The notes: generated by a model not told the origin, from the sequence alone. DNA of 64,000 bases from Desulfogranum japonicum DSM 18378 (GCF_000429945.1 NZ_KE386996.1:1-64000); one strand, 5' to 3'. Shown: positions 1 to 64,000, counted from the stretch's first letter. A program made the numbers and translations.

Positions 1-2
1 CA

Positions 3-314
3 GATGAAGCCAAAACAGAGAGAGCTAACCTGGTCAATTACCTAAAGAAAAATAAAGATAGAATTGAATATGGCCGGTTGCGGCGAGGAGGCTATCCTCT
101 TGGTAGCGGGGCAATTGAAAGTGCCAATAAGTTCATCAGCAATATTCGACTTAAAAGATCCGGTGCCTGGTGGAAGGTGGACTACGCCAATAATATTTTG
201 AAACTGCGCTGCGCCAAATACAATTCTAAATTTGACTCATTTTTTGATGGATATGAGGAAAAAACCAAAGGTAAAAGAGTCACCAGAGAAAAGAGACTCC
301 GCGTCGTCAAATGA
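3..314 (+). CDS. Transposase, C-terminal fragment (partial at left edge)
   Basis: The frame is open from base 3, so the gene enters from outside the window. About 103 codons are visible. The fragment carries the motif YPLGSGAIESANKFI followed by LKRSGAWW, typical of the C-terminal end of RNase H-like (DDE) transposases of the ISKra4/ISL3 type. The basic tail ends at a TGA at 312-314. The TTG at 78 is not the true start. The exact IS family is not certain from this fragment, and no terminal inverted repeat was recognised downstream. Confidence 0.7.
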   Translation, partial: DEAKTERANLVNYLKKNKDRIEYGRLRRGGYPLGSGAIESANKFISNIRLKRSGAWWKVDYANNILKLRCAKYNSKFDSFFDGYEEKTKGKRVTREKRLRVVK

Positions 315-479
315 TGCCATAGTCATCGGATGCTCCCGTGGAAAAGTGTTTCACAAAAAGAGAGCTTGCTTGTTTCTTCATCTGTAATCTTTTTTAAATC
401 CGAGTTATCAGGGGTGACGAAGAAAACTATGTAACCTGTTAAGACGATAAAAGAAAGTAGACTATTTGCTTGAGTATAG

Positions 480-764
480 GTTATTACCCATGCGATTGCC
501 CTGCCTGAGCAACCTATTTTCTATCCTGTCCTCAATGAAGCTTATGCTAGTGAAATAGCAAGCAAGTGGAATACCAAAGATAGTTTTAGTGACAATGTAG
601 GCTATGTTACAAAGTTCAGAGCTAAAAAGAACTTCTTGAGTAAATACAAAATTGAAGTTGTAGGCGACAAGCAACATGAAGAAATATGGGTTCCTTCGGA
701 AAAACTTGAAGATTTAAATAGCAATATTGTTGGCAAAATAGAAATAATAAATAAATTTAGTTGA
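480..764 (+). pseudogene. Remnant of a small 'ADP-ribosylation/crystallin J1'-type protein
   Basis: The frame after the TAG at 477-479 reads ALPEQPIFYPVLNEAYA, then WNTKDSF, GYVTKF, HEEIWVPSEKLEDLN and a TGA at 762-764. This resembles the C-terminal two thirds of a family of about 120-residue proteins that databases call ADP-ribosylation/crystallin J1. The identification is from memory of family sequences. The N-terminal third is missing and the frame has no ATG, so this is a 5'-truncated, probably dead gene. It lies between a transposase fragment and another broken gene. Confidence 0.5.
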
Positions 765-897
765 CAAGATAATTAATACGGACCGTAAAATATATCGGTT
801 TTGAAAGTTATGGGTAGCGCATAAAGTTCATAAGTATTTTTACTATAACAATTCGCATTTTACGGAAGATTATCACAATGTTAAAGAAGTATAAAAA

Positions 898-1262
898 ATG
901 ATTACTAAATTTTGTGTTAATAATAAAACTGTAACTGTTGTTTTCACTTGGTATGGTTTAGAAAAAATATATGTAGATAAAAAACTTATCCACAAAACTG
1001 GAGTTTTTCATTACGAGGCAGCAGGACTTTTAAGGTAGGTGAAGATGAAATTGAAATTAAAATATCAGTCACGCCGAAAGAGTATTATTGTAAAGCTTAT
1101 AAAAACAATTTCATTCTTATAGAAGAACTCTTCCCTGAATTAAAAGAGAAATTTGATAAAAACAAACAAAAAGGCTTCAATTGGAAAGCCTTTTTCAAGG
1201 CATTATCTATTTGGTTTGTAATTGGTGTGGTGATGATATTCGCTTTTAATTATATGAAATAA
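898..1262 (+). pseudogene. Frameshifted small membrane protein
   Basis: ATG at 898 opens a 46-residue frame (MITKFCVNNKTVTVVFTWYG...) ending at TAG 1036-1038. The next frame carries on the protein without a break in character (TFKVGEDEIEIKI..., from about 1026) and ends at TAA 1260-1262. The second half has a charged stretch and a final hydrophobic helix (ALSIWFVIGVVMIFAF). A single indel near 1024-1030 would restore one protein of about 120 residues with a C-terminal membrane anchor. The family was not recognised. Decay or a sequencing error are both possible. Confidence 0.5.
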
Positions 1263-1306
1263 AATATAACAAGCACATTATACCTTCCGGTATGCCGTTT
1301 TCCATA

Positions 1307-3307
1307 TTATTCTTCAAACTGAGGATGAGAGAGGACCTTGTCCTCAATAGTTGATTTGTCTTCTTCTGTAGTGTTGGGACCGACAGGAGCACTACTTATT
1401 GTAAATTTTTTTAGCCATCTTCTGTCAAGCAGTTCAACACTCTCGTTTGTTTTAATGCCAATATACGCCTTGGTGGTATCTGGTTTCGGACCAGAACAGG
1501 GGCCGAGGGCCACATAAAATCCTGCGGCCAGAAGGGCTGCTCGTATTGCAGTAGAGTTGGAATAAGTAAAAAGCGCGGTGTGGTCTTTACCTGCACTGTT
1601 GCATTTGTCAGCGATTTCCCTGAATGCGTGATAGGTCCATAGGTGGGAATCACTTTTTTGAGAAAACATGTCATACCAGATGATATCAGGAGCCTGTGCA
1701 TTCTCTTTTGTCTTCTGAAAATCGCCTGGTACAAGATGCCAGCTGAACTTTTCATCCTTGCTGGTCCACTCTCCTCTGGCGAGAATGCTAGCCACTGCCT
1801 GGTGGCGTACGTGGGTAAAGAGGGCATAGTTCCGCTTGGCAAGCTTAAGCGAGTCAAGGTCCTTTTCAAAACTTAAAAGCTGAATTTCCGGCAGCGTTGA
1901 TCCCGCATTTTTCATCTCTTCGTAGGCCAGAATAAAGCGCATCGCGTTAAATCCAGCACCGAGTCCTACGTCCCAAATTGTTGTACGATCCTTTTCCAGA
2001 CGAGCGAGAGTTGGTGAGACGTATAGTGTGTCAGCTTCACTGTAGGGATCGTTAATCGAATGAAATTTTTCACCCGTCTGTTCATCAAGAATTGTATGCC
2101 ATCCGTTTGAAGATGTGACGACCCTGAACTTTCCCAGTTTTGAGTGGTCTTTTCTCTTTTTTTTCTTTGGTGCAGTTACCGGGTTATCCCGGTCCTGGAT
2201 GGTTAGCGTCTCTTTTGTTCTGCGGTAATACTCATAAAATGTCCCGTTCAGTATTTCCTGACGCATCTGATCCATGAGCCTTTTGTAAAAGGTCAGGTTA
2301 TGGAGGCCCACAAGCTGTGAGGCCAGATATTCGTCACATTTAACCAGATGGTGCAGATAGGCTCGGGAGTATTTTCTACATGTTTCGCATTCACACTCAT
2401 TATCCAGGGGCCGCTCAGAGAACTTGTGAACACTCCGCCGCAGGTCAATCCTGCCGTGGGATGTCCAGGCAACACCCTGTCTACCCATGGCTGTCGGCAG
2501 AATGCAATCAAACATATCAACTCCCCGGTGAACTGCTTCCAGTAGGTCGATGGGGGTCCCCACACCCATGAGATAGCGTGGCCGGTCAGAGGGTAGGAGG
2601 GATGCGGTTAATTCGGTCAAATCTTTCCGCTCATGGTCTTCTTCGCCGACTGCAAGGCCGCCGATTGCAAAGCCGTCAAAGGGAAGGGATGTGATCTGCC
2701 CAGCGCTCATTTTACGCAACTTTTCATATCTACCGCCCTGTACGATGCCGAAGAGGAACTGCGGCGATTCCTGCCGTGCGGCAAGTGAGCGCTCTGCCCA
2801 GCGGGAGGTGAGCTCTGTTGCGGCAAGGGTCTCTTCGTATGAAGAGGTGGCGTTGACACACTGATCGAGAACCATCATGATATCCGAGCCGATCGCCTTC
2901 TGCACTTCTATGCTTTTTTCAGGGGTAAGGTGTATGAAATTGTTATCAAGATAGCTTTTGAATGTTGCCCCTTCGTCCCGTATGGTAACATCCCGGCTAA
3001 GCGAAAAGACCTGAAAGCCACCTGAGTCTGTGAGCACTGATCCCGGCCACTGCATGAAGTTGTGTATGCCCTTAAAATGGTTAAACACCTCTATTCCCGG
3101 ACGGATGAGAAGGTGATATGTATTAGCAAGGAGCACAGGAAAACCTAAGGCTTCGGCGTCTTCAGTCCTCTGAGCGCGCAGAGCTGCACGTGTTGCAACA
3201 GGCATGAAAACCGGAGTTTTGACTGTGTTGTGGAGGGTTTCATAGGTACAGGCCCTGGCTGCACTGTCTTTGCACGTCCCGTCTATTTTAAAATGTAATC
3301 GCCCCAT
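1307..3307 (-). CDS. tgt: tRNA-guanine transglycosylase fused to an MnmC-like methyltransferase domain
   Basis: This is a 666-residue fusion. Residues 1-370 are a TGT barrel with DSGGFQ (Asp94), the nucleophile region DMFDCILP (264-271) and a zinc site Cys315, Cys317, Cys320, His346 with the usual 26-residue Cys-His spacing. TGT exchanges guanine 34 for preQ1. After a lysine-rich linker (381-390), residues 400-650 hold a Rossmann methyltransferase with WDVGLGAGFNAMRF, like the MnmC1/DUF752 domain that methylates aminomethyl-uridine 34. Oddly, the conserved RNA-contacting TRNARNG segment of standard bacterial TGT reads TAMGRQG here. Both activities would modify the wobble base. The gene stands alone. 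Confidence 0.88.
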   Translation of the reverse strand: MGRLHFKIDGTCKDSAARACTYETLHNTVKTPVFMPVATRAALRAQRTEDAEALGFPVLLANTYHLLIRPGIEVFNHFKGIHNFMQWPGSVLTDSGGFQVFSLSRDVTIRDEGATFKSYLDNNFIHLTPEKSIEVQKAIGSDIMMVLDQCVNATSSYEETLAATELTSRWAERSLAARQESPQFLFGIVQGGRYEKLRKMSAGQITSLPFDGFAIGGLAVGEEDHERKDLTELTASLLPSDRPRYLMGVGTPIDLLEAVHRGVDMFDCILPTAMGRQGVAWTSHGRIDLRRSVHKFSERPLDNECECETCRKYSRAYLHHLVKCDEYLASQLVGLHNLTFYKRLMDQMRQEILNGTFYEYYRRTKETLTIQDRDNPVTAPKKKKRKDHSKLGKFRVVTSSNGWHTILDEQTGEKFHSINDPYSEADTLYVSPTLARLEKDRTTIWDVGLGAGFNAMRFILAYEEMKNAGSTLPEIQLLSFEKDLDSLKLAKRNYALFTHVRHQAVASILARGEWTSKDEKFSWHLVPGDFQKTKENAQAPDIIWYDMFSQKSDSHLWTYHAFREIADKCNSAGKDHTALFTYSNSTAIRAALLAAGFYVALGPCSGPKPDTTKAYIGIKTNESVELLDRRWLKKFTISSAPVGPNTTEEDKSTIEDKVLSHPQFEE

Positions 3308-3404
3308 CTGTGTATTATTTGCGCCTCAAGTTTAGAAATATATTTATCAAGTAAAGTAAACAATGTCATAGCGTCGTTTTCATAAGGAGAAGATTATATT
3401 AAGA

Positions 3405-3530
3405 ATGGCACATAGACGACATGATATTTCAGATAAACTGTGGAAATAATTATCACCACATTGACCAGGCAGTATTCAGCTAAAGCCATCTCGCCAACAA
3501 AAGAAACGGTAGCAGTGTTAGAGGCTTGGT
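3405..3530 (+). pseudogene. IS5-like transposase N-terminal remnant
   Basis: ATG at 3405 reads MAHRRHDISDKLWK, then stop, LSPH, stop, PG. This matches the conserved start of IS5-group transposases (RRHDISDKxWxxIxPHLPG) with two in-frame stops. The remainder of the transposase is not recognisable. The remnant lies just upstream of the TGT-MnmC gene start, on the opposite strand. Confidence 0.45.
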
Positions 3531-3730
3531 TGTAATACAGGTTAGCTGCAAAACAATTCAGTATCCATTGTCACTTAATGTGAGGCCGGTACTATTTGCC
3601 AGTCCCGTATCACTTAATGGGGTCCCTGTGTCGGTTATTGCGGGCCGCTACAGTTACCTGGCATCTTGCAAACTCATACATGACGTCTTATTGTCTCAAA
3701 ACATATAGGACTTACATTGAGGCACTTTAT

Positions 3731-3943
3731 ATGAATATTTCCGCCAGCAGCACATTACATCAACTCAGTAATCTTTCCATCCTGCGATCTGCCAACAAGC
3801 AACCTGAACTTGCCTTAGACCTCATCATGAAGACCATTGATGGACTCCAACCTGGTGGAACGATGCAAAGCGTATCTGAGACAGTTTCACCATCTGCCAC
3901 TGCACCCACTGCAACCGGACAGTTCATAGACATCAAGGTGTGA
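3731..3943 (+). CDS. Small YjfB-like putative motility protein
   Basis: The product is a 70-residue protein starting MNISASSTLHQLSNLSILR and ending in a serine/threonine/proline-rich tail. The N-terminal amphipathic pattern and size resemble the YjfB family (putative motility protein), whose biochemical role is unknown. The ATG at 3731 is chosen because GAGG lies about 9 bases upstream. Longer in-frame readings from 3596 have no such support. It converges with the radical SAM operon. The family assignment rests on pattern only. Confidence 0.5.
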   Translation: MNISASSTLHQLSNLSILRSANKQPELALDLIMKTIDGLQPGGTMQSVSETVSPSATAPTATGQFIDIKV

Positions 3944-3987
3944 CGCCTATAATCTACAGGCAGAATATTTTCCGCGCCCCTCAATGA

Positions 3988-5472
3988 TCATGTGCCTTTC
4001 AGCAGGCTGTTTATTTCATTGCTTATCTTTTTACATCTTTCTTTAGGTGTTTCTTCACAAGAATTATTCTTGTGTTCAGCCTCCTCAATCAATGAACAGC
4101 CCAATTTTACCAGATAATCGTTGATTGCTGTACTCACTGCAGAGTCTTTCTTTTGCCAGTGGATAGGCGAGTCTGGCTTTCCCATGGAACGCAGTACCTG
4201 GTGACAGGCGTAGGTTAACAGGATGGCGACCCATTCAACTGCGGGATCTGAAAAATCAACTTTCGCTTCAAAGCCAAAGAGCCCCTGCTTGTGTAACATG
4301 TGTTTTTCGGCAAATCGGGTGTAGCCGGAGGTTCCGGCTAAAACGATCTGTGAATGGCTCAAAAGGTTGGCGGTTCTATCCAGCCGATTGAGCAGATGGT
4401 TGGCTTGCAGGAAATTGATGTTTTCTTTCAGTGAGTTAAGGTCTGCATCGGGGACGAACATCAAAAAACCTACTTCAGGGTCAATACCGTGGGATCTGCA
4501 GAGTTGTATGGCTTCTGCGGCCTTATCAGGGCCGGATCCCTTATCCATGCCCTTCAGGATATTTTTGGAACCGCTTTCAATGCCCATGAGCAGGCTGTTA
4601 AAACCCGCTTCCACCATATGGGTGAGCAATTCATCATCAAGGTCTTGTGGCCTGGTTTCCATGCCAAAGGTTATCTGGAGTGGTTTGAGCCGCTCCATGA
4701 GATCCAGTATCCTTTTCTTGCCATTTTTGCCTGGGCCGATGAAGTTTGGGTCGCAGAAGTAAAAGGAGGTAATTCCGTGGTCGATGAGTTCCTGCATTTC
4801 GGCGACGATGTTTTCAGGCGATCGGCCACGCCAGAGTGCGCCTTTGTTGTAGAATGATGGGACAGGGCAGAAACTGCAGTGATTATAGCAACCCCGGCTG
4901 GCAAGAATGCTGGCGGTACCGGTAAGTTCGCTCCGTTTGGGAAAGGGGAAAATGTCGGGATTCTTTTCTGGTTTGCGCCTGATATGATGGTTGAGGTTGG
5001 AACGCAGTACAAGGCCTTCAATGGCATCAAGGGCCAGGTTGTTGCAAAGAGACGTGGCCAGTTCAGGCAGGGTGAGCTCAAATTCTCCCACAGCAATGGA
5101 ATCAATGGATGGTGTTTGTTCCAGAATCTCCCTGTATATAAGAGTTGGAAAAAAACCAAAAAGGGTGAGATGACCGCAAAAACCACTTTGTTTCAGATCT
5201 GTGAAAAAATCAAACAGTGCATAACTCTGTTCCCAGAAATAAACAGCATTGACGCATAATACATCTGGATGCAGGTCGAGGATGTTTTCTTTTGTGGATG
5301 AAAATGTGGCCCCAGGTATTGCTTTGTCAAGAAAAGTTGTAGCAAAGCCGGCATGTTCCAGTGCAGCAGAAGCATAGCCACCCATGAGGCAGGACCAGAG
5401 AGGGGTGTTGGCGATATCGTTGAACCTCTCTTTTGAGGGGAGACGAGGGTGTTCAAGTACGACAACTTTCAT
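3988..5472 (-). CDS. B12-binding radical SAM protein, BzaE-like
   Basis: This 494-residue protein has an N-terminal B12-binding Rossmann region (LMGGYASAALEHAGF, then a VGEFELTLPEL segment) and a radical SAM core with the cluster motif RGCYNHCSFCPVPS (CxxxCxxC). It is the last gene of the riboswitch-led operon and overlaps its upstream neighbour by 4 bases (ATGA), so the two are translationally coupled. In the anaerobic bza pathway BzaD and BzaE are B12-binding radical SAM proteins that carry out the last methylations to 5,6-dimethylbenzimidazole. This gene takes the BzaE position by order. The B12/radical SAM class is clear from sequence; the BzaE role is inferred from context. Confidence 0.72.
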   Translation of the reverse strand: MKVVVLEHPRLPSKERFNDIANTPLWSCLMGGYASAALEHAGFATTFLDKAIPGATFSSTKENILDLHPDVLCVNAVYFWEQSYALFDFFTDLKQSGFCGHLTLFGFFPTLIYREILEQTPSIDSIAVGEFELTLPELATSLCNNLALDAIEGLVLRSNLNHHIRRKPEKNPDIFPFPKRSELTGTASILASRGCYNHCSFCPVPSFYNKGALWRGRSPENIVAEMQELIDHGITSFYFCDPNFIGPGKNGKKRILDLMERLKPLQITFGMETRPQDLDDELLTHMVEAGFNSLLMGIESGSKNILKGMDKGSGPDKAAEAIQLCRSHGIDPEVGFLMFVPDADLNSLKENINFLQANHLLNRLDRTANLLSHSQIVLAGTSGYTRFAEKHMLHKQGLFGFEAKVDFSDPAVEWVAILLTYACHQVLRSMGKPDSPIHWQKKDSAVSTAINDYLVKLGCSLIEEAEHKNNSCEETPKERCKKISNEINSLLKGT

Positions 5473-6812
5473 TGTTGCGGCTCCTTATTGTTCTTGTCCT
5501 GCAGGAGCCTGGAAAACACTCCGGCGCTATGGCATCTGGCTTCGAAGTTGTGCAGTACATGGTTGTATTTCTGCGGATTATAGTACACAGGATAGAGCAG
5601 GTCCGTATCGGCAGACAGTTCGCCGTTACGTATAAGCCTGTTGGTTAACGGTGCATCGGGGTAGAGCCGGATAGTGTTGAAAATGACAGCTCCAAGATTG
5701 CCTGACGGATCGTGAATATCAAGAAGCCTATCAAGTACCGTACTGGCTCGGGCAATGGTTTTGTCTGTTTCATCGGGCAGATTGACGAGAAAGTGGCACA
5801 TGGTGAGAATACCTTCGTCTGTTGTTAGCCTGGCAGCACGGAGAATGTCTTCTTCTGTCATTCGTTTGTTCAACAGATTGAGTCCGTAATCTGTCAGCGC
5901 ATCGGCTGAAAAATAGATAGCAATCAATCCTGCCCTTCTTGCCAGGGTAAGGTTTTCCGCAGTAAAATCGTTTTCACGAAAGAAGCCGGTCCAGCCGACG
6001 TTCAACTTACGATTGATGAGCTCTTTGCAGAGTTCCTCAAAATGGTCTCGTGGGCGGTTGACCACGGAATCCGTGAAGTGAAAAAGCTCAATGCCGAAGC
6101 GGGTTTTAAGCATTTCCATTTCATCTACGATGTTTTTCACCGGGCGAAGTCTCATGCAGGCTCCGCCCAGCTTAGGATAGAGACAGTACCCGCACCAGAG
6201 ATCGCAGCCTCTTTTCCCTTCAATGCCGATGGCGGCAACGTAGGAGTTATTGCCGGTATAGGCATCAGGTGGAAAGGCTTCTACATCCATTTCCGGAATG
6301 AGATCCAATGTAATCTTTGGACCGGGCGGATTTTGTCTCACACATTTTCCATCACGCCACAGCAATGATGGAATGTTTGCAGGGCCTATGGAATGTTTCA
6401 AGAGTTCGGGGAAGACAAGTTCACCCTCGCCAACCAGGCCAAAATCAAGTTCGGGAACCTCTTCCATGAGCCTTTTGGCAAGAAGAGAAAAGGCAGGTCC
6501 ACCAACAAGCAACCGTGCTTCGGGTACAAGCTGTTTGCAGAGCAGAGCGGCTGTTTTCAGGCTGGAAAGATAGGATGCATGATGCCCTGCGAGCGGGTCC
6601 AGGTTTCTGAAGGAGAGAAAGATGATATCTGCACCATGTTTTCTGATGGTGGTGTTCAGCGCATCCCATGGGTCATCGCAGAGGTTCATGTCGAGTACCT
6701 GTTTATCGACATCCGCCGGAACAAGCGATGAGAGTCGGGAAAGACCAAGGGGATAGACTCTTTCTTTTGCGCCAAGCTGTGAAGTGGGCAATTGGATCAT
6801 AAGCAGTTTCAT
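5469..6812 (-). CDS. B12-binding radical SAM protein, BzaD-like
   Basis: The 447-residue product opens with MKLLMIQLPTSQLG and a B12-binding domain (RVYPLGLSRLSSLV, then LVGGPAFSLLAKRL). The radical SAM motif is KRGCDLWCGYCLYP (CxxxCxxC). The ATG lies 3 bases after the stop of the methyltransferase gene, whose end (ATGGAGTAG) supplies GGAG as ribosome binding site. By position (after a BzaC-like O-methyltransferase, before a second B12 radical SAM gene, under a cobalamin riboswitch) it matches BzaD, a B12 radical SAM methylase of anaerobic lower-ligand synthesis. A C- or P-methylase of another pathway cannot be excluded. Confidence 0.72.
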   Translation of the reverse strand: MKLLMIQLPTSQLGAKERVYPLGLSRLSSLVPADVDKQVLDMNLCDDPWDALNTTIRKHGADIIFLSFRNLDPLAGHHASYLSSLKTAALLCKQLVPEARLLVGGPAFSLLAKRLMEEVPELDFGLVGEGELVFPELLKHSIGPANIPSLLWRDGKCVRQNPPGPKITLDLIPEMDVEAFPPDAYTGNNSYVAAIGIEGKRGCDLWCGYCLYPKLGGACMRLRPVKNIVDEMEMLKTRFGIELFHFTDSVVNRPRDHFEELCKELINRKLNVGWTGFFRENDFTAENLTLARRAGLIAIYFSADALTDYGLNLLNKRMTEEDILRAARLTTDEGILTMCHFLVNLPDETDKTIARASTVLDRLLDIHDPSGNLGAVIFNTIRLYPDAPLTNRLIRNGELSADTDLLYPVYYNPQKYNHVLHNFEARCHSAGVFSRLLQDKNNKEPQQ

Positions 6813-6815
6813 ATC

Positions 6816-8342
6816 CTACTCCATGAGAATGAGGCCGATGTATGTGACGTATTGTCCCTTTTTCTGCACCGGCTGAAGTGTAATGCCTGCGTTTTCCGCA
6901 GTTGCATAGACATCGATGCCCGAGCCCTCCATGGATGGTCGTGCAAGATGGGGGAGGCGGCACTGGTTGTCTTCGGGGCAGGAGGGGCAGAGATTGCAGG
7001 GGCCTGCACTGAATGAAAAGGCCTTGTGGTATCCCTGTAGAAAGGCATGCTTTTCCAGGGAAAGCAGAGTGTTATGGAAGCTCTTGCCGGGAGGAGTGCC
7101 ACGAACGAGATATGCCCGTGAGTAGCTGTCCAGCAATTCACGGGTCTTGTCATGTTCCATTCCATAAGGCGGACATTGCAGGCCTTTGTTAAATTCCTCG
7201 CAGCCGAATCTGCATTTTTGGCGTGGCCATGGGGCGGTAACGACCTCCGCGGGTGATATTGGCACAACGGAGAGAAGGTCCAGTTGAAGAGCGGCGGCTA
7301 TCAGCGGATCCTGCTGCATATTTAGACTGCCTGCCCGTTTTGCCATTATGATGCCGGTATCGGTCTGCAGGTCTTTCACTCCAACGTTGTCCAGTCCCTC
7401 TTCCTGAAGCCAGTGAAGGAGTGTTTCAGTATCATGACAGGTACCGTTAAAGGTGTTGAGCATCATGTTCACATCATAGAGTGCGCCTTTATGTGGAACT
7501 GAACCGGGGCGATCGGGAAAATAGTCATGGATAAGGAGCAGGCCTTCAGGCTGGAGAAGAGAAACTGCTTTGGCAAAAAGTGGTCTGGCATCTTCGGCAG
7601 AATAGGCATGCAGAAAATTGCTCATGCACACAAGATTGAATTGTCTGTCAAAGTCGTGTGATCTGAAGTCTCCGCTGATGGTTTCTATGTTTTCCCAACT
7701 GCAATCCTGGGGAAAAATCCTGTGCGCCGCCTCGATCACCTCGGGCAGATCACAGAGATATGCCCGCTCTATTGAGGTTGTAGCCAGAATTGCCCGGCAG
7801 ATGGTGCCGCTTCCTCCACCTATATCAAGCATCGATCCGGTGATTTTTTCATTGTCAATCAGCCTGGCAATCTGAGGGGCTTTCTGTCGAATAAGGGTGT
7901 CCATCGCTGCAACATACCGGAAGTTGCGCTCTTCATACGTCAACTCTTCTTCAACCTTCTTTGGCTGACTACTGATGGTTTCTCTTAAGTTCTGCCAGTT
8001 GGCCGCCATATACTGGCGATAAAGGAAAAAATCTCCCATGTAATCGGTTTTACCGGGAATGAGAAATTTTGAGGTTGCCTGAGAGGTATAAAGACACCCC
8101 TCATATGAACCAATAATATGTAGAGAAATCAAAACACGGAGCATGCGGGACAGCATTTCCGGCTCAGATGAAGTGGCCTGGGCCAGCTTCTCGACGGTAT
8201 CAGATCCATTTTCAATATGTTCAAATATTTTGAGCTCAAGAGCCGTAAAGAAAATCTGAGAATACCAGTAGGCAGTGGACAGATCTTCGAAAAATTGAAA
8301 ATCAATTTGTGCCGGGTCCGCAGGGTGAAGCAACTGTGTCAT
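6816..8342 (-). CDS. BzaC-like O-methyltransferase fused to a DUF2284 metal-binding domain
   Basis: The protein has 508 residues. Residues 1-340 form a class I SAM O-methyltransferase of the Methyltransf_2 type: an N-terminal helical dimerisation region (FFTALELKIFEHI), then LDIGGGSGTICRAIL for SAM binding and LLIHDYFPDRPGS. Residues about 345-508 are a cysteine-rich DUF2284-like domain (CRFGCEEFNKGLQCPPYG, then GPCNLCPSC and CRLPHLARPSMEGSGIDV), expected to bind metal or an Fe-S cluster. BzaC methylates the hydroxyl of 5-hydroxybenzimidazole and is normally about 340 residues, so the extra domain is notable. It is followed 3 bases later by the BzaD-like gene. An AAGG lies 10 bases before the ATG. 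Confidence 0.78.
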   Translation of the reverse strand: MTQLLHPADPAQIDFQFFEDLSTAYWYSQIFFTALELKIFEHIENGSDTVEKLAQATSSEPEMLSRMLRVLISLHIIGSYEGCLYTSQATSKFLIPGKTDYMGDFFLYRQYMAANWQNLRETISSQPKKVEEELTYEERNFRYVAAMDTLIRQKAPQIARLIDNEKITGSMLDIGGGSGTICRAILATTSIERAYLCDLPEVIEAAHRIFPQDCSWENIETISGDFRSHDFDRQFNLVCMSNFLHAYSAEDARPLFAKAVSLLQPEGLLLIHDYFPDRPGSVPHKGALYDVNMMLNTFNGTCHDTETLLHWLQEEGLDNVGVKDLQTDTGIIMAKRAGSLNMQQDPLIAAALQLDLLSVVPISPAEVVTAPWPRQKCRFGCEEFNKGLQCPPYGMEHDKTRELLDSYSRAYLVRGTPPGKSFHNTLLSLEKHAFLQGYHKAFSFSAGPCNLCPSCPEDNQCRLPHLARPSMEGSGIDVYATAENAGITLQPVQKKGQYVTYIGLILME

Positions 8343-8379
8343 ACAAGATACCTTGGCAGCATGGAATTTGGCTTTAGTG

Positions 8380-9948
8380 CTAATTCTGGGTGGTACTGGC
8401 TACCTGTGGCAGGTCGTCAGCAATATTGCACGTGGTTGCTGTACTCTTCTCCTTTGCGAAAAATGGTGTAAGTTTCTTCTCATCGCAGGGCTTGTCGGCA
8501 AGCGAAACAACGATAAAAACTGTCCCGGAAATAAGCATGCTGACAATTACTCCATGACTCATCAAAAGGGGATGAATGTTTTCGAGATATGGCGGTGCCA
8601 TGGGCGCAGTTTTAGAAAGATCAAAGAGAATGAGGCCTGTCTGGACAATGAAACCTGTCCACAACGAGGCAACGGCTCCCCTGCCTGTTGCTCGCTTCCA
8701 GTACAGGCCACCCATCAGGGCGAAAAAGTATGAAGCCGAGGCGATAAAGGTGGCTATGTGGATGGCATCGATGATGGAATGGATGAAAAACGAACCGGCA
8801 GTGGCGCAAATGACGATCAGCAAAACGCTGATTCTGTTTATTGTTCGCATCTGTTGCATAGTTGCGTCCTTATGCAAGTAACGCTGATATATGTCTCTGG
8901 CCAGGCAGGAGGCGCCGGATGCGGCGAAGGTATCGGCACAGGACATTGCTGCCGCAGCGAGTGCTATGGCGCATAGGGCAAGAGTAAGCGGAGGGAGATG
9001 GCTGTCCATGATAAAGGTGAGCAGGGCAGGTTCTGCCTGGGCCATCCCCATGGGGAATCCAGTCTGGGCTATGTCAGGATATATGACGTTAAGCGCCACA
9101 GCAATGATGGCACAGCAGGCAAACACGATGCTAATCAGAAGTGAACCAAGTAACATGCCGTTTCGTGCGGATTTCTCATTTTTTGCAGCCCAGACGCGTT
9201 GCCACGGGTCCTGCTCTGTAATCCAGCCTGGAACAATGGCCAACGTAAAAATGATGACCATGGGTAGACCGACGGAAAGTGGATTCCACCAGTCATTGCT
9301 GGTGTTGCTCAGCAGCTGTCCCACTGAAAAATCAGTAGCCTGCGAAGCACCGGTAAGAGTCGAGATTGCCATAATCAGAGTAAAAACGAAAAGGCAGAGA
9401 AACTGTACGGTATCGGTGGCTATTACGGCAGAGAGTCCTCCAAGGGTAACATAGACGGCAACGGCTCCACCCACTATCAGGGCTGAGTATACCGGATCAA
9501 GGCCATAGAAGATTTCGAGTACAAAGGAGAGTCCCTTGATATCGGCAACGGCAAACAGAATCATAACAACCGTAATAATAATGGCAACGGGCAGACGCAG
9601 ATGGTTCCCGTATCGCATTTCCAGCAACTCAGGCTGGGTTATGGATGGCAGCGATTTAATTTTCTTGACAAAAAAGGCAATGACAAGAAGGGCAATGATA
9701 TTGGGTGCCACAAAACTCCAGATAGAGCCCAGACCCAGTAACATATAGAGACCGATGACCGCCAGCATGCCGCCTGCGGTGAGCCATGAAGCCGCAGCCG
9801 AAAATCCTATGGAAAGTGTACCTGCCGATTTTCCAGCTAGCCAGAACTGGCTTGGAGAGTGGTCTTTTTTGTTGAAATGAATGCCAACAGCTACCAGAAA
9901 AATGAGGTAGATACCGAGGATAACGAGAAAAAGGTGAAAACCGTTCAT
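8380..9948 (-). CDS. Sodium:solute symporter (SSS family), first gene of the cobalamin-riboswitch operon
   Basis: A 522-residue polytopic membrane protein with about 13 hydrophobic helices. It shows SSS-family features: FWLAGKSAG near the N-terminus, ADIKGLSFVLEIFYGL, TLGGLSAVIATDTVQF, and AAMSCADTFAASGASCLARDIY. The ATG at 9948 has GGGAGG six bases upstream. The longer reading from 10038 would run into the riboswitch and is rejected. It precedes the methyltransferase gene by 37 bases and should share its transcript. The substrate is unknown. Given the operon, a benzimidazole base, its precursor or a corrinoid fragment is plausible, but this is inference. Confidence 0.85.
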   Translation of the reverse strand: MNGFHLFLVILGIYLIFLVAVGIHFNKKDHSPSQFWLAGKSAGTLSIGFSAAASWLTAGGMLAVIGLYMLLGLGSIWSFVAPNIIALLVIAFFVKKIKSLPSITQPELLEMRYGNHLRLPVAIIITVVMILFAVADIKGLSFVLEIFYGLDPVYSALIVGGAVAVYVTLGGLSAVIATDTVQFLCLFVFTLIMAISTLTGASQATDFSVGQLLSNTSNDWWNPLSVGLPMVIIFTLAIVPGWITEQDPWQRVWAAKNEKSARNGMLLGSLLISIVFACCAIIAVALNVIYPDIAQTGFPMGMAQAEPALLTFIMDSHLPPLTLALCAIALAAAAMSCADTFAASGASCLARDIYQRYLHKDATMQQMRTINRISVLLIVICATAGSFFIHSIIDAIHIATFIASASYFFALMGGLYWKRATGRGAVASLWTGFIVQTGLILFDLSKTAPMAPPYLENIHPLLMSHGVIVSMLISGTVFIVVSLADKPCDEKKLTPFFAKEKSTATTCNIADDLPQVASTTQN

Positions 9949-10044
9949 ATGTAACCTCCCGTTGGGCCGGCACCGCTTCACGAGCCGACATTGCATCAGC
10001 CCGGGATTTACCGTCTCTCCGAGAAGTTGTATTCGCACTTTTCC

Positions 10045-10220
10045 GTAAGATATTCTGGCTCGTGGATCATACTACTCACCGCACCTTCCCGCATTGAATC
10101 GTTTTGTTTTCAGCGCAGTGGCTTCTTGCGGCTTTCGTCCCCACATACAGCGGCGGGTCCGCCCCGGAGTCTAACCGGGTTCCCTTACAGGAAAGAAAAA
10201 TCTGATATTTCTACAGGTTG
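10045..10220 (-). promoter_or_regulatory. Cobalamin riboswitch upstream of the symporter/bza-like operon
   Basis: Read on the minus strand this shows the ordered cobalamin riboswitch landmarks: GGGAACCCGG, a GACCCGCCGCTGTA segment, GGACGAAAGCC, the B12 box GCCACTG (10116-10122), GGGAAGGTGCGG and GAGCCAGAATATC. Such leaders bind adenosyl- or methylcobalamin and shut expression off when B12 is plentiful. The symporter start lies about 97 bases downstream. Confidence 0.93.
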
Positions 10221-10258
10221 TTGTATTTGTGCCTGAACCTGTCATTCCGTAGGTAGAG

Positions 10259-10287
10259 TATATACCACAACAGATAAACCTTTTCAA
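10259..10287 (-). promoter_or_regulatory. Sigma-70-type promoter for the riboswitch RNA
   Basis: On the minus strand, TTGAAA (10287-10282) is followed after exactly 17 bases by TATATA (10264-10259). Transcription would start about 10250, some 30 bases before the riboswitch. The position and spacing fit a housekeeping promoter for the symporter-methyltransferase-radical SAM operon. Confidence 0.6.
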
Positions 10288-10446
10288 TATCAGCCAATAC
10301 AATCGATATGCACACGCCTTGGGACGCAAAAAGCATCCGTTATATGAAATTGAAAATCAAGGCGTTATGTCCACCCGTTTCTGCAGCTGGACCTGTTTTG
10401 TTTGGTATGTATGTTGCAAGTTTAAGTAACAAATCAAATTAACCAA

Positions 10447-11175
10447 ATGAATAAGAAGACAATGAGTATTGAAGCTACAAAATCCTTAAAAACAGGCGTG
10501 TGGCTGGATCTTGCCACAAGCGACTACGCAGAGATGGCTCGTGTGCAGAACATTCTGCGCCAAAAAAGGCAGCAGGAGGTGATTCCTGATGTGGTGATTT
10601 TGCTTGAACATTCGCCCTGTATCACCATTGGTAGCAGTGGAGGGTATCAGAATTTGCTGGCAGATACCGATGTGTTGGATGCATATGGCATAACGGTACA
10701 CGATACGTCCAGAGGCGGGAATATTACATATCACGGTCCTGGGCAGCTTGTCTGTTATCCCATTGTATCATTGGAAGGGGAAAGGGATCTTCACGCCTAC
10801 GCGAGAAAAATGGAAGAAGTGATGATTCGCACTCTCAGTTCATTTGGCATTGTGGCTGAACGAAAGCCAGAGTTTCCAGGCGTGTGGGTGCAAAATGCAA
10901 AAATCGGCGCCATGGGAATAGCCGTTCGCAAATGGGTCACCATGCATGGTATCGCCTTGAATGTATGCCCAGACCTTACACATTTTTCACTTATTGTCCC
11001 TTGTGGTATCGCTTCCAACGGTGTCACCTCCATGGAAGAGGTACTGGGGCATTCTGTTGATCCCAATATGGTACGGATCGAAATGCGCAAACACTTTTCC
11101 AGAATTTTTCAGATGTCTTTTCGTTCCGGTAAACTTGAGCAGTTTATTGAGGAGGATTCCATTGAAACGACCTAG
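10447..11175 (+). CDS. lipB: Octanoyl-[acyl-carrier protein]:protein N-octanoyltransferase (LipB)
   Basis: LipB moves octanoate from ACP to lipoyl domains, the first step of lipoate synthesis. The 242-residue sequence shows LEHSPCITIGSSG, RGGNITYHGPGQLVCYP (the family signature), GVWVQNAKIGAMGI with the catalytic lysine, and CGIASNGVTSMEE with the catalytic cysteine. Either the ATG at 10447 or the one five codons later (MSIEAT) could be the start; neither has a good ribosome site. The end overlaps lipA by 14 bases. A nested hairpin (10314-10365) lies in the upstream region. Confidence 0.95.
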   Translation: MNKKTMSIEATKSLKTGVWLDLATSDYAEMARVQNILRQKRQQEVIPDVVILLEHSPCITIGSSGGYQNLLADTDVLDAYGITVHDTSRGGNITYHGPGQLVCYPIVSLEGERDLHAYARKMEEVMIRTLSSFGIVAERKPEFPGVWVQNAKIGAMGIAVRKWVTMHGIALNVCPDLTHFSLIVPCGIASNGVTSMEEVLGHSVDPNMVRIEMRKHFSRIFQMSFRSGKLEQFIEEDSIETT

Positions 11176-12022
11176 CTGGCTGGTAATCCCGGCCCCAACA
11201 GAAAACGATTTGGATCGCATACAGTCTTTACTGGACAAGGGCCGCCTGCATTCAGTGTGTGAAAGCGCCCATTGCCCGAATATTGGTGAGTGTTTTGCTA
11301 ATAAGACATGCACTTTTATGATATTGGGTGATGTATGTACCCGGAATTGTGCGTTTTGCGCTGTGGCCCATGGTCACCCTGCTAAGGTCGATCCTGAGGA
11401 ACCTGGCATGGTGGGGCAGACAGCCAGGCAATTGGGTCTCAAGCATGTGGTTGTGACTTCCGTAACCCGTGATGACCTTTCCGATGGAGGAGCAGGGCAG
11501 TTTGCAGCAACAATACAGGCTATCAGAAAACAGAATCCACAAGCCACTGTAGAAGTGCTTGTGCCTGATTTTGGGGGGAAAGAGAGTTCCTTGCAACAGG
11601 TTATTGATGCTGCACCGGATGTTCTTAACCATAACATTGAAACTGTACCCCGTATCTACTCAACGGTGCGGCCCGGTGCGGTGTTTGAGAGATCATTACA
11701 CCTGTTGAAAACCGTGGCCCTGGCAGATGCCGGTCAATCCATTGCAACCAAATCCGGCCTGATGCTTGGTCTCGGAGAAAGTTTGGATGAAGTGGTTGAA
11801 GTCATGCGAGGCCTGCTAGAGGTTGGATGCCGTATCCTGACGCTGGGACAGTATTTGCGTCCCTCCCCCCAGCACCACCCCGTAGTTGAGTATGTCCATC
11901 CGGATGTCTTCGAGCTTCTGGCTGAAAGAGGCAGGGAACTGGGATTCAGGGAAGTTGTTGCCGGTCCTCTCGTCCGTAGCTCCTATCATGCAGCAGAGAG
12001 TTATGCAAACTTGCAAACCTGA
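11162..12022 (+). CDS. lipA: Lipoyl synthase (LipA)
   Basis: LipA inserts two sulfurs into protein-bound octanoate using radical SAM chemistry. The 286-residue protein has both cluster motifs: CESAHCPNIGEC (auxiliary 4Fe-4S) and CTRNCAFC (SAM cluster). It also has LNHNIETVPR, SGLMLGLGE and the C-terminal VRSSYHAAE serine motif. I chose the TTG at 11162 because GAGGAGG lies eight bases upstream and the protein then begins MKRPSWLVIPAP, the expected LipA start. The longer frame from 10961 is buried in lipB. The start overlaps the lipB end, so translation is coupled. Confidence 0.95.
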   Translation: MKRPSWLVIPAPTENDLDRIQSLLDKGRLHSVCESAHCPNIGECFANKTCTFMILGDVCTRNCAFCAVAHGHPAKVDPEEPGMVGQTARQLGLKHVVVTSVTRDDLSDGGAGQFAATIQAIRKQNPQATVEVLVPDFGGKESSLQQVIDAAPDVLNHNIETVPRIYSTVRPGAVFERSLHLLKTVALADAGQSIATKSGLMLGLGESLDEVVEVMRGLLEVGCRILTLGQYLRPSPQHHPVVEYVHPDVFELLAERGRELGFREVVAGPLVRSSYHAAESYANLQT

Positions 12023-12124
12023 TACAGCATTATAACTGCAAACGGCTACCATCACTTTCTATGTGTATCAATTGGCGGTCGAGTTATAGCCTGATTTTCT
12101 GGAGATACCGCTCATGGGGAAAGT

Positions 12125-12904
12125 ATGGGTGATGAGATAAAAATAACATTGATAGCCAACGCCGGTGTACTCGTTGAACATAAGGGGGTTGGTCTCCTGG
12201 TTGACGGGATTCATCATGAAGAAGGACACCTGTTCAGCAAGGTAACAAGGGATGACCTGCAACATATGCAGCAGGGCACAGGGGTTTTTACCCACCTCGA
12301 CTACCTCCTGTTTACCCATGAACATCCAGACCATTTCACCCCCGGGCATGTGTTGCAGCACATTCGTTCCAGGGCAGTCAAAGGCATCATATTGCCCGGA
12401 GAAAGCCAGGGGTCTGCCGAACTCCGCAAGCTGTATTCCCAGGCCCGTAAACGCTATATTCCAGTATGGTCATTTGATGTAAAACCGGGCAGTACCAAAC
12501 AGGTTCATCTGGCAGATGGCTTACACGTGACAGGTATTGGTGCCCGGCATATGGGGCCACAATATGCATCTGTTCAGAATAGCTGTTTTTTATTGACATG
12601 GGCTGGAAGGAACCTGTTGTTTACAGGTGATGCCGACCATGTAACGGAGTATTTTCAGGATGCATTGGATGAGGTGTCTCTGGATGCTGTTTTTGTAAAT
12701 CCACTTTTTTATCATAACCCAATAGGGCAGGAAATAATTCAGGACATTTTCTGCCCAAAGGCAGTTGTTATCTATCATATGCCCTTTGAGCAGGACGATA
12801 CCTTGCCTTTTTCCTATATGGTTGAAAGCGACATGAAGCGGTATGCGCACCATAGCCGGAGTACACATGTTTTTCGTGAAAAAAAACAAATTTTCATACT
12901 ATGA
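12125..12904 (+). CDS. MBL-fold metal-dependent hydrolase
   Basis: A 259-residue beta-lactamase-fold hydrolase of the UlaG-like type. Metal ligands are visible: THEHPDHF (HxHxDH), the GIGARHMG histidine, and FTGDADH. It lacks a signal peptide, so it is cytoplasmic. The substrate cannot be told from sequence. It follows lipA by about 100 bases on the same strand and may be cotranscribed, though no functional link to lipoate is known. There is no strong ribosome site before the ATG (only GGGGAAAGTATGGG nearby). Confidence 0.8.
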   Translation: MGDEIKITLIANAGVLVEHKGVGLLVDGIHHEEGHLFSKVTRDDLQHMQQGTGVFTHLDYLLFTHEHPDHFTPGHVLQHIRSRAVKGIILPGESQGSAELRKLYSQARKRYIPVWSFDVKPGSTKQVHLADGLHVTGIGARHMGPQYASVQNSCFLLTWAGRNLLFTGDADHVTEYFQDALDEVSLDAVFVNPLFYHNPIGQEIIQDIFCPKAVVIYHMPFEQDDTLPFSYMVESDMKRYAHHSRSTHVFREKKQIFIL

Positions 12905-13334
12905 GTATGCTGTCGAATCATTTTGTGCGTCTGTTCCATAATTGAACAAATGAGAAATACTGCGTGTTCGCTATTCGAGCATATTTTTTAGATTTTCTTC
13001 CATGGATGGACAGGCAACGGTACATCCATCCGCTTCGTATAAATACTATCATTTCATGAATGAAAAAAGAGATCCGTATATAACAGGCTGCAATAATTTC
13101 TTTTTGCGATTTACAAGATGGTATGGAAAAAAAGATGCAGTTCCTTTGGAAAATTCATGTTGTATACCAATTATCTGATAGCTTGCTAAAAGAGTAATTT
13201 TTTTACTCAGTGATCACCTCCTCCGGTATATAAATTGCTTTGTATACGTTCATAGAAGATCATGAAAAAGCCGTAAACAACTAGTGTACGGCAAAATAAC
13301 CGAGCAAGAGAGAACTATTCCAAGAGGAGAATCT
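12905..13334 (+). other. Intergenic region before the AhpD-like gene
   Basis: No gene was recognised in these 430 bases. The sequence is AT-rich (TATATAAA, TTTTTTTAC runs) and probably holds the promoter of the following gene. The end provides its ribosome binding site, AAGAGGAG, before the ATG at 13335. Confidence 0.4.
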
Positions 13335-13661
13335 ATGAACTCGTCAGAGAAAGCAGGCCAGGCCCTTTCATTTTTACAGAAACACTCGCCTAAAGAATAT
13401 GGGAAATACCTTGAGTTCACCAAGCAGCTTGCGTCCATTGATGCATTGTCACACAAGCAACTTGAATTAATTATGGTTGCCTGTGCCGTTATGTCACAGT
13501 GCGAGATGTGCGTTGCCCTGCATGTGGAGGCTGCTGCATCCATGGGTGCCAGCCAGGAAGAGATCATTCAGGCTGCTTTCATGGCAGTGGCAATGGGGGG
13601 ATCGCCCAAACTGATGTACATGTCGTATGTGTATGATGCTCTGGAGGACCTGTTTGCTTGA
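13335..13661 (+). CDS. AhpD-like carboxymuconolactone decarboxylase family protein
   Basis: A 108-residue, all-helical small protein with the AhpD-type active site CEMCVALHVEAA (CxxC with a histidine four residues on). Members reduce peroxides or serve as thiol relays; in mycobacteria AhpD is reduced through lipoylated E2 and E3. The ATG at 13335 follows AAGAGGAGAATCT, a good ribosome site, and the earlier in-frame start is rejected. The gene sits between lipoate synthesis genes and the acetoin dehydrogenase operon, which fits a lipoate-linked redox role, but that is inference. A strong terminator follows. Confidence 0.85.
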   Translation: MNSSEKAGQALSFLQKHSPKEYGKYLEFTKQLASIDALSHKQLELIMVACAVMSQCEMCVALHVEAAASMGASQEEIIQAAFMAVAMGGSPKLMYMSYVYDALEDLFA

Positions 13662-13747
13662 AATACTGATTCAGCGCGTCTGAGATAATCAGAAAAACAC
13701 AAAAAAGACAACGGCCATATCCTGATATAAAATACGTGACCAGGGCA

Positions 13748-13784
13748 GGGGCGCTCCCAATAATAATGGGAGCGCCCCTTTTTG
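13748..13784 (+). terminator. Rho-independent terminator after the AhpD-like gene
   Basis: A perfect 12-base stem GGGGCGCTCCCA / TGGGAGCGCCCC closes a 7-base loop and is followed by TTTTTG on the plus strand. It lies about 90 bases after the stop codon. Confidence 0.9.
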
Positions 13785-13810
13785 TTTTCAGCATGCTGCA
13801 GACACAAAAG

Positions 13811-13842
13811 AAGGGTTGCCACTGTCGTGGCAACCCTTTTGG
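13811..13842. terminator. Second hairpin terminator, probably bidirectional
   Basis: A 12-base stem AAGGGTTGCCAC / GTGGCAACCCTT with loop TGTC and a short T-run on the plus side. It lies only 27 bases after the first terminator and could also end transcription arriving from the acetoin operon on the minus strand. Confidence 0.7.
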
Positions 13843-13869
13843 TACCTGGCTTGGTGATACTTTTCAGCA

Positions 13870-14242
13870 TCGACCTTTGCAGGCTATAGAGAGAGATGGT
13901 TTATATGAAAGTCTCTGGCAGAGAGCAGAAGGCACCATGCCGGAGTGATAAACTTTCACGGTTCGTTGTGGCTGGCTAACTTGATCCAGCCATGCTGGTT
14001 AGCTCGAATTTCTCACGAGTATATTTTGCAGTAGATGCGAGCCACCGGACATGCAGCCGTAGTGAACTACTGCAAATGTTCGGTAACAAAGCAGGTACTG
14101 TAAAATCTGCTCGACCCATGGGGGGACTTTTTTGAATTTCCCTGAAAAATAATCTGTTTTTTAGGGATGTTTAGCAAGCATACTCATTTCAGGTAGTTAA
14201 ACATTTATTCAAAGAAGTCATGAGAAATGCGGGTGAAGGAAA
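13870..14242. other. Intergenic region between convergent operons
   Basis: No coding sequence was recognised. One imperfect inverted repeat (GGCTGGCTAAC..GTTAGCTC region near 13970-14005) and an A/T-rich stretch (14140-14220) are present. It separates the AhpD-like gene and its terminators from the end of the minus-strand acetoin operon. Confidence 0.35.
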
Positions 14243-15301
14243 TCAGTTAGGGCTGACAATAATTTTGATATTGGTGGCTTTGTTGTTCACAAGTTCTTCA
14301 AATCCTTTCTCAACGATATCGTCCAATTTGATTTTTCCGGTGATCAATGGGCTGGCCTGTAACTGGCCGCTTGCCAGAAGATTGGCCACGCCCTGAAAGT
14401 CATCAATTGTGTAGGCCAGGGTGCCGATAACTATCTTGTCAGTACCGCTCAGACTGAAAAAGTTAAAAGAGCTTGGTTCTTCAAAGATACCGACAACGAC
14501 AGCTTTGCCGTGATTACGAATAACATCTACAGCCAGGGGAGCGGTGTCTTTGTGGCCGACACATTCAAACGAAACGTCAGCGCCAGAACCATTGGTCAGT
14601 TTTTTTACTTCTGCAACAATATCGCATTCCTTGGGATCAAGGATGATATCTGCACCGCACTCTTTGGCAAGTTCCTTACGTGCCGCAGCTGTCTCAACAC
14701 TTATTACCGTGGATGCTCCGGCAGCCTTGGCACACATGATGGTTCCCAGGCCAATGGTGCCTGCTCCCAATACTACCACAGTCTGGCCCAGTAATGAGTC
14801 TGCGAGCCGGACTGCTTTGAAACCTGTGGCAAGAGGTTCGATGAGTGAAGCTGCTTCCAGGTCAAACCCTTTGGGCAGCACATAGCAGAGCTCTGCCGGT
14901 ACATTTACATATTCTGCAAAAGCTCCGTCTGCCATCAGGCCTGTGAAGGCCAGCTTTTCACATACATTGTAGCGGCCTTCGCGACAGGTGACGCAGACAC
15001 CACAATGCTGACAGGCATCGGGTGCCACATAATCGCCTACCTTGACGGTTTGTACGCCATCTCCAACAGCAACCACTTCTCCTGAAAATTCATGGCCAAG
15101 AACAAGAGGTGCTTTCGCTCCGGTAAGCGGATGCGGTTCCGTTGGAATGAAGATCGGGCCTGCCAGGTATTCATGCAAATCCGAACCGCAGATTCCGCAC
15201 CAGGCGACTTTTATCTGCACTTCGCCAGGTCGTGGAGCTGGCGGAGTAGCTATTTCTTCAATGCGAATATCTTTTTTTCCGTACCACTTTGCAGCTTTCA
15301 T
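14243..15301 (-). CDS. 2,3-butanediol dehydrogenase (zinc-dependent medium-chain alcohol dehydrogenase)
   Basis: A 352-residue MDR enzyme that interconverts 2,3-butanediol and acetoin with NAD. It shows the catalytic zinc region WCGICGSDLHEYLAGP and GHEFSGEV, the structural zinc cysteines CQHCGVCVTCREGRYNVC, and the NAD fold VVVLGAGTIGLG. The ATG at 15301 is chosen because GGAGGGG lies just upstream; a TTG five codons earlier reads through that ribosome site. As last gene of the aco operon it feeds acetoin to the dehydrogenase complex. Confidence 0.92.
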   Translation of the reverse strand: MKAAKWYGKKDIRIEEIATPPAPRPGEVQIKVAWCGICGSDLHEYLAGPIFIPTEPHPLTGAKAPLVLGHEFSGEVVAVGDGVQTVKVGDYVAPDACQHCGVCVTCREGRYNVCEKLAFTGLMADGAFAEYVNVPAELCYVLPKGFDLEAASLIEPLATGFKAVRLADSLLGQTVVVLGAGTIGLGTIMCAKAAGASTVISVETAAARKELAKECGADIILDPKECDIVAEVKKLTNGSGADVSFECVGHKDTAPLAVDVIRNHGKAVVVGIFEEPSSFNFFSLSGTDKIVIGTLAYTIDDFQGVANLLASGQLQASPLITGKIKLDDIVEKGFEELVNNKATNIKIIVSPN

Positions 15302-15322
15302 TGTTAACCCCTCCAAAAATAT

Positions 15323-15637
15323 TTAAGCAAATATTGTGTCCCCACTGACGTTGCCCAATCCGGGGTGTACGTCAAAGCGTACTGCTCCCACTGCTACCCC
15401 ATTGCCAACCGCCTCAGCGATGAGAGCTGTACCGCGATTGCCAAAACCGCCGCACAGTTCAATCGCCTTTATTCCTTCTTTTTCGACCAGCTCTTTGCAT
15501 GTGACAACGGCCTGGGCATAGTCCTTGACTCCCACGGTCAGCAAATGCACCATAGGGGTTTCTATCCATTGTCTATGTTTGGCAGGATCTGCCTCAGGCG
15601 CAACAAAGACAAAGGCAGCTTTTAATATATCATCCAT
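15323..15637 (-). CDS. DUF6506 family protein in acetoin operon
   Basis: A 104-residue protein with a conserved tail CGGFGNRGTALIAEAVG and VAVGAVRFDVHPG, matching the DUF6506 family. No catalytic role is known to me. It lies 21 bases upstream of the butanediol dehydrogenase ATG and downstream of acoX on the same strand. A GGAGGAG ribosome site precedes its ATG at 15637. Confidence 0.75.
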   Translation of the reverse strand: MDDILKAAFVFVAPEADPAKHRQWIETPMVHLLTVGVKDYAQAVVTCKELVEKEGIKAIELCGGFGNRGTALIAEAVGNGVAVGAVRFDVHPGLGNVSGDTIFA

Positions 15638-15696
15638 TGGTTCTCCTCCTTCCTGGTTGGTATCAACCCATACAATGTTTTTTCTCGTTTGTTGTA

Positions 15697-15840
15697 CTAT
15701 CTGTCTTGAATAACAATTTTTTTACTTGATTGGGGCGTAAATCCGTACACGCGAACGGCAACGGTTTCCAGTCCGTATTTCTCATGAGCAAATTTTGCTA
15801 CGTCTGGCAGGGTGAGTTTTTTAGGACGTGGAAAGCCTGG
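15697..15840 (-). other. 47-codon open extension in frame after the acoX stop codon
   Basis: After the acoX TAG (15843-15841) the same frame stays open for 47 codons to TAG 15699-15697. The translation looks protein-like (LTLPDVAKFAHEKYGLETVA, then VYGFTPQSSKKIVIQDR). There is no ATG, GTG or TTG positioned to start it. It could be a readthrough tail, a 5'-truncated gene or the scar of a deletion. The domain was not recognised. Confidence 0.35.
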
Positions 15841-16824
15841 CTAGTGCATAAACAATTTGTCCTGCTGGGCTGTTGCCATAACCTGTGAAACATCCACCAC
15901 CAGGGGGCCCTGGGCAGAGAGGCGAACGGAAACATGCTCCCCACGTCTGACCTCGACTTCCCGTTCGCCATCCAGTGCAATTACACAGGGGGATTCTTTG
16001 ATGAAAATGGTATCACCCACCTTCATCCGAGCTTCTTCCGTGACGGTTGCAGGCTCTATCAGGCCTGGTGCTATGGGGGCAGTGAACGTCGTGCCGACTG
16101 TACCCAAAGTGAGGTGCAGGCCCTGTAACTCACGCGGGCTGATGGTATGAAGCTGGCCACCTATTGCTGAGAGCCCGATGGTGTCAGGGCGGCAACGTGT
16201 AAGGAATATCTGAGAAACCTGGTCCAGGCTCCAGATAGCTTTAGAGCCTATATAGGTGTCCGTATGGACTGCAGCATCAACCAGTGCTATGTCTCGTACC
16301 GAGCCATCCTCGTTGAGAATCTCGAGGCAGGTTGGGCGAAAACAGCCCTGCTCCGGGCTGACCTGGCCGGAAGCTATGAGACCACCGGCAAGACCGGCTA
16401 TGGTAGCCTCAATCATGAAAGGAAAGACATTGTTGGTGCCTGTGGAAATAGGCAAGATCGGTATGGTCGCATTTCCTTTGGTTACAGCTCTGCTGGTGCC
16501 GTCTCCCCCTAATACAAAGATGCAGCCAACCCCGGCTTCAGCCATGAGCCGGGCTGCTTTGGTAGAGTCGTCCTGGGAATTATCCGCACACATCGGGGCG
16601 GAGATAAGCTCGATGTTTGAGTGGATGCCCTTTTGAGCACGCGGGACAATGGCGTAGTAATCGGGCATGAACATAACCCGTTGCACGCCGAGGGAGGAAA
16701 GTCCCATCATAATGCGTCGTACAATGCGCACCTTTTCCTGATTGTCAAAAACACTGCCGTGGGCTACAAGGCGGCGAATGTCTTTACCTGAAATCGGGTT
16801 TGCGATAATACCGACTGTTGTCAT
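15841..16824 (-). CDS. acoX: AcoX, ATP-NAD kinase-like protein of acetoin catabolism
   Basis: A 327-residue member of the NAD kinase-like AcoX family. It shows GIIANPISGKDIRRLVAHG at the start, the nucleotide-binding VLGGDGTSRAV, and PISTGTNNVFPF. AcoX occurs in acetoin dehydrogenase operons; its exact reaction is unproven. I start it at the ATG at 16824 (MTTVGIIANP). The upstream 26 codons from 16902 are not family-like. The C-terminus VVDVSQVMATAQQDKLF ends as expected for the family, although an open frame follows the stop. Confidence 0.88.
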   Translation of the reverse strand: MTTVGIIANPISGKDIRRLVAHGSVFDNQEKVRIVRRIMMGLSSLGVQRVMFMPDYYAIVPRAQKGIHSNIELISAPMCADNSQDDSTKAARLMAEAGVGCIFVLGGDGTSRAVTKGNATIPILPISTGTNNVFPFMIEATIAGLAGGLIASGQVSPEQGCFRPTCLEILNEDGSVRDIALVDAAVHTDTYIGSKAIWSLDQVSQIFLTRCRPDTIGLSAIGGQLHTISPRELQGLHLTLGTVGTTFTAPIAPGLIEPATVTEEARMKVGDTIFIKESPCVIALDGEREVEVRRGEHVSVRLSAQGPLVVDVSQVMATAQQDKLFMH

Positions 16825-16918
16825 AAGAATGCTTAGTATGTTGTGTTTAAGTGAAAACCGGCTGCCGGCAGGGAGTAACATACCAGCAGCCCTGGCTTTC
16901 ACTGATCAATGAAGGTCG

Positions 16919-17119
16919 CTACTCAGCGTTGGCCTTCAACGGAGCCCATGCAGGCTCTGTTTTCCCGAGGAGAACGTGTACCGCAACCTGGGGAGGTCCG
17001 GTCATGGAAGGTGTGATTTTGTTCCCATGGCCCGGCATGTGGTTGGCTGGTACACAGTTCTCCGGCCCGCAGACAGATCGCTGAGAATATATGCACAGCG
17101 CGAATATTGGGGGTAGCAC
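16919..17119 (-). CDS. Small ORF between acoB and acoX, unrecognised
   Basis: This 66-codon frame starts at a GTG about 50 bases after the acoB stop, with GAAGAA upstream. Its second half looks genuinely coded (MPGHGNKITPSMTGPPQVAV, then GKTEPAWAPLKANAE) and would be in the aco transcript. No family was recognised. It may be a small real protein or the remnant of a larger gene. Confidence 0.35.
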   Translation of the reverse strand: MLPPIFALCIYSQRSVCGPENCVPANHMPGHGNKITPSMTGPPQVAVHVLLGKTEPAWAPLKANAE

Positions 17120-17170
17120 ATATATTCTTCAGGTCATGTCTCTACATTACGGGCTTTTCGGGTCGTCACA

Positions 17171-18145
17171 TCAGGAACGTATCTGTTCCACCGCTGCAAC
17201 GATATCCTCAGCACCAGGGATGAAAGCTTCTTCCAGTGGTGGTGAGAAAGGTACCGGGGTAAAAGGTGCTCCCACGCGCATGATAGGGGTGTCCAGGTAG
17301 TCAATAATCTCTTCGGCAACCTGGGCCGCAATCTCTGCACCTGCCCCGCCTGTCTTTACAGCCTCGTGTGCAACAACCAGGCTATGTGTTTTTTTAACGG
17401 ATTCGATGATGGTGTCCATATCCAGGGGGCTTACAGTACGGGGGTCGATAACCTCGGCATTGATTCCCTTAGCTGCGAGGGTCTCTGCAGCTTCCAGGGC
17501 GCTGTAGACCATTTTGGAAAGCGCCACGATGGTGACGTCGGTTCCTTCCCTGCATATTTTTGCCTGACCAAAAGGAATGGCACCCGCGTTATCTGGTACT
17601 TCACCTTCTACACCGTAGAGTACCTTGTGCTCCAGGAAGACAACAGGGTTGTCATCACGAATAGCTGTAAGCAGCAGGCCGTATGCATCCTCAGGAGTGG
17701 CAGGCATTGCCACCTTCAGGCCGGGAATGTGCATGAACCAGGACTCAAGGGACTGGGAATGTTGTGCGGCTGCGCCGATTCCAGCACCCTGTGGAGCTCT
17801 GAGGACCATAGGGATGGTGGTTTTGCCGCCAAACATGTAGCGCATCTTTGCTGCCTGGTTGAACAACTGATCCATGCTGACACCGATAAAATCCACGAAC
17901 ATCAGTTCGCATACCGGCCGTAATCCGGCAGCAGCAGCGCCCGTGGCCGCACCGACTATTGCGCTCTCAGTAATGGGTGTGTCGCGTACCCGTTTTTCGC
18001 CGAACTGGTCGAACAATCCTTTGGTTACGCCGAAACATCCGCCAAACTGCCCGACGTCTTCACCAATGATCAGTACATTGGGGTCGCGTTCCATTTCTTC
18101 GCGTAAGGCGTCGTTAAGCGCCTGCATATATGTTTTTTGTGCCAT
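17171..18145 (-). CDS. acoB: Acetoin dehydrogenase E1 component, beta subunit
   Basis: A 324-residue transketolase-like E1 beta subunit. Features: YMQALNDALREEMERDP, GEDVGQFGGCFGVTKGL, TPITESAIVGAATGAA, and the C-terminal domain with DPRTVSPLDMDTI and AHEAVKTGGAGAEIA. With AcoA it binds thiamine diphosphate and cleaves acetoin to acetaldehyde and an enzyme-bound acetyl group. A good ribosome site (CTGGAGGAA) precedes the ATG. It lies 52 bases after acoA. Confidence 0.95.
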   Translation of the reverse strand: MAQKTYMQALNDALREEMERDPNVLIIGEDVGQFGGCFGVTKGLFDQFGEKRVRDTPITESAIVGAATGAAAAGLRPVCELMFVDFIGVSMDQLFNQAAKMRYMFGGKTTIPMVLRAPQGAGIGAAAQHSQSLESWFMHIPGLKVAMPATPEDAYGLLLTAIRDDNPVVFLEHKVLYGVEGEVPDNAGAIPFGQAKICREGTDVTIVALSKMVYSALEAAETLAAKGINAEVIDPRTVSPLDMDTIIESVKKTHSLVVAHEAVKTGGAGAEIAAQVAEEIIDYLDTPIMRVGAPFTPVPFSPPLEEAFIPGAEDIVAAVEQIRS

Positions 18146-18197
18146 GTATTCCTCCAGAAAAATAAGTATCGCGTATAGTCAGGTTGGTGTATGTCAA

Positions 18198-19157
18198 TCA
18201 GGCATAAACATCTTCAAATAAGTCTGCAGGCTCCGGCAATGGGCTTTCTTCTGCAAATGTTATGGCTTCTTGGAGTTCGGTATCTATTTTGGCGTGCAGC
18301 GCATCAAGCTCTTTCTCGGTGAGTATTCCCTCATCCAGCATTTTTTGTGCACAACGGGGAATAGGATCTTTTTTGATCCATTCATCGACTTCGTCCTTTT
18401 CTCGGTAGGTGCAGGCATCCCCCTCGAAATGGCCACGCCAGCGATAGGTTTTGCATTCAACCAGGGAAGGGCCTTCGCCTTTACGTGCCCGGGCAACGGC
18501 AGCTGTAATTGCCTCGTACACTGCGGTGACGTCATTACCGTCTACGATAACGCCAGGCATATCATAACCAGCGGCACGATCGGCGATATCTGTGATGGCC
18601 ATTGATTTGCTGATAGGACATGAAATGCCGTATCCATTGTTTTCGTTAACAAATACAACAGGGAGTTCCCACGCACTTGCCAGGTTTAGTGCCTCCTGGG
18701 TTGTGCCTTGATTGGAAGCGCCATCACCGAAGAAGCATACTGCAACGCGATCTTCACCTCGGTATTGGATGGCCATTCCGGCACCGGTAGCAATAGGACC
18801 ACCGCCACCAACAATACCGTTAGCACCCAGAATTCCCAGGTCAACATCAGCTATATGCATGGAGCCGCCCTTGCCTTTGCAGTAGCCGGTGCTCTTGCCG
18901 AAAATTTCAGCCATCATAAGCTTGAGATCGCCACCTTTGGCAATCAGGTGTCCATGTCCACGATGGGTACTGGTGATATAATCTTCTTTGTTCAGAGCAG
19001 CGCAAGCCCCTGCGGCAACAGCTTCTTCACCAAGGTAAAGGTGTACAAAACCAGGAATCTTACTGGCTGCGAAAAACTCCTGCAGTTTGCTTTCAAACTG
19101 ACGAATCCGGTACATGGTCGTGTACATCTCGATCATTTTTTTCTTACTGATAGTCAT
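18198..19157 (-). CDS. acoA: Acetoin dehydrogenase E1 component, alpha subunit
   Basis: A 319-residue thiamine diphosphate-dependent E1 alpha. The TPP motif is GDGASNQG through NNGYGIS, and GFVHLYLGEEAVAAGA and STHRGHGHLIAKG are also conserved. The ATG at 19157 sits after AAGGAGGAAGTG; the GTG directly before it would be a less likely start. Partner of AcoB, encoded next. Confidence 0.95.
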   Translation of the reverse strand: MTISKKKMIEMYTTMYRIRQFESKLQEFFAASKIPGFVHLYLGEEAVAAGACAALNKEDYITSTHRGHGHLIAKGGDLKLMMAEIFGKSTGYCKGKGGSMHIADVDLGILGANGIVGGGGPIATGAGMAIQYRGEDRVAVCFFGDGASNQGTTQEALNLASAWELPVVFVNENNGYGISCPISKSMAITDIADRAAGYDMPGVIVDGNDVTAVYEAITAAVARARKGEGPSLVECKTYRWRGHFEGDACTYREKDEVDEWIKKDPIPRCAQKMLDEGILTEKELDALHAKIDTELQEAITFAEESPLPEPADLFEDVYA

Positions 19158-19279
19158 CACTTCCTCCTTAATTGCTCATGACATTGTATAGCGGTCAATT
19201 TTTGTATTTTGGGTAGATGGCAGGGAATGGATATTTTTGTCCTGGTAGAATACGTTGCAGGCTGCATGGACTGGACGCA

Positions 19280-19645
19280 TTACGCTATCTCCACAAAGAC
19301 AGTTACCGCAGCATTTGCAACCAGAATGGAAGAGCATCCCTCACCGAATTCATTTACGCAGATTCCTTTGGTAAGCATTCCGCCCTGTACCGTGCGAATA
19401 CCTGGCGTGCCGACCGGAAGTTCCGCCAGAACTCTGGCTGAATCAACTTGTTCGGGAAAGGGGCAGGCTACCAGCACATCAATGAGCACCCCTTCAAAGT
19501 TGTTTCGGCCTAAAATTTCTATCAGGCCGCAGAGGCAGCTGCGACCAACTGCGTCACGCACTGCCCGGCAGGCTGCTTTGGTGGCGTCCATGCCGTGCAG
19601 GTCCATGCCACAGCCCAGCTCGACAATAAATCGTTTCTTCTCCAT
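19280..19645 (-). CDS. Lin0512 family protein in acetoin operon
   Basis: A 121-residue protein with ELGCGMDLHGMDATKAACRA, LVACPFPEQVD and GEGCSSILVANAAVTV, typical of the Lin0512 family of conserved hypothetical proteins. It lies between acoC and acoA on the same strand, which suggests an accessory role in the acetoin dehydrogenase system. No catalytic function is known to me. Confidence 0.8.
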   Translation of the reverse strand: MEKKRFIVELGCGMDLHGMDATKAACRAVRDAVGRSCLCGLIEILGRNNFEGVLIDVLVACPFPEQVDSARVLAELPVGTPGIRTVQGGMLTKGICVNEFGEGCSSILVANAAVTVFVEIA

Positions 19646-19672
19646 TTCCTGTTTCCTGAGTTGTAAACCTTT

Positions 19673-21016
19673 CTAGGCAAGCATCATTGCCGGATCTTCC
19701 AGGCAATCCGCCAGTGCCCGCAGGAAGTTCATCGCTGGAGCACCATCTACTACGCGGTGGTCAAAGGTAAGGCTCAGGGTCATCATTGTGCGGCTGACGA
19801 TGTTGCCATTCTTGTCAACCGCTGGTTTTTGCACAGCCCTGCCAACACCGAGAATACCTATCTCAGGTGGATTGATGATGGGAGTGAATCCATCTACGCC
19901 GAGCATGCTTACATTGGTGATGGTGAAGGTGCCGCCCTGGAGCTCATCCATGGTGAGTCCTCCTTTCCTCGCCTTGCCGGCAACCTCGCGGATTTCCACA
20001 GCCAGGTCTGTTAAGGATTTTTTCTCTGCATCTTTGATATGTGGTACGACCAGGCCTTCATCCAGTGCTACGGCAATACCAAGATTGACCTGTTTGTGCC
20101 GAACAATGCCTTCGTCGGTGAGCCAGGAGTTCATGTAGGGATATTTCATGAGGGTGCGGCTGACCGCTACTGCTATGATATCGTTGTAGGAAACGCGAGG
20201 TATAGCATCATTTTTTGCGTATTTTGCACGAACCCGGTCACGAAAGGCGGTCATCTCTGTGACGTCACATTCCACAAAAGCTGTGAGTTGCGCCATGTTG
20301 TGCAGGCTGGCCATCATGTTGTCTGCAATTATTTTGCGCATTCCGCTAAATGGAAGAATTTCGGGCGCAGCCGCACCGGCAGATCCTTTATCGTCCGCAC
20401 TGTATGCCGGCTGCATGGCGCGCAGAACATCAACCTTGAGAATTTTTCCACCTTCACCGGTACCGGTTATCTCAGACAAATCAATGCCTGATTTCTTTGC
20501 CAAGGCAATCGCCTGGGGCGCAGCATTAAATCCAGCATATTCATCTGGCGGTGGAGTGTATGAGAGAATATCTTTCTCCGTAACCCTTCCATTGGGGCCT
20601 GTGCCGGTAACATCGTGTAAATCAATGCCCTGCTCTTTGGCAAGTCGCCTCGCAATGGGTGAGGCGAGAACAAATCCCTCTTTTGGTGTTGTATCTGAAG
20701 CTTCCTGTCCGCCCTGGGACGCCACTTCAGTTTTGGACGATGGAGCCGCTGTCTGTTCTTTTTTGTCAGGTGTTTCACCTGCAGCAGCCAGTACGCCAAC
20801 CACTGTCTTTACGGCTACTGTTTCACCTGCTGGTACAACTATCTGGAAAAGTACGCCGTCGCTGGTTGCTTCCACCACATTGGTGATTTTATCGGTTTCC
20901 ACCTCAAAGATGGGCTCACCCGCTTGAACGGTATCCCCTTCATTTTTTAACCACTTGGAAAGCTTTCCTTCCTTCATGGTCAAGCCCCATTTGGGCATAA
21001 GAATATCTGTTGCCAC
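19673..21016 (-). CDS. acoC: Acetoin dehydrogenase E2 (dihydrolipoamide acetyltransferase) with two subunit-binding domains
   Basis: A 447-residue E2. Domains in order: one lipoyl domain (lysine about 43 in VETDKITNV), a hinge, a first peripheral subunit-binding domain (ASPIARRLAKEQGIDL..GPNGRVTEKD), a second one (AIALAKKSGIDL..GEGGKILKVD), and the catalytic acyltransferase domain with DHRVVDGAPAMNFLRAL. The GTG at 21016 is chosen for its AAGGAGG eight bases upstream. The in-frame start at 21058 lacks this. It is the first gene after the sigma-54 promoter. No E3 gene follows, so E3 must be supplied from elsewhere. Confidence 0.93.
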   Translation of the reverse strand: MATDILMPKWGLTMKEGKLSKWLKNEGDTVQAGEPIFEVETDKITNVVEATSDGVLFQIVVPAGETVAVKTVVGVLAAAGETPDKKEQTAAPSSKTEVASQGGQEASDTTPKEGFVLASPIARRLAKEQGIDLHDVTGTGPNGRVTEKDILSYTPPPDEYAGFNAAPQAIALAKKSGIDLSEITGTGEGGKILKVDVLRAMQPAYSADDKGSAGAAAPEILPFSGMRKIIADNMMASLHNMAQLTAFVECDVTEMTAFRDRVRAKYAKNDAIPRVSYNDIIAVAVSRTLMKYPYMNSWLTDEGIVRHKQVNLGIAVALDEGLVVPHIKDAEKKSLTDLAVEIREVAGKARKGGLTMDELQGGTFTITNVSMLGVDGFTPIINPPEIGILGVGRAVQKPAVDKNGNIVSRTMMTLSLTFDHRVVDGAPAMNFLRALADCLEDPAMMLA

Positions 21017-21122
21017 AGTATCTGCCTCCTTGTTCTGAGTCGGTCGAGTTCCCATCAAAGTGAATCGGGTTCTCTTTCTTTACATCCGGCTGATTCATGA
21101 AAAATTATGTCTGCACCAGAAA

Positions 21123-21138
21123 AGCAAGAAGTACGCCA
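21123..21138 (-). promoter_or_regulatory. Sigma-54 (-24/-12) promoter of the acetoin operon
   Basis: The minus strand reads TGGCGTACTTCTTGCT, with the GG and GC dinucleotides in exact sigma-54 spacing (consensus TGGCACG-N4-TTGCA). The acoC GTG lies about 105 bases downstream, and a sigma-54 activator gene (acoR) is divergent. Confidence 0.75.
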
Positions 21139-21335
21139 ACTGTAAAAGACGTAAAGGAATAGTGGCTGTTGTATGCCTTCTTTATGTTGATATATATTAG
21201 TAATTTACTGTGATGTCGGCAGGTAACCAGAGTGATGTGACGATTTAGCAAAGATGTATATAAAGAATAGTTGGATGGAGAAAAATATTGATATTTTCGA
21301 GGTCGCAAGAATATATTCTCAAATATCTTGAGTAT

Positions 21336-21351
21336 TGTTCGATAATGAACA
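21336..21351. promoter_or_regulatory. Palindromic activator site 1 (candidate AcoR site)
   Basis: TGTTC-GATAAT-GAACA, a perfect 5-base inverted repeat with a 6-base spacer, about 200 bases upstream of the sigma-54 promoter. This is where enhancer-binding proteins normally bind. Confidence 0.55.
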
Positions 21352-21358
21352 GCAAAAA

Positions 21359-21377
21359 GTGTTCGAAAATTGAACAC
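21359..21377. promoter_or_regulatory. Palindromic activator site 2 (candidate AcoR site)
   Basis: GTGTTC-GAAAATT-GAACAC, a perfect 6-base inverted repeat sharing the TGTTC/GAACA arms of the neighbouring site, centred about 25 bases from it. The pair suggests cooperative binding of the divergently encoded activator. Confidence 0.55.
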
Positions 21378-21553
21378 TACAATGTGTGCCTGTGCGATAA
21401 AAGAACTCGACTTATGCTGTATTGCGAAAATATGTAACTTGCAAAAGTTGAAGTGAAAGCATCTTTATGATATGACTCGTAGCTGGACAGGTGTAGATTG
21501 ATGATAACTGATCACGGGGTACGTAACCACTTGCTTCCACCTGCGTCATAATT

Positions 21554-21703
21554 GTAAGTGATTTCAGGTGTTCCAGATTTGTGCAAGCGTGATTCTTTGC
21601 AGGTAAGCGTAGACGCCGTTAGTCTGTCTATACGTGAAATCTCGATTATTCAAAGAGGTAAGCGACCAGAGGGAGACTCCGTGGAGTGTCTGGGGTCAGT
21701 TAC
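21554..21703. repeat. Palindromic intergenic repeat, family A (long copy)
   Basis: It begins GTAAGTGATTTCAGG, shares CAGATTTGTGCAAGCG with the copy at 48867, and ends GGGGTCAGTTAC. An additional ATAACTGATCAC end lies at 21504. It fills part of the 750-base gap between the acetoin promoter region and acoR. No coding frame is convincing in it. Confidence 0.5.
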
Positions 21704-22131
21704 CCTAAGCCCTGTGTGCTCGCAGGGCATTGGGAGATGGCTTTTGAGAGGAGCCAATGTTGTATAGAGCAGTGGTCATGTCCGCTGCAAAGGGAAAGCC
21801 TGTCACAGAGTAACATGCTCTGTAGTGCAAGGGGGAACGTCAAAATATTTTTTTTGGGGGAGAAATCTGGGCTGAAACTATACACCGATATGGGGTAGGG
21901 CGTTTACTGTTATTTCATCAATGGGCTCAGGAGATTGTCCGGGAATAGGCATATTCTTTCAGATTAAGGCATTTTGGGAAAAAAGCGCAGTCAAATATGT
22001 ACTATTGCAGGCAGCATTTTCCTGAAATAGCCGAGAGCTGGTAAAAAGAGCATGCTCCGAGGCATCCCTGGGGTGTTCGATATTCTTGCAGTACATGCTT
22101 TCTGTTTTATTCAGGTTCTAAGAAATATTGT

Positions 22132-24174
22132 ATGCACGAGCTTGTAAGAAACAAAAATACGTACACGATTGCCAATTCTTGTGAGAACAAGACATTTACG
22201 AGTCCTCAGTTTTCTTGCGGTATACCGCCGTTAGATTTGGAAACTGAACTTGATAAGACCGTATGGCGACGCTTTGTAAATGGCCAGAAGAACAGTCAGG
22301 AATATATCAAGGCGAGTGTTACCGAGTCTTGGGAACGTTGCCTGCAGATGGGAGTAGACCCCGGCCTGAAAAAGTGTAAAGATTTCCGTGAGGAACAATC
22401 CCTGGATGCTGAGCATCGTTTTTTGCGTGATGTGGTAAAAAACTCCAGTCATGAGCTTTCAGCATATCTTAAAGAGAAAGGATTGCTCTTCACCATTTCA
22501 GACCGCTACGGTTATCTGACTGGTACCGTTGGTTCACTGCATGCTCTTCGTCAGGCAGATTCCATCTATTTCGGACCTGGAGCGAGTTGGACTGAACAGA
22601 GCGTGGGCACCAATGCCATTGGAACAGCGCTCACCAATGGTCTTCCGCTGCGGGTAATAGGCACGGAACACTTTTGTGAAAGTCACCATGGCTGGATGTG
22701 CTCAGCTGCCCCGATTTTTGGAGCCGATGGTTTGCTGCATGGCTGTGTGGATATATCCGGGCCTGTGCAATTTGATCACAGCCGGAGCCTGGCCTTGGCG
22801 GTGTACTACGCCAGGGCAATAGAAGCGCTTCTTTTTCAGCGGCAGTGTATGGGCATGATCGGCAAAGTCCTTAATAATAACGCCATTGGCCTGCTGACTT
22901 TGGATAGCTACGGAAAAGTGTGTTATGCCAACAATGCAGCTGCTGATTTGTTTCATACCTCTATACACAAACTTTCGGGGCATGATGCTTCCAAGTGGTT
23001 TGATCTGGCCCCGTTTATGGATTTGCAGTCAGATGAAACCTTATCTGATCCGGAAAACCTGGTGGAGTTGCGTTGCCTGTTTAATCCGACCTGGAGTGTT
23101 TATGCCGCTCCTCTGACAAACAGCTTTCATCATTTGCATGGGCTGACGCTTTGTATCTACCCTCCCATCCAGGCCCGACCCCATAAAAAACAGATATATG
23201 CAAGAGAAGGTGCTGAGGATGCTTTTTCGGCCATGATCGGTGGCAGTGATTCCTTTACAAGGCTTCTGAAAAAGGCCCGCCGGGTTGCTGCCACAGACAC
23301 AACCGTTCTGATCACCGGCCCCAGCGGAACAGGTAAGGAAGTAATGGCGCGTTCCCTGCACAAGGCAAGTCCCAGGGAAAAGAAACCATTTGTTGCTGTG
23401 AACTGTGGAGCCATTGCTGCCGACCTGATCCAAAGCGAGCTTTTTGGGTATGCAGAGGGAGCATTCACCGGTGCCAGGCGGGGCGGACAGGCTGGTAAAT
23501 TTGAGCAGGCCGCAGGTGGGACTCTGTTTTTGGATGAGATAGGGGAAATGCCCCTGGCTATTCAAGTGAATCTGCTACGGGTGCTGGATGAAAAGGAGAT
23601 CATCAGGGTTGGTGGCAAAAAACCTGTGCCGGTTGACGTTCGGGTTATTGCTGCCACCAATCGTGATATGGAAGCCATGGTTGAGGAAGGACGCTTTCGG
23701 CAGGATCTCTATTATCGTCTGCATGTGGTTCCCATTACTCTACCGCCTCTCTGCGAACGAGAGGATGATGTCCAACTCCTGGCAGATTACTTTATCAATG
23801 AGTTTGCTCAAAAACTTGAGCGACAGATTGACGGGGTAGATCCAGCCTTTCGTCAGGCATTGGCCGCTTATTCCTGGCCTGGGAATATTCGGGAGCTGCG
23901 ACATGTGATTGAATCCACCATGATTTTGATGGAAGAAGACGTTCTCTGTCTGCAGGCGCTACCTGAAAACATACAGCAGGCAGCAGGTTGCCCGCAGATT
24001 GCGGAAAAACATCATGCCACGCATTTTGCTTCGCTCAATATGGATGATATACAAAAACAGGCGCTTCAACAGGCCCTTGATGAGTATGAAGGAAATATCA
24101 GCCAGATGGCAAAAGCATTGGGTATCGGGCGGAATACAACCTATGCCAAGTTGAAGAAATATAATTTGATGTAA
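22132..24174 (+). CDS. acoR: Sigma-54-dependent acetoin regulator AcoR
   Basis: A 680-residue enhancer-binding protein. The N-terminal 250 residues contain a GAF-type sensor region (GASWTEQSVGTNAIGTAL), followed by a PAS-like segment (NNNAIGLLTLDSYGKVCYAN). The AAA+ domain has Walker A GPSGTGKE, the sigma-54 contact loop EGAFTGARRGG and Walker B GTLFLDEIGEMP. A Fis-type helix-turn-helix closes the protein (ISQMAKALGIGRNTTYAKLK). It is divergent from the acetoin operon and should activate the -24/-12 promoter at 21123 when acetoin is bound. No good ribosome site precedes the ATG. Confidence 0.93.
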   Translation: MHELVRNKNTYTIANSCENKTFTSPQFSCGIPPLDLETELDKTVWRRFVNGQKNSQEYIKASVTESWERCLQMGVDPGLKKCKDFREEQSLDAEHRFLRDVVKNSSHELSAYLKEKGLLFTISDRYGYLTGTVGSLHALRQADSIYFGPGASWTEQSVGTNAIGTALTNGLPLRVIGTEHFCESHHGWMCSAAPIFGADGLLHGCVDISGPVQFDHSRSLALAVYYARAIEALLFQRQCMGMIGKVLNNNAIGLLTLDSYGKVCYANNAAADLFHTSIHKLSGHDASKWFDLAPFMDLQSDETLSDPENLVELRCLFNPTWSVYAAPLTNSFHHLHGLTLCIYPPIQARPHKKQIYAREGAEDAFSAMIGGSDSFTRLLKKARRVAATDTTVLITGPSGTGKEVMARSLHKASPREKKPFVAVNCGAIAADLIQSELFGYAEGAFTGARRGGQAGKFEQAAGGTLFLDEIGEMPLAIQVNLLRVLDEKEIIRVGGKKPVPVDVRVIAATNRDMEAMVEEGRFRQDLYYRLHVVPITLPPLCEREDDVQLLADYFINEFAQKLERQIDGVDPAFRQALAAYSWPGNIRELRHVIESTMILMEEDVLCLQALPENIQQAAGCPQIAEKHHATHFASLNMDDIQKQALQQALDEYEGNISQMAKALGIGRNTTYAKLKKYNLM

Positions 24175-24212
24175 GGGAAGCAGAAAAAATAAATTATCCA
24201 ATTCTACTTGAC
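24174..24212 (+). repeat. Family B repeat end at the acoR stop codon
   Basis: Starts AGGGAAGCAGAAAAAATAAA and continues TTATCCAATTCTACTTG, matching the end of the palindromic element at 57922 and the cassette ends at 39111 and 40912. Its first A is the last base of the acoR TAA. Only this end was found. Confidence 0.5.
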
Positions 24213-24319
24213 TATCATGCATGTAATGATCAGGCTTATATGCAATACTGCATATTATTTTTCTGATATTGATGGAAAAAACGGCATGGATGTTTTCTAT
24301 TTTTTATGCGGACTATATA

Positions 24320-24541
24320 ATGATGAAAAAAATAGCGATACAAGAGTCTCATCTGGTAGAAGCAAAAAATAATAAGGATAATACCTGGTTGGTAAAGACA
24401 TACAATGAGGCCGTGGAGGTTATCAGCAATGGGGGGGAGGTTGATATCGTTCGTTCCCTTTCAGATAACAGCAACGAACTGATTGAACGTATCGGCAGTG
24501 TGAAACAGCTCCATCTCTATTTTCCACATCAGGCTGAGTGA
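24320..24541 (+). CDS. Small hypothetical protein
   Basis: About 73 residues from the tandem ATG at 24320 (MMKKIAIQESHLVEAKNN), soluble and mixed in charge, ending YFPHQAE. An earlier in-frame ATG at 24269 would add a hydrophobic piece. There is no clear ribosome site for either. The family was not recognised. It lies between acoR and the convergent CDF gene. Confidence 0.45.
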   Translation: MMKKIAIQESHLVEAKNNKDNTWLVKTYNEAVEVISNGGEVDIVRSLSDNSNELIERIGSVKQLHLYFPHQAE

Positions 24542-24633
24542 GAGTTTTTTTACAGCGAAAAGTGTGACCCAGTAATCCCTGAGCAATAACAGGCCAGAGG
24601 GATTTGCGTGATGATCATTTTTTATTCTCTCTT

Positions 24634-25917
24634 TCAATGGTTGTTTTGATGGATGAGAGAGTCCTCAAATCTGTGGGCCGGGCTGTTCAGCCGTGTAAGG
24701 GCTCCATCGCGATACTTATCCAGAGTATCTGCAACTGTAGATCCGGCATGGGCGGTATACACTTCAATCATGTGAGAGTGAATGAAGTGGAATGAAATTT
24801 CGCCAATACTTGCTGTCAACACCAGGTCCGCTCCAGATTCGGCAGCCAGTCGCGAGGTCTTGAGTCCTATGTGCTCTCTGGAGTGGAGATGATTATTCTT
24901 ATGACAATCTACCACTTCGCTCTTGCTGTATTCCAGGGAGACCAACAGATGATAGGGCGCTCTGGCAAAATGTTGATGGACAGTGGAGTTCAGCCCTGAA
25001 CACTGCGCAACAGGGATCATGGCCAGCAACTTGTCCTTTTTTTTCGGCTCCACGTGGATAAGAGTGGATTCTATATGTTCAAAGTTCCCGGCAATGATTT
25101 CTTCGACCCTGTCGGCAACATTGTGGGCCTCACTAAGGGTGGCTTCTGGCTCAGCTGTAATGATGCACTCTACCATTTTAAATGGTCCTGATTGACGGAT
25201 TTTCACTTCATCAACAGAAACCACGCCACTTACCTGGCAAATAGTTTGAGTAATTTCATTACATAAGCCAGGTTCCATATTTGCGTCCATCAAGATAAGC
25301 AGGGCTATCCAAACGTTTTCCAAGCCAATTTTGAGCAGGAGAACTGCAATAAAGAGGATGATCCCACCTTCAACGTAGGGAATCTGGAAATACGCCAGAA
25401 TAATACCTGCCAATACAGCCAGTGATGTGAAAATATCCAGGTATGCTTCTTTGGCACTGGCAATCAGCGATTTGGAGCCAATGGCATGGCCTACTTTGGA
25501 TTCCATGGTTGCTACAACCAGTGCAGCGACTGAAGAAATGGCACTGGCAGCGATGGGAAAAAAAGGAAATGCACGGGTCTGTTGTGCGAGATGCAGTTTG
25601 TTCAGGCCGTCTTTGAACAGGTCAATGCTGGCAACGGTGATGAGTAACCCCACTATCAGGCAGGCAAAGGTTTCTGCTCGATAGAGTCCATAAGGAAATC
25701 TGTCTGTTTTACCCTGCGATGCTATCCACAGACCGAACCCGGAAGCAGCATGGGTCATCAGGTCTGCACAACTGTGAATGGCATCTGCGATGAGTATCTG
25801 TGAGTTAAACAGAAAGCCAACCGTGCCTTTGAGTACAGCTAAAGCTAAAGACACCAGAACGGAAAGAAACGCTACTTTTTGGCCTTTTTGCAGTTTTTTT
25901 GTTTTCTGGTCGTTCAT
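24634..25917 (-). CDS. CDF-family metal transporter with C-terminal NifX-like domain
   Basis: About 427 residues. Residues 20-200 are a six-helix cation diffusion facilitator domain (LIADAIHSCADLMTH in helix 2, FPYGLYRAETFACL), followed by the CDF cytoplasmic ferredoxin-like domain (VSVDEVKIRQSGPFKMVECI). The last 120 residues resemble the dinitrogenase iron-molybdenum cofactor (NifX/NifB) domain (IPVAQCSGLNSTVHQHFARA, then ADLVLTASIGEI). In helix 5 the usual H/D-x3-D reads E-x3-D (EAYLD), so metal preference may differ from zinc. It follows the ABC ATPase gene by about 50 bases and probably belongs to the cobalamin-riboswitch operon. Confidence 0.85.
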   Translation of the reverse strand: MNDQKTKKLQKGQKVAFLSVLVSLALAVLKGTVGFLFNSQILIADAIHSCADLMTHAASGFGLWIASQGKTDRFPYGLYRAETFACLIVGLLITVASIDLFKDGLNKLHLAQQTRAFPFFPIAASAISSVAALVVATMESKVGHAIGSKSLIASAKEAYLDIFTSLAVLAGIILAYFQIPYVEGGIILFIAVLLLKIGLENVWIALLILMDANMEPGLCNEITQTICQVSGVVSVDEVKIRQSGPFKMVECIITAEPEATLSEAHNVADRVEEIIAGNFEHIESTLIHVEPKKKDKLLAMIPVAQCSGLNSTVHQHFARAPYHLLVSLEYSKSEVVDCHKNNHLHSREHIGLKTSRLAAESGADLVLTASIGEISFHFIHSHMIEVYTAHAGSTVADTLDKYRDGALTRLNSPAHRFEDSLIHQNNH

Positions 25918-25971
25918 CCCAATATCAGCCAATGCCTGTTCGGTAAAGAGTATACTTGTTATTTAAAAGAG

Positions 25972-26796
25972 CTATAAGGATCCAGGTACAGGATATTTAC
26001 CATGTTTTGCGGTTAACCCTGCAGCCTGTGCCAGCCCACAGCTTGCACGGATCATACGCTGAGTGGCAGGGTGCTGTGCTTCCTCAACAATGTTACCACT
26101 TGTGAGCGTTTCCACAATGGCTCCGTCATCCATGACGTGGATGGTATCGCAGAGTTTTTCCGCAAGGGCTAAATCATGGGTAATGAACAGAGAGGCAAAT
26201 TTCTGTTGTTTCTGTAATTTTTGAAAGAGAGCTATGATTTGAGCCTGAATAGTAACATCCAGAGCTGAAGTGGCTTCATCGCAAATGACCAGTTGCGGGT
26301 TTAATCCTGTCACCCTGGAAAAAACGATGCGTTGCAGCTGTCCACCGGAAAGCTGGTTGGGGTAACGGCCTAAGTATTGAACGGAAAGGTTGACACGTTC
26401 CAGGAGTTTTGCAGCCAGATCGCTGTGACCGCATCCATTGAGCAGCTTAAAATTACGATAGGGTTCCAGGAGAAATTGTTTTACTGTCATTCGTTGGGGA
26501 AAACACGCCAGAGGATCCTGGAAAACCATCTGTACCTGCCGATAATAGTCTTGGCGGTTGATGCGGAAGATATTTCTTCCCCGGAACAGTATGGTGCCTT
26601 TTTCCTGACAATGGATACGACAGAGTATCCTGGCCAGGGTGGATTTACCGGATCCGCTGGAGCCCACCATTCCAACACATTCGCCAGGATGAATATCTAA
26701 AGTGACATCTTTGAGAATGTGTACGGATTTACCCAATTTATTAAAAAATTTGTTCACTCGCTGTACACTTACCAAAGGTTCTGATGTGTTACTCAT
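25972..26796 (-). CDS. ABC transporter ATP-binding protein (NikE/DppF-like)
   Basis: A 274-residue ATPase of the nickel/peptide importer class. Walker A GSSGSGKST, Q-loop MVFQDPLACFPQRMT, signature LSGGQLQR, Walker B LVICDEATSALD and H-loop ITHD are all visible. The ATG at 26796 overlaps the end of the upstream ATPase gene by 8 bases (ATGAGTAA). It is the partner of the preceding ATPase. Confidence 0.9.
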   Translation of the reverse strand: MSNTSEPLVSVQRVNKFFNKLGKSVHILKDVTLDIHPGECVGMVGSSGSGKSTLARILCRIHCQEKGTILFRGRNIFRINRQDYYRQVQMVFQDPLACFPQRMTVKQFLLEPYRNFKLLNGCGHSDLAAKLLERVNLSVQYLGRYPNQLSGGQLQRIVFSRVTGLNPQLVICDEATSALDVTIQAQIIALFQKLQKQQKFASLFITHDLALAEKLCDTIHVMDDGAIVETLTSGNIVEEAQHPATQRMIRASCGLAQAAGLTAKHGKYPVPGSL

Positions 26797-27583
26797 GATG
26801 CAATGCCCGTAGGTGAGGGATGGCAGCCAGTAATTGGCCGGCATAGGTTTCAGGTGGTCTGGAAAGAATATTTTGGGTTATATCGAAGTCCTTTGCCTTA
26901 CCGTTCTGCATTACCATGATTTTGTCAGCGATACGGGCACATGCACATATATTATGGCTAACCATGATAATGGCGGTTCCCTGTTCTCTGCGGCGCCTAT
27001 TGAACTCCTCCATGATGATTTCCTGGGTCGTGACATCCAAGGCTGATGTAGGTTCGTCGGCCAGGATCAGGTCCGGATCCATGGCCAATGAAATAGCGAT
27101 GGCCACCCGTTGTTTCATCCCGCCGCTGAGCTGCCATGGTCTTGCAGCAAGAATAGCCGGAGGATCCTGGAGATCCATTTTTTCAAGTTCATGCGCAGCA
27201 AGCTCACGGGCCTCATATCTGCTCATGGAGCGGTGGTTACGTATGGCCTCGACAAACTGTCTTTCCACAGACACCATGGGATTAAGAGATGCGCCAGGAT
27301 TCTGGAAGATCATGGCTATTCGTCCTCCACGGAGTTTTCGCCAGGCGCTTTCGGTATAGTTTGTTGTCTCCACTCCATCAAAAATATATGTGCCTGCAGT
27401 AATTTTTGCTCCAGAGGGAGGCAGGTTGATTAGAGCTCTGATGAGGGTAGTTTTGCCTGATCCGCTCTCCCCGACAATGCCAAGGGTTTGGCCATGCATG
27501 AGGGTGAAGCTCATATCCTCGAGGGCAACAATGCCCCCGGGATATTCTATTTTCAGCGATTGGATTGCAACGAGATTATTCAT
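26789..27583 (-). CDS. ABC transporter ATP-binding protein (NikD/DppD-like)
   Basis: A 264-residue ATPase with Walker A GESGSGKTT, Q-loop MIFQNPGASLNP, signature LSGGMKQR and Walker B LILADEPTSALD. The ATG at 27583 (MNNLVAIQSL) overlaps the end of the binding-protein gene by 8 bases (ATGAATAA), so a longer reading from 27664 is rejected. It pairs with the downstream ATPase to drive the two permeases. Confidence 0.9.
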   Translation of the reverse strand: MNNLVAIQSLKIEYPGGIVALEDMSFTLMHGQTLGIVGESGSGKTTLIRALINLPPSGAKITAGTYIFDGVETTNYTESAWRKLRGGRIAMIFQNPGASLNPMVSVERQFVEAIRNHRSMSRYEARELAAHELEKMDLQDPPAILAARPWQLSGGMKQRVAIAISLAMDPDLILADEPTSALDVTTQEIIMEEFNRRRREQGTAIIMVSHNICACARIADKIMVMQNGKAKDFDITQNILSRPPETYAGQLLAAIPHLRALHHE

Positions 27584-29108
27584 TGGCAAATTTAAGCCTG
27601 TCATCAATATAGTAGATTTCTGACACAAACCTGTGGATACCGGATATACGCTTGTTGTATACAACGTTACCTTTCTGGTAGAAGAGAAAAATAGCTGCTA
27701 CGTCATCCATGAGAATCTGTGCCCCTTTGGTTCCCAGATTGTAGCGTTTGTCTCTGTCCAGGGTACGGTCAAGCTCACCGAGCAGGTTGTCGAAATCCGG
27801 GTTGCTGTATTGACCATAATTTCCTCTTGAACCTGTTTTAAAACCTGATTCGAGAAAATATTGCGGATCTAAGGTGGGAGCTGAGGTCCAACGTTCGAAA
27901 AGGAAGTCGTATTTGCCTTGTTTGGCGGCCTCGGCAAAGTTTTCCATCTGTTTAACCTCCATGCCTATGCCTACTTTTTTCAGTTCAGACTGCATGGCTA
28001 TTCCTATATTTTTTGCTGCCGCTCCATGGTTGTTCATGCAGATATACTGAAGAACGATATCTGTGCCTCTAAACTCGCGGATACCGTTACCGTCACTGTC
28101 AGTAATTCCTGCCCTGTCTAAGAGTTGTATGGCTTTATCTCTGTTATACGGGTAGGCATCGTCTCCTGAATAACCAAAGGGGAGCAATGCATTAAATGGC
28201 CCGCGGGCGGGGATACCACCTGCGATTTTTTCAGCATAGACATTCTTGTGAATGGCACTGTGAACAGCTTGCCTGAATTCAGGTATTTGCATCCAGGGAT
28301 GGGTAAAATTGGTACGAAGGAGAAATACTCTCAGGTTAGGGCCACTGAGTACATCCAGTTTGTTGTCTTTTTCCAGGATTGGCAGGTCTGCGGCACTGAG
28401 CTGGGTTGCCACATCAAGCTCTCCGGATTGCAGGGCCATGGACCTGGTGTTGGCATCGGATATGTATTTCACGTTCACGGTTTCTACATCCGGTTCTCCT
28501 TTCCAATACGCTGTGTTCTGTGAGAGAACCATACCTGCTTCCGGTGAGAAGCTGTCCACTTTGAATGGCCCGGTTGTGACAGGTTTGAATTGAAATCCAT
28601 CAGGATCTTGAGCCGCTGCTTCAGCATCGACGATAATGAAAACCGGATCAGCCAGCACATTGAGTAACGTGGCATAGGGGCGGGTTGTTTTTATGGTCAG
28701 CGTGTTGCCCTGGGAAGTGATGGAGTCCAGTGGAAATTGTACATCCTTACGGTCCGTTATTTTCAGGGCACGCTCCAGGGATGCTTTGCAGGCTTCTGCA
28801 TCAACCTTTGCACCATTTTGGAAAGTAATACCCTCACGTATGGTAAAGATGGTGGTCAGTGCATCGGGTTGTTCCCAACGTTCGGCAATGACGGGTTTGT
28901 ATTGCAGATTTTCATCAATCTGCAGCAGGTTTTCACCAATGCCGCAACGAGTGAGGGTCCAGCCATGCCAGGCAGAGGTGGGATCTATGTCACCGTCCAG
29001 CCAGAAAATAGCCATGTTTACGGTTTTGTCTTTGGACGCAGCTGCCGGTGCTGTCGTACATGCCAGAAATATAGCAATGGCGATCAGTATGGGGATCCAT
29101 GGTTTCAT
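27576..29108 (-). CDS. ABC transporter substrate-binding protein, family 5 (NikA-like)
   Basis: A 510-residue periplasmic protein with an N-terminal signal sequence (IPILIAIAIFLACTTAPAAA). SBP family 5 features are SAWHGWTLTRCGIGENLLQI, ERWEQPDALTTIFTIREGITF and the C-terminal FERWTSAPTLDPQYFLESGF. The lipobox is poor (FLAC), so it may be soluble or lipid-anchored. The family binds nickel, peptides or other small ligands. Under a cobalamin riboswitch, cobalt chelates or corrinoids are reasonable guesses. An AAAGGAG site precedes the ATG. Confidence 0.88.
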   Translation of the reverse strand: MKPWIPILIAIAIFLACTTAPAAASKDKTVNMAIFWLDGDIDPTSAWHGWTLTRCGIGENLLQIDENLQYKPVIAERWEQPDALTTIFTIREGITFQNGAKVDAEACKASLERALKITDRKDVQFPLDSITSQGNTLTIKTTRPYATLLNVLADPVFIIVDAEAAAQDPDGFQFKPVTTGPFKVDSFSPEAGMVLSQNTAYWKGEPDVETVNVKYISDANTRSMALQSGELDVATQLSAADLPILEKDNKLDVLSGPNLRVFLLRTNFTHPWMQIPEFRQAVHSAIHKNVYAEKIAGGIPARGPFNALLPFGYSGDDAYPYNRDKAIQLLDRAGITDSDGNGIREFRGTDIVLQYICMNNHGAAAKNIGIAMQSELKKVGIGMEVKQMENFAEAAKQGKYDFLFERWTSAPTLDPQYFLESGFKTGSRGNYGQYSNPDFDNLLGELDRTLDRDKRYNLGTKGAQILMDDVAAIFLFYQKGNVVYNKRISGIHRFVSEIYYIDDRLKFANE

Positions 29109-29252
29109 TTCATCTCCTTTGAATAGGTAGAGGTTGAGTCTGTACGGGGTACTTTTTTAAGCACCAGCAGAACAGCGAACCTGAGCAGAGGTCGTCCACA
29201 GAGCTGATGTGCATCATGCAGTGCGCTGTTTGCGTGTTATTTTCCGCGACCC

Positions 29253-30074
29253 TTAGGATATTTCCGGATTCAAATATTTGCGGGTGGCATCACCCAGAAT
29301 GTTAAAAACAACCACCACCATAAAAGTAGCCAGGCCAGGGTAAATCACCAGCCAGGGGGCACTTTGCAGATATTCCCTGCCTTCACTGAGCATGCTGCCC
29401 CATTCGGGTGTGGGCGGCTGTACGCCAAGGCCAAGAAAGGAAAGGCCTGCCAGGGCTAACATCATATTACCTATATCCAGACTGAGTTGGGTAAGGAGTG
29501 GGGGCAGGATGGTGGGCAGAAGATAATGTCGGACCAGTTTGACCGTACCTGCACCGGCCATTTGTCCGGCAATAACAGCTTCACTGTGTATTGCGGTTCG
29601 CACCAGAACCCGTGTCAGCCGGGCGAATTTTGTCCACCAGATGATTGCAAGTGCGCAAATAGTATTGGTAATTCCAGGTCCCAATAAGCCCACCACGGCG
29701 ATGGCAAAGATGAGATCCGGAAAAGCCAGAATGGTATCCGCAATACGCATGATAACAGTGTCGGTAATTCCTCCGCGCATACCTGCCGCTGTACCGATAA
29801 AGATTCCCAGAACAAAAATCATACTCAGCATACCAAAGGTCATCCCAAGGGAGATTCTTGCCCCACAGAGCAGGCGGGAAAGAATGCAGCGGCCCACCTG
29901 ATCAGTACCAAGTAAATACTCTGGATTGGGTGGGGTTAAAATCTGAACGAAATCAGTTTCCAGTGGATCATGGGGAGCAAGCAATGGACCAAGCAATGCG
30001 AGAGTGACCATGATTGCTGCCAGACTCAGGGCTATGATAAATTGATGCTGTTTGTTCAACTGAAAGAGGTTCAT
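29253..30074 (-). CDS. ABC transporter permease (NikC/DppC-like)
   Basis: A 273-residue inner-membrane permease. It has an N-terminal cytoplasmic segment, PLLAPHDPLETDF, YLLGTDQVGRCILSRLLCGA, and the EAA loop (RTAIHSEAVIAGQMAGAGTV). It overlaps the upstream permease by one base. A 144-base gap separates it from the binding-protein gene; that gap begins TAAGGGTCGCGGAAAATAA at the stop codon, resembling a family B repeat end. Confidence 0.9.
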   Translation of the reverse strand: MNLFQLNKQHQFIIALSLAAIMVTLALLGPLLAPHDPLETDFVQILTPPNPEYLLGTDQVGRCILSRLLCGARISLGMTFGMLSMIFVLGIFIGTAAGMRGGITDTVIMRIADTILAFPDLIFAIAVVGLLGPGITNTICALAIIWWTKFARLTRVLVRTAIHSEAVIAGQMAGAGTVKLVRHYLLPTILPPLLTQLSLDIGNMMLALAGLSFLGLGVQPPTPEWGSMLSEGREYLQSAPWLVIYPGLATFMVVVVFNILGDATRKYLNPEIS

Positions 30075-31012
30075 TATTGTCCTCCGCTCAGTCGTAGTCG
30101 GGGGTCAAGCAACTCTGCTATTACATCAGCAATGAAGTTTATACTTACATAGATGCAGACCATAATAAGCACATATGCCTGGATGACCGGATAGTCCCGA
30201 TGGGTTATGGATTCAATGGCCATACTGCCTAATCCTGGCCAGGAAAAAATGGTTTCAACAATGACTGTCCCACCAAGCAATAATGCACAGGAAAGCCCGA
30301 ATAGTGTTGCCAGGCCAGCCAGAACGCCGGGTAAAACATGGAAGAGGACAATGGTCCATTCCCGGCATCCCCTTGCCCTTGCACCGACTACATATTCCCT
30401 GGTCATCTCTTCGCTTATTACTGCTTGAATCTGTCTTGTGTAACGTCCTATCAGAGGAATGGCCAAGGTAAGTGCAGGGAGAACAACACTTTCCGGAGCA
30501 TATGGGTCTGTGAGTTTGAACCAGTGAAAAGTGACAATAAAGGAAAGTATCAGCATGAGTCCCAACCAGAAATCAGGCACTGAAATAGCCGCAAATGAAA
30601 AGAACCGGATGATGTAATCAGTGAATCTACCTGCTTTAAGTGTGGCTAAAATTCCTAGAAAAAAAGAAAATACAAACATTACACCGATTGCAACCAGAGA
30701 AAGTTTGAAGGTCATTGCAAAACGTCGTTGGATCATATCCGCAACCGGTTCACCGGTACGTAGGGAAATTCCCGCATCAAGTGTGGTCATATCCGCTAAC
30801 CAATGCAGGTACTGAAGAATAAACGGCTGATCCAGGCCCATTTTTTTGCGCATTTCTTCCAGAATCTCATTGCTTGGAGAAATACCTCTACATTCAAAAT
30901 AGATTTCAGCGGGATCACCAGGGCTCAGCCAGGTCAGGAAAAAAGTTAAGAAACTGGCTGCAAGCATTACCAGCAACATTTCAACAATTTTGCGTAGAAT
31001 AGATCTCAGCAT
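30074..31012 (-). CDS. ABC transporter permease (NikB/DppB-like)
   Basis: A 312-residue permease with the family pattern FFLTWLSPGDPAEIY near the N-terminus, FILQYLHWL, and the EAA loop SEEMTREYVVGARARGCREW. It starts 7 bases before the end of the MATE gene, showing tight operon structure. It forms the membrane channel with the NikC-like permease. Confidence 0.9.
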   Translation of the reverse strand: MLRSILRKIVEMLLVMLAASFLTFFLTWLSPGDPAEIYFECRGISPSNEILEEMRKKMGLDQPFILQYLHWLADMTTLDAGISLRTGEPVADMIQRRFAMTFKLSLVAIGVMFVFSFFLGILATLKAGRFTDYIIRFFSFAAISVPDFWLGLMLILSFIVTFHWFKLTDPYAPESVVLPALTLAIPLIGRYTRQIQAVISEEMTREYVVGARARGCREWTIVLFHVLPGVLAGLATLFGLSCALLLGGTVIVETIFSWPGLGSMAIESITHRDYPVIQAYVLIMVCIYVSINFIADVIAELLDPRLRLSGGQ

Positions 31013-32343
31013 GACGATGGCTGTACTGCTTTAAAAGCGTGTCGGGTTAATTGATGCCAGGAAAAGTAGAGTACTGCACTGCGAACTGCACAGAAGACGA
31101 TAAAAGCTGTCCACAGTCCGTGATTTCCCCATTTGGGAATGAGTAGATTCTCCATGAGCAGAAAAAATAAAAGAGACAGTATCAGAGAGTTACGTATTGG
31201 TGCGGAACAAGTGGCACCTATATAGAATCCTGCGTAAACAAGGCCAAGTGGCATGGTGAGCAGGAAAAGCAGTATATAAAAAAGATATTGCTCACAGAGG
31301 GTAACCACGGGTTCTATGTTAGTGAAAATCCTAATGAGGGGAAGGTCGAGCAATAGCAGGCCTGCTACCAGGATGAATACAAGGCCGATCAGATTAAGGT
31401 GGGCAATGGAGCGGGTTTGAGCAAAAGCGGTCAAATCACCGGAACCGACAAATTTGCCAGCAAAAACAGAGGCTGCATTTGCGAGTCCATCAAAAAAATA
31501 AGCTATCAGATACTGAAGCTGAAAGAGAATAGCATTGGCAGCAAGAATATCTGTACCCATGGAACTTCCTCTGGCCACAAAGATATTCGTCATGGTTAGC
31601 AGGCAAACGGTTCGGATCAGCAGGTCACTGTTTACAGATGCCAATTTTTTCATGGCGCTGGCTTCCAGTAGCCCCTTGCTATATTTTTTGATTGTGTTCA
31701 GGGGAAGTTGAGGGCTGATAAGCAGTATGCCGAGAAACAAACCACTTGCCTGTGAAATAAGTGTGGCGGTCGCTACACCTGCAACTCCCATGTGGAAATA
31801 GAGAACAAACAGGGTATCTAATAAGATATTGAGCATATTGGTGCCGATCTGCAGAAGCATAACCTGACGTACATGTCCCCTGCCCATGAGCCAGCCAAGG
31901 TTAACATAGCTTATCAGCACCATGGGGGCTCCCCATATGAGAATACGGAAATAACGGACCGCATGGACTGTTACGTCTGGTTCGGCATCATAAATGAGGA
32001 GAGCACCTTGCAGGATTGGCTTCTGGCAACATATGAAAAGCAGGCCAATGCCAGCAGCAATTATCAAAGGCCGTAACCATGCGTGGACCCCGGGCTCAAG
32101 CTTTTTTTGACCCAGGCTCTGTGCTGCGAATCCAGATGTAGCAACACGTAAAAAACCAAACAGCCAGTAGAGAGTATTGAAAATGACCGTGCCTATGGCG
32201 ACACCGCCAATGAAGGAAGGATTATCCAGGCGACCGACCACCGCTGTATCCACAGCCCCGAGCAGTGGCTGGGTTACTGTTGATAGTGTGAACGGAAGGG
32301 CAAGGCGTATATATGCCTTATGGGAGATGGAATGAATGTGCAT
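31006..32343 (-). CDS. MATE family efflux transporter, first gene of the second cobalamin-riboswitch operon
   Basis: About 445 residues and 12 predicted helices with MATE features: LALPFTLSTVTQPLLGAVDT, VVGRLDN, FLRVATSGFAAQ, and the second-half ANAILFQLQYLIAYFFDGLA. It couples export to a Na+ or H+ gradient; the substrate is unknown. I start at the ATG at 32343, although a GTG five codons upstream is possible. It is the first gene after a cobalamin riboswitch and overlaps the NikB-like gene. Confidence 0.87.
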   Translation of the reverse strand: MHIHSISHKAYIRLALPFTLSTVTQPLLGAVDTAVVGRLDNPSFIGGVAIGTVIFNTLYWLFGFLRVATSGFAAQSLGQKKLEPGVHAWLRPLIIAAGIGLLFICCQKPILQGALLIYDAEPDVTVHAVRYFRILIWGAPMVLISYVNLGWLMGRGHVRQVMLLQIGTNMLNILLDTLFVLYFHMGVAGVATATLISQASGLFLGILLISPQLPLNTIKKYSKGLLEASAMKKLASVNSDLLIRTVCLLTMTNIFVARGSSMGTDILAANAILFQLQYLIAYFFDGLANAASVFAGKFVGSGDLTAFAQTRSIAHLNLIGLVFILVAGLLLLDLPLIRIFTNIEPVVTLCEQYLFYILLFLLTMPLGLVYAGFYIGATCSAPIRNSLILSLLFFLLMENLLIPKWGNHGLWTAFIVFCAVRSAVLYFSWHQLTRHAFKAVQPSSC

Positions 32344-32480
32344 GCTCAGCCTGTCCACGGCGTCCGATACAGGCGAGATGTAAATACACCCAGTACCGAA
32401 GAAATGTACAGGGAAACCGCATTTATTCCCAGGGGATTATCTGTAAAAACACTTTTACCATTGCGTTTTTACATGAGAAA

Positions 32481-32668
32481 TTACAGGCAGGTCTTCTGGC
32501 TTCCCTCCATCTTCAAAAGGCCTTCCCGTCTGGATATAGCAAACAGTGACCATACATGTTTTCGAAGATGTTACCTGCTTCGTTGGCAGGCGTGAGAGTT
32601 ACAGCGGCGGGTCCGCTCCCGATTTTAACGGGATTCCCTATTAAGTTCCTATGAACACCAGTATTTCA
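32481..32668 (-). promoter_or_regulatory. Cobalamin riboswitch upstream of the MATE/ABC/CDF operon
   Basis: The minus strand shows GGGAATCCCG, a GACCCGCCGCTGTAA segment, a variant B12 box (GGTCACTGT, near 32542-32550), GACGGGAAGGCC and the 3' element GAAGCCAGAAGACCTGCC. Order and spacing fit a cobalamin riboswitch. It ends about 140 bases before the MATE ATG. Confidence 0.93.
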
Positions 32669-32689
32669 AATGAATGTTCTGTATCTTGT

Positions 32690-33188
32690 ACAGATTATGT
32701 CAGGGTAAGGAGCGCATGTTCCCATGATTTTCCTGGGAGGCTGTACGAGAATACCCTTTTTCCCAAGCGCGATGTCATTTCAGAAAAATACTGCTTGCAA
32801 GAGGAAGTATATGGCAGCCTTTTCTAAAATTTCTTGATCTGAGAATAGTCCTATTTTCAGGCAAGCACCCAGGGTGAACAATAGGGCGATCTAATACCAG
32901 AAATAGGGGCTTTGTCAATATATTTTGCTTTTTTATACAGGAGTTCCAGAAATGTCTTAGACCACGTTTGAGTATGACTTGGTTGACAAAGAGGTGGTTT
33001 TAGACTGAAGAAGCAGCGAGATACTTGGTTGCAGCTGCTCAAATTTCGGGTGATCTCAAAAAAAAGCTGGCGGTGTTGTTCTATTTATATGTATACATGC
33101 TTATATGTTTATGCGTAGGGTGTTTAATATGCACCCGTGTGCATGGTGAATCGATTGGATTTGCATCATTAACGGTGGAGGGCCCACA
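32690..33188. other. Intergenic region with candidate ArsR-type operator
   Basis: No gene was recognised over 500 bases. It should contain the promoter of the riboswitch RNA on the minus side and of the arsR-like gene on the plus side. A 10-base palindrome ATGTATACAT (33089-33098), followed by TTATATG, lies 90 bases before the arsR start and is a possible repressor site. GGAGGG before 33189 is the ribosome site. Confidence 0.35.
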
Positions 33189-33515
33189 GTGACAGAAGAT
33201 TTGGGATATGTAGCAGATAATGTTCCTTCAGAAGATGAACTGCATGAACTGGCGCAATTTTTTAAAGTTTTTGGAGACACAACCCGGATACGTATCCTTT
33301 CAGCACTATACATCAGGGAATTATGTGTTTGCGACCTGGTGAGCCTCCTGGATATGAATCAGCCTGCTGTATCCCATCAGTTGCGTATACTGCGGGCTGC
33401 CAAGATTGTAAAAAATCGCAAGCAGGGAAAGCATGTATTTTATTCGTTGGACGACGATCATGTGCATGAACTTTTGAAAGATGGCCTTGAGCACATAAGG
33501 GGAAACTGTGGGTAA
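33189..33515 (+). CDS. ArsR/SmtB-family metal-responsive repressor
   Basis: A 108-residue winged-helix repressor. The metal motif ELCVCDLVSLLD lies in the alpha-3 position typical of ArsR/CadC sensors, followed by the recognition helix NQPAVSHQLRILRAAKIV and the wing RKQGKHVFYSL. The start is the GTG at 33189, preceded by GGAGGG. It is followed 71 bases later by a permease gene it likely controls. Which metal or metalloid is sensed cannot be told. Confidence 0.9.
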   Translation: MTEDLGYVADNVPSEDELHELAQFFKVFGDTTRIRILSALYIRELCVCDLVSLLDMNQPAVSHQLRILRAAKIVKNRKQGKHVFYSLDDDHVHELLKDGLEHIRGNCG

Positions 33516-33586
33516 TCTGCTTTTGGGCAGTTGAAAGCATAATTCCGATTTATTACTCATATACTGCAAGTTGAGACGTACCGGAT

Positions 33587-34741
33587 ATGGAAAAGTTGAC
33601 TGGATTGTTGGGCAATGTGTTGGTAGCATCATGGGATGTTCTTGTTGAATCCTCTTTGTTTATTTTATTTGGTTTTTTTGTGGCCGGTATACTGAAGGGG
33701 TTTATTCCAGATGATTTTATTCAGCGTCACTTAGGAAAGAAAAATAAAACCAGTATATTTAAAGCATCATTGTTTGGTATACCTATCCCGTTGTGCAGTT
33801 GTGGCGTTATTCCTGCCGCAGCCGGTTTGCGACAACAGGGTGCTGATCGGGGTGCTGTCTGTTCCTTCATGATTTCCACTCCGGAAACAGGTGTGGATTC
33901 CATTGCCATCACGTATGCTCTCCTTGATCCTTTTATGACTTTGTTCAGGCCAATCGCTGCATTTTTCACTGCCATGAGCACGGGCATGTTGGTAAATTTG
34001 GCTGATGGTGGCAAAGGCAGATCAAAGAAATTCAAACCGGGAACACCACTTCCAATGGCAATGGCAGGTGCCGATACACACAGTTGTGGATGCACTGGGC
34101 ACGGGCATGTTGCTGAAAACCTTTCAGGACTTGCAAAGAGTTGGAATAAGCTACAGCTTGGTATGCGATTCGCTTTTGGTGAATTGTTGACAGATATCGG
34201 TCCCTGGCTGCTCTTTGGGATAGTGCTTGCTGGAATAATCACAGTCTTTCTTTCTCCAACATTTGTCTCGTCCTATATGGGGGATGGTATCCTTTCCATG
34301 CTGATTATGATTGTTTTGGCAACCCCTTTGTATGTTTGTGCAACGGCTTCAACTCCTATTGCTGCTGCTCTCGCCCTGAAAGGGTTATCACCCGGTGCAG
34401 CGCTGGTGTTTTTACTGGCCGGGCCTGCAACCAACATGGCAACGATTACTGTTGTTGCCAGGTTGCTTGGCAGGAAGACGGCTGTAATTTACGTCAGCTC
34501 CATTATGTGTTGTTCGTTGGTGTTGGGACTTATTGTAAACTATCTGTACCTTGCTCTGGGGCTGAGTATCACTCATTGGATCAGTGGTGCAGAGCAGGAA
34601 TCCCATGGGATACTGTATGTAATAGCTACTGTCATCCTGTTGGCATGCATTGGCCGTCCGTGGTTTTTGAGATTGTATGCGAGGATTTTCAGGAAAAAAG
34701 TCGTATCATTACACCATGACCATCACCATGGAGATTGTTAA
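33587..34741 (+). CDS. ArsP/DUF318-type permease (SO_0444-like Cu/Zn/arsenical efflux)
   Basis: A 384-residue membrane protein with about eight to ten helices. The two family repeats carry FGIPIPLCSCGVIPAAAGLR and ATPLYVCATASTPIAAALAL, each with Cys/Ser in the transport path. A cytoplasmic loop is rich in metal ligands (DTHSCGCTGHGH), and the C-terminus ends HHDHHHGDC. These features favour metal or trivalent organoarsenical export. It is paired with the ArsR-type repressor just upstream. Confidence 0.88.
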   Translation: MEKLTGLLGNVLVASWDVLVESSLFILFGFFVAGILKGFIPDDFIQRHLGKKNKTSIFKASLFGIPIPLCSCGVIPAAAGLRQQGADRGAVCSFMISTPETGVDSIAITYALLDPFMTLFRPIAAFFTAMSTGMLVNLADGGKGRSKKFKPGTPLPMAMAGADTHSCGCTGHGHVAENLSGLAKSWNKLQLGMRFAFGELLTDIGPWLLFGIVLAGIITVFLSPTFVSSYMGDGILSMLIMIVLATPLYVCATASTPIAAALALKGLSPGAALVFLLAGPATNMATITVVARLLGRKTAVIYVSSIMCCSLVLGLIVNYLYLALGLSITHWISGAEQESHGILYVIATVILLACIGRPWFLRLYARIFRKKVVSLHHDHHHGDC

Positions 34742-34773
34742 TACCTGTCATAAAAGAGAATCTTTGTTCAAGT

Positions 34774-34884
34774 GTAATAGCTCACAGTGCACCTGATTTT
34801 TCCACGATCAGCCTGGCTGAGGTATGATCCAATACCCTGTGCCATCCTGATTGCGAAAATATCAGGCACTCTGTAACCAGTTAC
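34774..34884. repeat. Palindromic intergenic repeat, family A
   Basis: A 111-base element with roughly 40-base imperfect inverted arms: GTAATAGCTCACAGTGCACC on one side, GTAACTGGTTACAGAGTGCC on the other. It shares arm sequence with the copies at 36511 and 58188. A further collapsed copy (GTAGTTAACC..GATCAGTTAC) lies at 34911-34934. Confidence 0.65.
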
Positions 34885-34945
34885 GACTCAAAACTCATTG
34901 AAATATCAGTGTAGTTAACCCCGTGATCAGTTACGTCAAGCTTAG

Positions 34946-35122
34946 ATGTCGAGGCATGCGCGACATTTTATCGAAGACATGGAGTTGATAGCGGCGTCTT
35001 CGCTTGCCTTTGAGGATAAAAGTCTGAGCATAACGCAAAAACGGGGCAAGAAGGCCATTTGTGGAGAGGACGAGTTCCATGCTGCGCTGGGTGGGCATTT
35101 CTTTTACTGCAGATTGAAATGA
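34946..35122 (+). CDS. Small ORF, 58 codons, unrecognised
   Basis: ATG at 34946 reads MSRHARHFIEDMELIAASSL and ends GGHFFYCRLK at TGA 35120-35122. The composition looks coded, but there is no ribosome site and no known family. On the opposite strand, bases 35142-35309 hold another coding-like frame without a start codon (LIVRIANNELATGKKLLIKA, ends TTKC). Both may be remnants of a lost mobile element. Confidence 0.3.
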   Translation: MSRHARHFIEDMELIAASSLAFEDKSLSITQKRGKKAICGEDEFHAALGGHFFYCRLK

Positions 35123-35297
35123 TTTTCAAAGGTAACGTGATTCAGCATTTTGTGGTTTCTTCCAATCGTTCTATGGCTCTTTTATGGTATGATATTACAA
35201 AAGAAAGAGCTTTAATCAGAAGCTTCTTTCCTGTTGCAAGTTCATTATTAGCAATACGAACGATTAATTTCTTAAAAAGACGACAGAGCTGATCGAT

Positions 35298-35591
35298 ATG
35301 GACAAACGGTATTTACTGTACAAGTTCTGCAAGAACGGTGAGCGTCATCTCATTACCTGGCTGACCGCCTCAGGACTGGAGGAGGCCAACCAGGCCGTAA
35401 AACTGTTACGTAAGAATCATCCGCAGGCCCAGAATCTTGTCTTGGGTGAGGGTGAATTTTTTGAAATAATCGAAGAACATCAACTGAAGCCTGGTGAATG
35501 GGAACAGGCCATCAACACGTTGGCCCTCCGCAAGGATGGTGGGCTTAATTCCGAAGTCACAGGGGGAAACGATAACTGCCCTGTGCGGTAA
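35298..35591 (+). CDS. Hypothetical protein upstream of the VWA gene
   Basis: A 97-residue soluble protein (MDKRYLLYKFCKNGERHLIT) with a middle segment QAVKLLRKNHPQAQNLVLGE and no membrane helix or signal peptide. It ends 11 bases before the VWA protein gene, so the two are probably cotranscribed. The family was not recognised and the ribosome site is weak. Confidence 0.6.
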   Translation: MDKRYLLYKFCKNGERHLITWLTASGLEEANQAVKLLRKNHPQAQNLVLGEGEFFEIIEEHQLKPGEWEQAINTLALRKDGGLNSEVTGGNDNCPVR

Positions 35592-35602
35592 AAAGGATAT
35601 TT

Positions 35603-36505
35603 ATGAAAAGAATAATAGGGCTGGTAAGCCTATTGGCTGTGGTTTGCCTGGCGCAGCCGGTACTTGCCATTGGGGAAGCTAAAGTGATGTTTATCCTCGA
35701 TGGTTCAGGAAGTATGTGGGGCAAGCTTGGAGGCGAAACCAAGATTGCCATCGCCAAAGACGTGATGACCGGGCTGGCCGGTGAACTGCCGGGGAATGTC
35801 CAGGCAGGCCTGGTGGTGTACGGACATCGGCGCAAGGGGGACTGTTCTGACATCGAACTGCTGATCTCACCTGAGAGCAGGGACCGGCAGGGGCTTGTAG
35901 ACCAGATTTCCTTAATTCAGCCCAAGGGAAAGACACCGATTACCGATTCACTGCAGATGGCAGCAGATGAGCTGGCCGGGACAGAAAAGGAGGCCAGTAT
36001 TATCCTGGTCAGTGATGGTGAGGAGACCTGCCAAGGAGATCCCTGCGCCTTGGTGCGCACGCTGCGTGAGAATGGGTTGAATGCCGTCGTTCATGTTGTC
36101 GGTTTCGGGGTTACCACCCTGGAGGCCGAACAGTTACACTGCATAGCCGATGCTGGTGGGGGACGCTATTATTCCGCTGAAAATGCCAGCCAGTTGAGAC
36201 AAGCTCTGATGGATGTGCGGCACGAGGTGGAGATAAAAATGCCGGAAATTCAACCGCCACCCACGCTCCATAAGCCGACCATGCAGCCTGTTCCAGAGTT
36301 GCAGCCTGCGCCTAAGCTCCATAGGCCGTCAATGCATCCTGTTCCTAAGTTGCAGCCTGCACCAAAGCTTCATACACCTGAAAGACATACCATGCCAGAG
36401 GTTCAGAAAAGTCAGCAGGAACAATTAACCCAGCATAACGAAGCCGCTGCTGAGAATGAAGAAAAAGAAAACAGCAAGGAAATGCCTGTGAGAGAACCTG
36501 AATAA
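35603..36505 (+). CDS. Secreted von Willebrand factor A domain protein with proline-rich tail
   Basis: A 300-residue exported protein. The signal peptide (MKRIIGLVSLLAVVCLAQ..VLA, 22 residues) is followed by a VWA domain with the metal site DGSGSMW (Asp33), then GKTPITDSLQMAADEL and LVSDGEETCQGDPC. The tail repeats a proline-rich unit three times (PxLHxPxMxPVPxLQPAPK), then is rich in Gln and Glu. VWA domains bind proteins through a divalent metal; the partner is unknown. AAAGGAT precedes the ATG. The repeats may be prone to copy-number change. Confidence 0.85.
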   Translation: MKRIIGLVSLLAVVCLAQPVLAIGEAKVMFILDGSGSMWGKLGGETKIAIAKDVMTGLAGELPGNVQAGLVVYGHRRKGDCSDIELLISPESRDRQGLVDQISLIQPKGKTPITDSLQMAADELAGTEKEASIILVSDGEETCQGDPCALVRTLRENGLNAVVHVVGFGVTTLEAEQLHCIADAGGGRYYSAENASQLRQALMDVRHEVEIKMPEIQPPPTLHKPTMQPVPELQPAPKLHRPSMHPVPKLQPAPKLHTPERHTMPEVQKSQQEQLTQHNEAAAENEEKENSKEMPVREPE

Positions 36506-36510
36506 TAGGT

Positions 36511-36617
36511 GTAACTGCTTCAGTGCCCCTGATCTTCCCGCGATCAGCCTTGCTTATGTGGGGCTATATGTGAGCAAGGCTGCTTGCAAACACCTTAGGC
36601 ACCCTGCATGCAGTTAC
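36511..36617. repeat. Palindromic intergenic repeat, family A
   Basis: A 107-base element bounded by GTAACTG and CAGTTAC with inverted arms that include CGATCAGCCTTGCT and its partner AGCAAGGCTGCTTGC. It lies 5 bases after the VWA gene stop and could act as its transcription or mRNA end. Confidence 0.65.
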
Positions 36618-36682
36618 AAATACGGGAGGGTTGCCAGGTTTAGTCACTTACCCTATGAAAAGTCACGCGTATTGTTGTAATT

Positions 36683-39088
36683 TTATTCGGTAAAATCAGC
36701 AGCATGATTTAGTCTTGCTTCGTGCTCTTTTTTCAGACTGGCAATCTTCTCTTGTAATTGTGATATCTCAGACTCATTAGTTCCATGGTTAAGTAGTGTA
36801 AGCAACGCAGTATAGCCATGGAGCAGGTGATTCCTGTCTTTGTTGGGATCGCGTTCTTCAAGGCGTATTACACGCTTATAATAACGTATAGCATCCTCGT
36901 TATTTGCTTGTTCTGCAAATATATCCGCTATTCTCATGATCTCGTATTTTATGTCAAACGTATCTTCGCCATTGATTTGTTTGCTGACCTGCATTGATTC
37001 CTGGAAGAGGTTACGCGCTAACTCATACTCTTTTTCCTTCTGCGCAATTGCTCCCTGATTAAAAAGACAGTAGTGATAGTCCTCCCTGTTCGTCATTCCG
37101 ATTGATTTGAACCGTTCAATACACTGAGCATAGGATTTTTTGGCATTGGTATAGTCATCCATGCTCTCATGATAATAGCCCGCTTCCGCCAGAAAAGTTG
37201 CATATGCAAGGCTTTGCGCACCAAATCTCAACCTTGTGATTTCACCAAGCTTTGCAATATAATGCGAAATGGATTGTTTGCTCAGTATTTCAGGACTATC
37301 ATAAAGAAATGCAAACAACTCATACAAAGCCAGCTCGTCTTCATCCAGCACCGACAGGCTATTGTAGACAGACAACAGTTCGTTCATTGAAGTCTTGAGC
37401 TTTTGGCTTTCCTTTAACCTGGCTTGGTGCTGTATTAATGCCAGCAAGGTTGATATCATATCCGACGGACGAGCATTGGTCCTTTTTTGTATTCGCAAAA
37501 TTTTAGCATAGAGTTGCTCGGTTTCCCCTGCCCGATCCTGCTCATAGTAGACGGCTATGAGATTTCTGAGCGAACGAATCTGCCGTTTATCATTTTCCTT
37601 AAATAGCTTGTGCCCCAGGTCGACCGCATCTTCTGCGAATCTTTCAGCTGCCGTTATCTCATCGAGGGCCAGGGATACGACGGATGCATCATTGGTGGAA
37701 AGGTATGTTCTGTAGTGGACGCTGCCGAAATGTGACTTCGCGAAGTGATAGGCCTTATTGATTATCGCTTGTGCTTCAGGGTATTGCTCTTCTGTGTAAA
37801 GATCATGGTACTGGTTATGCAGTTTTCGCCATTCATTTTTGCTTGAAGGAAGAGACTGATACCCCAGTTGAAGACAAAAGACGAAGGTCATGACACCAAT
37901 GAAAGTAAGAGCAGAACGAACAAATGATTTGCGCTGTGTCCCGAATTTTCCCTCTGAAACCATTTTCGCCCGCTCATCCAAATCTAGATGAGCGTAATTT
38001 TTCTTTTTACAGAAGTCTTTGTCGACCTGATTGAGTTCCTGTAGTTTTTTTATACCCGTAAGCAGGTGCCCATGGGCCTCGGTTGAGAAATCCTTTACAA
38101 ACGAATCTGCTACAAATTCAGACTTCAACCTGATTTTGCGAACAACCTGCAGAAAAACAAAAAGACCAACAAAAAAGAGAATACAATACGTCCATGGAGA
38201 AAGCAGACCAGATTGACTGGAGAGCTGTAATGCGAAATAGAGTACAACCACTGAGAACAATATTTTTCTCAGCATAGGAATATAGCGCTTATCCTTCAGG
38301 TGTCCTAGTTCATGCAATGCAACTGCTCTGATTTCCTCCGCTGTAAGGAAGTGCAGGAGATCAACACCAAGAAAAATAGTATTGGTGGATTTTACAGCGA
38401 GCGCATTCCTGAACCCCTGCCGTAGCAATCGTATCGAATGTTTGTCCAAATCATCCAATGGTTGTATTGCGCTGAGATATTTGGTTTTGAGCGATTCAGG
38501 TAAATTTTGGTGCTGTACTTCAAGCCTGAATACTGTGAAAGAACCAGATATCAATGATTTTATAGCGAGAAACGTTAACCCGACAGCGAAGAGAATATTA
38601 CCACCATAGATGGTTTTATTTGTCGAATTTATCATTTCTATGCCCAACACGATAAGTGGTATGAATATGAGTGAATAGCTGAGGTTGGTGAGCCAGAAAT
38701 TTGTTCTCAGGTAATCATGAAGGGATAGAGCATGAGGGGCGTGTTTATGTTTGGCGAACCAACCACCAAATAACATGATCAATATAACCAGTTGCACATA
38801 CAAGAGCATGATACCCAGGGCTATGAGCGATAGCTGTGGGCCGACGGAAATATCAAGCATCAATGAAGACGCTGAAAAGCTTATAAGAAAGTAGATAAGG
38901 CTTATTATTCCCAGTACTTTATCTTTCTTTTCACCGGACCTGCTGGAAAGAGCAGAACAAACAGTCAAATATACAAAGGATAAAAGAATAAAAAGAAGAA
39001 AGACACATATTGATCTGACAGTATCACTGCTTGCCTGCCAAATCAGAGGGGAGAACATTTCAAAGGTCCAATATGTACTATGAGTCAT
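36683..39088 (-). CDS. M48-type membrane metalloprotease with C-terminal TPR-like repeats
   Basis: An 801-residue protein. The N-terminal 200 residues hold about six membrane helices, then the zinc protease site HELGH (259-263) and the downstream SEFVADSFVKDF carrying the third ligand. After two helices near 295-330 and one near 390 (SALTFIGVMTFVFCLQLGYQ), residues 420-790 are helical repeats of TPR type (YLSTNDASVVSLALDEITAA; HYCLFNQGAIAQKEKEYELA). The domain set suggests membrane-protein quality control like HtpX/Oma1, with the repeats binding partners. The insertion boundary of the adjacent cassette lies 22 bases upstream of its ATG. Confidence 0.85.
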   Translation of the reverse strand: MTHSTYWTFEMFSPLIWQASSDTVRSICVFLLFILLSFVYLTVCSALSSRSGEKKDKVLGIISLIYFLISFSASSLMLDISVGPQLSLIALGIMLLYVQLVILIMLFGGWFAKHKHAPHALSLHDYLRTNFWLTNLSYSLIFIPLIVLGIEMINSTNKTIYGGNILFAVGLTFLAIKSLISGSFTVFRLEVQHQNLPESLKTKYLSAIQPLDDLDKHSIRLLRQGFRNALAVKSTNTIFLGVDLLHFLTAEEIRAVALHELGHLKDKRYIPMLRKILFSVVVLYFALQLSSQSGLLSPWTYCILFFVGLFVFLQVVRKIRLKSEFVADSFVKDFSTEAHGHLLTGIKKLQELNQVDKDFCKKKNYAHLDLDERAKMVSEGKFGTQRKSFVRSALTFIGVMTFVFCLQLGYQSLPSSKNEWRKLHNQYHDLYTEEQYPEAQAIINKAYHFAKSHFGSVHYRTYLSTNDASVVSLALDEITAAERFAEDAVDLGHKLFKENDKRQIRSLRNLIAVYYEQDRAGETEQLYAKILRIQKRTNARPSDMISTLLALIQHQARLKESQKLKTSMNELLSVYNSLSVLDEDELALYELFAFLYDSPEILSKQSISHYIAKLGEITRLRFGAQSLAYATFLAEAGYYHESMDDYTNAKKSYAQCIERFKSIGMTNREDYHYCLFNQGAIAQKEKEYELARNLFQESMQVSKQINGEDTFDIKYEIMRIADIFAEQANNEDAIRYYKRVIRLEERDPNKDRNHLLHGYTALLTLLNHGTNESEISQLQEKIASLKKEHEARLNHAADFTE

Positions 39089-39227
39089 GATACAGCTACT
39101 GTTGAATATCAGGGCCGCGAAAAAAATAGAGTATCCAATCTTGTTGGTCTCTCAGTTCATTGAGTGTTTTTGGCCCAAGGTGCAAAAGGGGAACGCGATA
39201 TTTGAACATACCTATGTTAGATTGACA

Positions 39228-40211
39228 TTATCTATTGCATGCTGTGCCCCGACAGGTCATATCATTAAAGTTGTACAACGTGGAATGACCTAGATTACCC
39301 TGGGGATAGGGTACGCCTTCTTTCAAAAAAAATGTCGCTGAATTAACTCCATACAGCCCTGCCGGAATGGTGATGGCATCTAAAATGACAAAAGCGTTAT
39401 GGGCATATCGAGGACGATGACTGGCAGAACGGGAACCCTTTGCTACAGGAGGAATACTTTTGGGATTTGCAGCCAGGGTTAAATCAGCCCATCGGTCAAG
39501 ATCATCGGTTGTGGCTGGCCGAAGCAGGCCTTTATTTACCAGATCGTCCAATCCCATTTTGCCTGCCAGGGGTTGTGAGTTGTCAATAAATGATTCAGGT
39601 GGAGTATCCTTGGAGGTAAACATTTGTGTTGATGAATTTATGGGAGCCCCAAACATAAGGATTCCTTTACTTGCAAAATGCACCAAGTCAACATTACGTC
39701 CGAACGCTTGATTGGAAATTGGGTTCAGCTTCCCAAGTTTTTTTTCAGTTACATAAAAATAGCCGCAAGGACCATGATTATCGTAAGAACTGTTCAGAAT
39801 AGGTACTGACTCAGGGAGGCCAGCAACAGCCTGTCGATGATATCCGGATACAATTACCGCCATAATTCGGGTATCTTTACTCCAGGAAATATTCCATATT
39901 GAAGGTTCATACGAGCCAAGAAGCAGTGCCACTGGTTCTTGGGGAGAATTTACCAAGACTTCAAACCGGGTAGCCTGGTGTCCGCTTTGATCGATCTGGT
40001 ACGGCGTTTCTTTACCAGAATAGGCTCCTCCGGCATATATCTTCATTTCTAAGGGAAATGTTATGTCTTCGAAGCCGCATACTCCTTGAATTCCCTGAAC
40101 TTCCTGGAAATTGAAATGATAAGGTACGATGGAATCGTCCGCAAACAGTACCGTTACTGAAAGTAACAGTACTCCCACGGTACAAGCAAAAAATTTCATG
40201 GTATTTCTCAT
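39228..40211 (-). CDS. Exported hypothetical protein in cassette
   Basis: A 327-residue protein with a signal peptide (FFACTVGVLLLSVTVLFA). The mature part is rich in beta-type sequence (VPYHFNFQEVQGIQGVCGFE, DNHGPCGYFYVTEKKLGKL) and has at least four cysteines, so disulfides in the periplasm are likely. The family was not recognised. Its start overlaps the DUF5329 gene end by 4 bases (ATGA), so both are made together. Confidence 0.7.
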   Translation of the reverse strand: MRNTMKFFACTVGVLLLSVTVLFADDSIVPYHFNFQEVQGIQGVCGFEDITFPLEMKIYAGGAYSGKETPYQIDQSGHQATRFEVLVNSPQEPVALLLGSYEPSIWNISWSKDTRIMAVIVSGYHRQAVAGLPESVPILNSSYDNHGPCGYFYVTEKKLGKLNPISNQAFGRNVDLVHFASKGILMFGAPINSSTQMFTSKDTPPESFIDNSQPLAGKMGLDDLVNKGLLRPATTDDLDRWADLTLAANPKSIPPVAKGSRSASHRPRYAHNAFVILDAITIPAGLYGVNSATFFLKEGVPYPQGNLGHSTLYNFNDMTCRGTACNR

Positions 40212-40582
40212 TGTTCTGAATGTGTTCGATAAACAGTCAATTCCCTATGCAGCCATGCTGCGCTGCTTATTTCAGGCTCGACCCCGCACCTGACTATATA
40301 CGCTTTGCCAGATATACTGCTTTTTGTTGCCGAGTATTGTATAAAATCTTCTGAAGAATTCACCAAACCTTTACCGAGTACATACTCATACTTTTTTCGG
40401 ATATGATTGGCTGCTTCACTGGCTGCGTACCATTTTCCATTACGCATAAATTTACATGGCGAAGTAGAAATAAACTGTAACAGGTGATCAATTTCAGCAG
40501 TAGTATCTTTGGTAAGTGGCGACGAGAGTGATATGGCGGGAGAAAGAATAACGAAGAGCAGAATAATTCTTAATAAATTCAT
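40208..40582 (-). CDS. DUF5329-like periplasmic protein
   Basis: A 124-residue protein with a signal peptide (LLRIILLFVILSPAISLSSP). It matches the DUF5329 pattern: EIDHLLQFISTSPCKFMRNG, YAASEAANHIRKKYEYVLG, SSEDFIQYSATKSSISGKAY and the final WLHRELTVYR. The family's function is unknown. It is cotranslated with the following exported protein. Confidence 0.8.
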   Translation of the reverse strand: MNLLRIILLFVILSPAISLSSPLTKDTTAEIDHLLQFISTSPCKFMRNGKWYAASEAANHIRKKYEYVLGKGLVNSSEDFIQYSATKSSISGKAYIVRCGVEPEISSAAWLHRELTVYRTHSEQ

Positions 40583-40652
40583 GGCTTGAGGAGTAGTTTA
40601 GAGTAAAAAAAGCTAAGTTTATTTCTATCCACGTGAAATAATATATACATTT

Positions 40653-40847
40653 TCACTTTGTATTTTTCTCCGGGGAGCGAGCTAGAAGGAACTCCAGTAC
40701 CTCATCTTGTGGATTGGCTAGGTTGAAAGGCCAATACAATTTTTTCCCAGACGATAAAGGTGGTTCGTTTCTTTCGAGGAGCACCCACTCTTCACTTCCA
40801 TTGCAAGAAACCTTGTAGTGCTCAATGTTCTTTTTGTGATGAGTCAT
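40653..40847 (-). CDS. Small ORF at the right end of the cassette
   Basis: A 64-residue reading from the ATG at 40847 (MTHHKKNIEHYKVSCNGSEE, then SGKKLYWPFNLANPQDEVLE). The internal part looks coded. The start lies just inside the inverted repeat; reading further back would enter the repeat itself. No ribosome site and no known family. Confidence 0.4.
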   Translation of the reverse strand: MTHHKKNIEHYKVSCNGSEEWVLLERNEPPLSSGKKLYWPFNLANPQDEVLEFLLARSPEKNTK

Positions 40848-41072
40848 TGATGCGACGACGATACCGAGTTGAGAGACAAGCAAGATTGGCTAATGTATTT
40901 TTTCCGTGGCCCTTAAATATCGTCATCTTTGATTTCAGTAACACAACACGTATGTAAAAAGCTAGCTTTTATCAAATATTTTCAGATACGTATAGAATCC
41001 AGTTCCAACTATGTGGCAGCGGTAATACGTATCGGATGCGTTAAACTTGACTATCGATACAGCAAAGAACAT

Positions 41073-41112
41073 AAAAAAAGCCGGCATCAGATCTGATGCC
41101 GGCTTTTTTTTT
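41073..41112. terminator. Bidirectional terminator after the IHF-like gene
   Basis: AAAAAAAGCCGGCATCAGAT / CTGATGCCGGCTTTTTTTT, a near-perfect stem of about 12 bases with A-tracts and T-tracts on both sides. It ends the minus-strand IHF-like transcript. Confidence 0.9.
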
Positions 41113-41134
41113 ATGTATGTTGAAATCAAGCTGG

Positions 41135-41419
41135 TTAATCAGCCTGAATCAAGACTTCCTTCAATGATTTACTCATGGTGAAGTGAAGAGTTTTTCTTTC
41201 AGGGATGTTCATCATTTTCCCTGTTTTCGGGTTTTTCGTTGTCCGTGGTTTACGTGTACGCACGGAAAAGCTACCAAACCCCCGGATTTCTACCCTTCTT
41301 TCTTCGGCCAGAGCCTGTGCAATTTCTTCCAGTATGATTTCTACTGCCTGGGCAATATCCTGTTTGTAATAATCCCCGAGCTGAGCAGAAACTGCGTTCA
41401 CTAATTCACGCTTGAGCAT
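41135..41419 (-). CDS. IHF/HU-family DNA-binding protein (IHF beta-like)
   Basis: A 94-residue DNA-bending protein. The signature VEIRGFGSFSVRTRKPR and NPKTGKMMNIPERKTLHF (DNA-intercalating arm with proline) are present. The location directly after rpsA matches the rpsA-ihfB order of many Proteobacteria, which favours IHF beta. IHF would also assist looping at sigma-54 promoters such as that of the acetoin operon. The ATG has AAAGGAT upstream. Confidence 0.9.
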   Translation of the reverse strand: MLKRELVNAVSAQLGDYYKQDIAQAVEIILEEIAQALAEERRVEIRGFGSFSVRTRKPRTTKNPKTGKMMNIPERKTLHFTMSKSLKEVLIQAD

Positions 41420-41568
41420 GATAATAAATCCTTTTTACAATTCGCAGCAGTTCGCAATACTGCTACTGTTCCAGAAAAAAATCAATAGATTCCTTCAAAT
41501 CTGACCGATTACACGATCAGATTTGAAGGTATTTATAATGAGAAAGAACTACTTTATTGGGGGCGCGA

Positions 41569-43308
41569 TCAGGATTTATCGCTGTCTCCATCCTCTGTCG
41601 CTGCGGCCTTGAGCAGGTCACCGAGAGTGGATGGGCCTGTGGATTGTTTCTGTGTGTAATCTTCAGGCATTGCACCGTCGTTATCGTCTTTCTCCTCAAT
41701 TGCTTTGATGGAGAGACCAATTTTACGGTCGTCTGCAGAAACGTTGATGACCATGGCCTGAAGAGTATCATCGACGTGGAACATACCAACTGGAGTTTTG
41801 ACTTTGTCGCGGGAGATTTCAGAAACATGTACCAGTCCCTCAATCCCTTCTTCGAGTTGTACGAAGACGCCAAAATCAGTAACGTTGGTGATGGTTCCCT
41901 CAACGGTGGAGCCAATAGGATAATTACTGGCTGCAGCCTGCCATGGATCTGGCTCAAGCTGTTTTACACCCAGAGAGAAGCGTTCGTTCTCTTTGTCGAT
42001 TTTCAGGACAACAGCCTGAATGGTATCGCCTTTGGTATATTTTTCAGAAGGATGTTTGATCCGTTCTGTCCAGGACAGGTCAGATACATGGATGAGTCCA
42101 TCAATTCCTTCCTCAATTCCGATAAAAATACCAAAATCAGTGATATTTTTGATTTTACCCTCAATAACAGCACCAACAGGGTAACTTTCTTCAACAACAT
42201 CCCATGGATTAGGCTGCAGCTGTTTCATACCCAGTGAAATACGTTTGGTATCTGCTTCCACATTGAGTACCTGAACAGCAATTTCGTCGCCTACGGAAAC
42301 CACTTTGGATGGATGTCGTGGTTTTTTGGACCAGCTCATTTCGGAAATGTGCACCAGACCTTCGACGCCTTCTTCAAGCTCGACAAAGACACCGTAGTCA
42401 GTGATGGACACAACCTTGCCGGTTACCTGAACGCCAGGAGGATACTGCTCTGGTACACGCTCCCAAGGATCAGATTTGAGCTGTTTGACACCCAGGGAAA
42501 CACGGTCGGAATCCTTATCGTATTTAAGAATTTTAACTTCGATTTCCTCACCAACCGTGTACAGCTTGGAAGGATGGGAAACACGTCCCCAAGAGAGGTC
42601 GGTGATATGGCAGAGACCGTCCATTCCACCGAGATCGATGAAGAGACCGTAGTCGGTGATATTGGTGATCGCGCCGCGTATGGTCTGGCCTTCTTCCAGG
42701 GAAGTACGCATCTGCTCGCGCATTTTTGCACGCTGTTCTTCCAGGATTGCACGGCGGGATATAACCACGTTATTGCGTTTGCGGTTAAATTTGAGAATTT
42801 TGAACTCAAATGTCTCGCCGATAAGGCTGTCGAGATCTTTTACCGGACGCAGATCAATCTGTGAATAAGGCAGAAACGCTGGTACACCAATGTCAACAGA
42901 CATGCCACCTTTGACCCTGTTGTCAATACGGCCTTCAATGGTACCGTCTTCTTCCTGGATCTGTGCGATCTGTTCCCAAACTTTTATGGCAATGGCTTTT
43001 TCCCTGGAAAGAAGCAGTCCGCCTTCGTCCTTTCTCTTTTCAATGAAAACTTCGAATTCATCGCCTATCTGGATCTCTCTATCTGGATCTTCATGGCGGA
43101 ATTCGGAGAGGGAAATGTAACTTTCAGCTTTGTCTCCAACGTCAATCAGAACAGCATCGTTGTTAATGTCCACTACTGTTCCGATGGCAACTTCACCGAC
43201 GTTAATTACGGTGTTATTTTCTTCCTGCTCGAAGAGTTCAGCAAAGCTCAATTCTTCAAAGCCATTGTCATCTGCCGCCATGGCGGGTTGAGTTCGGTTA
43301 TCTGTCAT
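41569..43308 (-). CDS. rpsA: 30S ribosomal protein S1
   Basis: A 579-residue protein with six S1 RNA-binding domains; repeat hallmarks such as GVFVELEEGVEGLVHISEMS, DGLCHITDLSWGRVSHP and GVFVQLEEGIEGLVHVSEIS recur, each preceded by a VGxxVEGxI-type strand. S1 unfolds and docks mRNA on the 30S subunit. I start at the ATG at 43308 (MTDNRTQPAM); a TTG nine codons earlier is less likely. It is followed by the IHF-like gene 149 bases on. Confidence 0.95.
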   Translation of the reverse strand: MTDNRTQPAMAADDNGFEELSFAELFEQEENNTVINVGEVAIGTVVDINNDAVLIDVGDKAESYISLSEFRHEDPDREIQIGDEFEVFIEKRKDEGGLLLSREKAIAIKVWEQIAQIQEEDGTIEGRIDNRVKGGMSVDIGVPAFLPYSQIDLRPVKDLDSLIGETFEFKILKFNRKRNNVVISRRAILEEQRAKMREQMRTSLEEGQTIRGAITNITDYGLFIDLGGMDGLCHITDLSWGRVSHPSKLYTVGEEIEVKILKYDKDSDRVSLGVKQLKSDPWERVPEQYPPGVQVTGKVVSITDYGVFVELEEGVEGLVHISEMSWSKKPRHPSKVVSVGDEIAVQVLNVEADTKRISLGMKQLQPNPWDVVEESYPVGAVIEGKIKNITDFGIFIGIEEGIDGLIHVSDLSWTERIKHPSEKYTKGDTIQAVVLKIDKENERFSLGVKQLEPDPWQAAASNYPIGSTVEGTITNVTDFGVFVQLEEGIEGLVHVSEISRDKVKTPVGMFHVDDTLQAMVINVSADDRKIGLSIKAIEEKDDNDGAMPEDYTQKQSTGPSTLGDLLKAAATEDGDSDKS

Positions 43309-43728
43309 GGATTGTTGTTCCTGTTGTGCGGTCAACGCACGTTGACCAGTGTCTCTGGTTAATAGTTATACGGATAGTATATCTGCACTGCAGATTCAGA
43401 TATACCTGTTACACAAACTCAAACAAATAACAGAGTATGCAGCGAAAGACAACTGTTTCTTGTTGAAAAACTGTATTTTTTACTTTTCGGTACTCCGTAA
43501 AATGTTGGAAGAAAGAGGTTAAGTATGCCTAAATTACAAAATCGTATACTTTATCACAAATTCAAAGGGATAAATCAACCGGAATGCGACAGGGGAGCTC
43601 GGGTGGAGCTACCTGGTTCATTGCCATACGCAAAGGGTGGTAAAAAAGTTACTATTCCAAGAGGTTGCATGGTGATATAACAGTGGGCTGAATAATTCGG
43701 CGAGATGCCTCAGGCGTGTGTACTCCGC
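43309..43728 (-). other. Leader/intergenic region upstream of rpsA
   Basis: No gene was seen in these 420 bases. It should contain the rpsA promoter. One hairpin-like stretch GGGAGCTCGGGTGGAGCTACC lies near 43596-43616. No clear terminator for the zinc-ribbon gene was found. Confidence 0.3.
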
Positions 43729-44412
43729 TCATCGTCGGCCAAATGCATTCAGTTCCTCCATGTAGGTGCCAAAAAGTTTTTCATAATCCGGAATAGCTTT
43801 GCGCAAAATTACTTCCAGATGCTTCAGATCTTTGGAGTTGACGGTGAGGTTGGCACTGTTCGCAAGTGCTTCCAGATCATAGAGGCTGCTGAAATGTTGA
43901 CCGATCAGGATATAGAAGATATACCGGCGACGATCCATGGTCAATTTGCACATGTACTGGTGAAAAGGGGATTCTGCCAGAGGGCCATCCAGATTGTCCT
44001 GATAGACAATACAGGCAACCTGGACAAAACGCATACGCTCCAAGGCTTCTTCGTAGGATTCCAGGACAATGAGCTGATACCCAACGGCTTCCATGGCTTC
44101 GCAGATCCTTTTTCGTTCAGGAGAATCTTTGAACAGAATAAGAGCTGTGGGAACATCTTCAACTTTGTCCTCAAGGTCAAAGATTCCAGTGGTCAGCCAC
44201 TCCAGGTCAGGTGGTGAAGGGGGGATGACCAGCGAGGGGTCTGCGGCCTGGCTTTGTCCGTTTTTATCAAGTTTGATGACATATTGACAAAAAGGACATT
44301 TGAGCGTCAGCAGTTTTCCCTGCTCCATACGCTGCAGGGTCTGCTCCAGCTTCTTTTTCTGCTCAGGGCTGAAATTAAGTGCTTTGTGGCAACCGGGACA
44401 TTTGCTGATCAT
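43729..44412 (-). CDS. Zinc-ribbon protein with receiver-like C-terminal domain
   Basis: A 227-residue protein. The first 50 residues are a zinc ribbon (CPGC at 5-8 and CPFC at about 39-42). After a proline-rich link, residues 85-227 resemble a response-receiver fold (ALILFKDSPERKRICEAMEA, LIVLESYEEALERM) but lack a clear phospho-acceptor aspartate. It lies 140 bases downstream of the PilU-like gene on the same strand. A role in twitching or pilus control is possible but unproven. Confidence 0.6.
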   Translation of the reverse strand: MISKCPGCHKALNFSPEQKKKLEQTLQRMEQGKLLTLKCPFCQYVIKLDKNGQSQAADPSLVIPPSPPDLEWLTTGIFDLEDKVEDVPTALILFKDSPERKRICEAMEAVGYQLIVLESYEEALERMRFVQVACIVYQDNLDGPLAESPFHQYMCKLTMDRRRYIFYILIGQHFSSLYDLEALANSANLTVNSKDLKHLEVILRKAIPDYEKLFGTYMEELNAFGRR

Positions 44413-44554
44413 TTGACAATCCTTGATAAAAAAGTATTAGGGCATATGCTGAATATTGGATAAATCGATTTTCCTGATCAGTGACCGTGCTAGATATTCT
44501 GCCAAACCAATTCAGGCGCGGAATATACAGGGGGCGGCAACCTAATTCAGGAGA

Positions 44555-45733
44555 TTACCAGTTGCTGAATGGATCTTCCTCCTCCTCATTTTCCATGGCC
44601 AGACTTCCGATGTCAGAGGTTTTTTCACCGCGTGAAGATTTGATGGTATCCATGCCGCGCATGATTTCGCTGCGATGGGAGGAATACGCCAGGGCTACCT
44701 CTTCAGTGATGAGTCCGGTTTCAAACAGTTCAAGCAGGTGCTGGTCAAAAGTGCGCATGCCTCGGGTGGCGCCGTCAGTGACAACGCCGTAAAAGGTTTT
44801 ATCTTCGGTCTCTCCGTTAAGAATAAGATCTTTGATACGCAGGCTGGTGCGCAGTATTTCCAGAGCAGCAATGCGGCCACCGCCTATACGGGGCATCAAC
44901 CGCTGACTGACGACCCAGCGGATGGTGTCGGCGAGTCTGTTTCGTATCTGCGGTTGTTCATCCTGCTCAAACATACCTAAGATACGGTTGATTGTCTGTC
45001 CTGTATCGATGGTATGCAGGGTGCTGAAGACCACATGACCTGTTTCAGCGGCTGTCAGGGCGATTTCAAGGGTTTCCCTGTCGCGAATCTCACCGACCAG
45101 AATAACCTTGGGCGCCTGTCGCAATGCAGCTCGCAAACCACTGGCAAAGGTATCAAAGTCATCACCCATTTCCCGCTGGTTAAAGGTCGCTTTCTTATGT
45201 GGGTGCATGTACTCAATGGGGTCTTCCAGCGTGACGATGTGAATTTGGCGCTCTTCATTGATGCGGTTAAGAATGGCAGCCATGGAGGTGGTTTTACCTG
45301 TACCTGTGGCACCGGTGAAGAGTATCAGTCCATTGACCTCTTTGGCCATGTCCAGAAAGACATTAGGAAAGTTGAACGCGCTGATGGTCGGGATCTTTGT
45401 TTCCAGTTTACGTAAAACAATGCTCAGCTGACCACGCTGTGCAAATATATTAACCCTGAAACGAACCTTATTGCTGAGTGAGTAAGATAAATCACAGGAG
45501 CCTTTTGTTATGAGATCCCGTAATAGTCGCTGGTTGCCGCCAATGAGATTGAGCGCAAAGACCTCCGTCTGGAAGGGGGTGAGTGAGGTGACTGGCGGGA
45601 TAACATCAACCGGCACCAGGACACCGTCGCTTTCAACCTGCAGAGCTTTTCCTGCAGTGATATTGAGATCTGAAACTCGCTCATGTTTCTTGAGCATAGC
45701 TGTGATCCAGTAATCTATCTCCTGTTGTTTCAT
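44555..45733 (-). CDS. Type IV pilus retraction ATPase, PilT/PilU family
   Basis: A 392-residue hexameric ATPase of the secretion NTPase family. Walker A GATGTGKTTS, Asp box TLEDPIEYMH, Walker B KVILVGEIRDRET and the His box ETGHVVFSTLHTID are present. The C-terminus GMRTFDQHLLELFETGLITE and the lack of the PilT AIRNLIRE motif favour PilU, followed by an acidic tail (ENEEEEDPFSNW). It powers pilus retraction at the inner membrane. No pilin genes lie nearby. Confidence 0.88.
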   Translation of the reverse strand: MKQQEIDYWITAMLKKHERVSDLNITAGKALQVESDGVLVPVDVIPPVTSLTPFQTEVFALNLIGGNQRLLRDLITKGSCDLSYSLSNKVRFRVNIFAQRGQLSIVLRKLETKIPTISAFNFPNVFLDMAKEVNGLILFTGATGTGKTTSMAAILNRINEERQIHIVTLEDPIEYMHPHKKATFNQREMGDDFDTFASGLRAALRQAPKVILVGEIRDRETLEIALTAAETGHVVFSTLHTIDTGQTINRILGMFEQDEQPQIRNRLADTIRWVVSQRLMPRIGGGRIAALEILRTSLRIKDLILNGETEDKTFYGVVTDGATRGMRTFDQHLLELFETGLITEEVALAYSSHRSEIMRGMDTIKSSRGEKTSDIGSLAMENEEEEDPFSNW

Positions 45734-46217
45734 AGGCTGTACCAGTGTGCAAAAGAGTAAAGATATCCGCTAGCAGGCGAGATGGGTTCTTGCCAGTCTG
45801 TAACCGTGTAATTACATTGTTCTGCGTGGCTTTCAGCGGTTTTACAAACAAGTCCGATACGACAAGTGTTCAAGTGTATCTGTTACTTATCCGCTGGATT
45901 GTACACACAGGCCCCGTTATACTGCCTCTGTCCGGACGGAATACAGACAAGATGTGGAGTCATGCAGACTGTCCTTGTAACATGGCGTAATATAACTGTT
46001 CGGCATGTCAACGATTTTTGTTGACGGGAAAGTCGCCTGTCTGTGGGCTATGCGTGTGCATTGTGTGGTATCGATGCCTTGGATGGCATCGTTGTACCCT
46101 GGCTGGCACTGCAAAAGCCACATTTCTGGACAGACACTATCTAATAAGGTACTATCGCGCCAGGGTATCAAATTACAAGAAAAAAATGTAAAACCTTACA
46201 GTAGGGAGTGAAGAGCT
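45734..46217 (+). other. ilvD upstream region with palindrome and hairpin
   Basis: No coding sequence in 484 bases. There is a palindrome GTCAAC-N7-GTTGAC (46007-46025), and a strong hairpin at 46067-46098 (CGATGCC-TTGGAT-GGCATCG inside GGTA/TACC). These may be an operator and an RNA control element for ilvD. GTAGGGAGTG at 46201-46210 is the ribosome site. Confidence 0.4.
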
Positions 46218-48047
46218 ATGGCAATTCCTTTGCGGAGTGCAGAAACAACAAATGGCCGGAGAATGGCTGGTGCCCGTGCATTGTGGCGTGCCAACGGCAT
46301 GAAAGAAGAACAGATTGGCAAGCCTATTATTGCGGTGGTGAACTCCTTTACGCAGATGGTTCCCGGGCATGTGCATCTTCACGAGATTGGTCAACAGGTA
46401 AAAGCCATAATTGAAGCAAAGGGATGCTTTGCACCTGAATTCAATACCATTGCCATAGACGACGGTATTGCCATGGGGCATGATGGTATGCTGTATTCAC
46501 TGCCTTCCCGGGAACTGATAGCTGATTCCGTGGAATATATGTGTAATGCCCATAAAGTGGATGCCATGGTGTGCATATCAAACTGCGATAAGATTACACC
46601 CGGTATGCTGATGGCAGCTATGCGTTTGAATATTCCTGCTATTTTTGTTTCCGGTGGTCCCATGGAAGCCGGCCGTGTAGGGGACAGGGCGCTTGATCTG
46701 ATTGATGCCATGGTCATGGCCGGTGATTCATCGGTAAGTGATGATGAACTCCAGGCTGTCGAACGTTCGGCATGTCCTACTTGCGGCAGTTGTTCGGGTA
46801 TGTTTACTGCCAACTCCATGAACTGCCTCAACGAAGCCCTTGGTTTGGCCCTGCCCGGAAATGGTACGGTTGTTGCCACCCATAAGCAGCGCCTTAACCT
46901 GTTTACCCGGGCAGCAGAACGGATCGTTGAAATGTGCGATGCCTGGTATAACAGAGAAGATGCCTCGGTATTGCCACGCTCCATAGCAACCCGCGGTGCG
47001 TTTGATAACGCCATGTCTCTGGATATAGCCATGGGAGGTTCCACCAACACAGTGCTGCATCTCCTTGCCGTTGCCCATGAAGCTAATGTTTCCTATACCA
47101 TGGAAGATATCGATGCCCTTTCCCGCAAGGTTCCAAACCTGTCCAAAGTGGCACCGAACTCTCAAAAATATCATATCGAAGATGTGAACCGGGCTGGCGG
47201 TATCATGGGAATTCTCGGCGAGCTTGACCGTGCAGGACTGCTCGATACCACCGTATCAAGGGCAGACGGTTTGACCCTTGCACAGACCCTGGATCAATAT
47301 GATGTGATAAGAGACTCTGCCACGGATGAAGCCAGGGCACTCTATCTGGCTGCCCCGGGTGGTACGTTAAATCTTGTAATGGGAAGTCAGGATACACAGT
47401 ATGAGGTCCTGGATCTGGACCGCTCAGGAGGATGTATTCGCAATATTGAGAATGCGTATTCCAAGGATGGAGGATTAGCTGTCCTTTTTGGTAACATTGC
47501 TGAAAATGGCTGTATCGTTAAAACGGCCGGAGTGGATGAATCCATCCTGCATTTTACAGGAACAGCCAAGGTCTTTGATTCACAGGAAGCTGCATGTGAG
47601 GGCATTCTTGGCGGGAAAATCGTTGCCGGAGACGTGGTGTTCATTCTTTATGAAGGTCCCAAGGGTGGCCCAGGGATGCAGGAAATGCTCTATCCTACGT
47701 CATACCTCAAGTCTATACATCTAGGGGCACAGTGTGCATTGGTGACCGACGGCCGATTTTCAGGCGGCACATCCGGATTATCCATAGGCCATGTCTCTCC
47801 AGAGGCAGCCAGTGGCGGTGCCATTGGTCTGGTGCAGGACGGAGATACCGTGGATATCAACATTGCTGAGCGTAGCATCAACCTGATGGTGGATGATGCA
47901 GAGCTTGCCAGGCGCAGAAAAGAAGAGGAACGCAAAGGAGAGCTGGCATTTACACCAAACCGTGAGCGAACAGTGAGCAAAGCTTTGCAGATGTATGCTC
48001 GTTTTGCCGCGTCTGCGGATAAGGGCGCGGTTCGTATTCTTGATTGA
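46218..48047 (+). CDS. ilvD: Dihydroxy-acid dehydratase (IlvD)
   Basis: Converts 2,3-dihydroxy-3-methylbutanoate and its homologue to the 2-oxo acids for valine, leucine and isoleucine synthesis, using an Fe-S cluster. The 609-residue length is normal. Signatures: [58 protein letters not shown], and the C-terminal [20 protein letters not shown]. The conserved cluster cysteines are all present. It stands alone on the plus strand without other ilv genes. Confidence 0.96.
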
Positions 48048-48092
48048 ATATCATCGAACCTGGGAAATTAACGGCAATGAATCGGGGATGTA

Positions 48093-48806
48093 ATGTTTCC
48101 ACTCTACGATGAAAACCCTACCAGCCGTTTTCCCATAGTCACAGTGGCCATTGTTATACTCTGCAGCCTGGCCTGGATATTTATTCAGGGTATGGGACGA
48201 GAGTATGCCCTGGCCACTTCCATGTGCTCATTGGCAATTATACCGGCTGATCTTCTGGGCAGCGCACCCGCTGGAATGCAGGTGCCGGTCGGGCACAACC
48301 TGGCATGTGTGCTCAGTCAGGGATGGCCCTGGTATACCATGCTGTCCCACATGTTTCTCCATGGCAGCTGGATGCATCTGGTAGGCAACCTCTGGTTTTT
48401 ATGGGTTTTTGGCGATAATGTCGAAGATGCCATGGGGCCGCTTCGTTTTGCTGTTTTTTATCTGCTATGCGGCCTGGTGGCAGCCGTTGTCCAGGTCATG
48501 AGTAGTCCAGACAGCCTGCTCCCCATGGTTGGTGCTTCCGGAGCAATTGGCGGTGTCATGGGGGCTTACGTTCGTCTCTATCCCCATGCCCGAATAAAAA
48601 CCCTTATATTTTTAGGCATCTTTATAACAGTTGTCTCTGTGCCAGCCATCTTTATGCTCTGTTATTGGTTTGGTATGCAGCTTTTAGGCATAGTTTTCTC
48701 CCATGGACAGGAAGGCGGGGTAGCATTTTTTGCGCACTTCGGAGGATTTGCCGCAGGGTTCCTTCTGGTTGGAGTGTTTAGAAAGTCTGTTTCTTCCTAT
48801 CGGTAG
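48093..48806 (+). CDS. Rhomboid family intramembrane serine protease
   Basis: A 237-residue protein with about six membrane helices. Features: MFLHGSWMHLVGNLWFLWVF, GDNVEDAMG, the catalytic serine in GASGAIGGVMGAY, and the catalytic histidine in FAHFGGFAAGF. It cleaves membrane-anchored substrates within the bilayer. It follows ilvD by 45 bases and might be cotranscribed, but no functional link is known. Confidence 0.9.
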   Translation: MFPLYDENPTSRFPIVTVAIVILCSLAWIFIQGMGREYALATSMCSLAIIPADLLGSAPAGMQVPVGHNLACVLSQGWPWYTMLSHMFLHGSWMHLVGNLWFLWVFGDNVEDAMGPLRFAVFYLLCGLVAAVVQVMSSPDSLLPMVGASGAIGGVMGAYVRLYPHARIKTLIFLGIFITVVSVPAIFMLCYWFGMQLLGIVFSHGQEGGVAFFAHFGGFAAGFLLVGVFRKSVSSYR

Positions 48807-48866
48807 TGCCTGCTCATAAGTTGATGATAGACATCCTGAGCATCATATTTCAATTAGTTCTGAGTC

Positions 48867-48974
48867 GTAACTGGTCGCAGATGCTTCAGATTTGTGCAAG
48901 CGCGGTTTTTCGCTATAGGCTATCTATGCGAGAAACCGCGATCGTGCAAAGATGGAGTGCCTGCGATCAGTTAC
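48867..48974. repeat. Palindromic intergenic repeat, family A
   Basis: A 108-base element with ends GTAACTG and CAGTTAC. The arms pair through GTGCAAGCGCGGTTTTTCGC and GCGAGAAACCGCGATCGTGC. It shares CAGATTTGTGCAAGCG with the copy at 21554. It lies 60 bases after the rhomboid gene. Confidence 0.65.
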
Positions 48975-49004
48975 ATCATATTGGTAGTAACTATATAGAG
49001 ATAA

Positions 49005-49388
49005 ATGCAATTTCTTGAATGTCCCTATTGCTCTAAAGAATGTATTTCATATCCTTCGTATGGCGGGGCTTTTTATATGTTGAACCCAGGTAAAAAGTGT
49101 CAATATTGCGGTGGTAAAGTATCACTGAGCGTCATCAATCTACTTGCATGCTACCTTGTTGGAATTTTAACCCTGGTAACAGTAATAATTGCTGGATGTA
49201 TATTTTATGCCGTATATCGGAAAGTAATGAGTTACACTCCAATTCCAGAAAATATAATAGGAGTTCTGCTGTTACCGTTCATGTTGTTTGTAACAGTTGT
49301 TTTTAATTTAGTTTTACTGCCAAAAGTATTTGATATTATCAATATAAAAATATTTAAAAAAATATTAATACATATTAGTGTGTTATAG
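49005..49388 (+). CDS. Small zinc-ribbon membrane protein
   Basis: A 127-residue protein. The N-terminus has two cysteine pairs, CPYC and CQYC (zinc ribbon), followed by two hydrophobic helices (LLACYLVGILTLVTVIIAGC; IIGVLLLPFMLFVTVVFNLV). The coding sequence is clearly AT-richer than its neighbours, a sign of recent acquisition. The family was not recognised. No clear ribosome site lies before the ATG. Confidence 0.6.
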   Translation: MQFLECPYCSKECISYPSYGGAFYMLNPGKKCQYCGGKVSLSVINLLACYLVGILTLVTVIIAGCIFYAVYRKVMSYTPIPENIIGVLLLPFMLFVTVVFNLVLLPKVFDIINIKIFKKILIHISVL

Positions 49389-49488
49389 TAAAATTTTATT
49401 TGTAACGAGTTCGTGAGGGTATGCCGATTTTTAATCCAAGAAATATTTTCAATTCAATTATTCGAATTAAAAATGAGAAACTACTTAT

Positions 49489-49923
49489 TTGATCAAAAAA
49501 AATGACTTAAGTAGCATGGTCAGTTGTAAGAAAATTGATGATCCAGTTTTGTTAGCCCTCTATAAAATGCTGTATCCTTACACAAAATGTATCTTAATTA
49601 ACAGTGATGTTATATATATAAATTCTAATTGCAATTTTGTAATATATAACGACTCAGTTTCATATGATGATTTTATATCATTCATCATTCAAAAATTCCA
49701 TAATATGAGTAAGGAAAACAATGGCTGGATCCCGTTACGGTTGTTTTTACCTAGCGGAGTAGTACAAATAATAGCAATATGGGTGTTTTTCATTACATTA
49801 AGAGGTTTTGAAAAAACTATTCAATATTCTGTCCTGGCTAGTTTGGCAATACTGCCTGTCTGTTACTTTTGGGAGAGGCATGCACGCATTGCATTTATTA
49901 GAAAAAATCTTAAAAATGAATAG
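49489..49923 (+). CDS. Hypothetical AT-rich membrane protein
   Basis: 144 residues from a TTG at 49489; the ATG at 49516 (MVSCKK) is an alternative. A soluble half (DDPVLLALYKMLYPYTKC) is followed by two membrane helices (VVQIIAIWVFFITL; VLASLAILPVCYF). Base composition is AT-rich like the preceding gene, so the two may be one acquired unit. The family was not recognised. Confidence 0.5.
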   Translation: MIKKNDLSSMVSCKKIDDPVLLALYKMLYPYTKCILINSDVIYINSNCNFVIYNDSVSYDDFISFIIQKFHNMSKENNGWIPLRLFLPSGVVQIIAIWVFFITLRGFEKTIQYSVLASLAILPVCYFWERHARIAFIRKNLKNE

Positions 49924-50036
49924 GTTCGATAGTGAAGGTATTAGAATGTATTTCTACATATATTTCAACGTACATGTCTCCTCTTCAGCTTCATCATTTT
50001 TCCTGAGACGTCCAGATAAGAATCTTTTTTCAAGCA

Positions 50037-50121
50037 GTAGTTGATCAGCACGGCTTCCCGCTATAGTCATCTCTTTGGGAAACCGTGTTCATCCTGATAT
50101 TGGGTATTTGTGAGTAGTCAC
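50037..50121. repeat. Degenerate family A palindrome
   Basis: GTAGTTGATCAGCACGG on one side and GTGACTACTCAC on the other, with a central hairpin CACGGCTTCCCGC / TTGGGAAACCGTG. It looks like an eroded copy of the 48867 element. It sits before the end of the convergent EF-hand gene. Confidence 0.35.
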
Positions 50122-50155
50122 TCTGGAAAATGAAACTTCCCTGGCCTGTACTGGA

Positions 50156-50950
50156 TTAGGCATCAACATCTACGCTGGAGGTGTCAGCATCCGTGCTGAT
50201 ATTGCTTGCATACCCACTGATCAGTTCCAGCAGGTCTGTGATGGTTTCGTCATCAGCATTATCCAGGTACGATACCAGGGCGTCACGCATACTTCCACCT
50301 GCTGCCATGTTGGGTGGCGGTCCGAACTGCTCCATTATTTCAGTCATCATGGTATCGAGTTCATCCTGATTCAGCTCGCTATCACCATCTGTGTCATAGG
50401 TTTCGATAACATCAGCCACCTCCATGGTTTCACCGGTCATTGAAGCGATTTCATCTACAAACTCACCTAATTCTGCTTCGCTGAGCGTCTCGCTGTTATC
50501 CGTATCAAGTTCAGCAAATGTTTCTTCCGGAGATGGTGGAGGCTTTGGCATGGGCCGTGCTGCCATTTCATTAAGTATTTTGCTGAGAGGGTCTGTGGAT
50601 TGGTTTGATTGATAACTGTTTATGGCCTGTTGGAAGAGTCCTGACTGCTGTGCAACCGGATTGGCGTTGAGCATGAGTTCCTGCATCATGACATCAACTT
50701 CAGATGTACTCAGGGATTCATCTCCATCAGTGTCATAGGTTGAGATGGCATCTGTTGCATCTATCTCGGTACCGGTGATGGAGAGAATTTCTTTTGTTAA
50801 GCTCACTATTTCAGTGGCATCAAGACCACCATTCTCGTCCGTATCAAGTTCAGCAAATTTTTCTTCAGGGCTTGGGGGCTTCTTCTGGTTTGCCTGTTGG
50901 GTATACAAGCTTCTCAAGAGTTGGCTGGAGCCGCTTATACTTGTTACCAT
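50156..50950 (-). CDS. EF-hand calcium-binding protein (XopAW-like)
   Basis: A 264-residue acidic protein with four EF-hand loops in two pairs: LDTDENGGLDATE, YDTDGDESLSTSE, LDTDNSETLSEAE and YDTDGDSELNQDE. The loops are separated by a linker containing PPSPEE. The N-terminus MVTSISGSSQLLRSLYTQQ lacks a signal peptide and resembles XopAW-domain proteins. It probably senses or buffers Ca2+. It is divergent from a CpxR-like regulator, with two CpxR-type boxes in the shared gap. Confidence 0.85.
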   Translation of the reverse strand: MVTSISGSSQLLRSLYTQQANQKKPPSPEEKFAELDTDENGGLDATEIVSLTKEILSITGTEIDATDAISTYDTDGDESLSTSEVDVMMQELMLNANPVAQQSGLFQQAINSYQSNQSTDPLSKILNEMAARPMPKPPPSPEETFAELDTDNSETLSEAELGEFVDEIASMTGETMEVADVIETYDTDGDSELNQDELDTMMTEIMEQFGPPPNMAAGGSMRDALVSYLDNADDETITDLLELISGYASNISTDADTSSVDVDA

Positions 50951-51069
50951 TGTTTTTCCTCCTGCTTGTTGTTTAAGACAAGACTAAACCTGTTAAACTG
51001 CGATTTGGAGCCTGTAAGGTTTTATCGGCAGGCTGTGCACATTTCTGCGTTAAGAGTGCGGAAATATGT

Positions 51070-51084
51070 GTAAAGATACGTAAA
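51070..51084 (+). promoter_or_regulatory. CpxR box 1
   Basis: GTAAA-GATAC-GTAAA, an exact match to the E. coli CpxR consensus GTAAA-N5-GTAAA. It lies between the EF-hand gene (120 bases upstream of its start) and the cpxR-like gene. Confidence 0.6.
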
Positions 51085-51177
51085 GTGATTTTTAGGTTTT
51101 TTAGGCAAAGTGAAACAACTGACAGCATAAACGTCCCTCTTGGCTCTTTCGCATGGAGTGCAGCCAGAGGGAGAAGT

Positions 51178-51192
51178 GTAAATCAACGTTAA
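51178..51192 (+). promoter_or_regulatory. CpxR box 2
   Basis: GTAAA-TCAAC-GTTAA, nine of ten matches to the CpxR consensus with correct spacing. It lies about 150 bases before the cpxR-like ATG, which suggests autoregulation. Confidence 0.5.
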
Positions 51193-51343
51193 GTATCACT
51201 CTAGTTACTTGATCTTCATCTTGAAAAAGCATATTTTCTCCCATTTACCGGCAGTTGTATATTTCACGAATTTCATGATACAACACCTATACGGTGCACT
51301 GCCCGCAACGTCGATTTTTTCCCCACTCCATGAGACAAACTGT

Positions 51344-52054
51344 ATGAATGAACAAGAGCGTATTCTGGTTATTGATGACGATATCGAGCTTTGCGAGTTG
51401 CTGACCAATTACATGCAACGCGAAGAGTTTGCCATAACAACTGTACATGATTCTCAGCAAGGTCTGGATATGGCCCTTTCCGGAGAGTTTACCTTTGTCG
51501 TCTTGGATGTCATGTTACCGGGCATGAACGGATTTGACGTGTTGAGAAAAATTCGTTCAACTTCACAGGTACCCATATTGATGCTGACAGCACGGGGGGA
51601 TGACGTTGACCGTATCGTCGGCCTTGAACTGGGAGCAGATGATTATATGCCCAAACCCTTTAATCCCCGTGAACTTGTCGCCCGCATTCGTGCGATACAG
51701 CGCCGTAACGTGGGGGACCGGTCAGGAGATACTGGAGGACAGAAAGATCCGGACACTCTGACAACTGTGGATGTCCATATTGACCTGCGTACGATGACGG
51801 TTGAGCAGAATGGGGTAATTACCGCCCTCACTGGTGCAGAATTTCTTCTGCTCAAAGAATTGGTACTGCATGCAGGAGAGGTGGTTAACCGCGATGATCT
51901 TGCCCAGAGAGTATTGGGCCGCAAGCTTGAAATGTTTGACCGTTCCATTGATGTGCATGTGAGTAGTCTGCGCAAGAAACTCGGTCACCAGGTGAATGGA
52001 CTGGAGCGCATAAAGACCGTACGTGGGGTGGGATACTTGTATGCAGCTATTTAG
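51344..52054 (+). CDS. cpxR: CpxR-like response regulator (OmpR family)
   Basis: A 236-residue two-domain regulator. The receiver has DDD near the start, the phospho-acceptor in VVLDVMLPGMNG, the conserved Thr in MLTARGDD and the Lys in YMPKPFNPREL. The winged helix shows LTGAEFLLLKELVLHAGEVV and DVHVSSLRKKLG, close to CpxR. The ATG at 51344 gives MNEQERILVIDDD; the 45 codons before it are not receiver-like. It is followed by its kinase gene 184 bases later. Confidence 0.88.
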   Translation: MNEQERILVIDDDIELCELLTNYMQREEFAITTVHDSQQGLDMALSGEFTFVVLDVMLPGMNGFDVLRKIRSTSQVPILMLTARGDDVDRIVGLELGADDYMPKPFNPRELVARIRAIQRRNVGDRSGDTGGQKDPDTLTTVDVHIDLRTMTVEQNGVITALTGAEFLLLKELVLHAGEVVNRDDLAQRVLGRKLEMFDRSIDVHVSSLRKKLGHQVNGLERIKTVRGVGYLYAAI

Positions 52055-52238
52055 TACCTGCCCTCAAATGGTCGTATTGGCGTTTTGTTCCTTGTTGACC
52101 TGCATTCGACCGAAAATTCGCATTTATGAATAAGCACTATTGAGATTGCGTATTCCGTTTTTCAATAGTTTCTTTTCATAGAACACGTAAAGTGTATGGG
52201 GCGAATCCCTATGCATTGGCTGGAGGGTGAATAATATC

Positions 52239-53720
52239 ATGCGAAGCATTTTTTTGAAATTTTTTCTCAGTGTCTTTATCACCGTTGTGTTCTCCAGTGT
52301 CATCAGTAGTATTGTCACCTATTCCATATCACATCGTTCCCTTGAAAATGTCCGTGAAAGATTCCACGCTCATTTTACGACAAACCTGGCTAGATCTCTG
52401 GTTGTTATGGGGAAATCGGCCTATATTGTTTACGAAAGTCAGGGACAGGAGGCGTTTACTTCCTTTGTTCACGAGATGCAGGATTCCATGCGAACGGATA
52501 TTGTCCTGTTTATTGATGGCACAGTCATTGGCCACCATAAAGGTTCGGATTCCCAGGTGGCCTTCATGGCCCAAAAGGCCGCTGATCTGCCCGGGTTACA
52601 GATTGAAGAAGTGTCATCACTGTTGTATGCCGCCAAACAGTATCAGACACAAAGTGGACAACACTATGTTGTTGTCGGTGTGCATGAATTCATGCCGCCT
52701 CCCAGACCAGGCATACAGGGCCCTCCTCCTCGGAAGCCTGAGCCGGGATCGTTACATGTAACAGGCATGAATTCGAAGACTGGTATCGTTATTCGCTTGA
52801 TAATTTTAGGTTTAATTGCCAGTCTGGTCTGCTTTGGCCTGGCTCGATCTTTTAGTCTGCCTATACGACGCCTGCGTTCAGCAAGCCGTCAGATTGCTGA
52901 AGGCGATCTCACTGCGCGGGTTGGTCCCATGCGGGGATTTGCAGGACGGGAACTGGCTGAATTGGCCCACGATTTTGACGAAATGGCTACGCAGATGCAA
53001 TCTCTGGTGGAGACTCAGAAACGTTTGATCAGAGACATTTCCCATGAATTGCGCTCACCATTGGCACGGTTGCATGTTGCTCTGGAATTGACCCGTACCC
53101 AGGATCCAAAAATCATAGGGAGTATGCTTAATCGCATAGAAAAGGAAGCCCAGCGACTGAATGTATTGATTGGTGAACTCCTGACATTGACCAGGATTGA
53201 GCATGGGTCGGAACTTGGCGGGAAAGATGATGTTCACCTTGATGAATTGATTCGGGACTTGATCAAGGACGTTCGTTTTGAGTTCTCCAATTCTTTAAAA
53301 GCAGTAGAGTTACTGCACGTGGATCAGTTGCATCTACAGGGTAACAAGGAGCTTCTTCATCGCGCGCTGGAAAACGTGTTGCGAAATGCCGTATACTACA
53401 CCGCAGATAAGACTGTCGTGGAGATTGCCCTGCGAAAGGTAGATGGAGAGGAAAACGATGGGCAAGGTTGGGCAGAGATCACCATACGGGATCACGGGCC
53501 GGGGATTCCGGAAAATGAATTAGCCTATGTCACCAAACCCTTTTACCGTGTTTCCTCGGCACGAGACCGTCAAAGCGGTGGAACAGGCATTGGTCTGTCC
53601 ATTACTGCAAAGGCCGTCAGTCTGCACAACGGTCAAATAACCATCACCAATGCCGACGTGGGTTCAGGTTTGCTTGTGGTTATCAGACTTCCCATCTCGC
53701 AAGGGAGTGAATGTACATAA
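52239..53720 (+). CDS. cpxA: CpxA-like sensor histidine kinase
   Basis: A 493-residue inner-membrane kinase. Helix 1 is MRSIFLKFFLSVFITVVFSS. A periplasmic sensor (about 35-185) ends in a proline-rich PPPRPGIQGPPPRKPEPG, as in CpxA. Helix 2 is IRLIILGLIASLVCFGLA, then HAMP, HisKA with RDISHELRSPLARLH, and the ATPase motifs ENVLRNAVYY, DHGPGIP and GGTGIGLSI. GGAGG lies 12 bases before the ATG at 52239; an in-frame GTG at 52227 abuts that site. It senses envelope stress and phosphorylates the regulator encoded upstream. Confidence 0.87.
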   Translation: MRSIFLKFFLSVFITVVFSSVISSIVTYSISHRSLENVRERFHAHFTTNLARSLVVMGKSAYIVYESQGQEAFTSFVHEMQDSMRTDIVLFIDGTVIGHHKGSDSQVAFMAQKAADLPGLQIEEVSSLLYAAKQYQTQSGQHYVVVGVHEFMPPPRPGIQGPPPRKPEPGSLHVTGMNSKTGIVIRLIILGLIASLVCFGLARSFSLPIRRLRSASRQIAEGDLTARVGPMRGFAGRELAELAHDFDEMATQMQSLVETQKRLIRDISHELRSPLARLHVALELTRTQDPKIIGSMLNRIEKEAQRLNVLIGELLTLTRIEHGSELGGKDDVHLDELIRDLIKDVRFEFSNSLKAVELLHVDQLHLQGNKELLHRALENVLRNAVYYTADKTVVEIALRKVDGEENDGQGWAEITIRDHGPGIPENELAYVTKPFYRVSSARDRQSGGTGIGLSITAKAVSLHNGQITITNADVGSGLLVVIRLPISQGSECT

Positions 53721-53795
53721 ACAGCATGTATATCCGTGAGTTTTTCGGGGTAGATGCCCGGCTATTGTATGTGAATATGGCCCTTACAGCGTTCT

Positions 53796-56474
53796 TTATT
53801 GCTTTAGGTTTTGGGCAACTGCCCGACTCAGATCTTCGGCGTTGTATGGTTTTCGTATGATCGTCTCCAGGCCATGCTTTTTGAGGGTGTTAAGGTCGGC
53901 ATCCCGGGTAAATCCTGAAGAGATGATAATCGGCAGGTCAGGGGCTATTCTTTTTAGGGCCAGGAAGCATTCCGTACCGTCCATGACAGGCATGATCATG
54001 TCCAGGATAACGAGATCTATCTTCTCCTGATTTTGTTGATATATTTCCAGGCCGTGCTGTCCGTTTTTTGCCTCCAGGGTGGTGTAGCCAAACTCTTCCA
54101 GCATCATGCGTACCGTCATCCGGACCACCTGCTCGTCATCCACTATAAGTATGCACCCGCTTCCCTCCACTGTGTTGGCCTGGGCTTTTTCTTTTTCCGG
54201 CGAAGCTTCGGTCACGGGAAACAGCAGGGTGAATTCCGTACCCTGTCCTGGTTCACTCTGAACACGAATGGCTCCGTTATGTTGCTGCACTGCACCGTAT
54301 ACTGCAGCCAGTCCCAGACCGGTCCCTTTATCTGCTTCACGGGTTGTGAAAAAAGGTTCAAAAATATGTTTGATGTGCTCTTTGGAGATGCCGCATCCGG
54401 TATCACGGATACAGAGCTTGATAAATCTGCCGCTGTTCAGGGGAAACGGATATTCTTCACAATCTTGTTCATTCAGGTCTACATTGGTCGTGTCAATGGT
54501 GAGAGTGCCACCCTCAGGCATTGCGTGGCCTGCATTGATGCCAAGATTGAGCAGGCAATTCAGCAATTGAGAGGAATCGCCAGAAATATCGTGCTTTTCT
54601 GCTTTGGTATGTACCTCGATAACTATTCGTTTATCCAGTGTGCGTTCCAGAATTTTTGCAGTATCACCGATCACTTTATGTAGATCGACAACTGTAAAAG
54701 CGATTTTTTCCTTCCTGGAAAAAGCCAGTAATTTTTGGATCAGTTCACTGGCTCGCAGGGAAGCCTGACGTATTATCTGCACCAGCCTTTTTTCTTTCTC
54801 TCCAACTTTCAACTGCAGAATATCGGCCGCACCCATAATGCCGCCAAGCATGTTGTTGAAATCGTGGGCTATGCCACCTGCAAGCTGGCCTATAGCATCC
54901 ATTTTCTGACTATGGCGGAGGCGCTGTTCAATTTCGGCCTGTTTTGTGGTGTCGTCGATACGGATTACGGCTCCCCCGAACTGCTCTGTAGAAAAAGGAG
55001 CGACCATGAGGTCCTGGTATATGGTGTTTCCCATTTCATCCGTAAAGGTATATGAAATTGTGTCTGAAGTGTTGCTTTGTATACTATTTACAAGGATCTC
55101 CCTGTGCTCCAGAAGATTTGGAAACATTGAAAAGAGAGGCTTACCATGAACTTCATTGAAAGAGGAATGGAGAGTCTTCAATCCCTGGCTGTTGAGTTGA
55201 TTTATATGTAAAGTGCTATCTACGCCAATGATGATGGAAGACATGGCATCGATAATGCTTTGAAGCAGCATTCGACTCTGCTCAGTTTCTTGTTCTGAAA
55301 GGGCCAGTTTGGTAATGTTTGTGGTGAGATCGCCCATGGTACGGTTGAGTTCACTGGACATACGGGAAAACGCATGGCCAACCACATTAATCTCGTCAAC
55401 ATGATGTTCCTGCCAGGTAAAGGGTTTTTGGTCTTTGTAAAAATTGCTGACAGCTTCTTCCAGGAGGAGCAGGGGAATACTGATAATCCTGCTTAATCTG
55501 GCGATAATCAGCAGCAGCAGTGTCCCGGCGAGGAGAACGACCATGAAGGTGATTTTGGTAAGAGATCGTATTGGTTCGAAAATTTCGTCTTGATACCCCG
55601 TCGCAACAAGATACCAGCCAAAATCGTCAAGTTTTTCCATAAAGGCGAATTTATCTCTTTCTGTCTTATCGGTGGGATTTTTCCATGAATAGGTAAGGAA
55701 ACCATCAGGAGTTTGTTTGAGGGATTGAATAACTTCCCTTATTTTATCTTGATTGGCATCTGTTATTGCATGTTGGTTTGTTTCGTAGGCAGGGTGGATG
55801 AGTAATTCATCGTTTTGGTCAAAAATGAGAAAATAGCCGCTTTTCATGATTTTGACAGGTTTGATCAGGGCGCGCAAATCTTCAATATCAACCAGATCTA
55901 CAAATTCATCCCTGTAGGACGATGCGCCAACTATCCAGTTCCATTCAGGAAATTCTACAAGGTATGCTGCTTTTTTTCTCTGGGAATTGTCTTCAGGATT
56001 TTTCCAGTTGTACTCTGTGTAACCATGCCTGACTTTTGCCCATACCATGCAGCCTTCAACATCGGTGCAGTCCTGTTTGCGAAGATAAGGGTGGATATCC
56101 AGCAAGAGTTGATCACCCTGTTCGCATACTGCCACAATGTAACCACTTGAGCCCACCGACATGCGGGTAAAGTAGGCCTGAATGCTATCTTTGGCCTGGT
56201 TTTCTGTCTGCAGGCCCTTCATGTATGCAGCATACTGGTGCTCTATGTAGGTAAGGCTTGTTTCCGTAATTCCCCTGAGATAGTTGGTGATGGCAGTATT
56301 CAGGAGGCTTTGTGCTGCACGGTGCATCTCCTTTTCTGTTTTTTTCAACTCCTGCCAGGCATTTTCTTTCAGGCTGTTTCTGATTAAAACATAATTGAGA
56401 ATAAAGATCGTGCTGACCGCTATGAGCAGTAATGGGCCGATATGTAGAAATAAAATAGAGCGAATTTTCATCAA
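53796..56474 (-). CDS. Hybrid histidine kinase with double Cache sensor, PAS and receiver
   Basis: An 892-residue protein. Helix 1 (LLLIAVSTIFILNYVLI) is followed by a periplasmic double Cache sensor whose two halves repeat the same pattern (VRHGYTEYNWKNPEDNSQRK..EWNWIVGASSYRDEF; FLTYSWKNPTDKTERDKFAF..GWYLVATGYQDEI). Then come helix 2 (TFMVVLLAGTLLLLIIARL), a HAMP-like segment, PAS (IIDAMSSIIIGVDS), HisKA with GGIAHDFNNMLGGIM, the ATPase domain (DTGCGIS, GTGLGLAAVYG) and a C-terminal receiver (LVILDMIMPVMDG). Cache domains usually bind small organic ligands. No output gene lies beside it. Confidence 0.9.
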   Translation of the reverse strand: MMKIRSILFLHIGPLLLIAVSTIFILNYVLIRNSLKENAWQELKKTEKEMHRAAQSLLNTAITNYLRGITETSLTYIEHQYAAYMKGLQTENQAKDSIQAYFTRMSVGSSGYIVAVCEQGDQLLLDIHPYLRKQDCTDVEGCMVWAKVRHGYTEYNWKNPEDNSQRKKAAYLVEFPEWNWIVGASSYRDEFVDLVDIEDLRALIKPVKIMKSGYFLIFDQNDELLIHPAYETNQHAITDANQDKIREVIQSLKQTPDGFLTYSWKNPTDKTERDKFAFMEKLDDFGWYLVATGYQDEIFEPIRSLTKITFMVVLLAGTLLLLIIARLSRIISIPLLLLEEAVSNFYKDQKPFTWQEHHVDEINVVGHAFSRMSSELNRTMGDLTTNITKLALSEQETEQSRMLLQSIIDAMSSIIIGVDSTLHINQLNSQGLKTLHSSFNEVHGKPLFSMFPNLLEHREILVNSIQSNTSDTISYTFTDEMGNTIYQDLMVAPFSTEQFGGAVIRIDDTTKQAEIEQRLRHSQKMDAIGQLAGGIAHDFNNMLGGIMGAADILQLKVGEKEKRLVQIIRQASLRASELIQKLLAFSRKEKIAFTVVDLHKVIGDTAKILERTLDKRIVIEVHTKAEKHDISGDSSQLLNCLLNLGINAGHAMPEGGTLTIDTTNVDLNEQDCEEYPFPLNSGRFIKLCIRDTGCGISKEHIKHIFEPFFTTREADKGTGLGLAAVYGAVQQHNGAIRVQSEPGQGTEFTLLFPVTEASPEKEKAQANTVEGSGCILIVDDEQVVRMTVRMMLEEFGYTTLEAKNGQHGLEIYQQNQEKIDLVILDMIMPVMDGTECFLALKRIAPDLPIIISSGFTRDADLNTLKKHGLETIIRKPYNAEDLSRAVAQNLKQ

Positions 56475-56704
56475 CGTAACAGGGGAGTTGTTAACCTGCT
56501 CTCATTATAATTGGTCGCGTGGTTGCAACGTGCGTTATTAATTACATCTCTTCACCAATCCGCTAGTGCTGCTTATAGTACAACTGTTACTTTTTATTAT
56601 ACGTGCATTTTTCCCGAAGGGCAAAGTAGGGTTGAGATTATCGGTAAAAAGCCATATTTTCAGTCAGATAGTACTTTTAGGCCAGAAACTTGGTAAGGAG
56701 AGAT

Positions 56705-57904
56705 ATGCAGTTAAAAGACAGAGCTACAATTGAGTTCAGTGTGCAATGGACAAGTGTGCAGGCAAAGCACAACGACAGGATATATGTCGGTAATGTCGAT
56801 TTCTGGCGCGATACGATTCCCTGCACGCTGGAACAACAGCTTGGCAGTGTACAGGAAAATGGATGTTGTCGTATAACGTATCCGGAAGGTGCACTGCTTG
56901 CCCCTTGTTCCGAAAAGCAGATACGTACCTTTCCTGAAAAAATGTTTGATGCATCTGTCGACGGACGCGCACTCTCACCAAGGCTAGGCCGGTTTTATCC
57001 CCAGGGGTATGCACATGCGGGTTTGTATTGTTTCAGGCAGAGTCTGCAGCCATTTCGTATCATAGAAAAATCCGGGGGGACTCTCACAGGGGACATGAAT
57101 CATCCGTTGTGCCGGTATCCTTTGACTGTGTCTGCAACCCTGCTGTCCAGGGATATGTCCGGAGCTGAACGGGGGGGCAGTTGTCATGATATTGCTGAAC
57201 TGCTCACTGCAGACGGACCCGGTATGCAGGCACGTTATCCTGGAAAAGCAACTGATTTTTATACGCAATATCCCTTTCCAAGGGAAAATGACGGACCTGA
57301 TGAGCACTTTTATCGTCAACCCAGGATGGTTAATCATCTGGATGCAACGGCACTTGAGCAGATCCAGGCCCTATATGGTCGTCTTGTGCCGGAATCAGGC
57401 AATATATTGGATTTAATGAGTAGCTGGGTCTCGCATCTTCCTGATTCGTTGCAGGCGTGCCGGGTTGCGGGGCTTGGCATGAACAGGCAAGAACTGGATG
57501 CCAATCCGGTGCTGCATCAACGGGTCATCCACGATCTTAACCGGGAAATATCGCTTCCGTTTGAGACAAACAGTTTTGATGCGGTTATTTGTACGGCCTC
57601 CATTGAATACCTGACACGTCCTGTGGAGGTTTTGCAGGAAGTTGCAAGGGTGATCCGGCCTGGTGGTATCAGCGTAACCACCTTTTCAGACCGATGGTTT
57701 CCTGGAAAAGAAATAAGTATTTGGGCTGATTTGCATGCTTTTGAACGTCTTGGCCTGGTGCTTGATCTGTACCAGCGCACGGAAGCATTCACTAATCTGC
57801 ATACCGAATCCTTTCGCGGTCTTCCAAGGCCTTGGGATGACAGGCACATTATGGAGCGGCAGGTGTCTGATCCAATATTCGCAGTATGGGGAACAGCGCT
57901 GTAA
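56705..57904 (+). CDS. SlyD/FKBP-like domain fused to a class I methyltransferase
   Basis: A 399-residue protein. Residues 1-155 follow the FKBP/SlyD pattern: VGNVDFWRDTIPCTLEQQLG, VQENGCCRITYPEGALLAP, FYPQGY and GDMNHPLCRYPLTVSATLL (compare SlyD GNHPLAGKTLxFxV). Residues 190-399 are a type 11 SAM methyltransferase (GNILDLMSSWVSHLP, DLNREISLPFETNSFDAVIC, ASIEYLTRPVEVLQEVARVI). The classic GxGxG is reduced to LDLMSS. The ATG at 56705 follows AAGGAGAG. The target is unknown; the fold-helper domain may present a protein substrate. Confidence 0.75.
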   Translation: MQLKDRATIEFSVQWTSVQAKHNDRIYVGNVDFWRDTIPCTLEQQLGSVQENGCCRITYPEGALLAPCSEKQIRTFPEKMFDASVDGRALSPRLGRFYPQGYAHAGLYCFRQSLQPFRIIEKSGGTLTGDMNHPLCRYPLTVSATLLSRDMSGAERGGSCHDIAELLTADGPGMQARYPGKATDFYTQYPFPRENDGPDEHFYRQPRMVNHLDATALEQIQALYGRLVPESGNILDLMSSWVSHLPDSLQACRVAGLGMNRQELDANPVLHQRVIHDLNREISLPFETNSFDAVICTASIEYLTRPVEVLQEVARVIRPGGISVTTFSDRWFPGKEISIWADLHAFERLGLVLDLYQRTEAFTNLHTESFRGLPRPWDDRHIMERQVSDPIFAVWGTAL

Positions 57905-57921
57905 AAGATCTCAGTGGTGTT

Positions 57922-58084
57922 AGGGTTACGGAAAAAATAAATTATCCAATCTTGCTTGTCTCTCAACTCGGTAAGGTCGTCACGTCAATGGTTCAATACG
58001 GCCAGTATGGAACCATTGACGCGACAACGTTACCAAACCGATATCCTACTCAATTTTTGGATATTTATTATTTTCTGCGACCCT
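57922..58084. repeat. Family B palindromic element (MITE-like)
   Basis: A 163-base palindrome with ends AGGGTTACGGAAAAAATAAA and, on the other strand, AGGGTCGCAGAAAATAATAA. The centre is a long hairpin at 57984-58020 (GTCAATGGTTC / GAACCATTGAC). It lies 17 bases after the methyltransferase stop. The left arm TTATCCAATCTTGCTTGTCT recurs at the cassette ends near 39130 and 40890 and partly at 24190. Confidence 0.65.
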
Positions 58085-58187
58085 TAACCCGGATTTTCAC
58101 GAGCATTTTTTGTTAAGGAATGCGGGATAGTATTCAAAATAACTCCTCATAGAGGAGGTTGCTCAGCTTGACAACTTCCATGTATTT

Positions 58188-58302
58188 ATAACTGGTTACA
58201 GGGTGCCTGAGGCTTTCGCAAGCAAGCAGGCTGGCGTAGCGTATTGGGTCATACGTAAGCCAGACTGATCGCGGAAAAGTCTGGCACGCTGTGGTCAGTT
58301 AG
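58188..58302. repeat. Palindromic intergenic repeat, family A, overlapping a kinase stop codon
   Basis: A 115-base element, ATAACTGGTTACAGGGTGCC at one end and TAACTGACCACAGCGTGCC on the other strand. Its right end supplies the last codons and the TGA of the hybrid kinase gene (stop at 58295-58297). Confidence 0.65.
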
Positions 58303-60562
58303 GTTCAAGTATGTTTTTAAGTGTCAGGGCCAGGCGTTTTTTGGTAAACGGTTTCTGCAGAAATGGTATACCTGAATCCAGTACGCCATGATGTACAATA
58401 GTGTTGTCTGTATATCCGGAAACATACAGTACCTTGAGCTGAGGGATGTGTCTGCGTAAACGATCTGTCAGCACCTTGCCATTCATTTCCGGCATGACTA
58501 CATCGGTAATAACCAAATCAGGAATACACTGCCCGCTTTTCACAAGTGTCAGGGCCTCCTCACCACCTGTAGCGCTAACCACACGGTATTGCATGGATTT
58601 CAGCATGATCTCGCACAGTTTTCGGAGAGCGGGCTCGTCTTCAACCAACAGGATCATTGCGTTGTTTCCCTGGGTTGCCATTGCGTTTTTCGGGGCACTT
58701 TTTTTGGTTGTTTTCTGCGTCGTCCGAGGCAGATATATCTTAAAGGTAGTTCCCATACCCGGTTCGCTGTATGCCCATATGTATCCTCCTGACTGTTTAA
58801 CTATTCCATAGACTGTAGCCAATCCCAGGCCGGTTCCTTTCCCCTGTGCCTTGGTTGTAAAAAAGGGATCAAAAATGCGTTTTCTGGTAGTTTCATCCAT
58901 GCCATGTCCTGTGTCTGTCACAGACAGCATGACATAGGTTCCTTGTTTTATGCGCACATGGGTTCTGCTGTACTGCTCATCAAGTTCAACACTGGTCGTT
59001 TCTATGAGTAGAGTTCCTCCATCTGGCATGGCGTCCCGCGCATTCACAGCGAGGTTAATGACGACCTGCTCGATTTGTGTTGCATCAACCAGAACCGGGG
59101 GGATATTTTTGCTGAGCATGGTTTTCAGTTCAATGTCTTCACCTATGAGGCGGGCAAGAACACGCTCAGTGTTGAGAATGATTGCGTTGATGTCTTCAAC
59201 TTTGGGTTGCAGGGGTTGTTTTCTGCTGAATGCCAGCAATTGATGGGTCAGTTCTGCGGAACGTTTACCAGCTGAAAGTATTTCCTGGGCAAATGTGCGC
59301 AGGGGATCATCAGGGTGAAGCGCTTCAAAAAGTTCCTGACCATAGCCCAGGATGACATTGAGCATATTGTTAAAGTCATGCGCGATCCCACCGGCAAGGG
59401 ATCCGATGGCGCTGAGTCTTTCAGACTGGACAAGCTGTTTTTGTGATTCCCGAAGCTGTTCCTGCTGTGCTTCCAGAGCCTGAGCCATTTCATTGAAGCT
59501 GGTGATTACCTGATTGCTGCCTGCACTGTCAGGAATATTATGCAATCTGTAGCTCAGATCGCCATTTCTTACACTGTCCAACGCTGTTTTAATTTTTGTG
59601 TTAACGATGTCGAGCATACGTTCCTGCGGAAACATGGAAAAAAATATCCAGCGAAGTTCAGGAATGGTTGTGTAGAGAACCTCATACTTCCGGCAGTCTT
59701 CCAACATAAGCTCCAGCTTACCGGTATGAGATGAAATTAATTTTGATACCGGAATATTGGCAAATTCTTTACTTATGTAATCCAGCTTTTGCTGATAAAT
59801 GGCACCTTTTTCCTTGTCGATTTTCGTTTCGATCAGAGGATGGGCAATGATGTTTTTGCCATAATCAGCAATGAAGTTCTGTTGTTCAGGAATTTGCCGG
59901 ATGAACATGTACTCGCTGTAGAGGGGAGTCATGGGTAAGTCGATGCTCCATACCCCCGTAAAAGTGTCACCCTCGTAAACAGGAATTGAAACAGAAATAA
60001 TAAGCCCCTTGCCTGCATAATCTATGGAGGGGGCAGTCCACTGAATAGCACGTTCGGGATTGTTTTCCGGAGCAACTGATATCCAGGTGTGATAGGTTGA
60101 CCAGTCAAAATCAGCGGTAATGGCGGTGGCCTGATCGATATAGGGGAATTGCAACGCGAAATTGGTTGCATCCTGGTAATATATCCAGGCTGTTTCAGGA
60201 AGCCTCTCCTTAATTTCTTTCAGGAAAGGTCCTATGTTTCTGAGGGCGAACATACGCGCGCTGACATCATGGTTGTTGCGTAATTGAGGGTGGCAGGAGT
60301 AACTTACAGCATCAGGTACCAGGCAACCGTTGCGGTACTGTTCCAGATGGCTGAGATTTTGCCAGAAACCGTCTGGACAAATTCCATAATTTTCATCTGC
60401 AAACCACTTTTCGATATCAGCAGGATCGGCGGTGGTTTCTTGCAATAGGATGAGTGTTAGCCGTCTCAGTTCATAAAGGGTGTCGTAATAGCGGCGGATT
60501 GTACTCTGCAGGGCTGTAACTGCTCTGTCGACCTGTGATTTGACTACTTCCATCTCGTGCAT
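58295..60562 (-). CDS. Hybrid histidine kinase with Cache-like sensor but no membrane helix
   Basis: A 755-residue protein. Residues 1-330 resemble a periplasmic Cache sensor (TAWIYYQDATNFALQFPYID, GKGLIISVSIPVYEGDTFTG, WSIDLPMTPLY). They are followed by a HAMP-like linker (VRNGDLSYRLHNIPDSAGSN), HisKA with GGIAHDFNNMLNVIL, the ATPase domain (DTGHGMD, GTGLGLATVYG) and a receiver (LVITDVVMPEMNG). I see no signal peptide and no hydrophobic helix on either side of the sensor, which is unusual. The ATG follows AAGGTGG at good distance and the upstream frame is closed by a stop. Confidence 0.88.
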   Translation of the reverse strand: MHEMEVVKSQVDRAVTALQSTIRRYYDTLYELRRLTLILLQETTADPADIEKWFADENYGICPDGFWQNLSHLEQYRNGCLVPDAVSYSCHPQLRNNHDVSARMFALRNIGPFLKEIKERLPETAWIYYQDATNFALQFPYIDQATAITADFDWSTYHTWISVAPENNPERAIQWTAPSIDYAGKGLIISVSIPVYEGDTFTGVWSIDLPMTPLYSEYMFIRQIPEQQNFIADYGKNIIAHPLIETKIDKEKGAIYQQKLDYISKEFANIPVSKLISSHTGKLELMLEDCRKYEVLYTTIPELRWIFFSMFPQERMLDIVNTKIKTALDSVRNGDLSYRLHNIPDSAGSNQVITSFNEMAQALEAQQEQLRESQKQLVQSERLSAIGSLAGGIAHDFNNMLNVILGYGQELFEALHPDDPLRTFAQEILSAGKRSAELTHQLLAFSRKQPLQPKVEDINAIILNTERVLARLIGEDIELKTMLSKNIPPVLVDATQIEQVVINLAVNARDAMPDGGTLLIETTSVELDEQYSRTHVRIKQGTYVMLSVTDTGHGMDETTRKRIFDPFFTTKAQGKGTGLGLATVYGIVKQSGGYIWAYSEPGMGTTFKIYLPRTTQKTTKKSAPKNAMATQGNNAMILLVEDEPALRKLCEIMLKSMQYRVVSATGGEEALTLVKSGQCIPDLVITDVVMPEMNGKVLTDRLRRHIPQLKVLYVSGYTDNTIVHHGVLDSGIPFLQKPFTKKRLALTLKNILEPN

Positions 60563-61195
60563 ATATCCACCTTGTAAAAAAAGGGAGTGATGTTAAGAGT
60601 TTTGGTGATCAAATACAGTGTTTGCAGTATCTAATGAGTTCTTGTACTGCTTGCTGTGATCGCCTTCCAAGGCAATAGGGTAGAAACCTGAAAGGCTGTT
60701 ACGATAAGTATACAACAGATGTGAGTAGCTCTCTTGATTGATGTGAAAAAAAAGAATTTTAATGACGGAATAATTAAACGAGGGAGAATCTGAATTTGCG
60801 TTTTTAGAAAAGAATATAGTGTTTCCAGCTCCTCTGCGGGGCAGGTCAGCTGCTTGAGCAGCTGGATGGTTCAAATAAATTTTTTAGCAGCCGATTTTCA
60901 TGTAGAGGTATATCGTCAACATTAGCAGGTTGCCTTCTATCCTTGGTAAGGCCATATTTTGTGGAGAAAAGGTTCTAAAAGCCAGTTTCAGCCACTCGAC
61001 ACGGCCAATGCAAGGCATCTGAAATTTCTATTTGCCTCCGAATGTGTTAATTGCTTGGTGTTGTTCAGAGTTGTCGTAAAAACAACATGATGAATAGGTG
61101 TTTTTTGGGCTACGGGCACCAGCTGAAGAAGCAAGATATAGTGCAACAAGACTGATGAGAAAATCACGATACTACCCAAAACTATGTAAGAGGTA
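60563..61195. other. Region without a convincing gene
   Basis: Over 630 bases only weak frames appear. The largest is a minus-strand 93-codon reading at 60593-60874 (SYSHLLYTYRNSLSGFYPIA) with no ribosome site and no known family. Part of this region should hold the promoter of the hybrid kinase gene. No repeat or RNA motif was recognised. Confidence 0.3.
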
Positions 61196-61606
61196 TTATT
61201 GCTCTCTGTTAATACATATTTTGTTGGATTTGCTTAGTACCGGTAGTAGTTGACACATTTCTTTTGATGAAACTGTTTCAAAACAAATCTTAAGAATGTG
61301 CGTGTATTCTGTATTTGGGAAAAAATTTTCTTTTTCAGATGATAAATTAATATTATAGAATATAATATTGTTATTCTTGAATATTCCCCAGCTATTAGCA
61401 TCATGGCGATTTTTTTGACAATAAAGAGTATTTAGCAATGTATAGTTTCTTTCTTTGATACCTCTTTCAACTTTTTTTTTGAATTCACCATTTTTGTCAA
61501 TTGCTTTGGCATTGCCTATATGTATTGCCAGTACTATTATTATGAATGCAAAAAATGATAAATTTGATTGTGTTTTCGTGAGAATAGATCGTTTGTGCAA
61601 ATTCAT
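61196..61606 (-). CDS. AT-rich secreted hypothetical protein
   Basis: A 136-residue protein with a signal peptide (LSFFAFIIIVLAIHIGNAKA) and a lysine/asparagine-rich mature part containing four cysteines (LYCQKNRHDANSWG, KICFETVSSKEMCQLL, NKICINREQ). Low GC compared with flanking genes suggests transfer. The family was not recognised. Confidence 0.55.
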   Translation of the reverse strand: MNLHKRSILTKTQSNLSFFAFIIIVLAIHIGNAKAIDKNGEFKKKVERGIKERNYTLLNTLYCQKNRHDANSWGIFKNNNIIFYNINLSSEKENFFPNTEYTHILKICFETVSSKEMCQLLPVLSKSNKICINREQ

Positions 61607-61713
61607 TGTAATTTTTTATTTTGTTGTTTTTGTGTTTGTATGTATTTGATATTATAAGCGGAAAGATCGCCTCGTCTTTCCGTGGCATATATTAGCGTGA
61701 AATCGTAGATGTC

Positions 61714-62943
61714 TCAAGAATGCTGTTCATTACTACGCAAATATCCCTTGATCTGGTTAAAAACCTGTGTGACAGTTATAGCCTGAAGGCATTTATTATC
61801 TGTGCAGCTGTTTTACGGTGGTTAGCTGCGCTGACGCAAGGGAGAGCAGGCAAGTCCTGCATAAATGGGCGTTGAATGGCCTAGAGAACCATATAATGCA
61901 GGCGTTTCAGGGCCAAAAAGAACAAACGTGGGAAGTTCTGTTATAGCTGAAAAATGTCCAGGTCCGGAATCATTGGTTACCATCAAGAGTGCTATTGAAT
62001 ATAGAACTGGTAATTCGACCAGCGTTACCGCACCAGTGAAGTTAACACATCGATGGTGACGAACTCTTCTACAGAGTAGTTCGGCGCCCTCGCTCTCTGA
62101 TGATGCCCCAGTGATTAGGATAAGAAGGTTTTTTCTTTGATCAACAATTCTTTCTGCGAGCTCTTGATAACGTTCGGGCATCCAACGCCTCTGGGGCAGT
62201 AGTCCACTCGCGTTGGGATTAATCAAGACAATCTTGTGATATTCCGGGTCGTAGTCTTGAAATCTGTTGCTAATAATCCCTTGCATTCTTTTTTGTTCTT
62301 GCAACGTTGGGTGAACCGTTGGCAAGATAATGTCCTTATCTGGAATATGAATCTTGGAATAAGGAATTTCCTCCACTTTCGCTTCTAGAGCATAGACAAG
62401 GGCAATAAAATTTTTGGCAATATGCATGTGAGGATTATATGATACTCGATGGGTAAGAAGTTCACCTCTATAGAGCCCTTCATTATGAAATGAATAAAAC
62501 CCAACTCTTCTCTCTGCTCCAGATAGACCGGTAAGCAAAGCCGTAAAACGAGAAAAAAGTTCGAGGTCGATAACGGTATCAATATGTTTTTTTCGAGTCC
62601 AGTAAAGAAATTTGGCGGTATCGATAAGCAGCACCAACAGATTGTTTTCACGCAAGGTGAAGATATGCTCCTCTGTGACCGTATTCAGTAGTTGTAAGCT
62701 CGCCTTATTTTTATTGAAAATCACAAAATAAATCTCTGCTTGCAGCTGTCTATTTGCCCTTTCCATTGCCGGATTAGCGAGAATGGTTGAACCCATTTCC
62801 GAAAGTTCGATAAACAAAATCCTCTGGCTAACGGTTGATTGTCTTTTTCTGTATACCTGCCGCAACTTCAGTAGCCAGGTGAAAATAAAGGTAAGCGGTA
62901 TTCCAAGCCATCTGTCAATGGCTCGCATAGTGTCAACGGTCAT
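61714..62943 (-). pseudogene. GT9 family glycosyltransferase (heptosyltransferase-like) with frameshifted 3' end
   Basis: The intact frame (62943 to 61822) encodes about 373 residues: MTVDTMRAIDRWLGIPLTFI, RILFIELSEMGSTILANPAM, INPNASGLLPQRRW, and VTNDSGPGHFSAITELPTFV with the nucleotide-sugar binding pocket. It then ends early at GLACSPLRQRS. One base less in the GGG at 61840-61842 restores CSPCVSAANHRKTAAQI, and a second shift near 61795 restores NKCLQAITVTQVFNQIKGYL to a TGA at 61714. This is the normal Cys-rich GT9 end. The enzyme would add sugar to an envelope glycolipid. Start chosen at the ATG at 62943. Decay or assembly errors are both possible. Confidence 0.75.
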
Positions 62944-62974
62944 ATCGTTTTTGTATGTTAAGGGCTTTATTTCT

Positions 62975-63880
62975 TCAAATTTGACGTTTCTGTAATAGAA
63001 ATACTGCAAGGCCTGGTAGTGAAGAGATAAGTATCAGCAATCCTAACATCACTGAAAGTAATAAAACCAATGACTTATCGGCTCCTACGAGCAAGAAAAA
63101 GCTGACCATGGCACTTTCGCGTATGCCCCATCCGGCCAGGGAAATTGGCAGAATAGTCAGAAGTAGCACTGGGGGGACGAGTGTGAGATACACCGACAAA
63201 TCAAAACCCAATCCCAGGCCTTTTCCTAGCATGTAAAAAGAGAGCATCGTCATAAGATGGATTACGATGCTGAGACAGATCTGGGACAATATGGTAGCAG
63301 GAGAAGAATAGACTTCTCTGTAGCGCTGTGAGAGGCGGGGAAGATATGCCAGAAATTTTATCTTTTTAAATATAGGTATATCTCTAATAAACAAAAGCGA
63401 AATGAAGGTGACCAGGAGACACAACGTCAGTAATAACAGCAGCGTGGAAATCGGAACAGGTAATAGATCCATATTAAAAAGCAGCGCGAACAGATTCAGC
63501 AGCAAGAGTCCACTCAGTCCAATAATGCGATCAATAAAGATGCCATAAAATGCATCTTCCTTATTATTGAGTATGCGGGAACAGTCAAAGATCCGTAACG
63601 CATCTCCACCTATACTGGTTGGCAGGCCCTGGTTGAAGAAGCTGCCTTTGTAATAACTCATCAAATAAAAGGAAAGAGGCTGGCTGCAACCAAGCCTTCC
63701 CATGATCAGAGACCACCGATATGCGGCAACAAAAGTTCCCCACATCATAAAGAGGACCACAGTTCCTGGGATATACAGAGGCAGCTGTCGCACGGCACCG
63801 AGTGCTGCCCCGATATCCACCTGACGAGAGATCAGGATTAAAAATAGTCCGCTAAGCGCGAGTTTAATACTGTACTTCAA
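62975..63880 (-). CDS. Flippase-like membrane protein (LPG synthase TM / UPF0104 type)
   Basis: A 301-residue membrane protein with about eight helices, of the family related to the lysylphosphatidylglycerol synthase membrane domain and AglD/YbhN. Signatures: AAYRWSLIMGRLG, YYKGSFFNQGLPTSIGGDAL with the conserved GGD, and PISLAGWGIRESAMVSFFLL. It probably moves or handles a lipid-linked product. It lies 31 bases upstream of the GT9 glycosyltransferase start, so both likely serve the same envelope glycolipid. Confidence 0.85.
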   Translation of the reverse strand: MKYSIKLALSGLFLILISRQVDIGAALGAVRQLPLYIPGTVVLFMMWGTFVAAYRWSLIMGRLGCSQPLSFYLMSYYKGSFFNQGLPTSIGGDALRIFDCSRILNNKEDAFYGIFIDRIIGLSGLLLLNLFALLFNMDLLPVPISTLLLLLTLCLLVTFISLLFIRDIPIFKKIKFLAYLPRLSQRYREVYSSPATILSQICLSIVIHLMTMLSFYMLGKGLGLGFDLSVYLTLVPPVLLLTILPISLAGWGIRESAMVSFFLLVGADKSLVLLLSVMLGLLILISSLPGLAVFLLQKRQI

Positions 63881-64000
63881 GGTCTACACCTCATCTGTTT
63901 TGAACAAAAAAAGCAGGGTATTGCTTAGTTTTTTTACTGCTTACCTGAAAGTTGCTTGTGAAGCACCGAGGTAAAGCATACCGGAGATTAGGACTTTCAT

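Follow-up and report, generated by a model that had tools for sequence, protein, structure and literature searches.

In the canonical bza operons for the anaerobic synthesis of cobamide lower ligands, bzaC, bzaD and bzaE follow each other under a cobalamin riboswitch. A published survey of about 11,000 genomes recovered bza genes from only 96 of them (PMC6461909). In Geobacter and Geotalea, which are producers of factor III, bzaF is encoded together with cobT (PMC8123684, PMC13119186). A described symporter for comparison is ThiV of SAR11, a member of the SSF family that is controlled by a TPP riboswitch and probably takes up HMP, a thiamine base arising from the product of ThiC (PMC11452348). 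CbiR is a phosphodiesterase involved in cobamide remodelling (PMC7733943). The designation bzaABCDE has also been applied to benzoate degradation (PMC9960961), which has nothing to do with the lower-ligand genes.

We analysed an operon of this kind from Desulfogranum japonicum DSM 18378. It is located in a stretch of 64,000 nucleotides (NZ_KE386996.1:1-64000), the whole of which is referred to as the window. An earlier note on this DNA had described a cobalamin-riboswitch operon which resembles bzaC-bzaD-bzaE and carries a symporter but no ring-forming genes. The operon consists of the following features:

10028-10232, minus strand: cobalamin riboswitch (RF00174), matched by cmscan over the full model (positions 1-189) with 74.3 bits and E 1.8e-16
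8380-9948, minus strand: SSF (solute:sodium symporter) gene, 522 aa (Pfam SSF, 2.2e-33)
6816-8342, minus strand: bzaC, O-methyltransferase fused to DUF2284, 508 aa (Pfam, architecture, tblastn)
5469-6812, minus strand: bzaD, B12-binding radical SAM methyltransferase, 447 aa (TIGR04385, tree)
3988-5472, minus strand: bzaE, cobalamin-type radical SAM enzyme, 494 aa (identity to BzaE of canonical operons, predicted fold)

The riboswitch match is not due to chance, as shown by its E value and by its score when compared to the gathering score of 31.5 bits, and the full-length riboswitch of the earlier note is confirmed. Pfam and profile searches also recovered the same gene set of a symporter, an O-methyltransferase and two radical SAM enzymes. 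The genes are indeed tightly spaced, with gaps of 79 nt between riboswitch and SSF gene, 37 nt between the SSF gene and bzaC and 3 nt between bzaC and bzaD, while bzaD and bzaE overlap by 4 nt. The SSF gene starts with ATG and has GGGAGG 5' of the start. The proposed promoter stood only in part: TTGAAA-17-TATATA upstream of the riboswitch (about 10260-10290) looks plausible on visual inspection, but a consensus promoter scan did not return it, and promoter-like sites were no more numerous than in shuffles. There is no ThiC-family gene within the 64-kb window, and the operon is thus correctly described as being without ring-forming genes.

Two other observations concern the surroundings of the operon. 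The cassette adjoins a gene for a tRNA-guanine transglycosylase fused to a Methyltransf_30 domain (1307-3307), which is the second Tgt of the genome (the other one is on contig C53) and has no true orthologue in the congeners. A second cobalamin riboswitch of the window (32469-32677, minus strand) heads a gene set spanning 24634-32677, with a MATE transporter, a Dpp/Nik-type ABC transporter and a CDF cation-efflux protein with a dinitrogenase-cofactor domain, which perhaps functions in cobalt or corrinoid transport.

For the comparisons which follow, canonical BzaC, BzaD and BzaE were set by operon order and curated models, and the term BzaF-type was assigned by position in the tree. The BzaC protein consists of Dimerisation and Methyltransf_2 domains followed by a C-terminal DUF2284 (Pfam). 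This two-domain architecture and the position before bzaD are the same as in canonical operons, and tblastn matches to canonical BzaC extend over the full length with 33-38% identity (eight loci from the Bacillota phylum). The DUF2284 fusion was considered as a novelty, and this was ruled out because canonical BzaC proteins from Bacillota are also fused, the only one without DUF2284 being that of locus L108. In another locus (L082:2668-7036) a free-standing DUF2284 protein is encoded just upstream of the cassette, beside genes which by eye resemble a corrinoid methyltransferase system. This hints at a role related to corrinoids for the domain, which BzaC carries as a fusion.

BzaD from the window matches the BzaD model TIGR04385 over residues 2-426 of 447 with 410 bits (E 1.5e-122). 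This is below the curated cut-off of 450 bits, which is a naming threshold rather than biology, and the same is true for the whole Desulfobacterota clade, so that the cut-off is passed by none of 395 Desulfobacterota genomes. Identity to BzaD from canonical-order loci is 38-42% and that of BzaE is 36-42% (eight loci each). In the trees, the BzaD clade from the window is sister to canonical BzaD, with other radical SAM families outside (support 99), and the BzaE clade is sister to canonical BzaE. The tree check that the earlier note had proposed thus places both radical SAM proteins beside their canonical counterparts and, for BzaD, apart from other radical SAM families. BzaE has the CxxxCxxC motif and its gene follows bzaD. 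Its B12-binding domain was not matched by Pfam, but the structure model (pLDDT 86.7) has OxsB and TsrM as best fold matches, followed by AprD4, MgmA, CysS and TokK, and so the predicted structure shows the fold of a cobalamin-dependent radical SAM enzyme. That both radical SAM genes are B12-binding, as had been claimed, is therefore true for bzaD, whereas for bzaE it comes from structure prediction only. On these sequence comparisons, the three enzymes are Desulfobacterota-type orthologues of BzaC, BzaD and BzaE in canonical order, and the resemblance noted earlier is borne out by gene order, riboswitch, the trees for BzaD and BzaE and the architecture of BzaC.

To describe the distribution of such loci, an alignment of four relatives was scanned against 84,980 named prokaryote genomes, which resulted in 42 loci. 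Wherever the contig allows, bzaC, bzaD and bzaE occur together and in the same order in all 42 of these. All but one (41) are Desulfobacterota-like, the exception being a Bacillota genome with the order ThiC-like, ThiC-like, cobT, bzaC, bzaD, bzaE. An apparent fusion of the three genes in locus L094 was rejected, as the three occupy separate reading frames within a GC-rich stretch. In the Bacillota phylum, BzaD scores over the curated cut-off in 20 of 398 genomes, and eight of their loci were read, three of which (L170, L171, L174) have the full canonical order. The second ThiC-like protein exceeds the BzaB cut-off in L174 and L108. The BzaF-type gene is part of the same operon in 12 of the 42 loci.

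The genome of D. japonicum (5.8 Mb in 124 contigs) has two genes of the ThiC family. One of them, on contig C2, is the true ThiC and is located in a thiamine operon. The other one, on contig C18, stands between a cobalamin riboswitch (C18:16926-17134) on its upstream side and cobT on its downstream side, directly adjacent to both. In the tree, it is separate from ThiC and from BzaA/BzaB, and because it shares a clade (support 100) with genes which immediately precede bzaC-bzaD-bzaE in other genomes, we refer to it as BzaF-type. Search for ring genes and cobT, as had been proposed, was thus successful, and of the two options in the earlier note it is the dependence on a distant bzaF that applies. 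The window operon does carry the late half only, the ring gene being on another contig. The genome also codes for proteins of anaerobic corrin synthesis (CbiA, CbiC, CbiD, CbiE/T, CbiL and a CbiK-like protein). The split layout, with bzaF-cobT apart from the symporter and bzaCDE, is also found in Desulfobacteraceae, including the isolate Desulfospira joergensenii.

Cobalamin riboswitches usually repress B12 synthesis, B12 uptake or B12-independent isozymes. Other riboswitch loci of the same genome include the class III ribonucleotide reductase NrdD with an activase-like gene (L019:10834-13238, contig C14), which is the classic arrangement for a B12-independent isozyme. Two tandem cobalamin riboswitches (C26:33997-34903, corresponding to L020:5998-6904) are directly upstream of genes for the subunits of the B12-dependent methylmalonyl-CoA mutase, which represents an unusual logic in view of the usual targets.

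We consider, with a probability of about 0.85, that the window operon supplies the methylation steps of an anaerobic lower-ligand pathway which is complete but divided over two operons. The pathway, leading to 5,6-dimethylbenzimidazole and cobalamin, appears complete because bzaF-cobT behind a riboswitch and the corrin genes are present in the genome. With both operons directly behind a cobalamin riboswitch, scarcity of cobalamin would lead to expression of both. According to the known bza pathway, BzaF would then convert aminoimidazole ribotide to 5-hydroxybenzimidazole, which would be activated by CobT and O-methylated by BzaC. BzaD would add a methyl group and BzaE would swap the methoxy group for a methyl group, which would result in 5,6-dimethylbenzimidazole and hence in cobalamin. 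The pathway could also end before dimethylbenzimidazole is reached, or lead to another methylated benzimidazole.

The new element is the symporter, a candidate transporter for lower-ligand bases. Its SSF domain scores with 116 bits against a Pfam cut-off of 22.8, and its sequence is related to vSGLT and SiaT (SSF / SSS family). In the alignment to vSGLT, as read by eye, small residues are kept at most sodium-site positions (A53, A333, S336), with C337 at another. Orthologues are 59-70% identical. Those with at least 57% identity were found only in genomes with bzaCDE, where they occur in 10 of 28, and none was found in 246 other genomes of the phylum that were sampled. If the window is counted, the symporter is part of the bzaCDE operon in 10 of 11 genomes, in nine cases before bzaC and in one case after bzaE (L094), while in the eleventh genome it is a fragment on another contig. 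A cobalamin riboswitch is upstream in all seven symporter-first loci that were tested.

There is about an even chance that bzaC, bzaD and bzaE function as described but that the symporter carries some other compound that the cell needs to make cobamides or for methylation, for instance an amino acid, a precursor of the linker or another nutrient, or that it is a passenger. SSF substrates are very diverse (PMC7918813), no family model assigns a substrate to this protein, several genomes have bzaCDE without the symporter, and the structure model, which was built with only eight similar sequences, has a pLDDT of 36. This is countered by the restriction of close orthologues to genomes with bzaCDE, by the occurrence at two different positions within the operon, and by the presence of the symporter together with bzaCDE after the probable transfer discussed below. 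Our best guess, held tentatively, is that the symporter may import a benzimidazole base which feeds the same enzymes. The guess is made by analogy, because ThiV is a riboswitch-controlled SSF protein and the likely importer of a ThiC-derived base. The cargo would correspondingly be the BzaF product or a methylated form of it. No transporter for benzimidazole lower-ligand bases is named in the literature that was searched.

A smaller chance is given to a cassette that ends at another methylated benzimidazole, such as 5-methoxy-6-methyl- or 5-methylbenzimidazole, due to differences in BzaD and BzaE from Desulfobacterota. The low identity of these proteins to the canonical ones (about 36-42%) and the score of BzaD below the curated cut-off are consistent with this, as are 5-methylbenzimidazolyl cobamides that were reported for some sulfate reducers in early chemistry. 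A genome with bzaE but without bzaD would predict 5-methylbenzimidazole as product. Against this, the three genes are together wherever BzaD and BzaE were both seen, and no genome with bzaE only was shown among 340 genomes of the order. One candidate (G590) was rejected since bzaD and bzaE are present there on different contig stretches.

It is very improbable that the cell cannot form the ring, takes up 5-hydroxybenzimidazole by the symporter and only methylates it. Such a salvage version would fit to an operon without a ring gene and to the finding that the symporter and an in-operon bzaF never occur together among the 42 loci, but this exclusion is confounded with phylogeny and may reflect ancestry rather than function because the symporter loci largely form one clade. 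It would also fit to the metagenome-assembled genome (MAG) UBA5852, where only about 82 codons of bzaF remain between a cobalamin riboswitch and cobT, both of which are intact (L167:5550-7252), while bzaCDE and the symporter are retained at another place in the genome (L094), and to the symporter-bearing MAGs G575 and G577, in which BzaF was not found. These exceptions are all MAGs, and G575 is probably incomplete because ThiC is also absent. An intact bzaF with cobT is present in six of the nine symporter-bearing relatives that could be searched, one of them being the isolate D. joergensenii. For the D. japonicum genome, this reading is rejected, as the BzaF-type gene and cobT are present on contig C18, and the idea that salvage replaces ring formation is not supported.

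The salvage and remodelling idea nevertheless has a real counterpart in relatives. UBA5852 is possibly a salvage-only derivative, if the truncated bzaF is not a misassembly. In a Syntrophobacteraceae-like clade, the operon has the order riboswitch-bzaF-bzaC-bzaD-bzaE-cbiR-cobT, with cobS next after cobT in L097 (checked) and L101 (by eye). CbiR is part of the bza operon in L097, L098 and L100-L104, and in six of these seven genomes (L097, L098, L100, L102, L103, L104) BzaE and CbiR form one polypeptide of 773-817 aa, an example from this ORF to cobT being L097:10337-12769. In L101, the two genes are separate. A version linked to remodelling thus exists in this sister clade. BzaE and CbiR are not mentioned together in the literature that was searched. 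In the D. japonicum genome no truncated bzaF was found, and neither CbiR nor the fusion was present in the window and the other riboswitch loci that were read.

That the radical SAM genes belong to some other B12 methylase family unrelated to lower-ligand synthesis can be dismissed almost entirely, because generic families such as BchE occur only among weak matches of BzaE, whereas the BzaD model matches over the full length at 1e-122, the trees agree, and relatives show linkage to bzaF, cobT, cobS and cbiR, with the fusion of BzaE to CbiR in six genomes.

Within the split pathway that we favour, the symporter might be a dedicated importer of lower-ligand bases, so that these sulfate reducers both make 5-hydroxybenzimidazole and methylate benzimidazoles taken from their neighbours, with the base of cobalamin as product, which we regard as possible but somewhat doubtful. 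If this is true, UBA5852 would be a natural salvage-only descendant, and the BzaE-CbiR fusion would represent a related coupling, in which base synthesis is joined to the removal of the old base.

The two halves of the pathway seem to differ in their history. Half of the genomes from the D. japonicum family (37 of 74), one congener among them, have a BzaF-type gene, and cobT is beside it in 7 of 12 loci that were inspected. BzaF from D. japonicum groups with its own family, and grouping with the Desulfobacteraceae set is rejected with a p-AU of 0.04, which is only just below 0.05. No BzaD orthologue was found in four congeners or in the other sampled genomes of the family, and a distant copy (49-51%) occurs in two genomes of another family of the same order. 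BzaD and BzaE from the window nest in Desulfobacteraceae (support 97 and 100), and their grouping with the own order is rejected with a p-AU of 0.035, again only just below 0.05. From these trees, BzaF-CobT looks native to the family, and the cassette of symporter and bzaCDE was probably acquired horizontally from Desulfobacteraceae. By themselves, the resident bzaF and cobT would lead to 5-hydroxybenzimidazolyl cobamide, which is the situation in Geobacter (PMC8123684), and the acquired methylation cassette would upgrade such a producer. A further apparent horizontal transfer is found in L211 (G1193, order Desulfobacterales), which has a bzaC-bzaD-bzaE set of Bacillota type with 57-60% identity to Bacillota.

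The bzaC-bzaD-bzaE cassette appears to be mobile between lineages and to turn a 5-hydroxybenzimidazole producer into a predicted producer of cobalamin. As 41 Desulfobacterota-like loci were found while none of 395 genomes of the phylum passes the curated BzaD cut-off, existing counts of anaerobes that make cobalamin are probably too low. For microbial communities, this bears on the question of which anaerobes provide true cobalamin and which lower-ligand bases are exchanged, and the cassette brings a candidate base transporter.

In summary, the system is a Desulfobacterota-type bza pathway, which is split, probably assembled by horizontal transfer, and equipped with a dedicated symporter as candidate importer of benzimidazole bases. 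CbiR-dependent remodelling has its equivalent in the seven relatives with CbiR in the bza operon and, in contrast to these, not in the loci of D. japonicum that were read. The contig C18 operon and those of family relatives pair a BzaF-type ThiC paralogue with cobT as in Geobacter and Geotalea, but D. japonicum has the methylating cassette on top, whereas bzaC-bzaD-bzaE are not reported from there. With canonical bza operons the system shares BzaC (with DUF2284), BzaD and BzaE in the same order, the cobalamin riboswitch and dimethylbenzimidazole as predicted product, but it differs in the ring step, predicted for one BzaF-type enzyme that is encoded with cobT in another operon, in an additional symporter, and in proteins which are about 33-42% identical to those from the canonical-order operons recovered. 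Like ThiV, the symporter is an SSF protein controlled by a riboswitch for that vitamin of which it would take up a heterocyclic precursor, and HMP-P and 5-hydroxybenzimidazole both originate from ThiC-type enzymes. The vitamin is a different one and the likeness to ThiV is drawn by analogy. While SAR11 cannot make HMP, the D. japonicum genome has the capacity to make the base itself.
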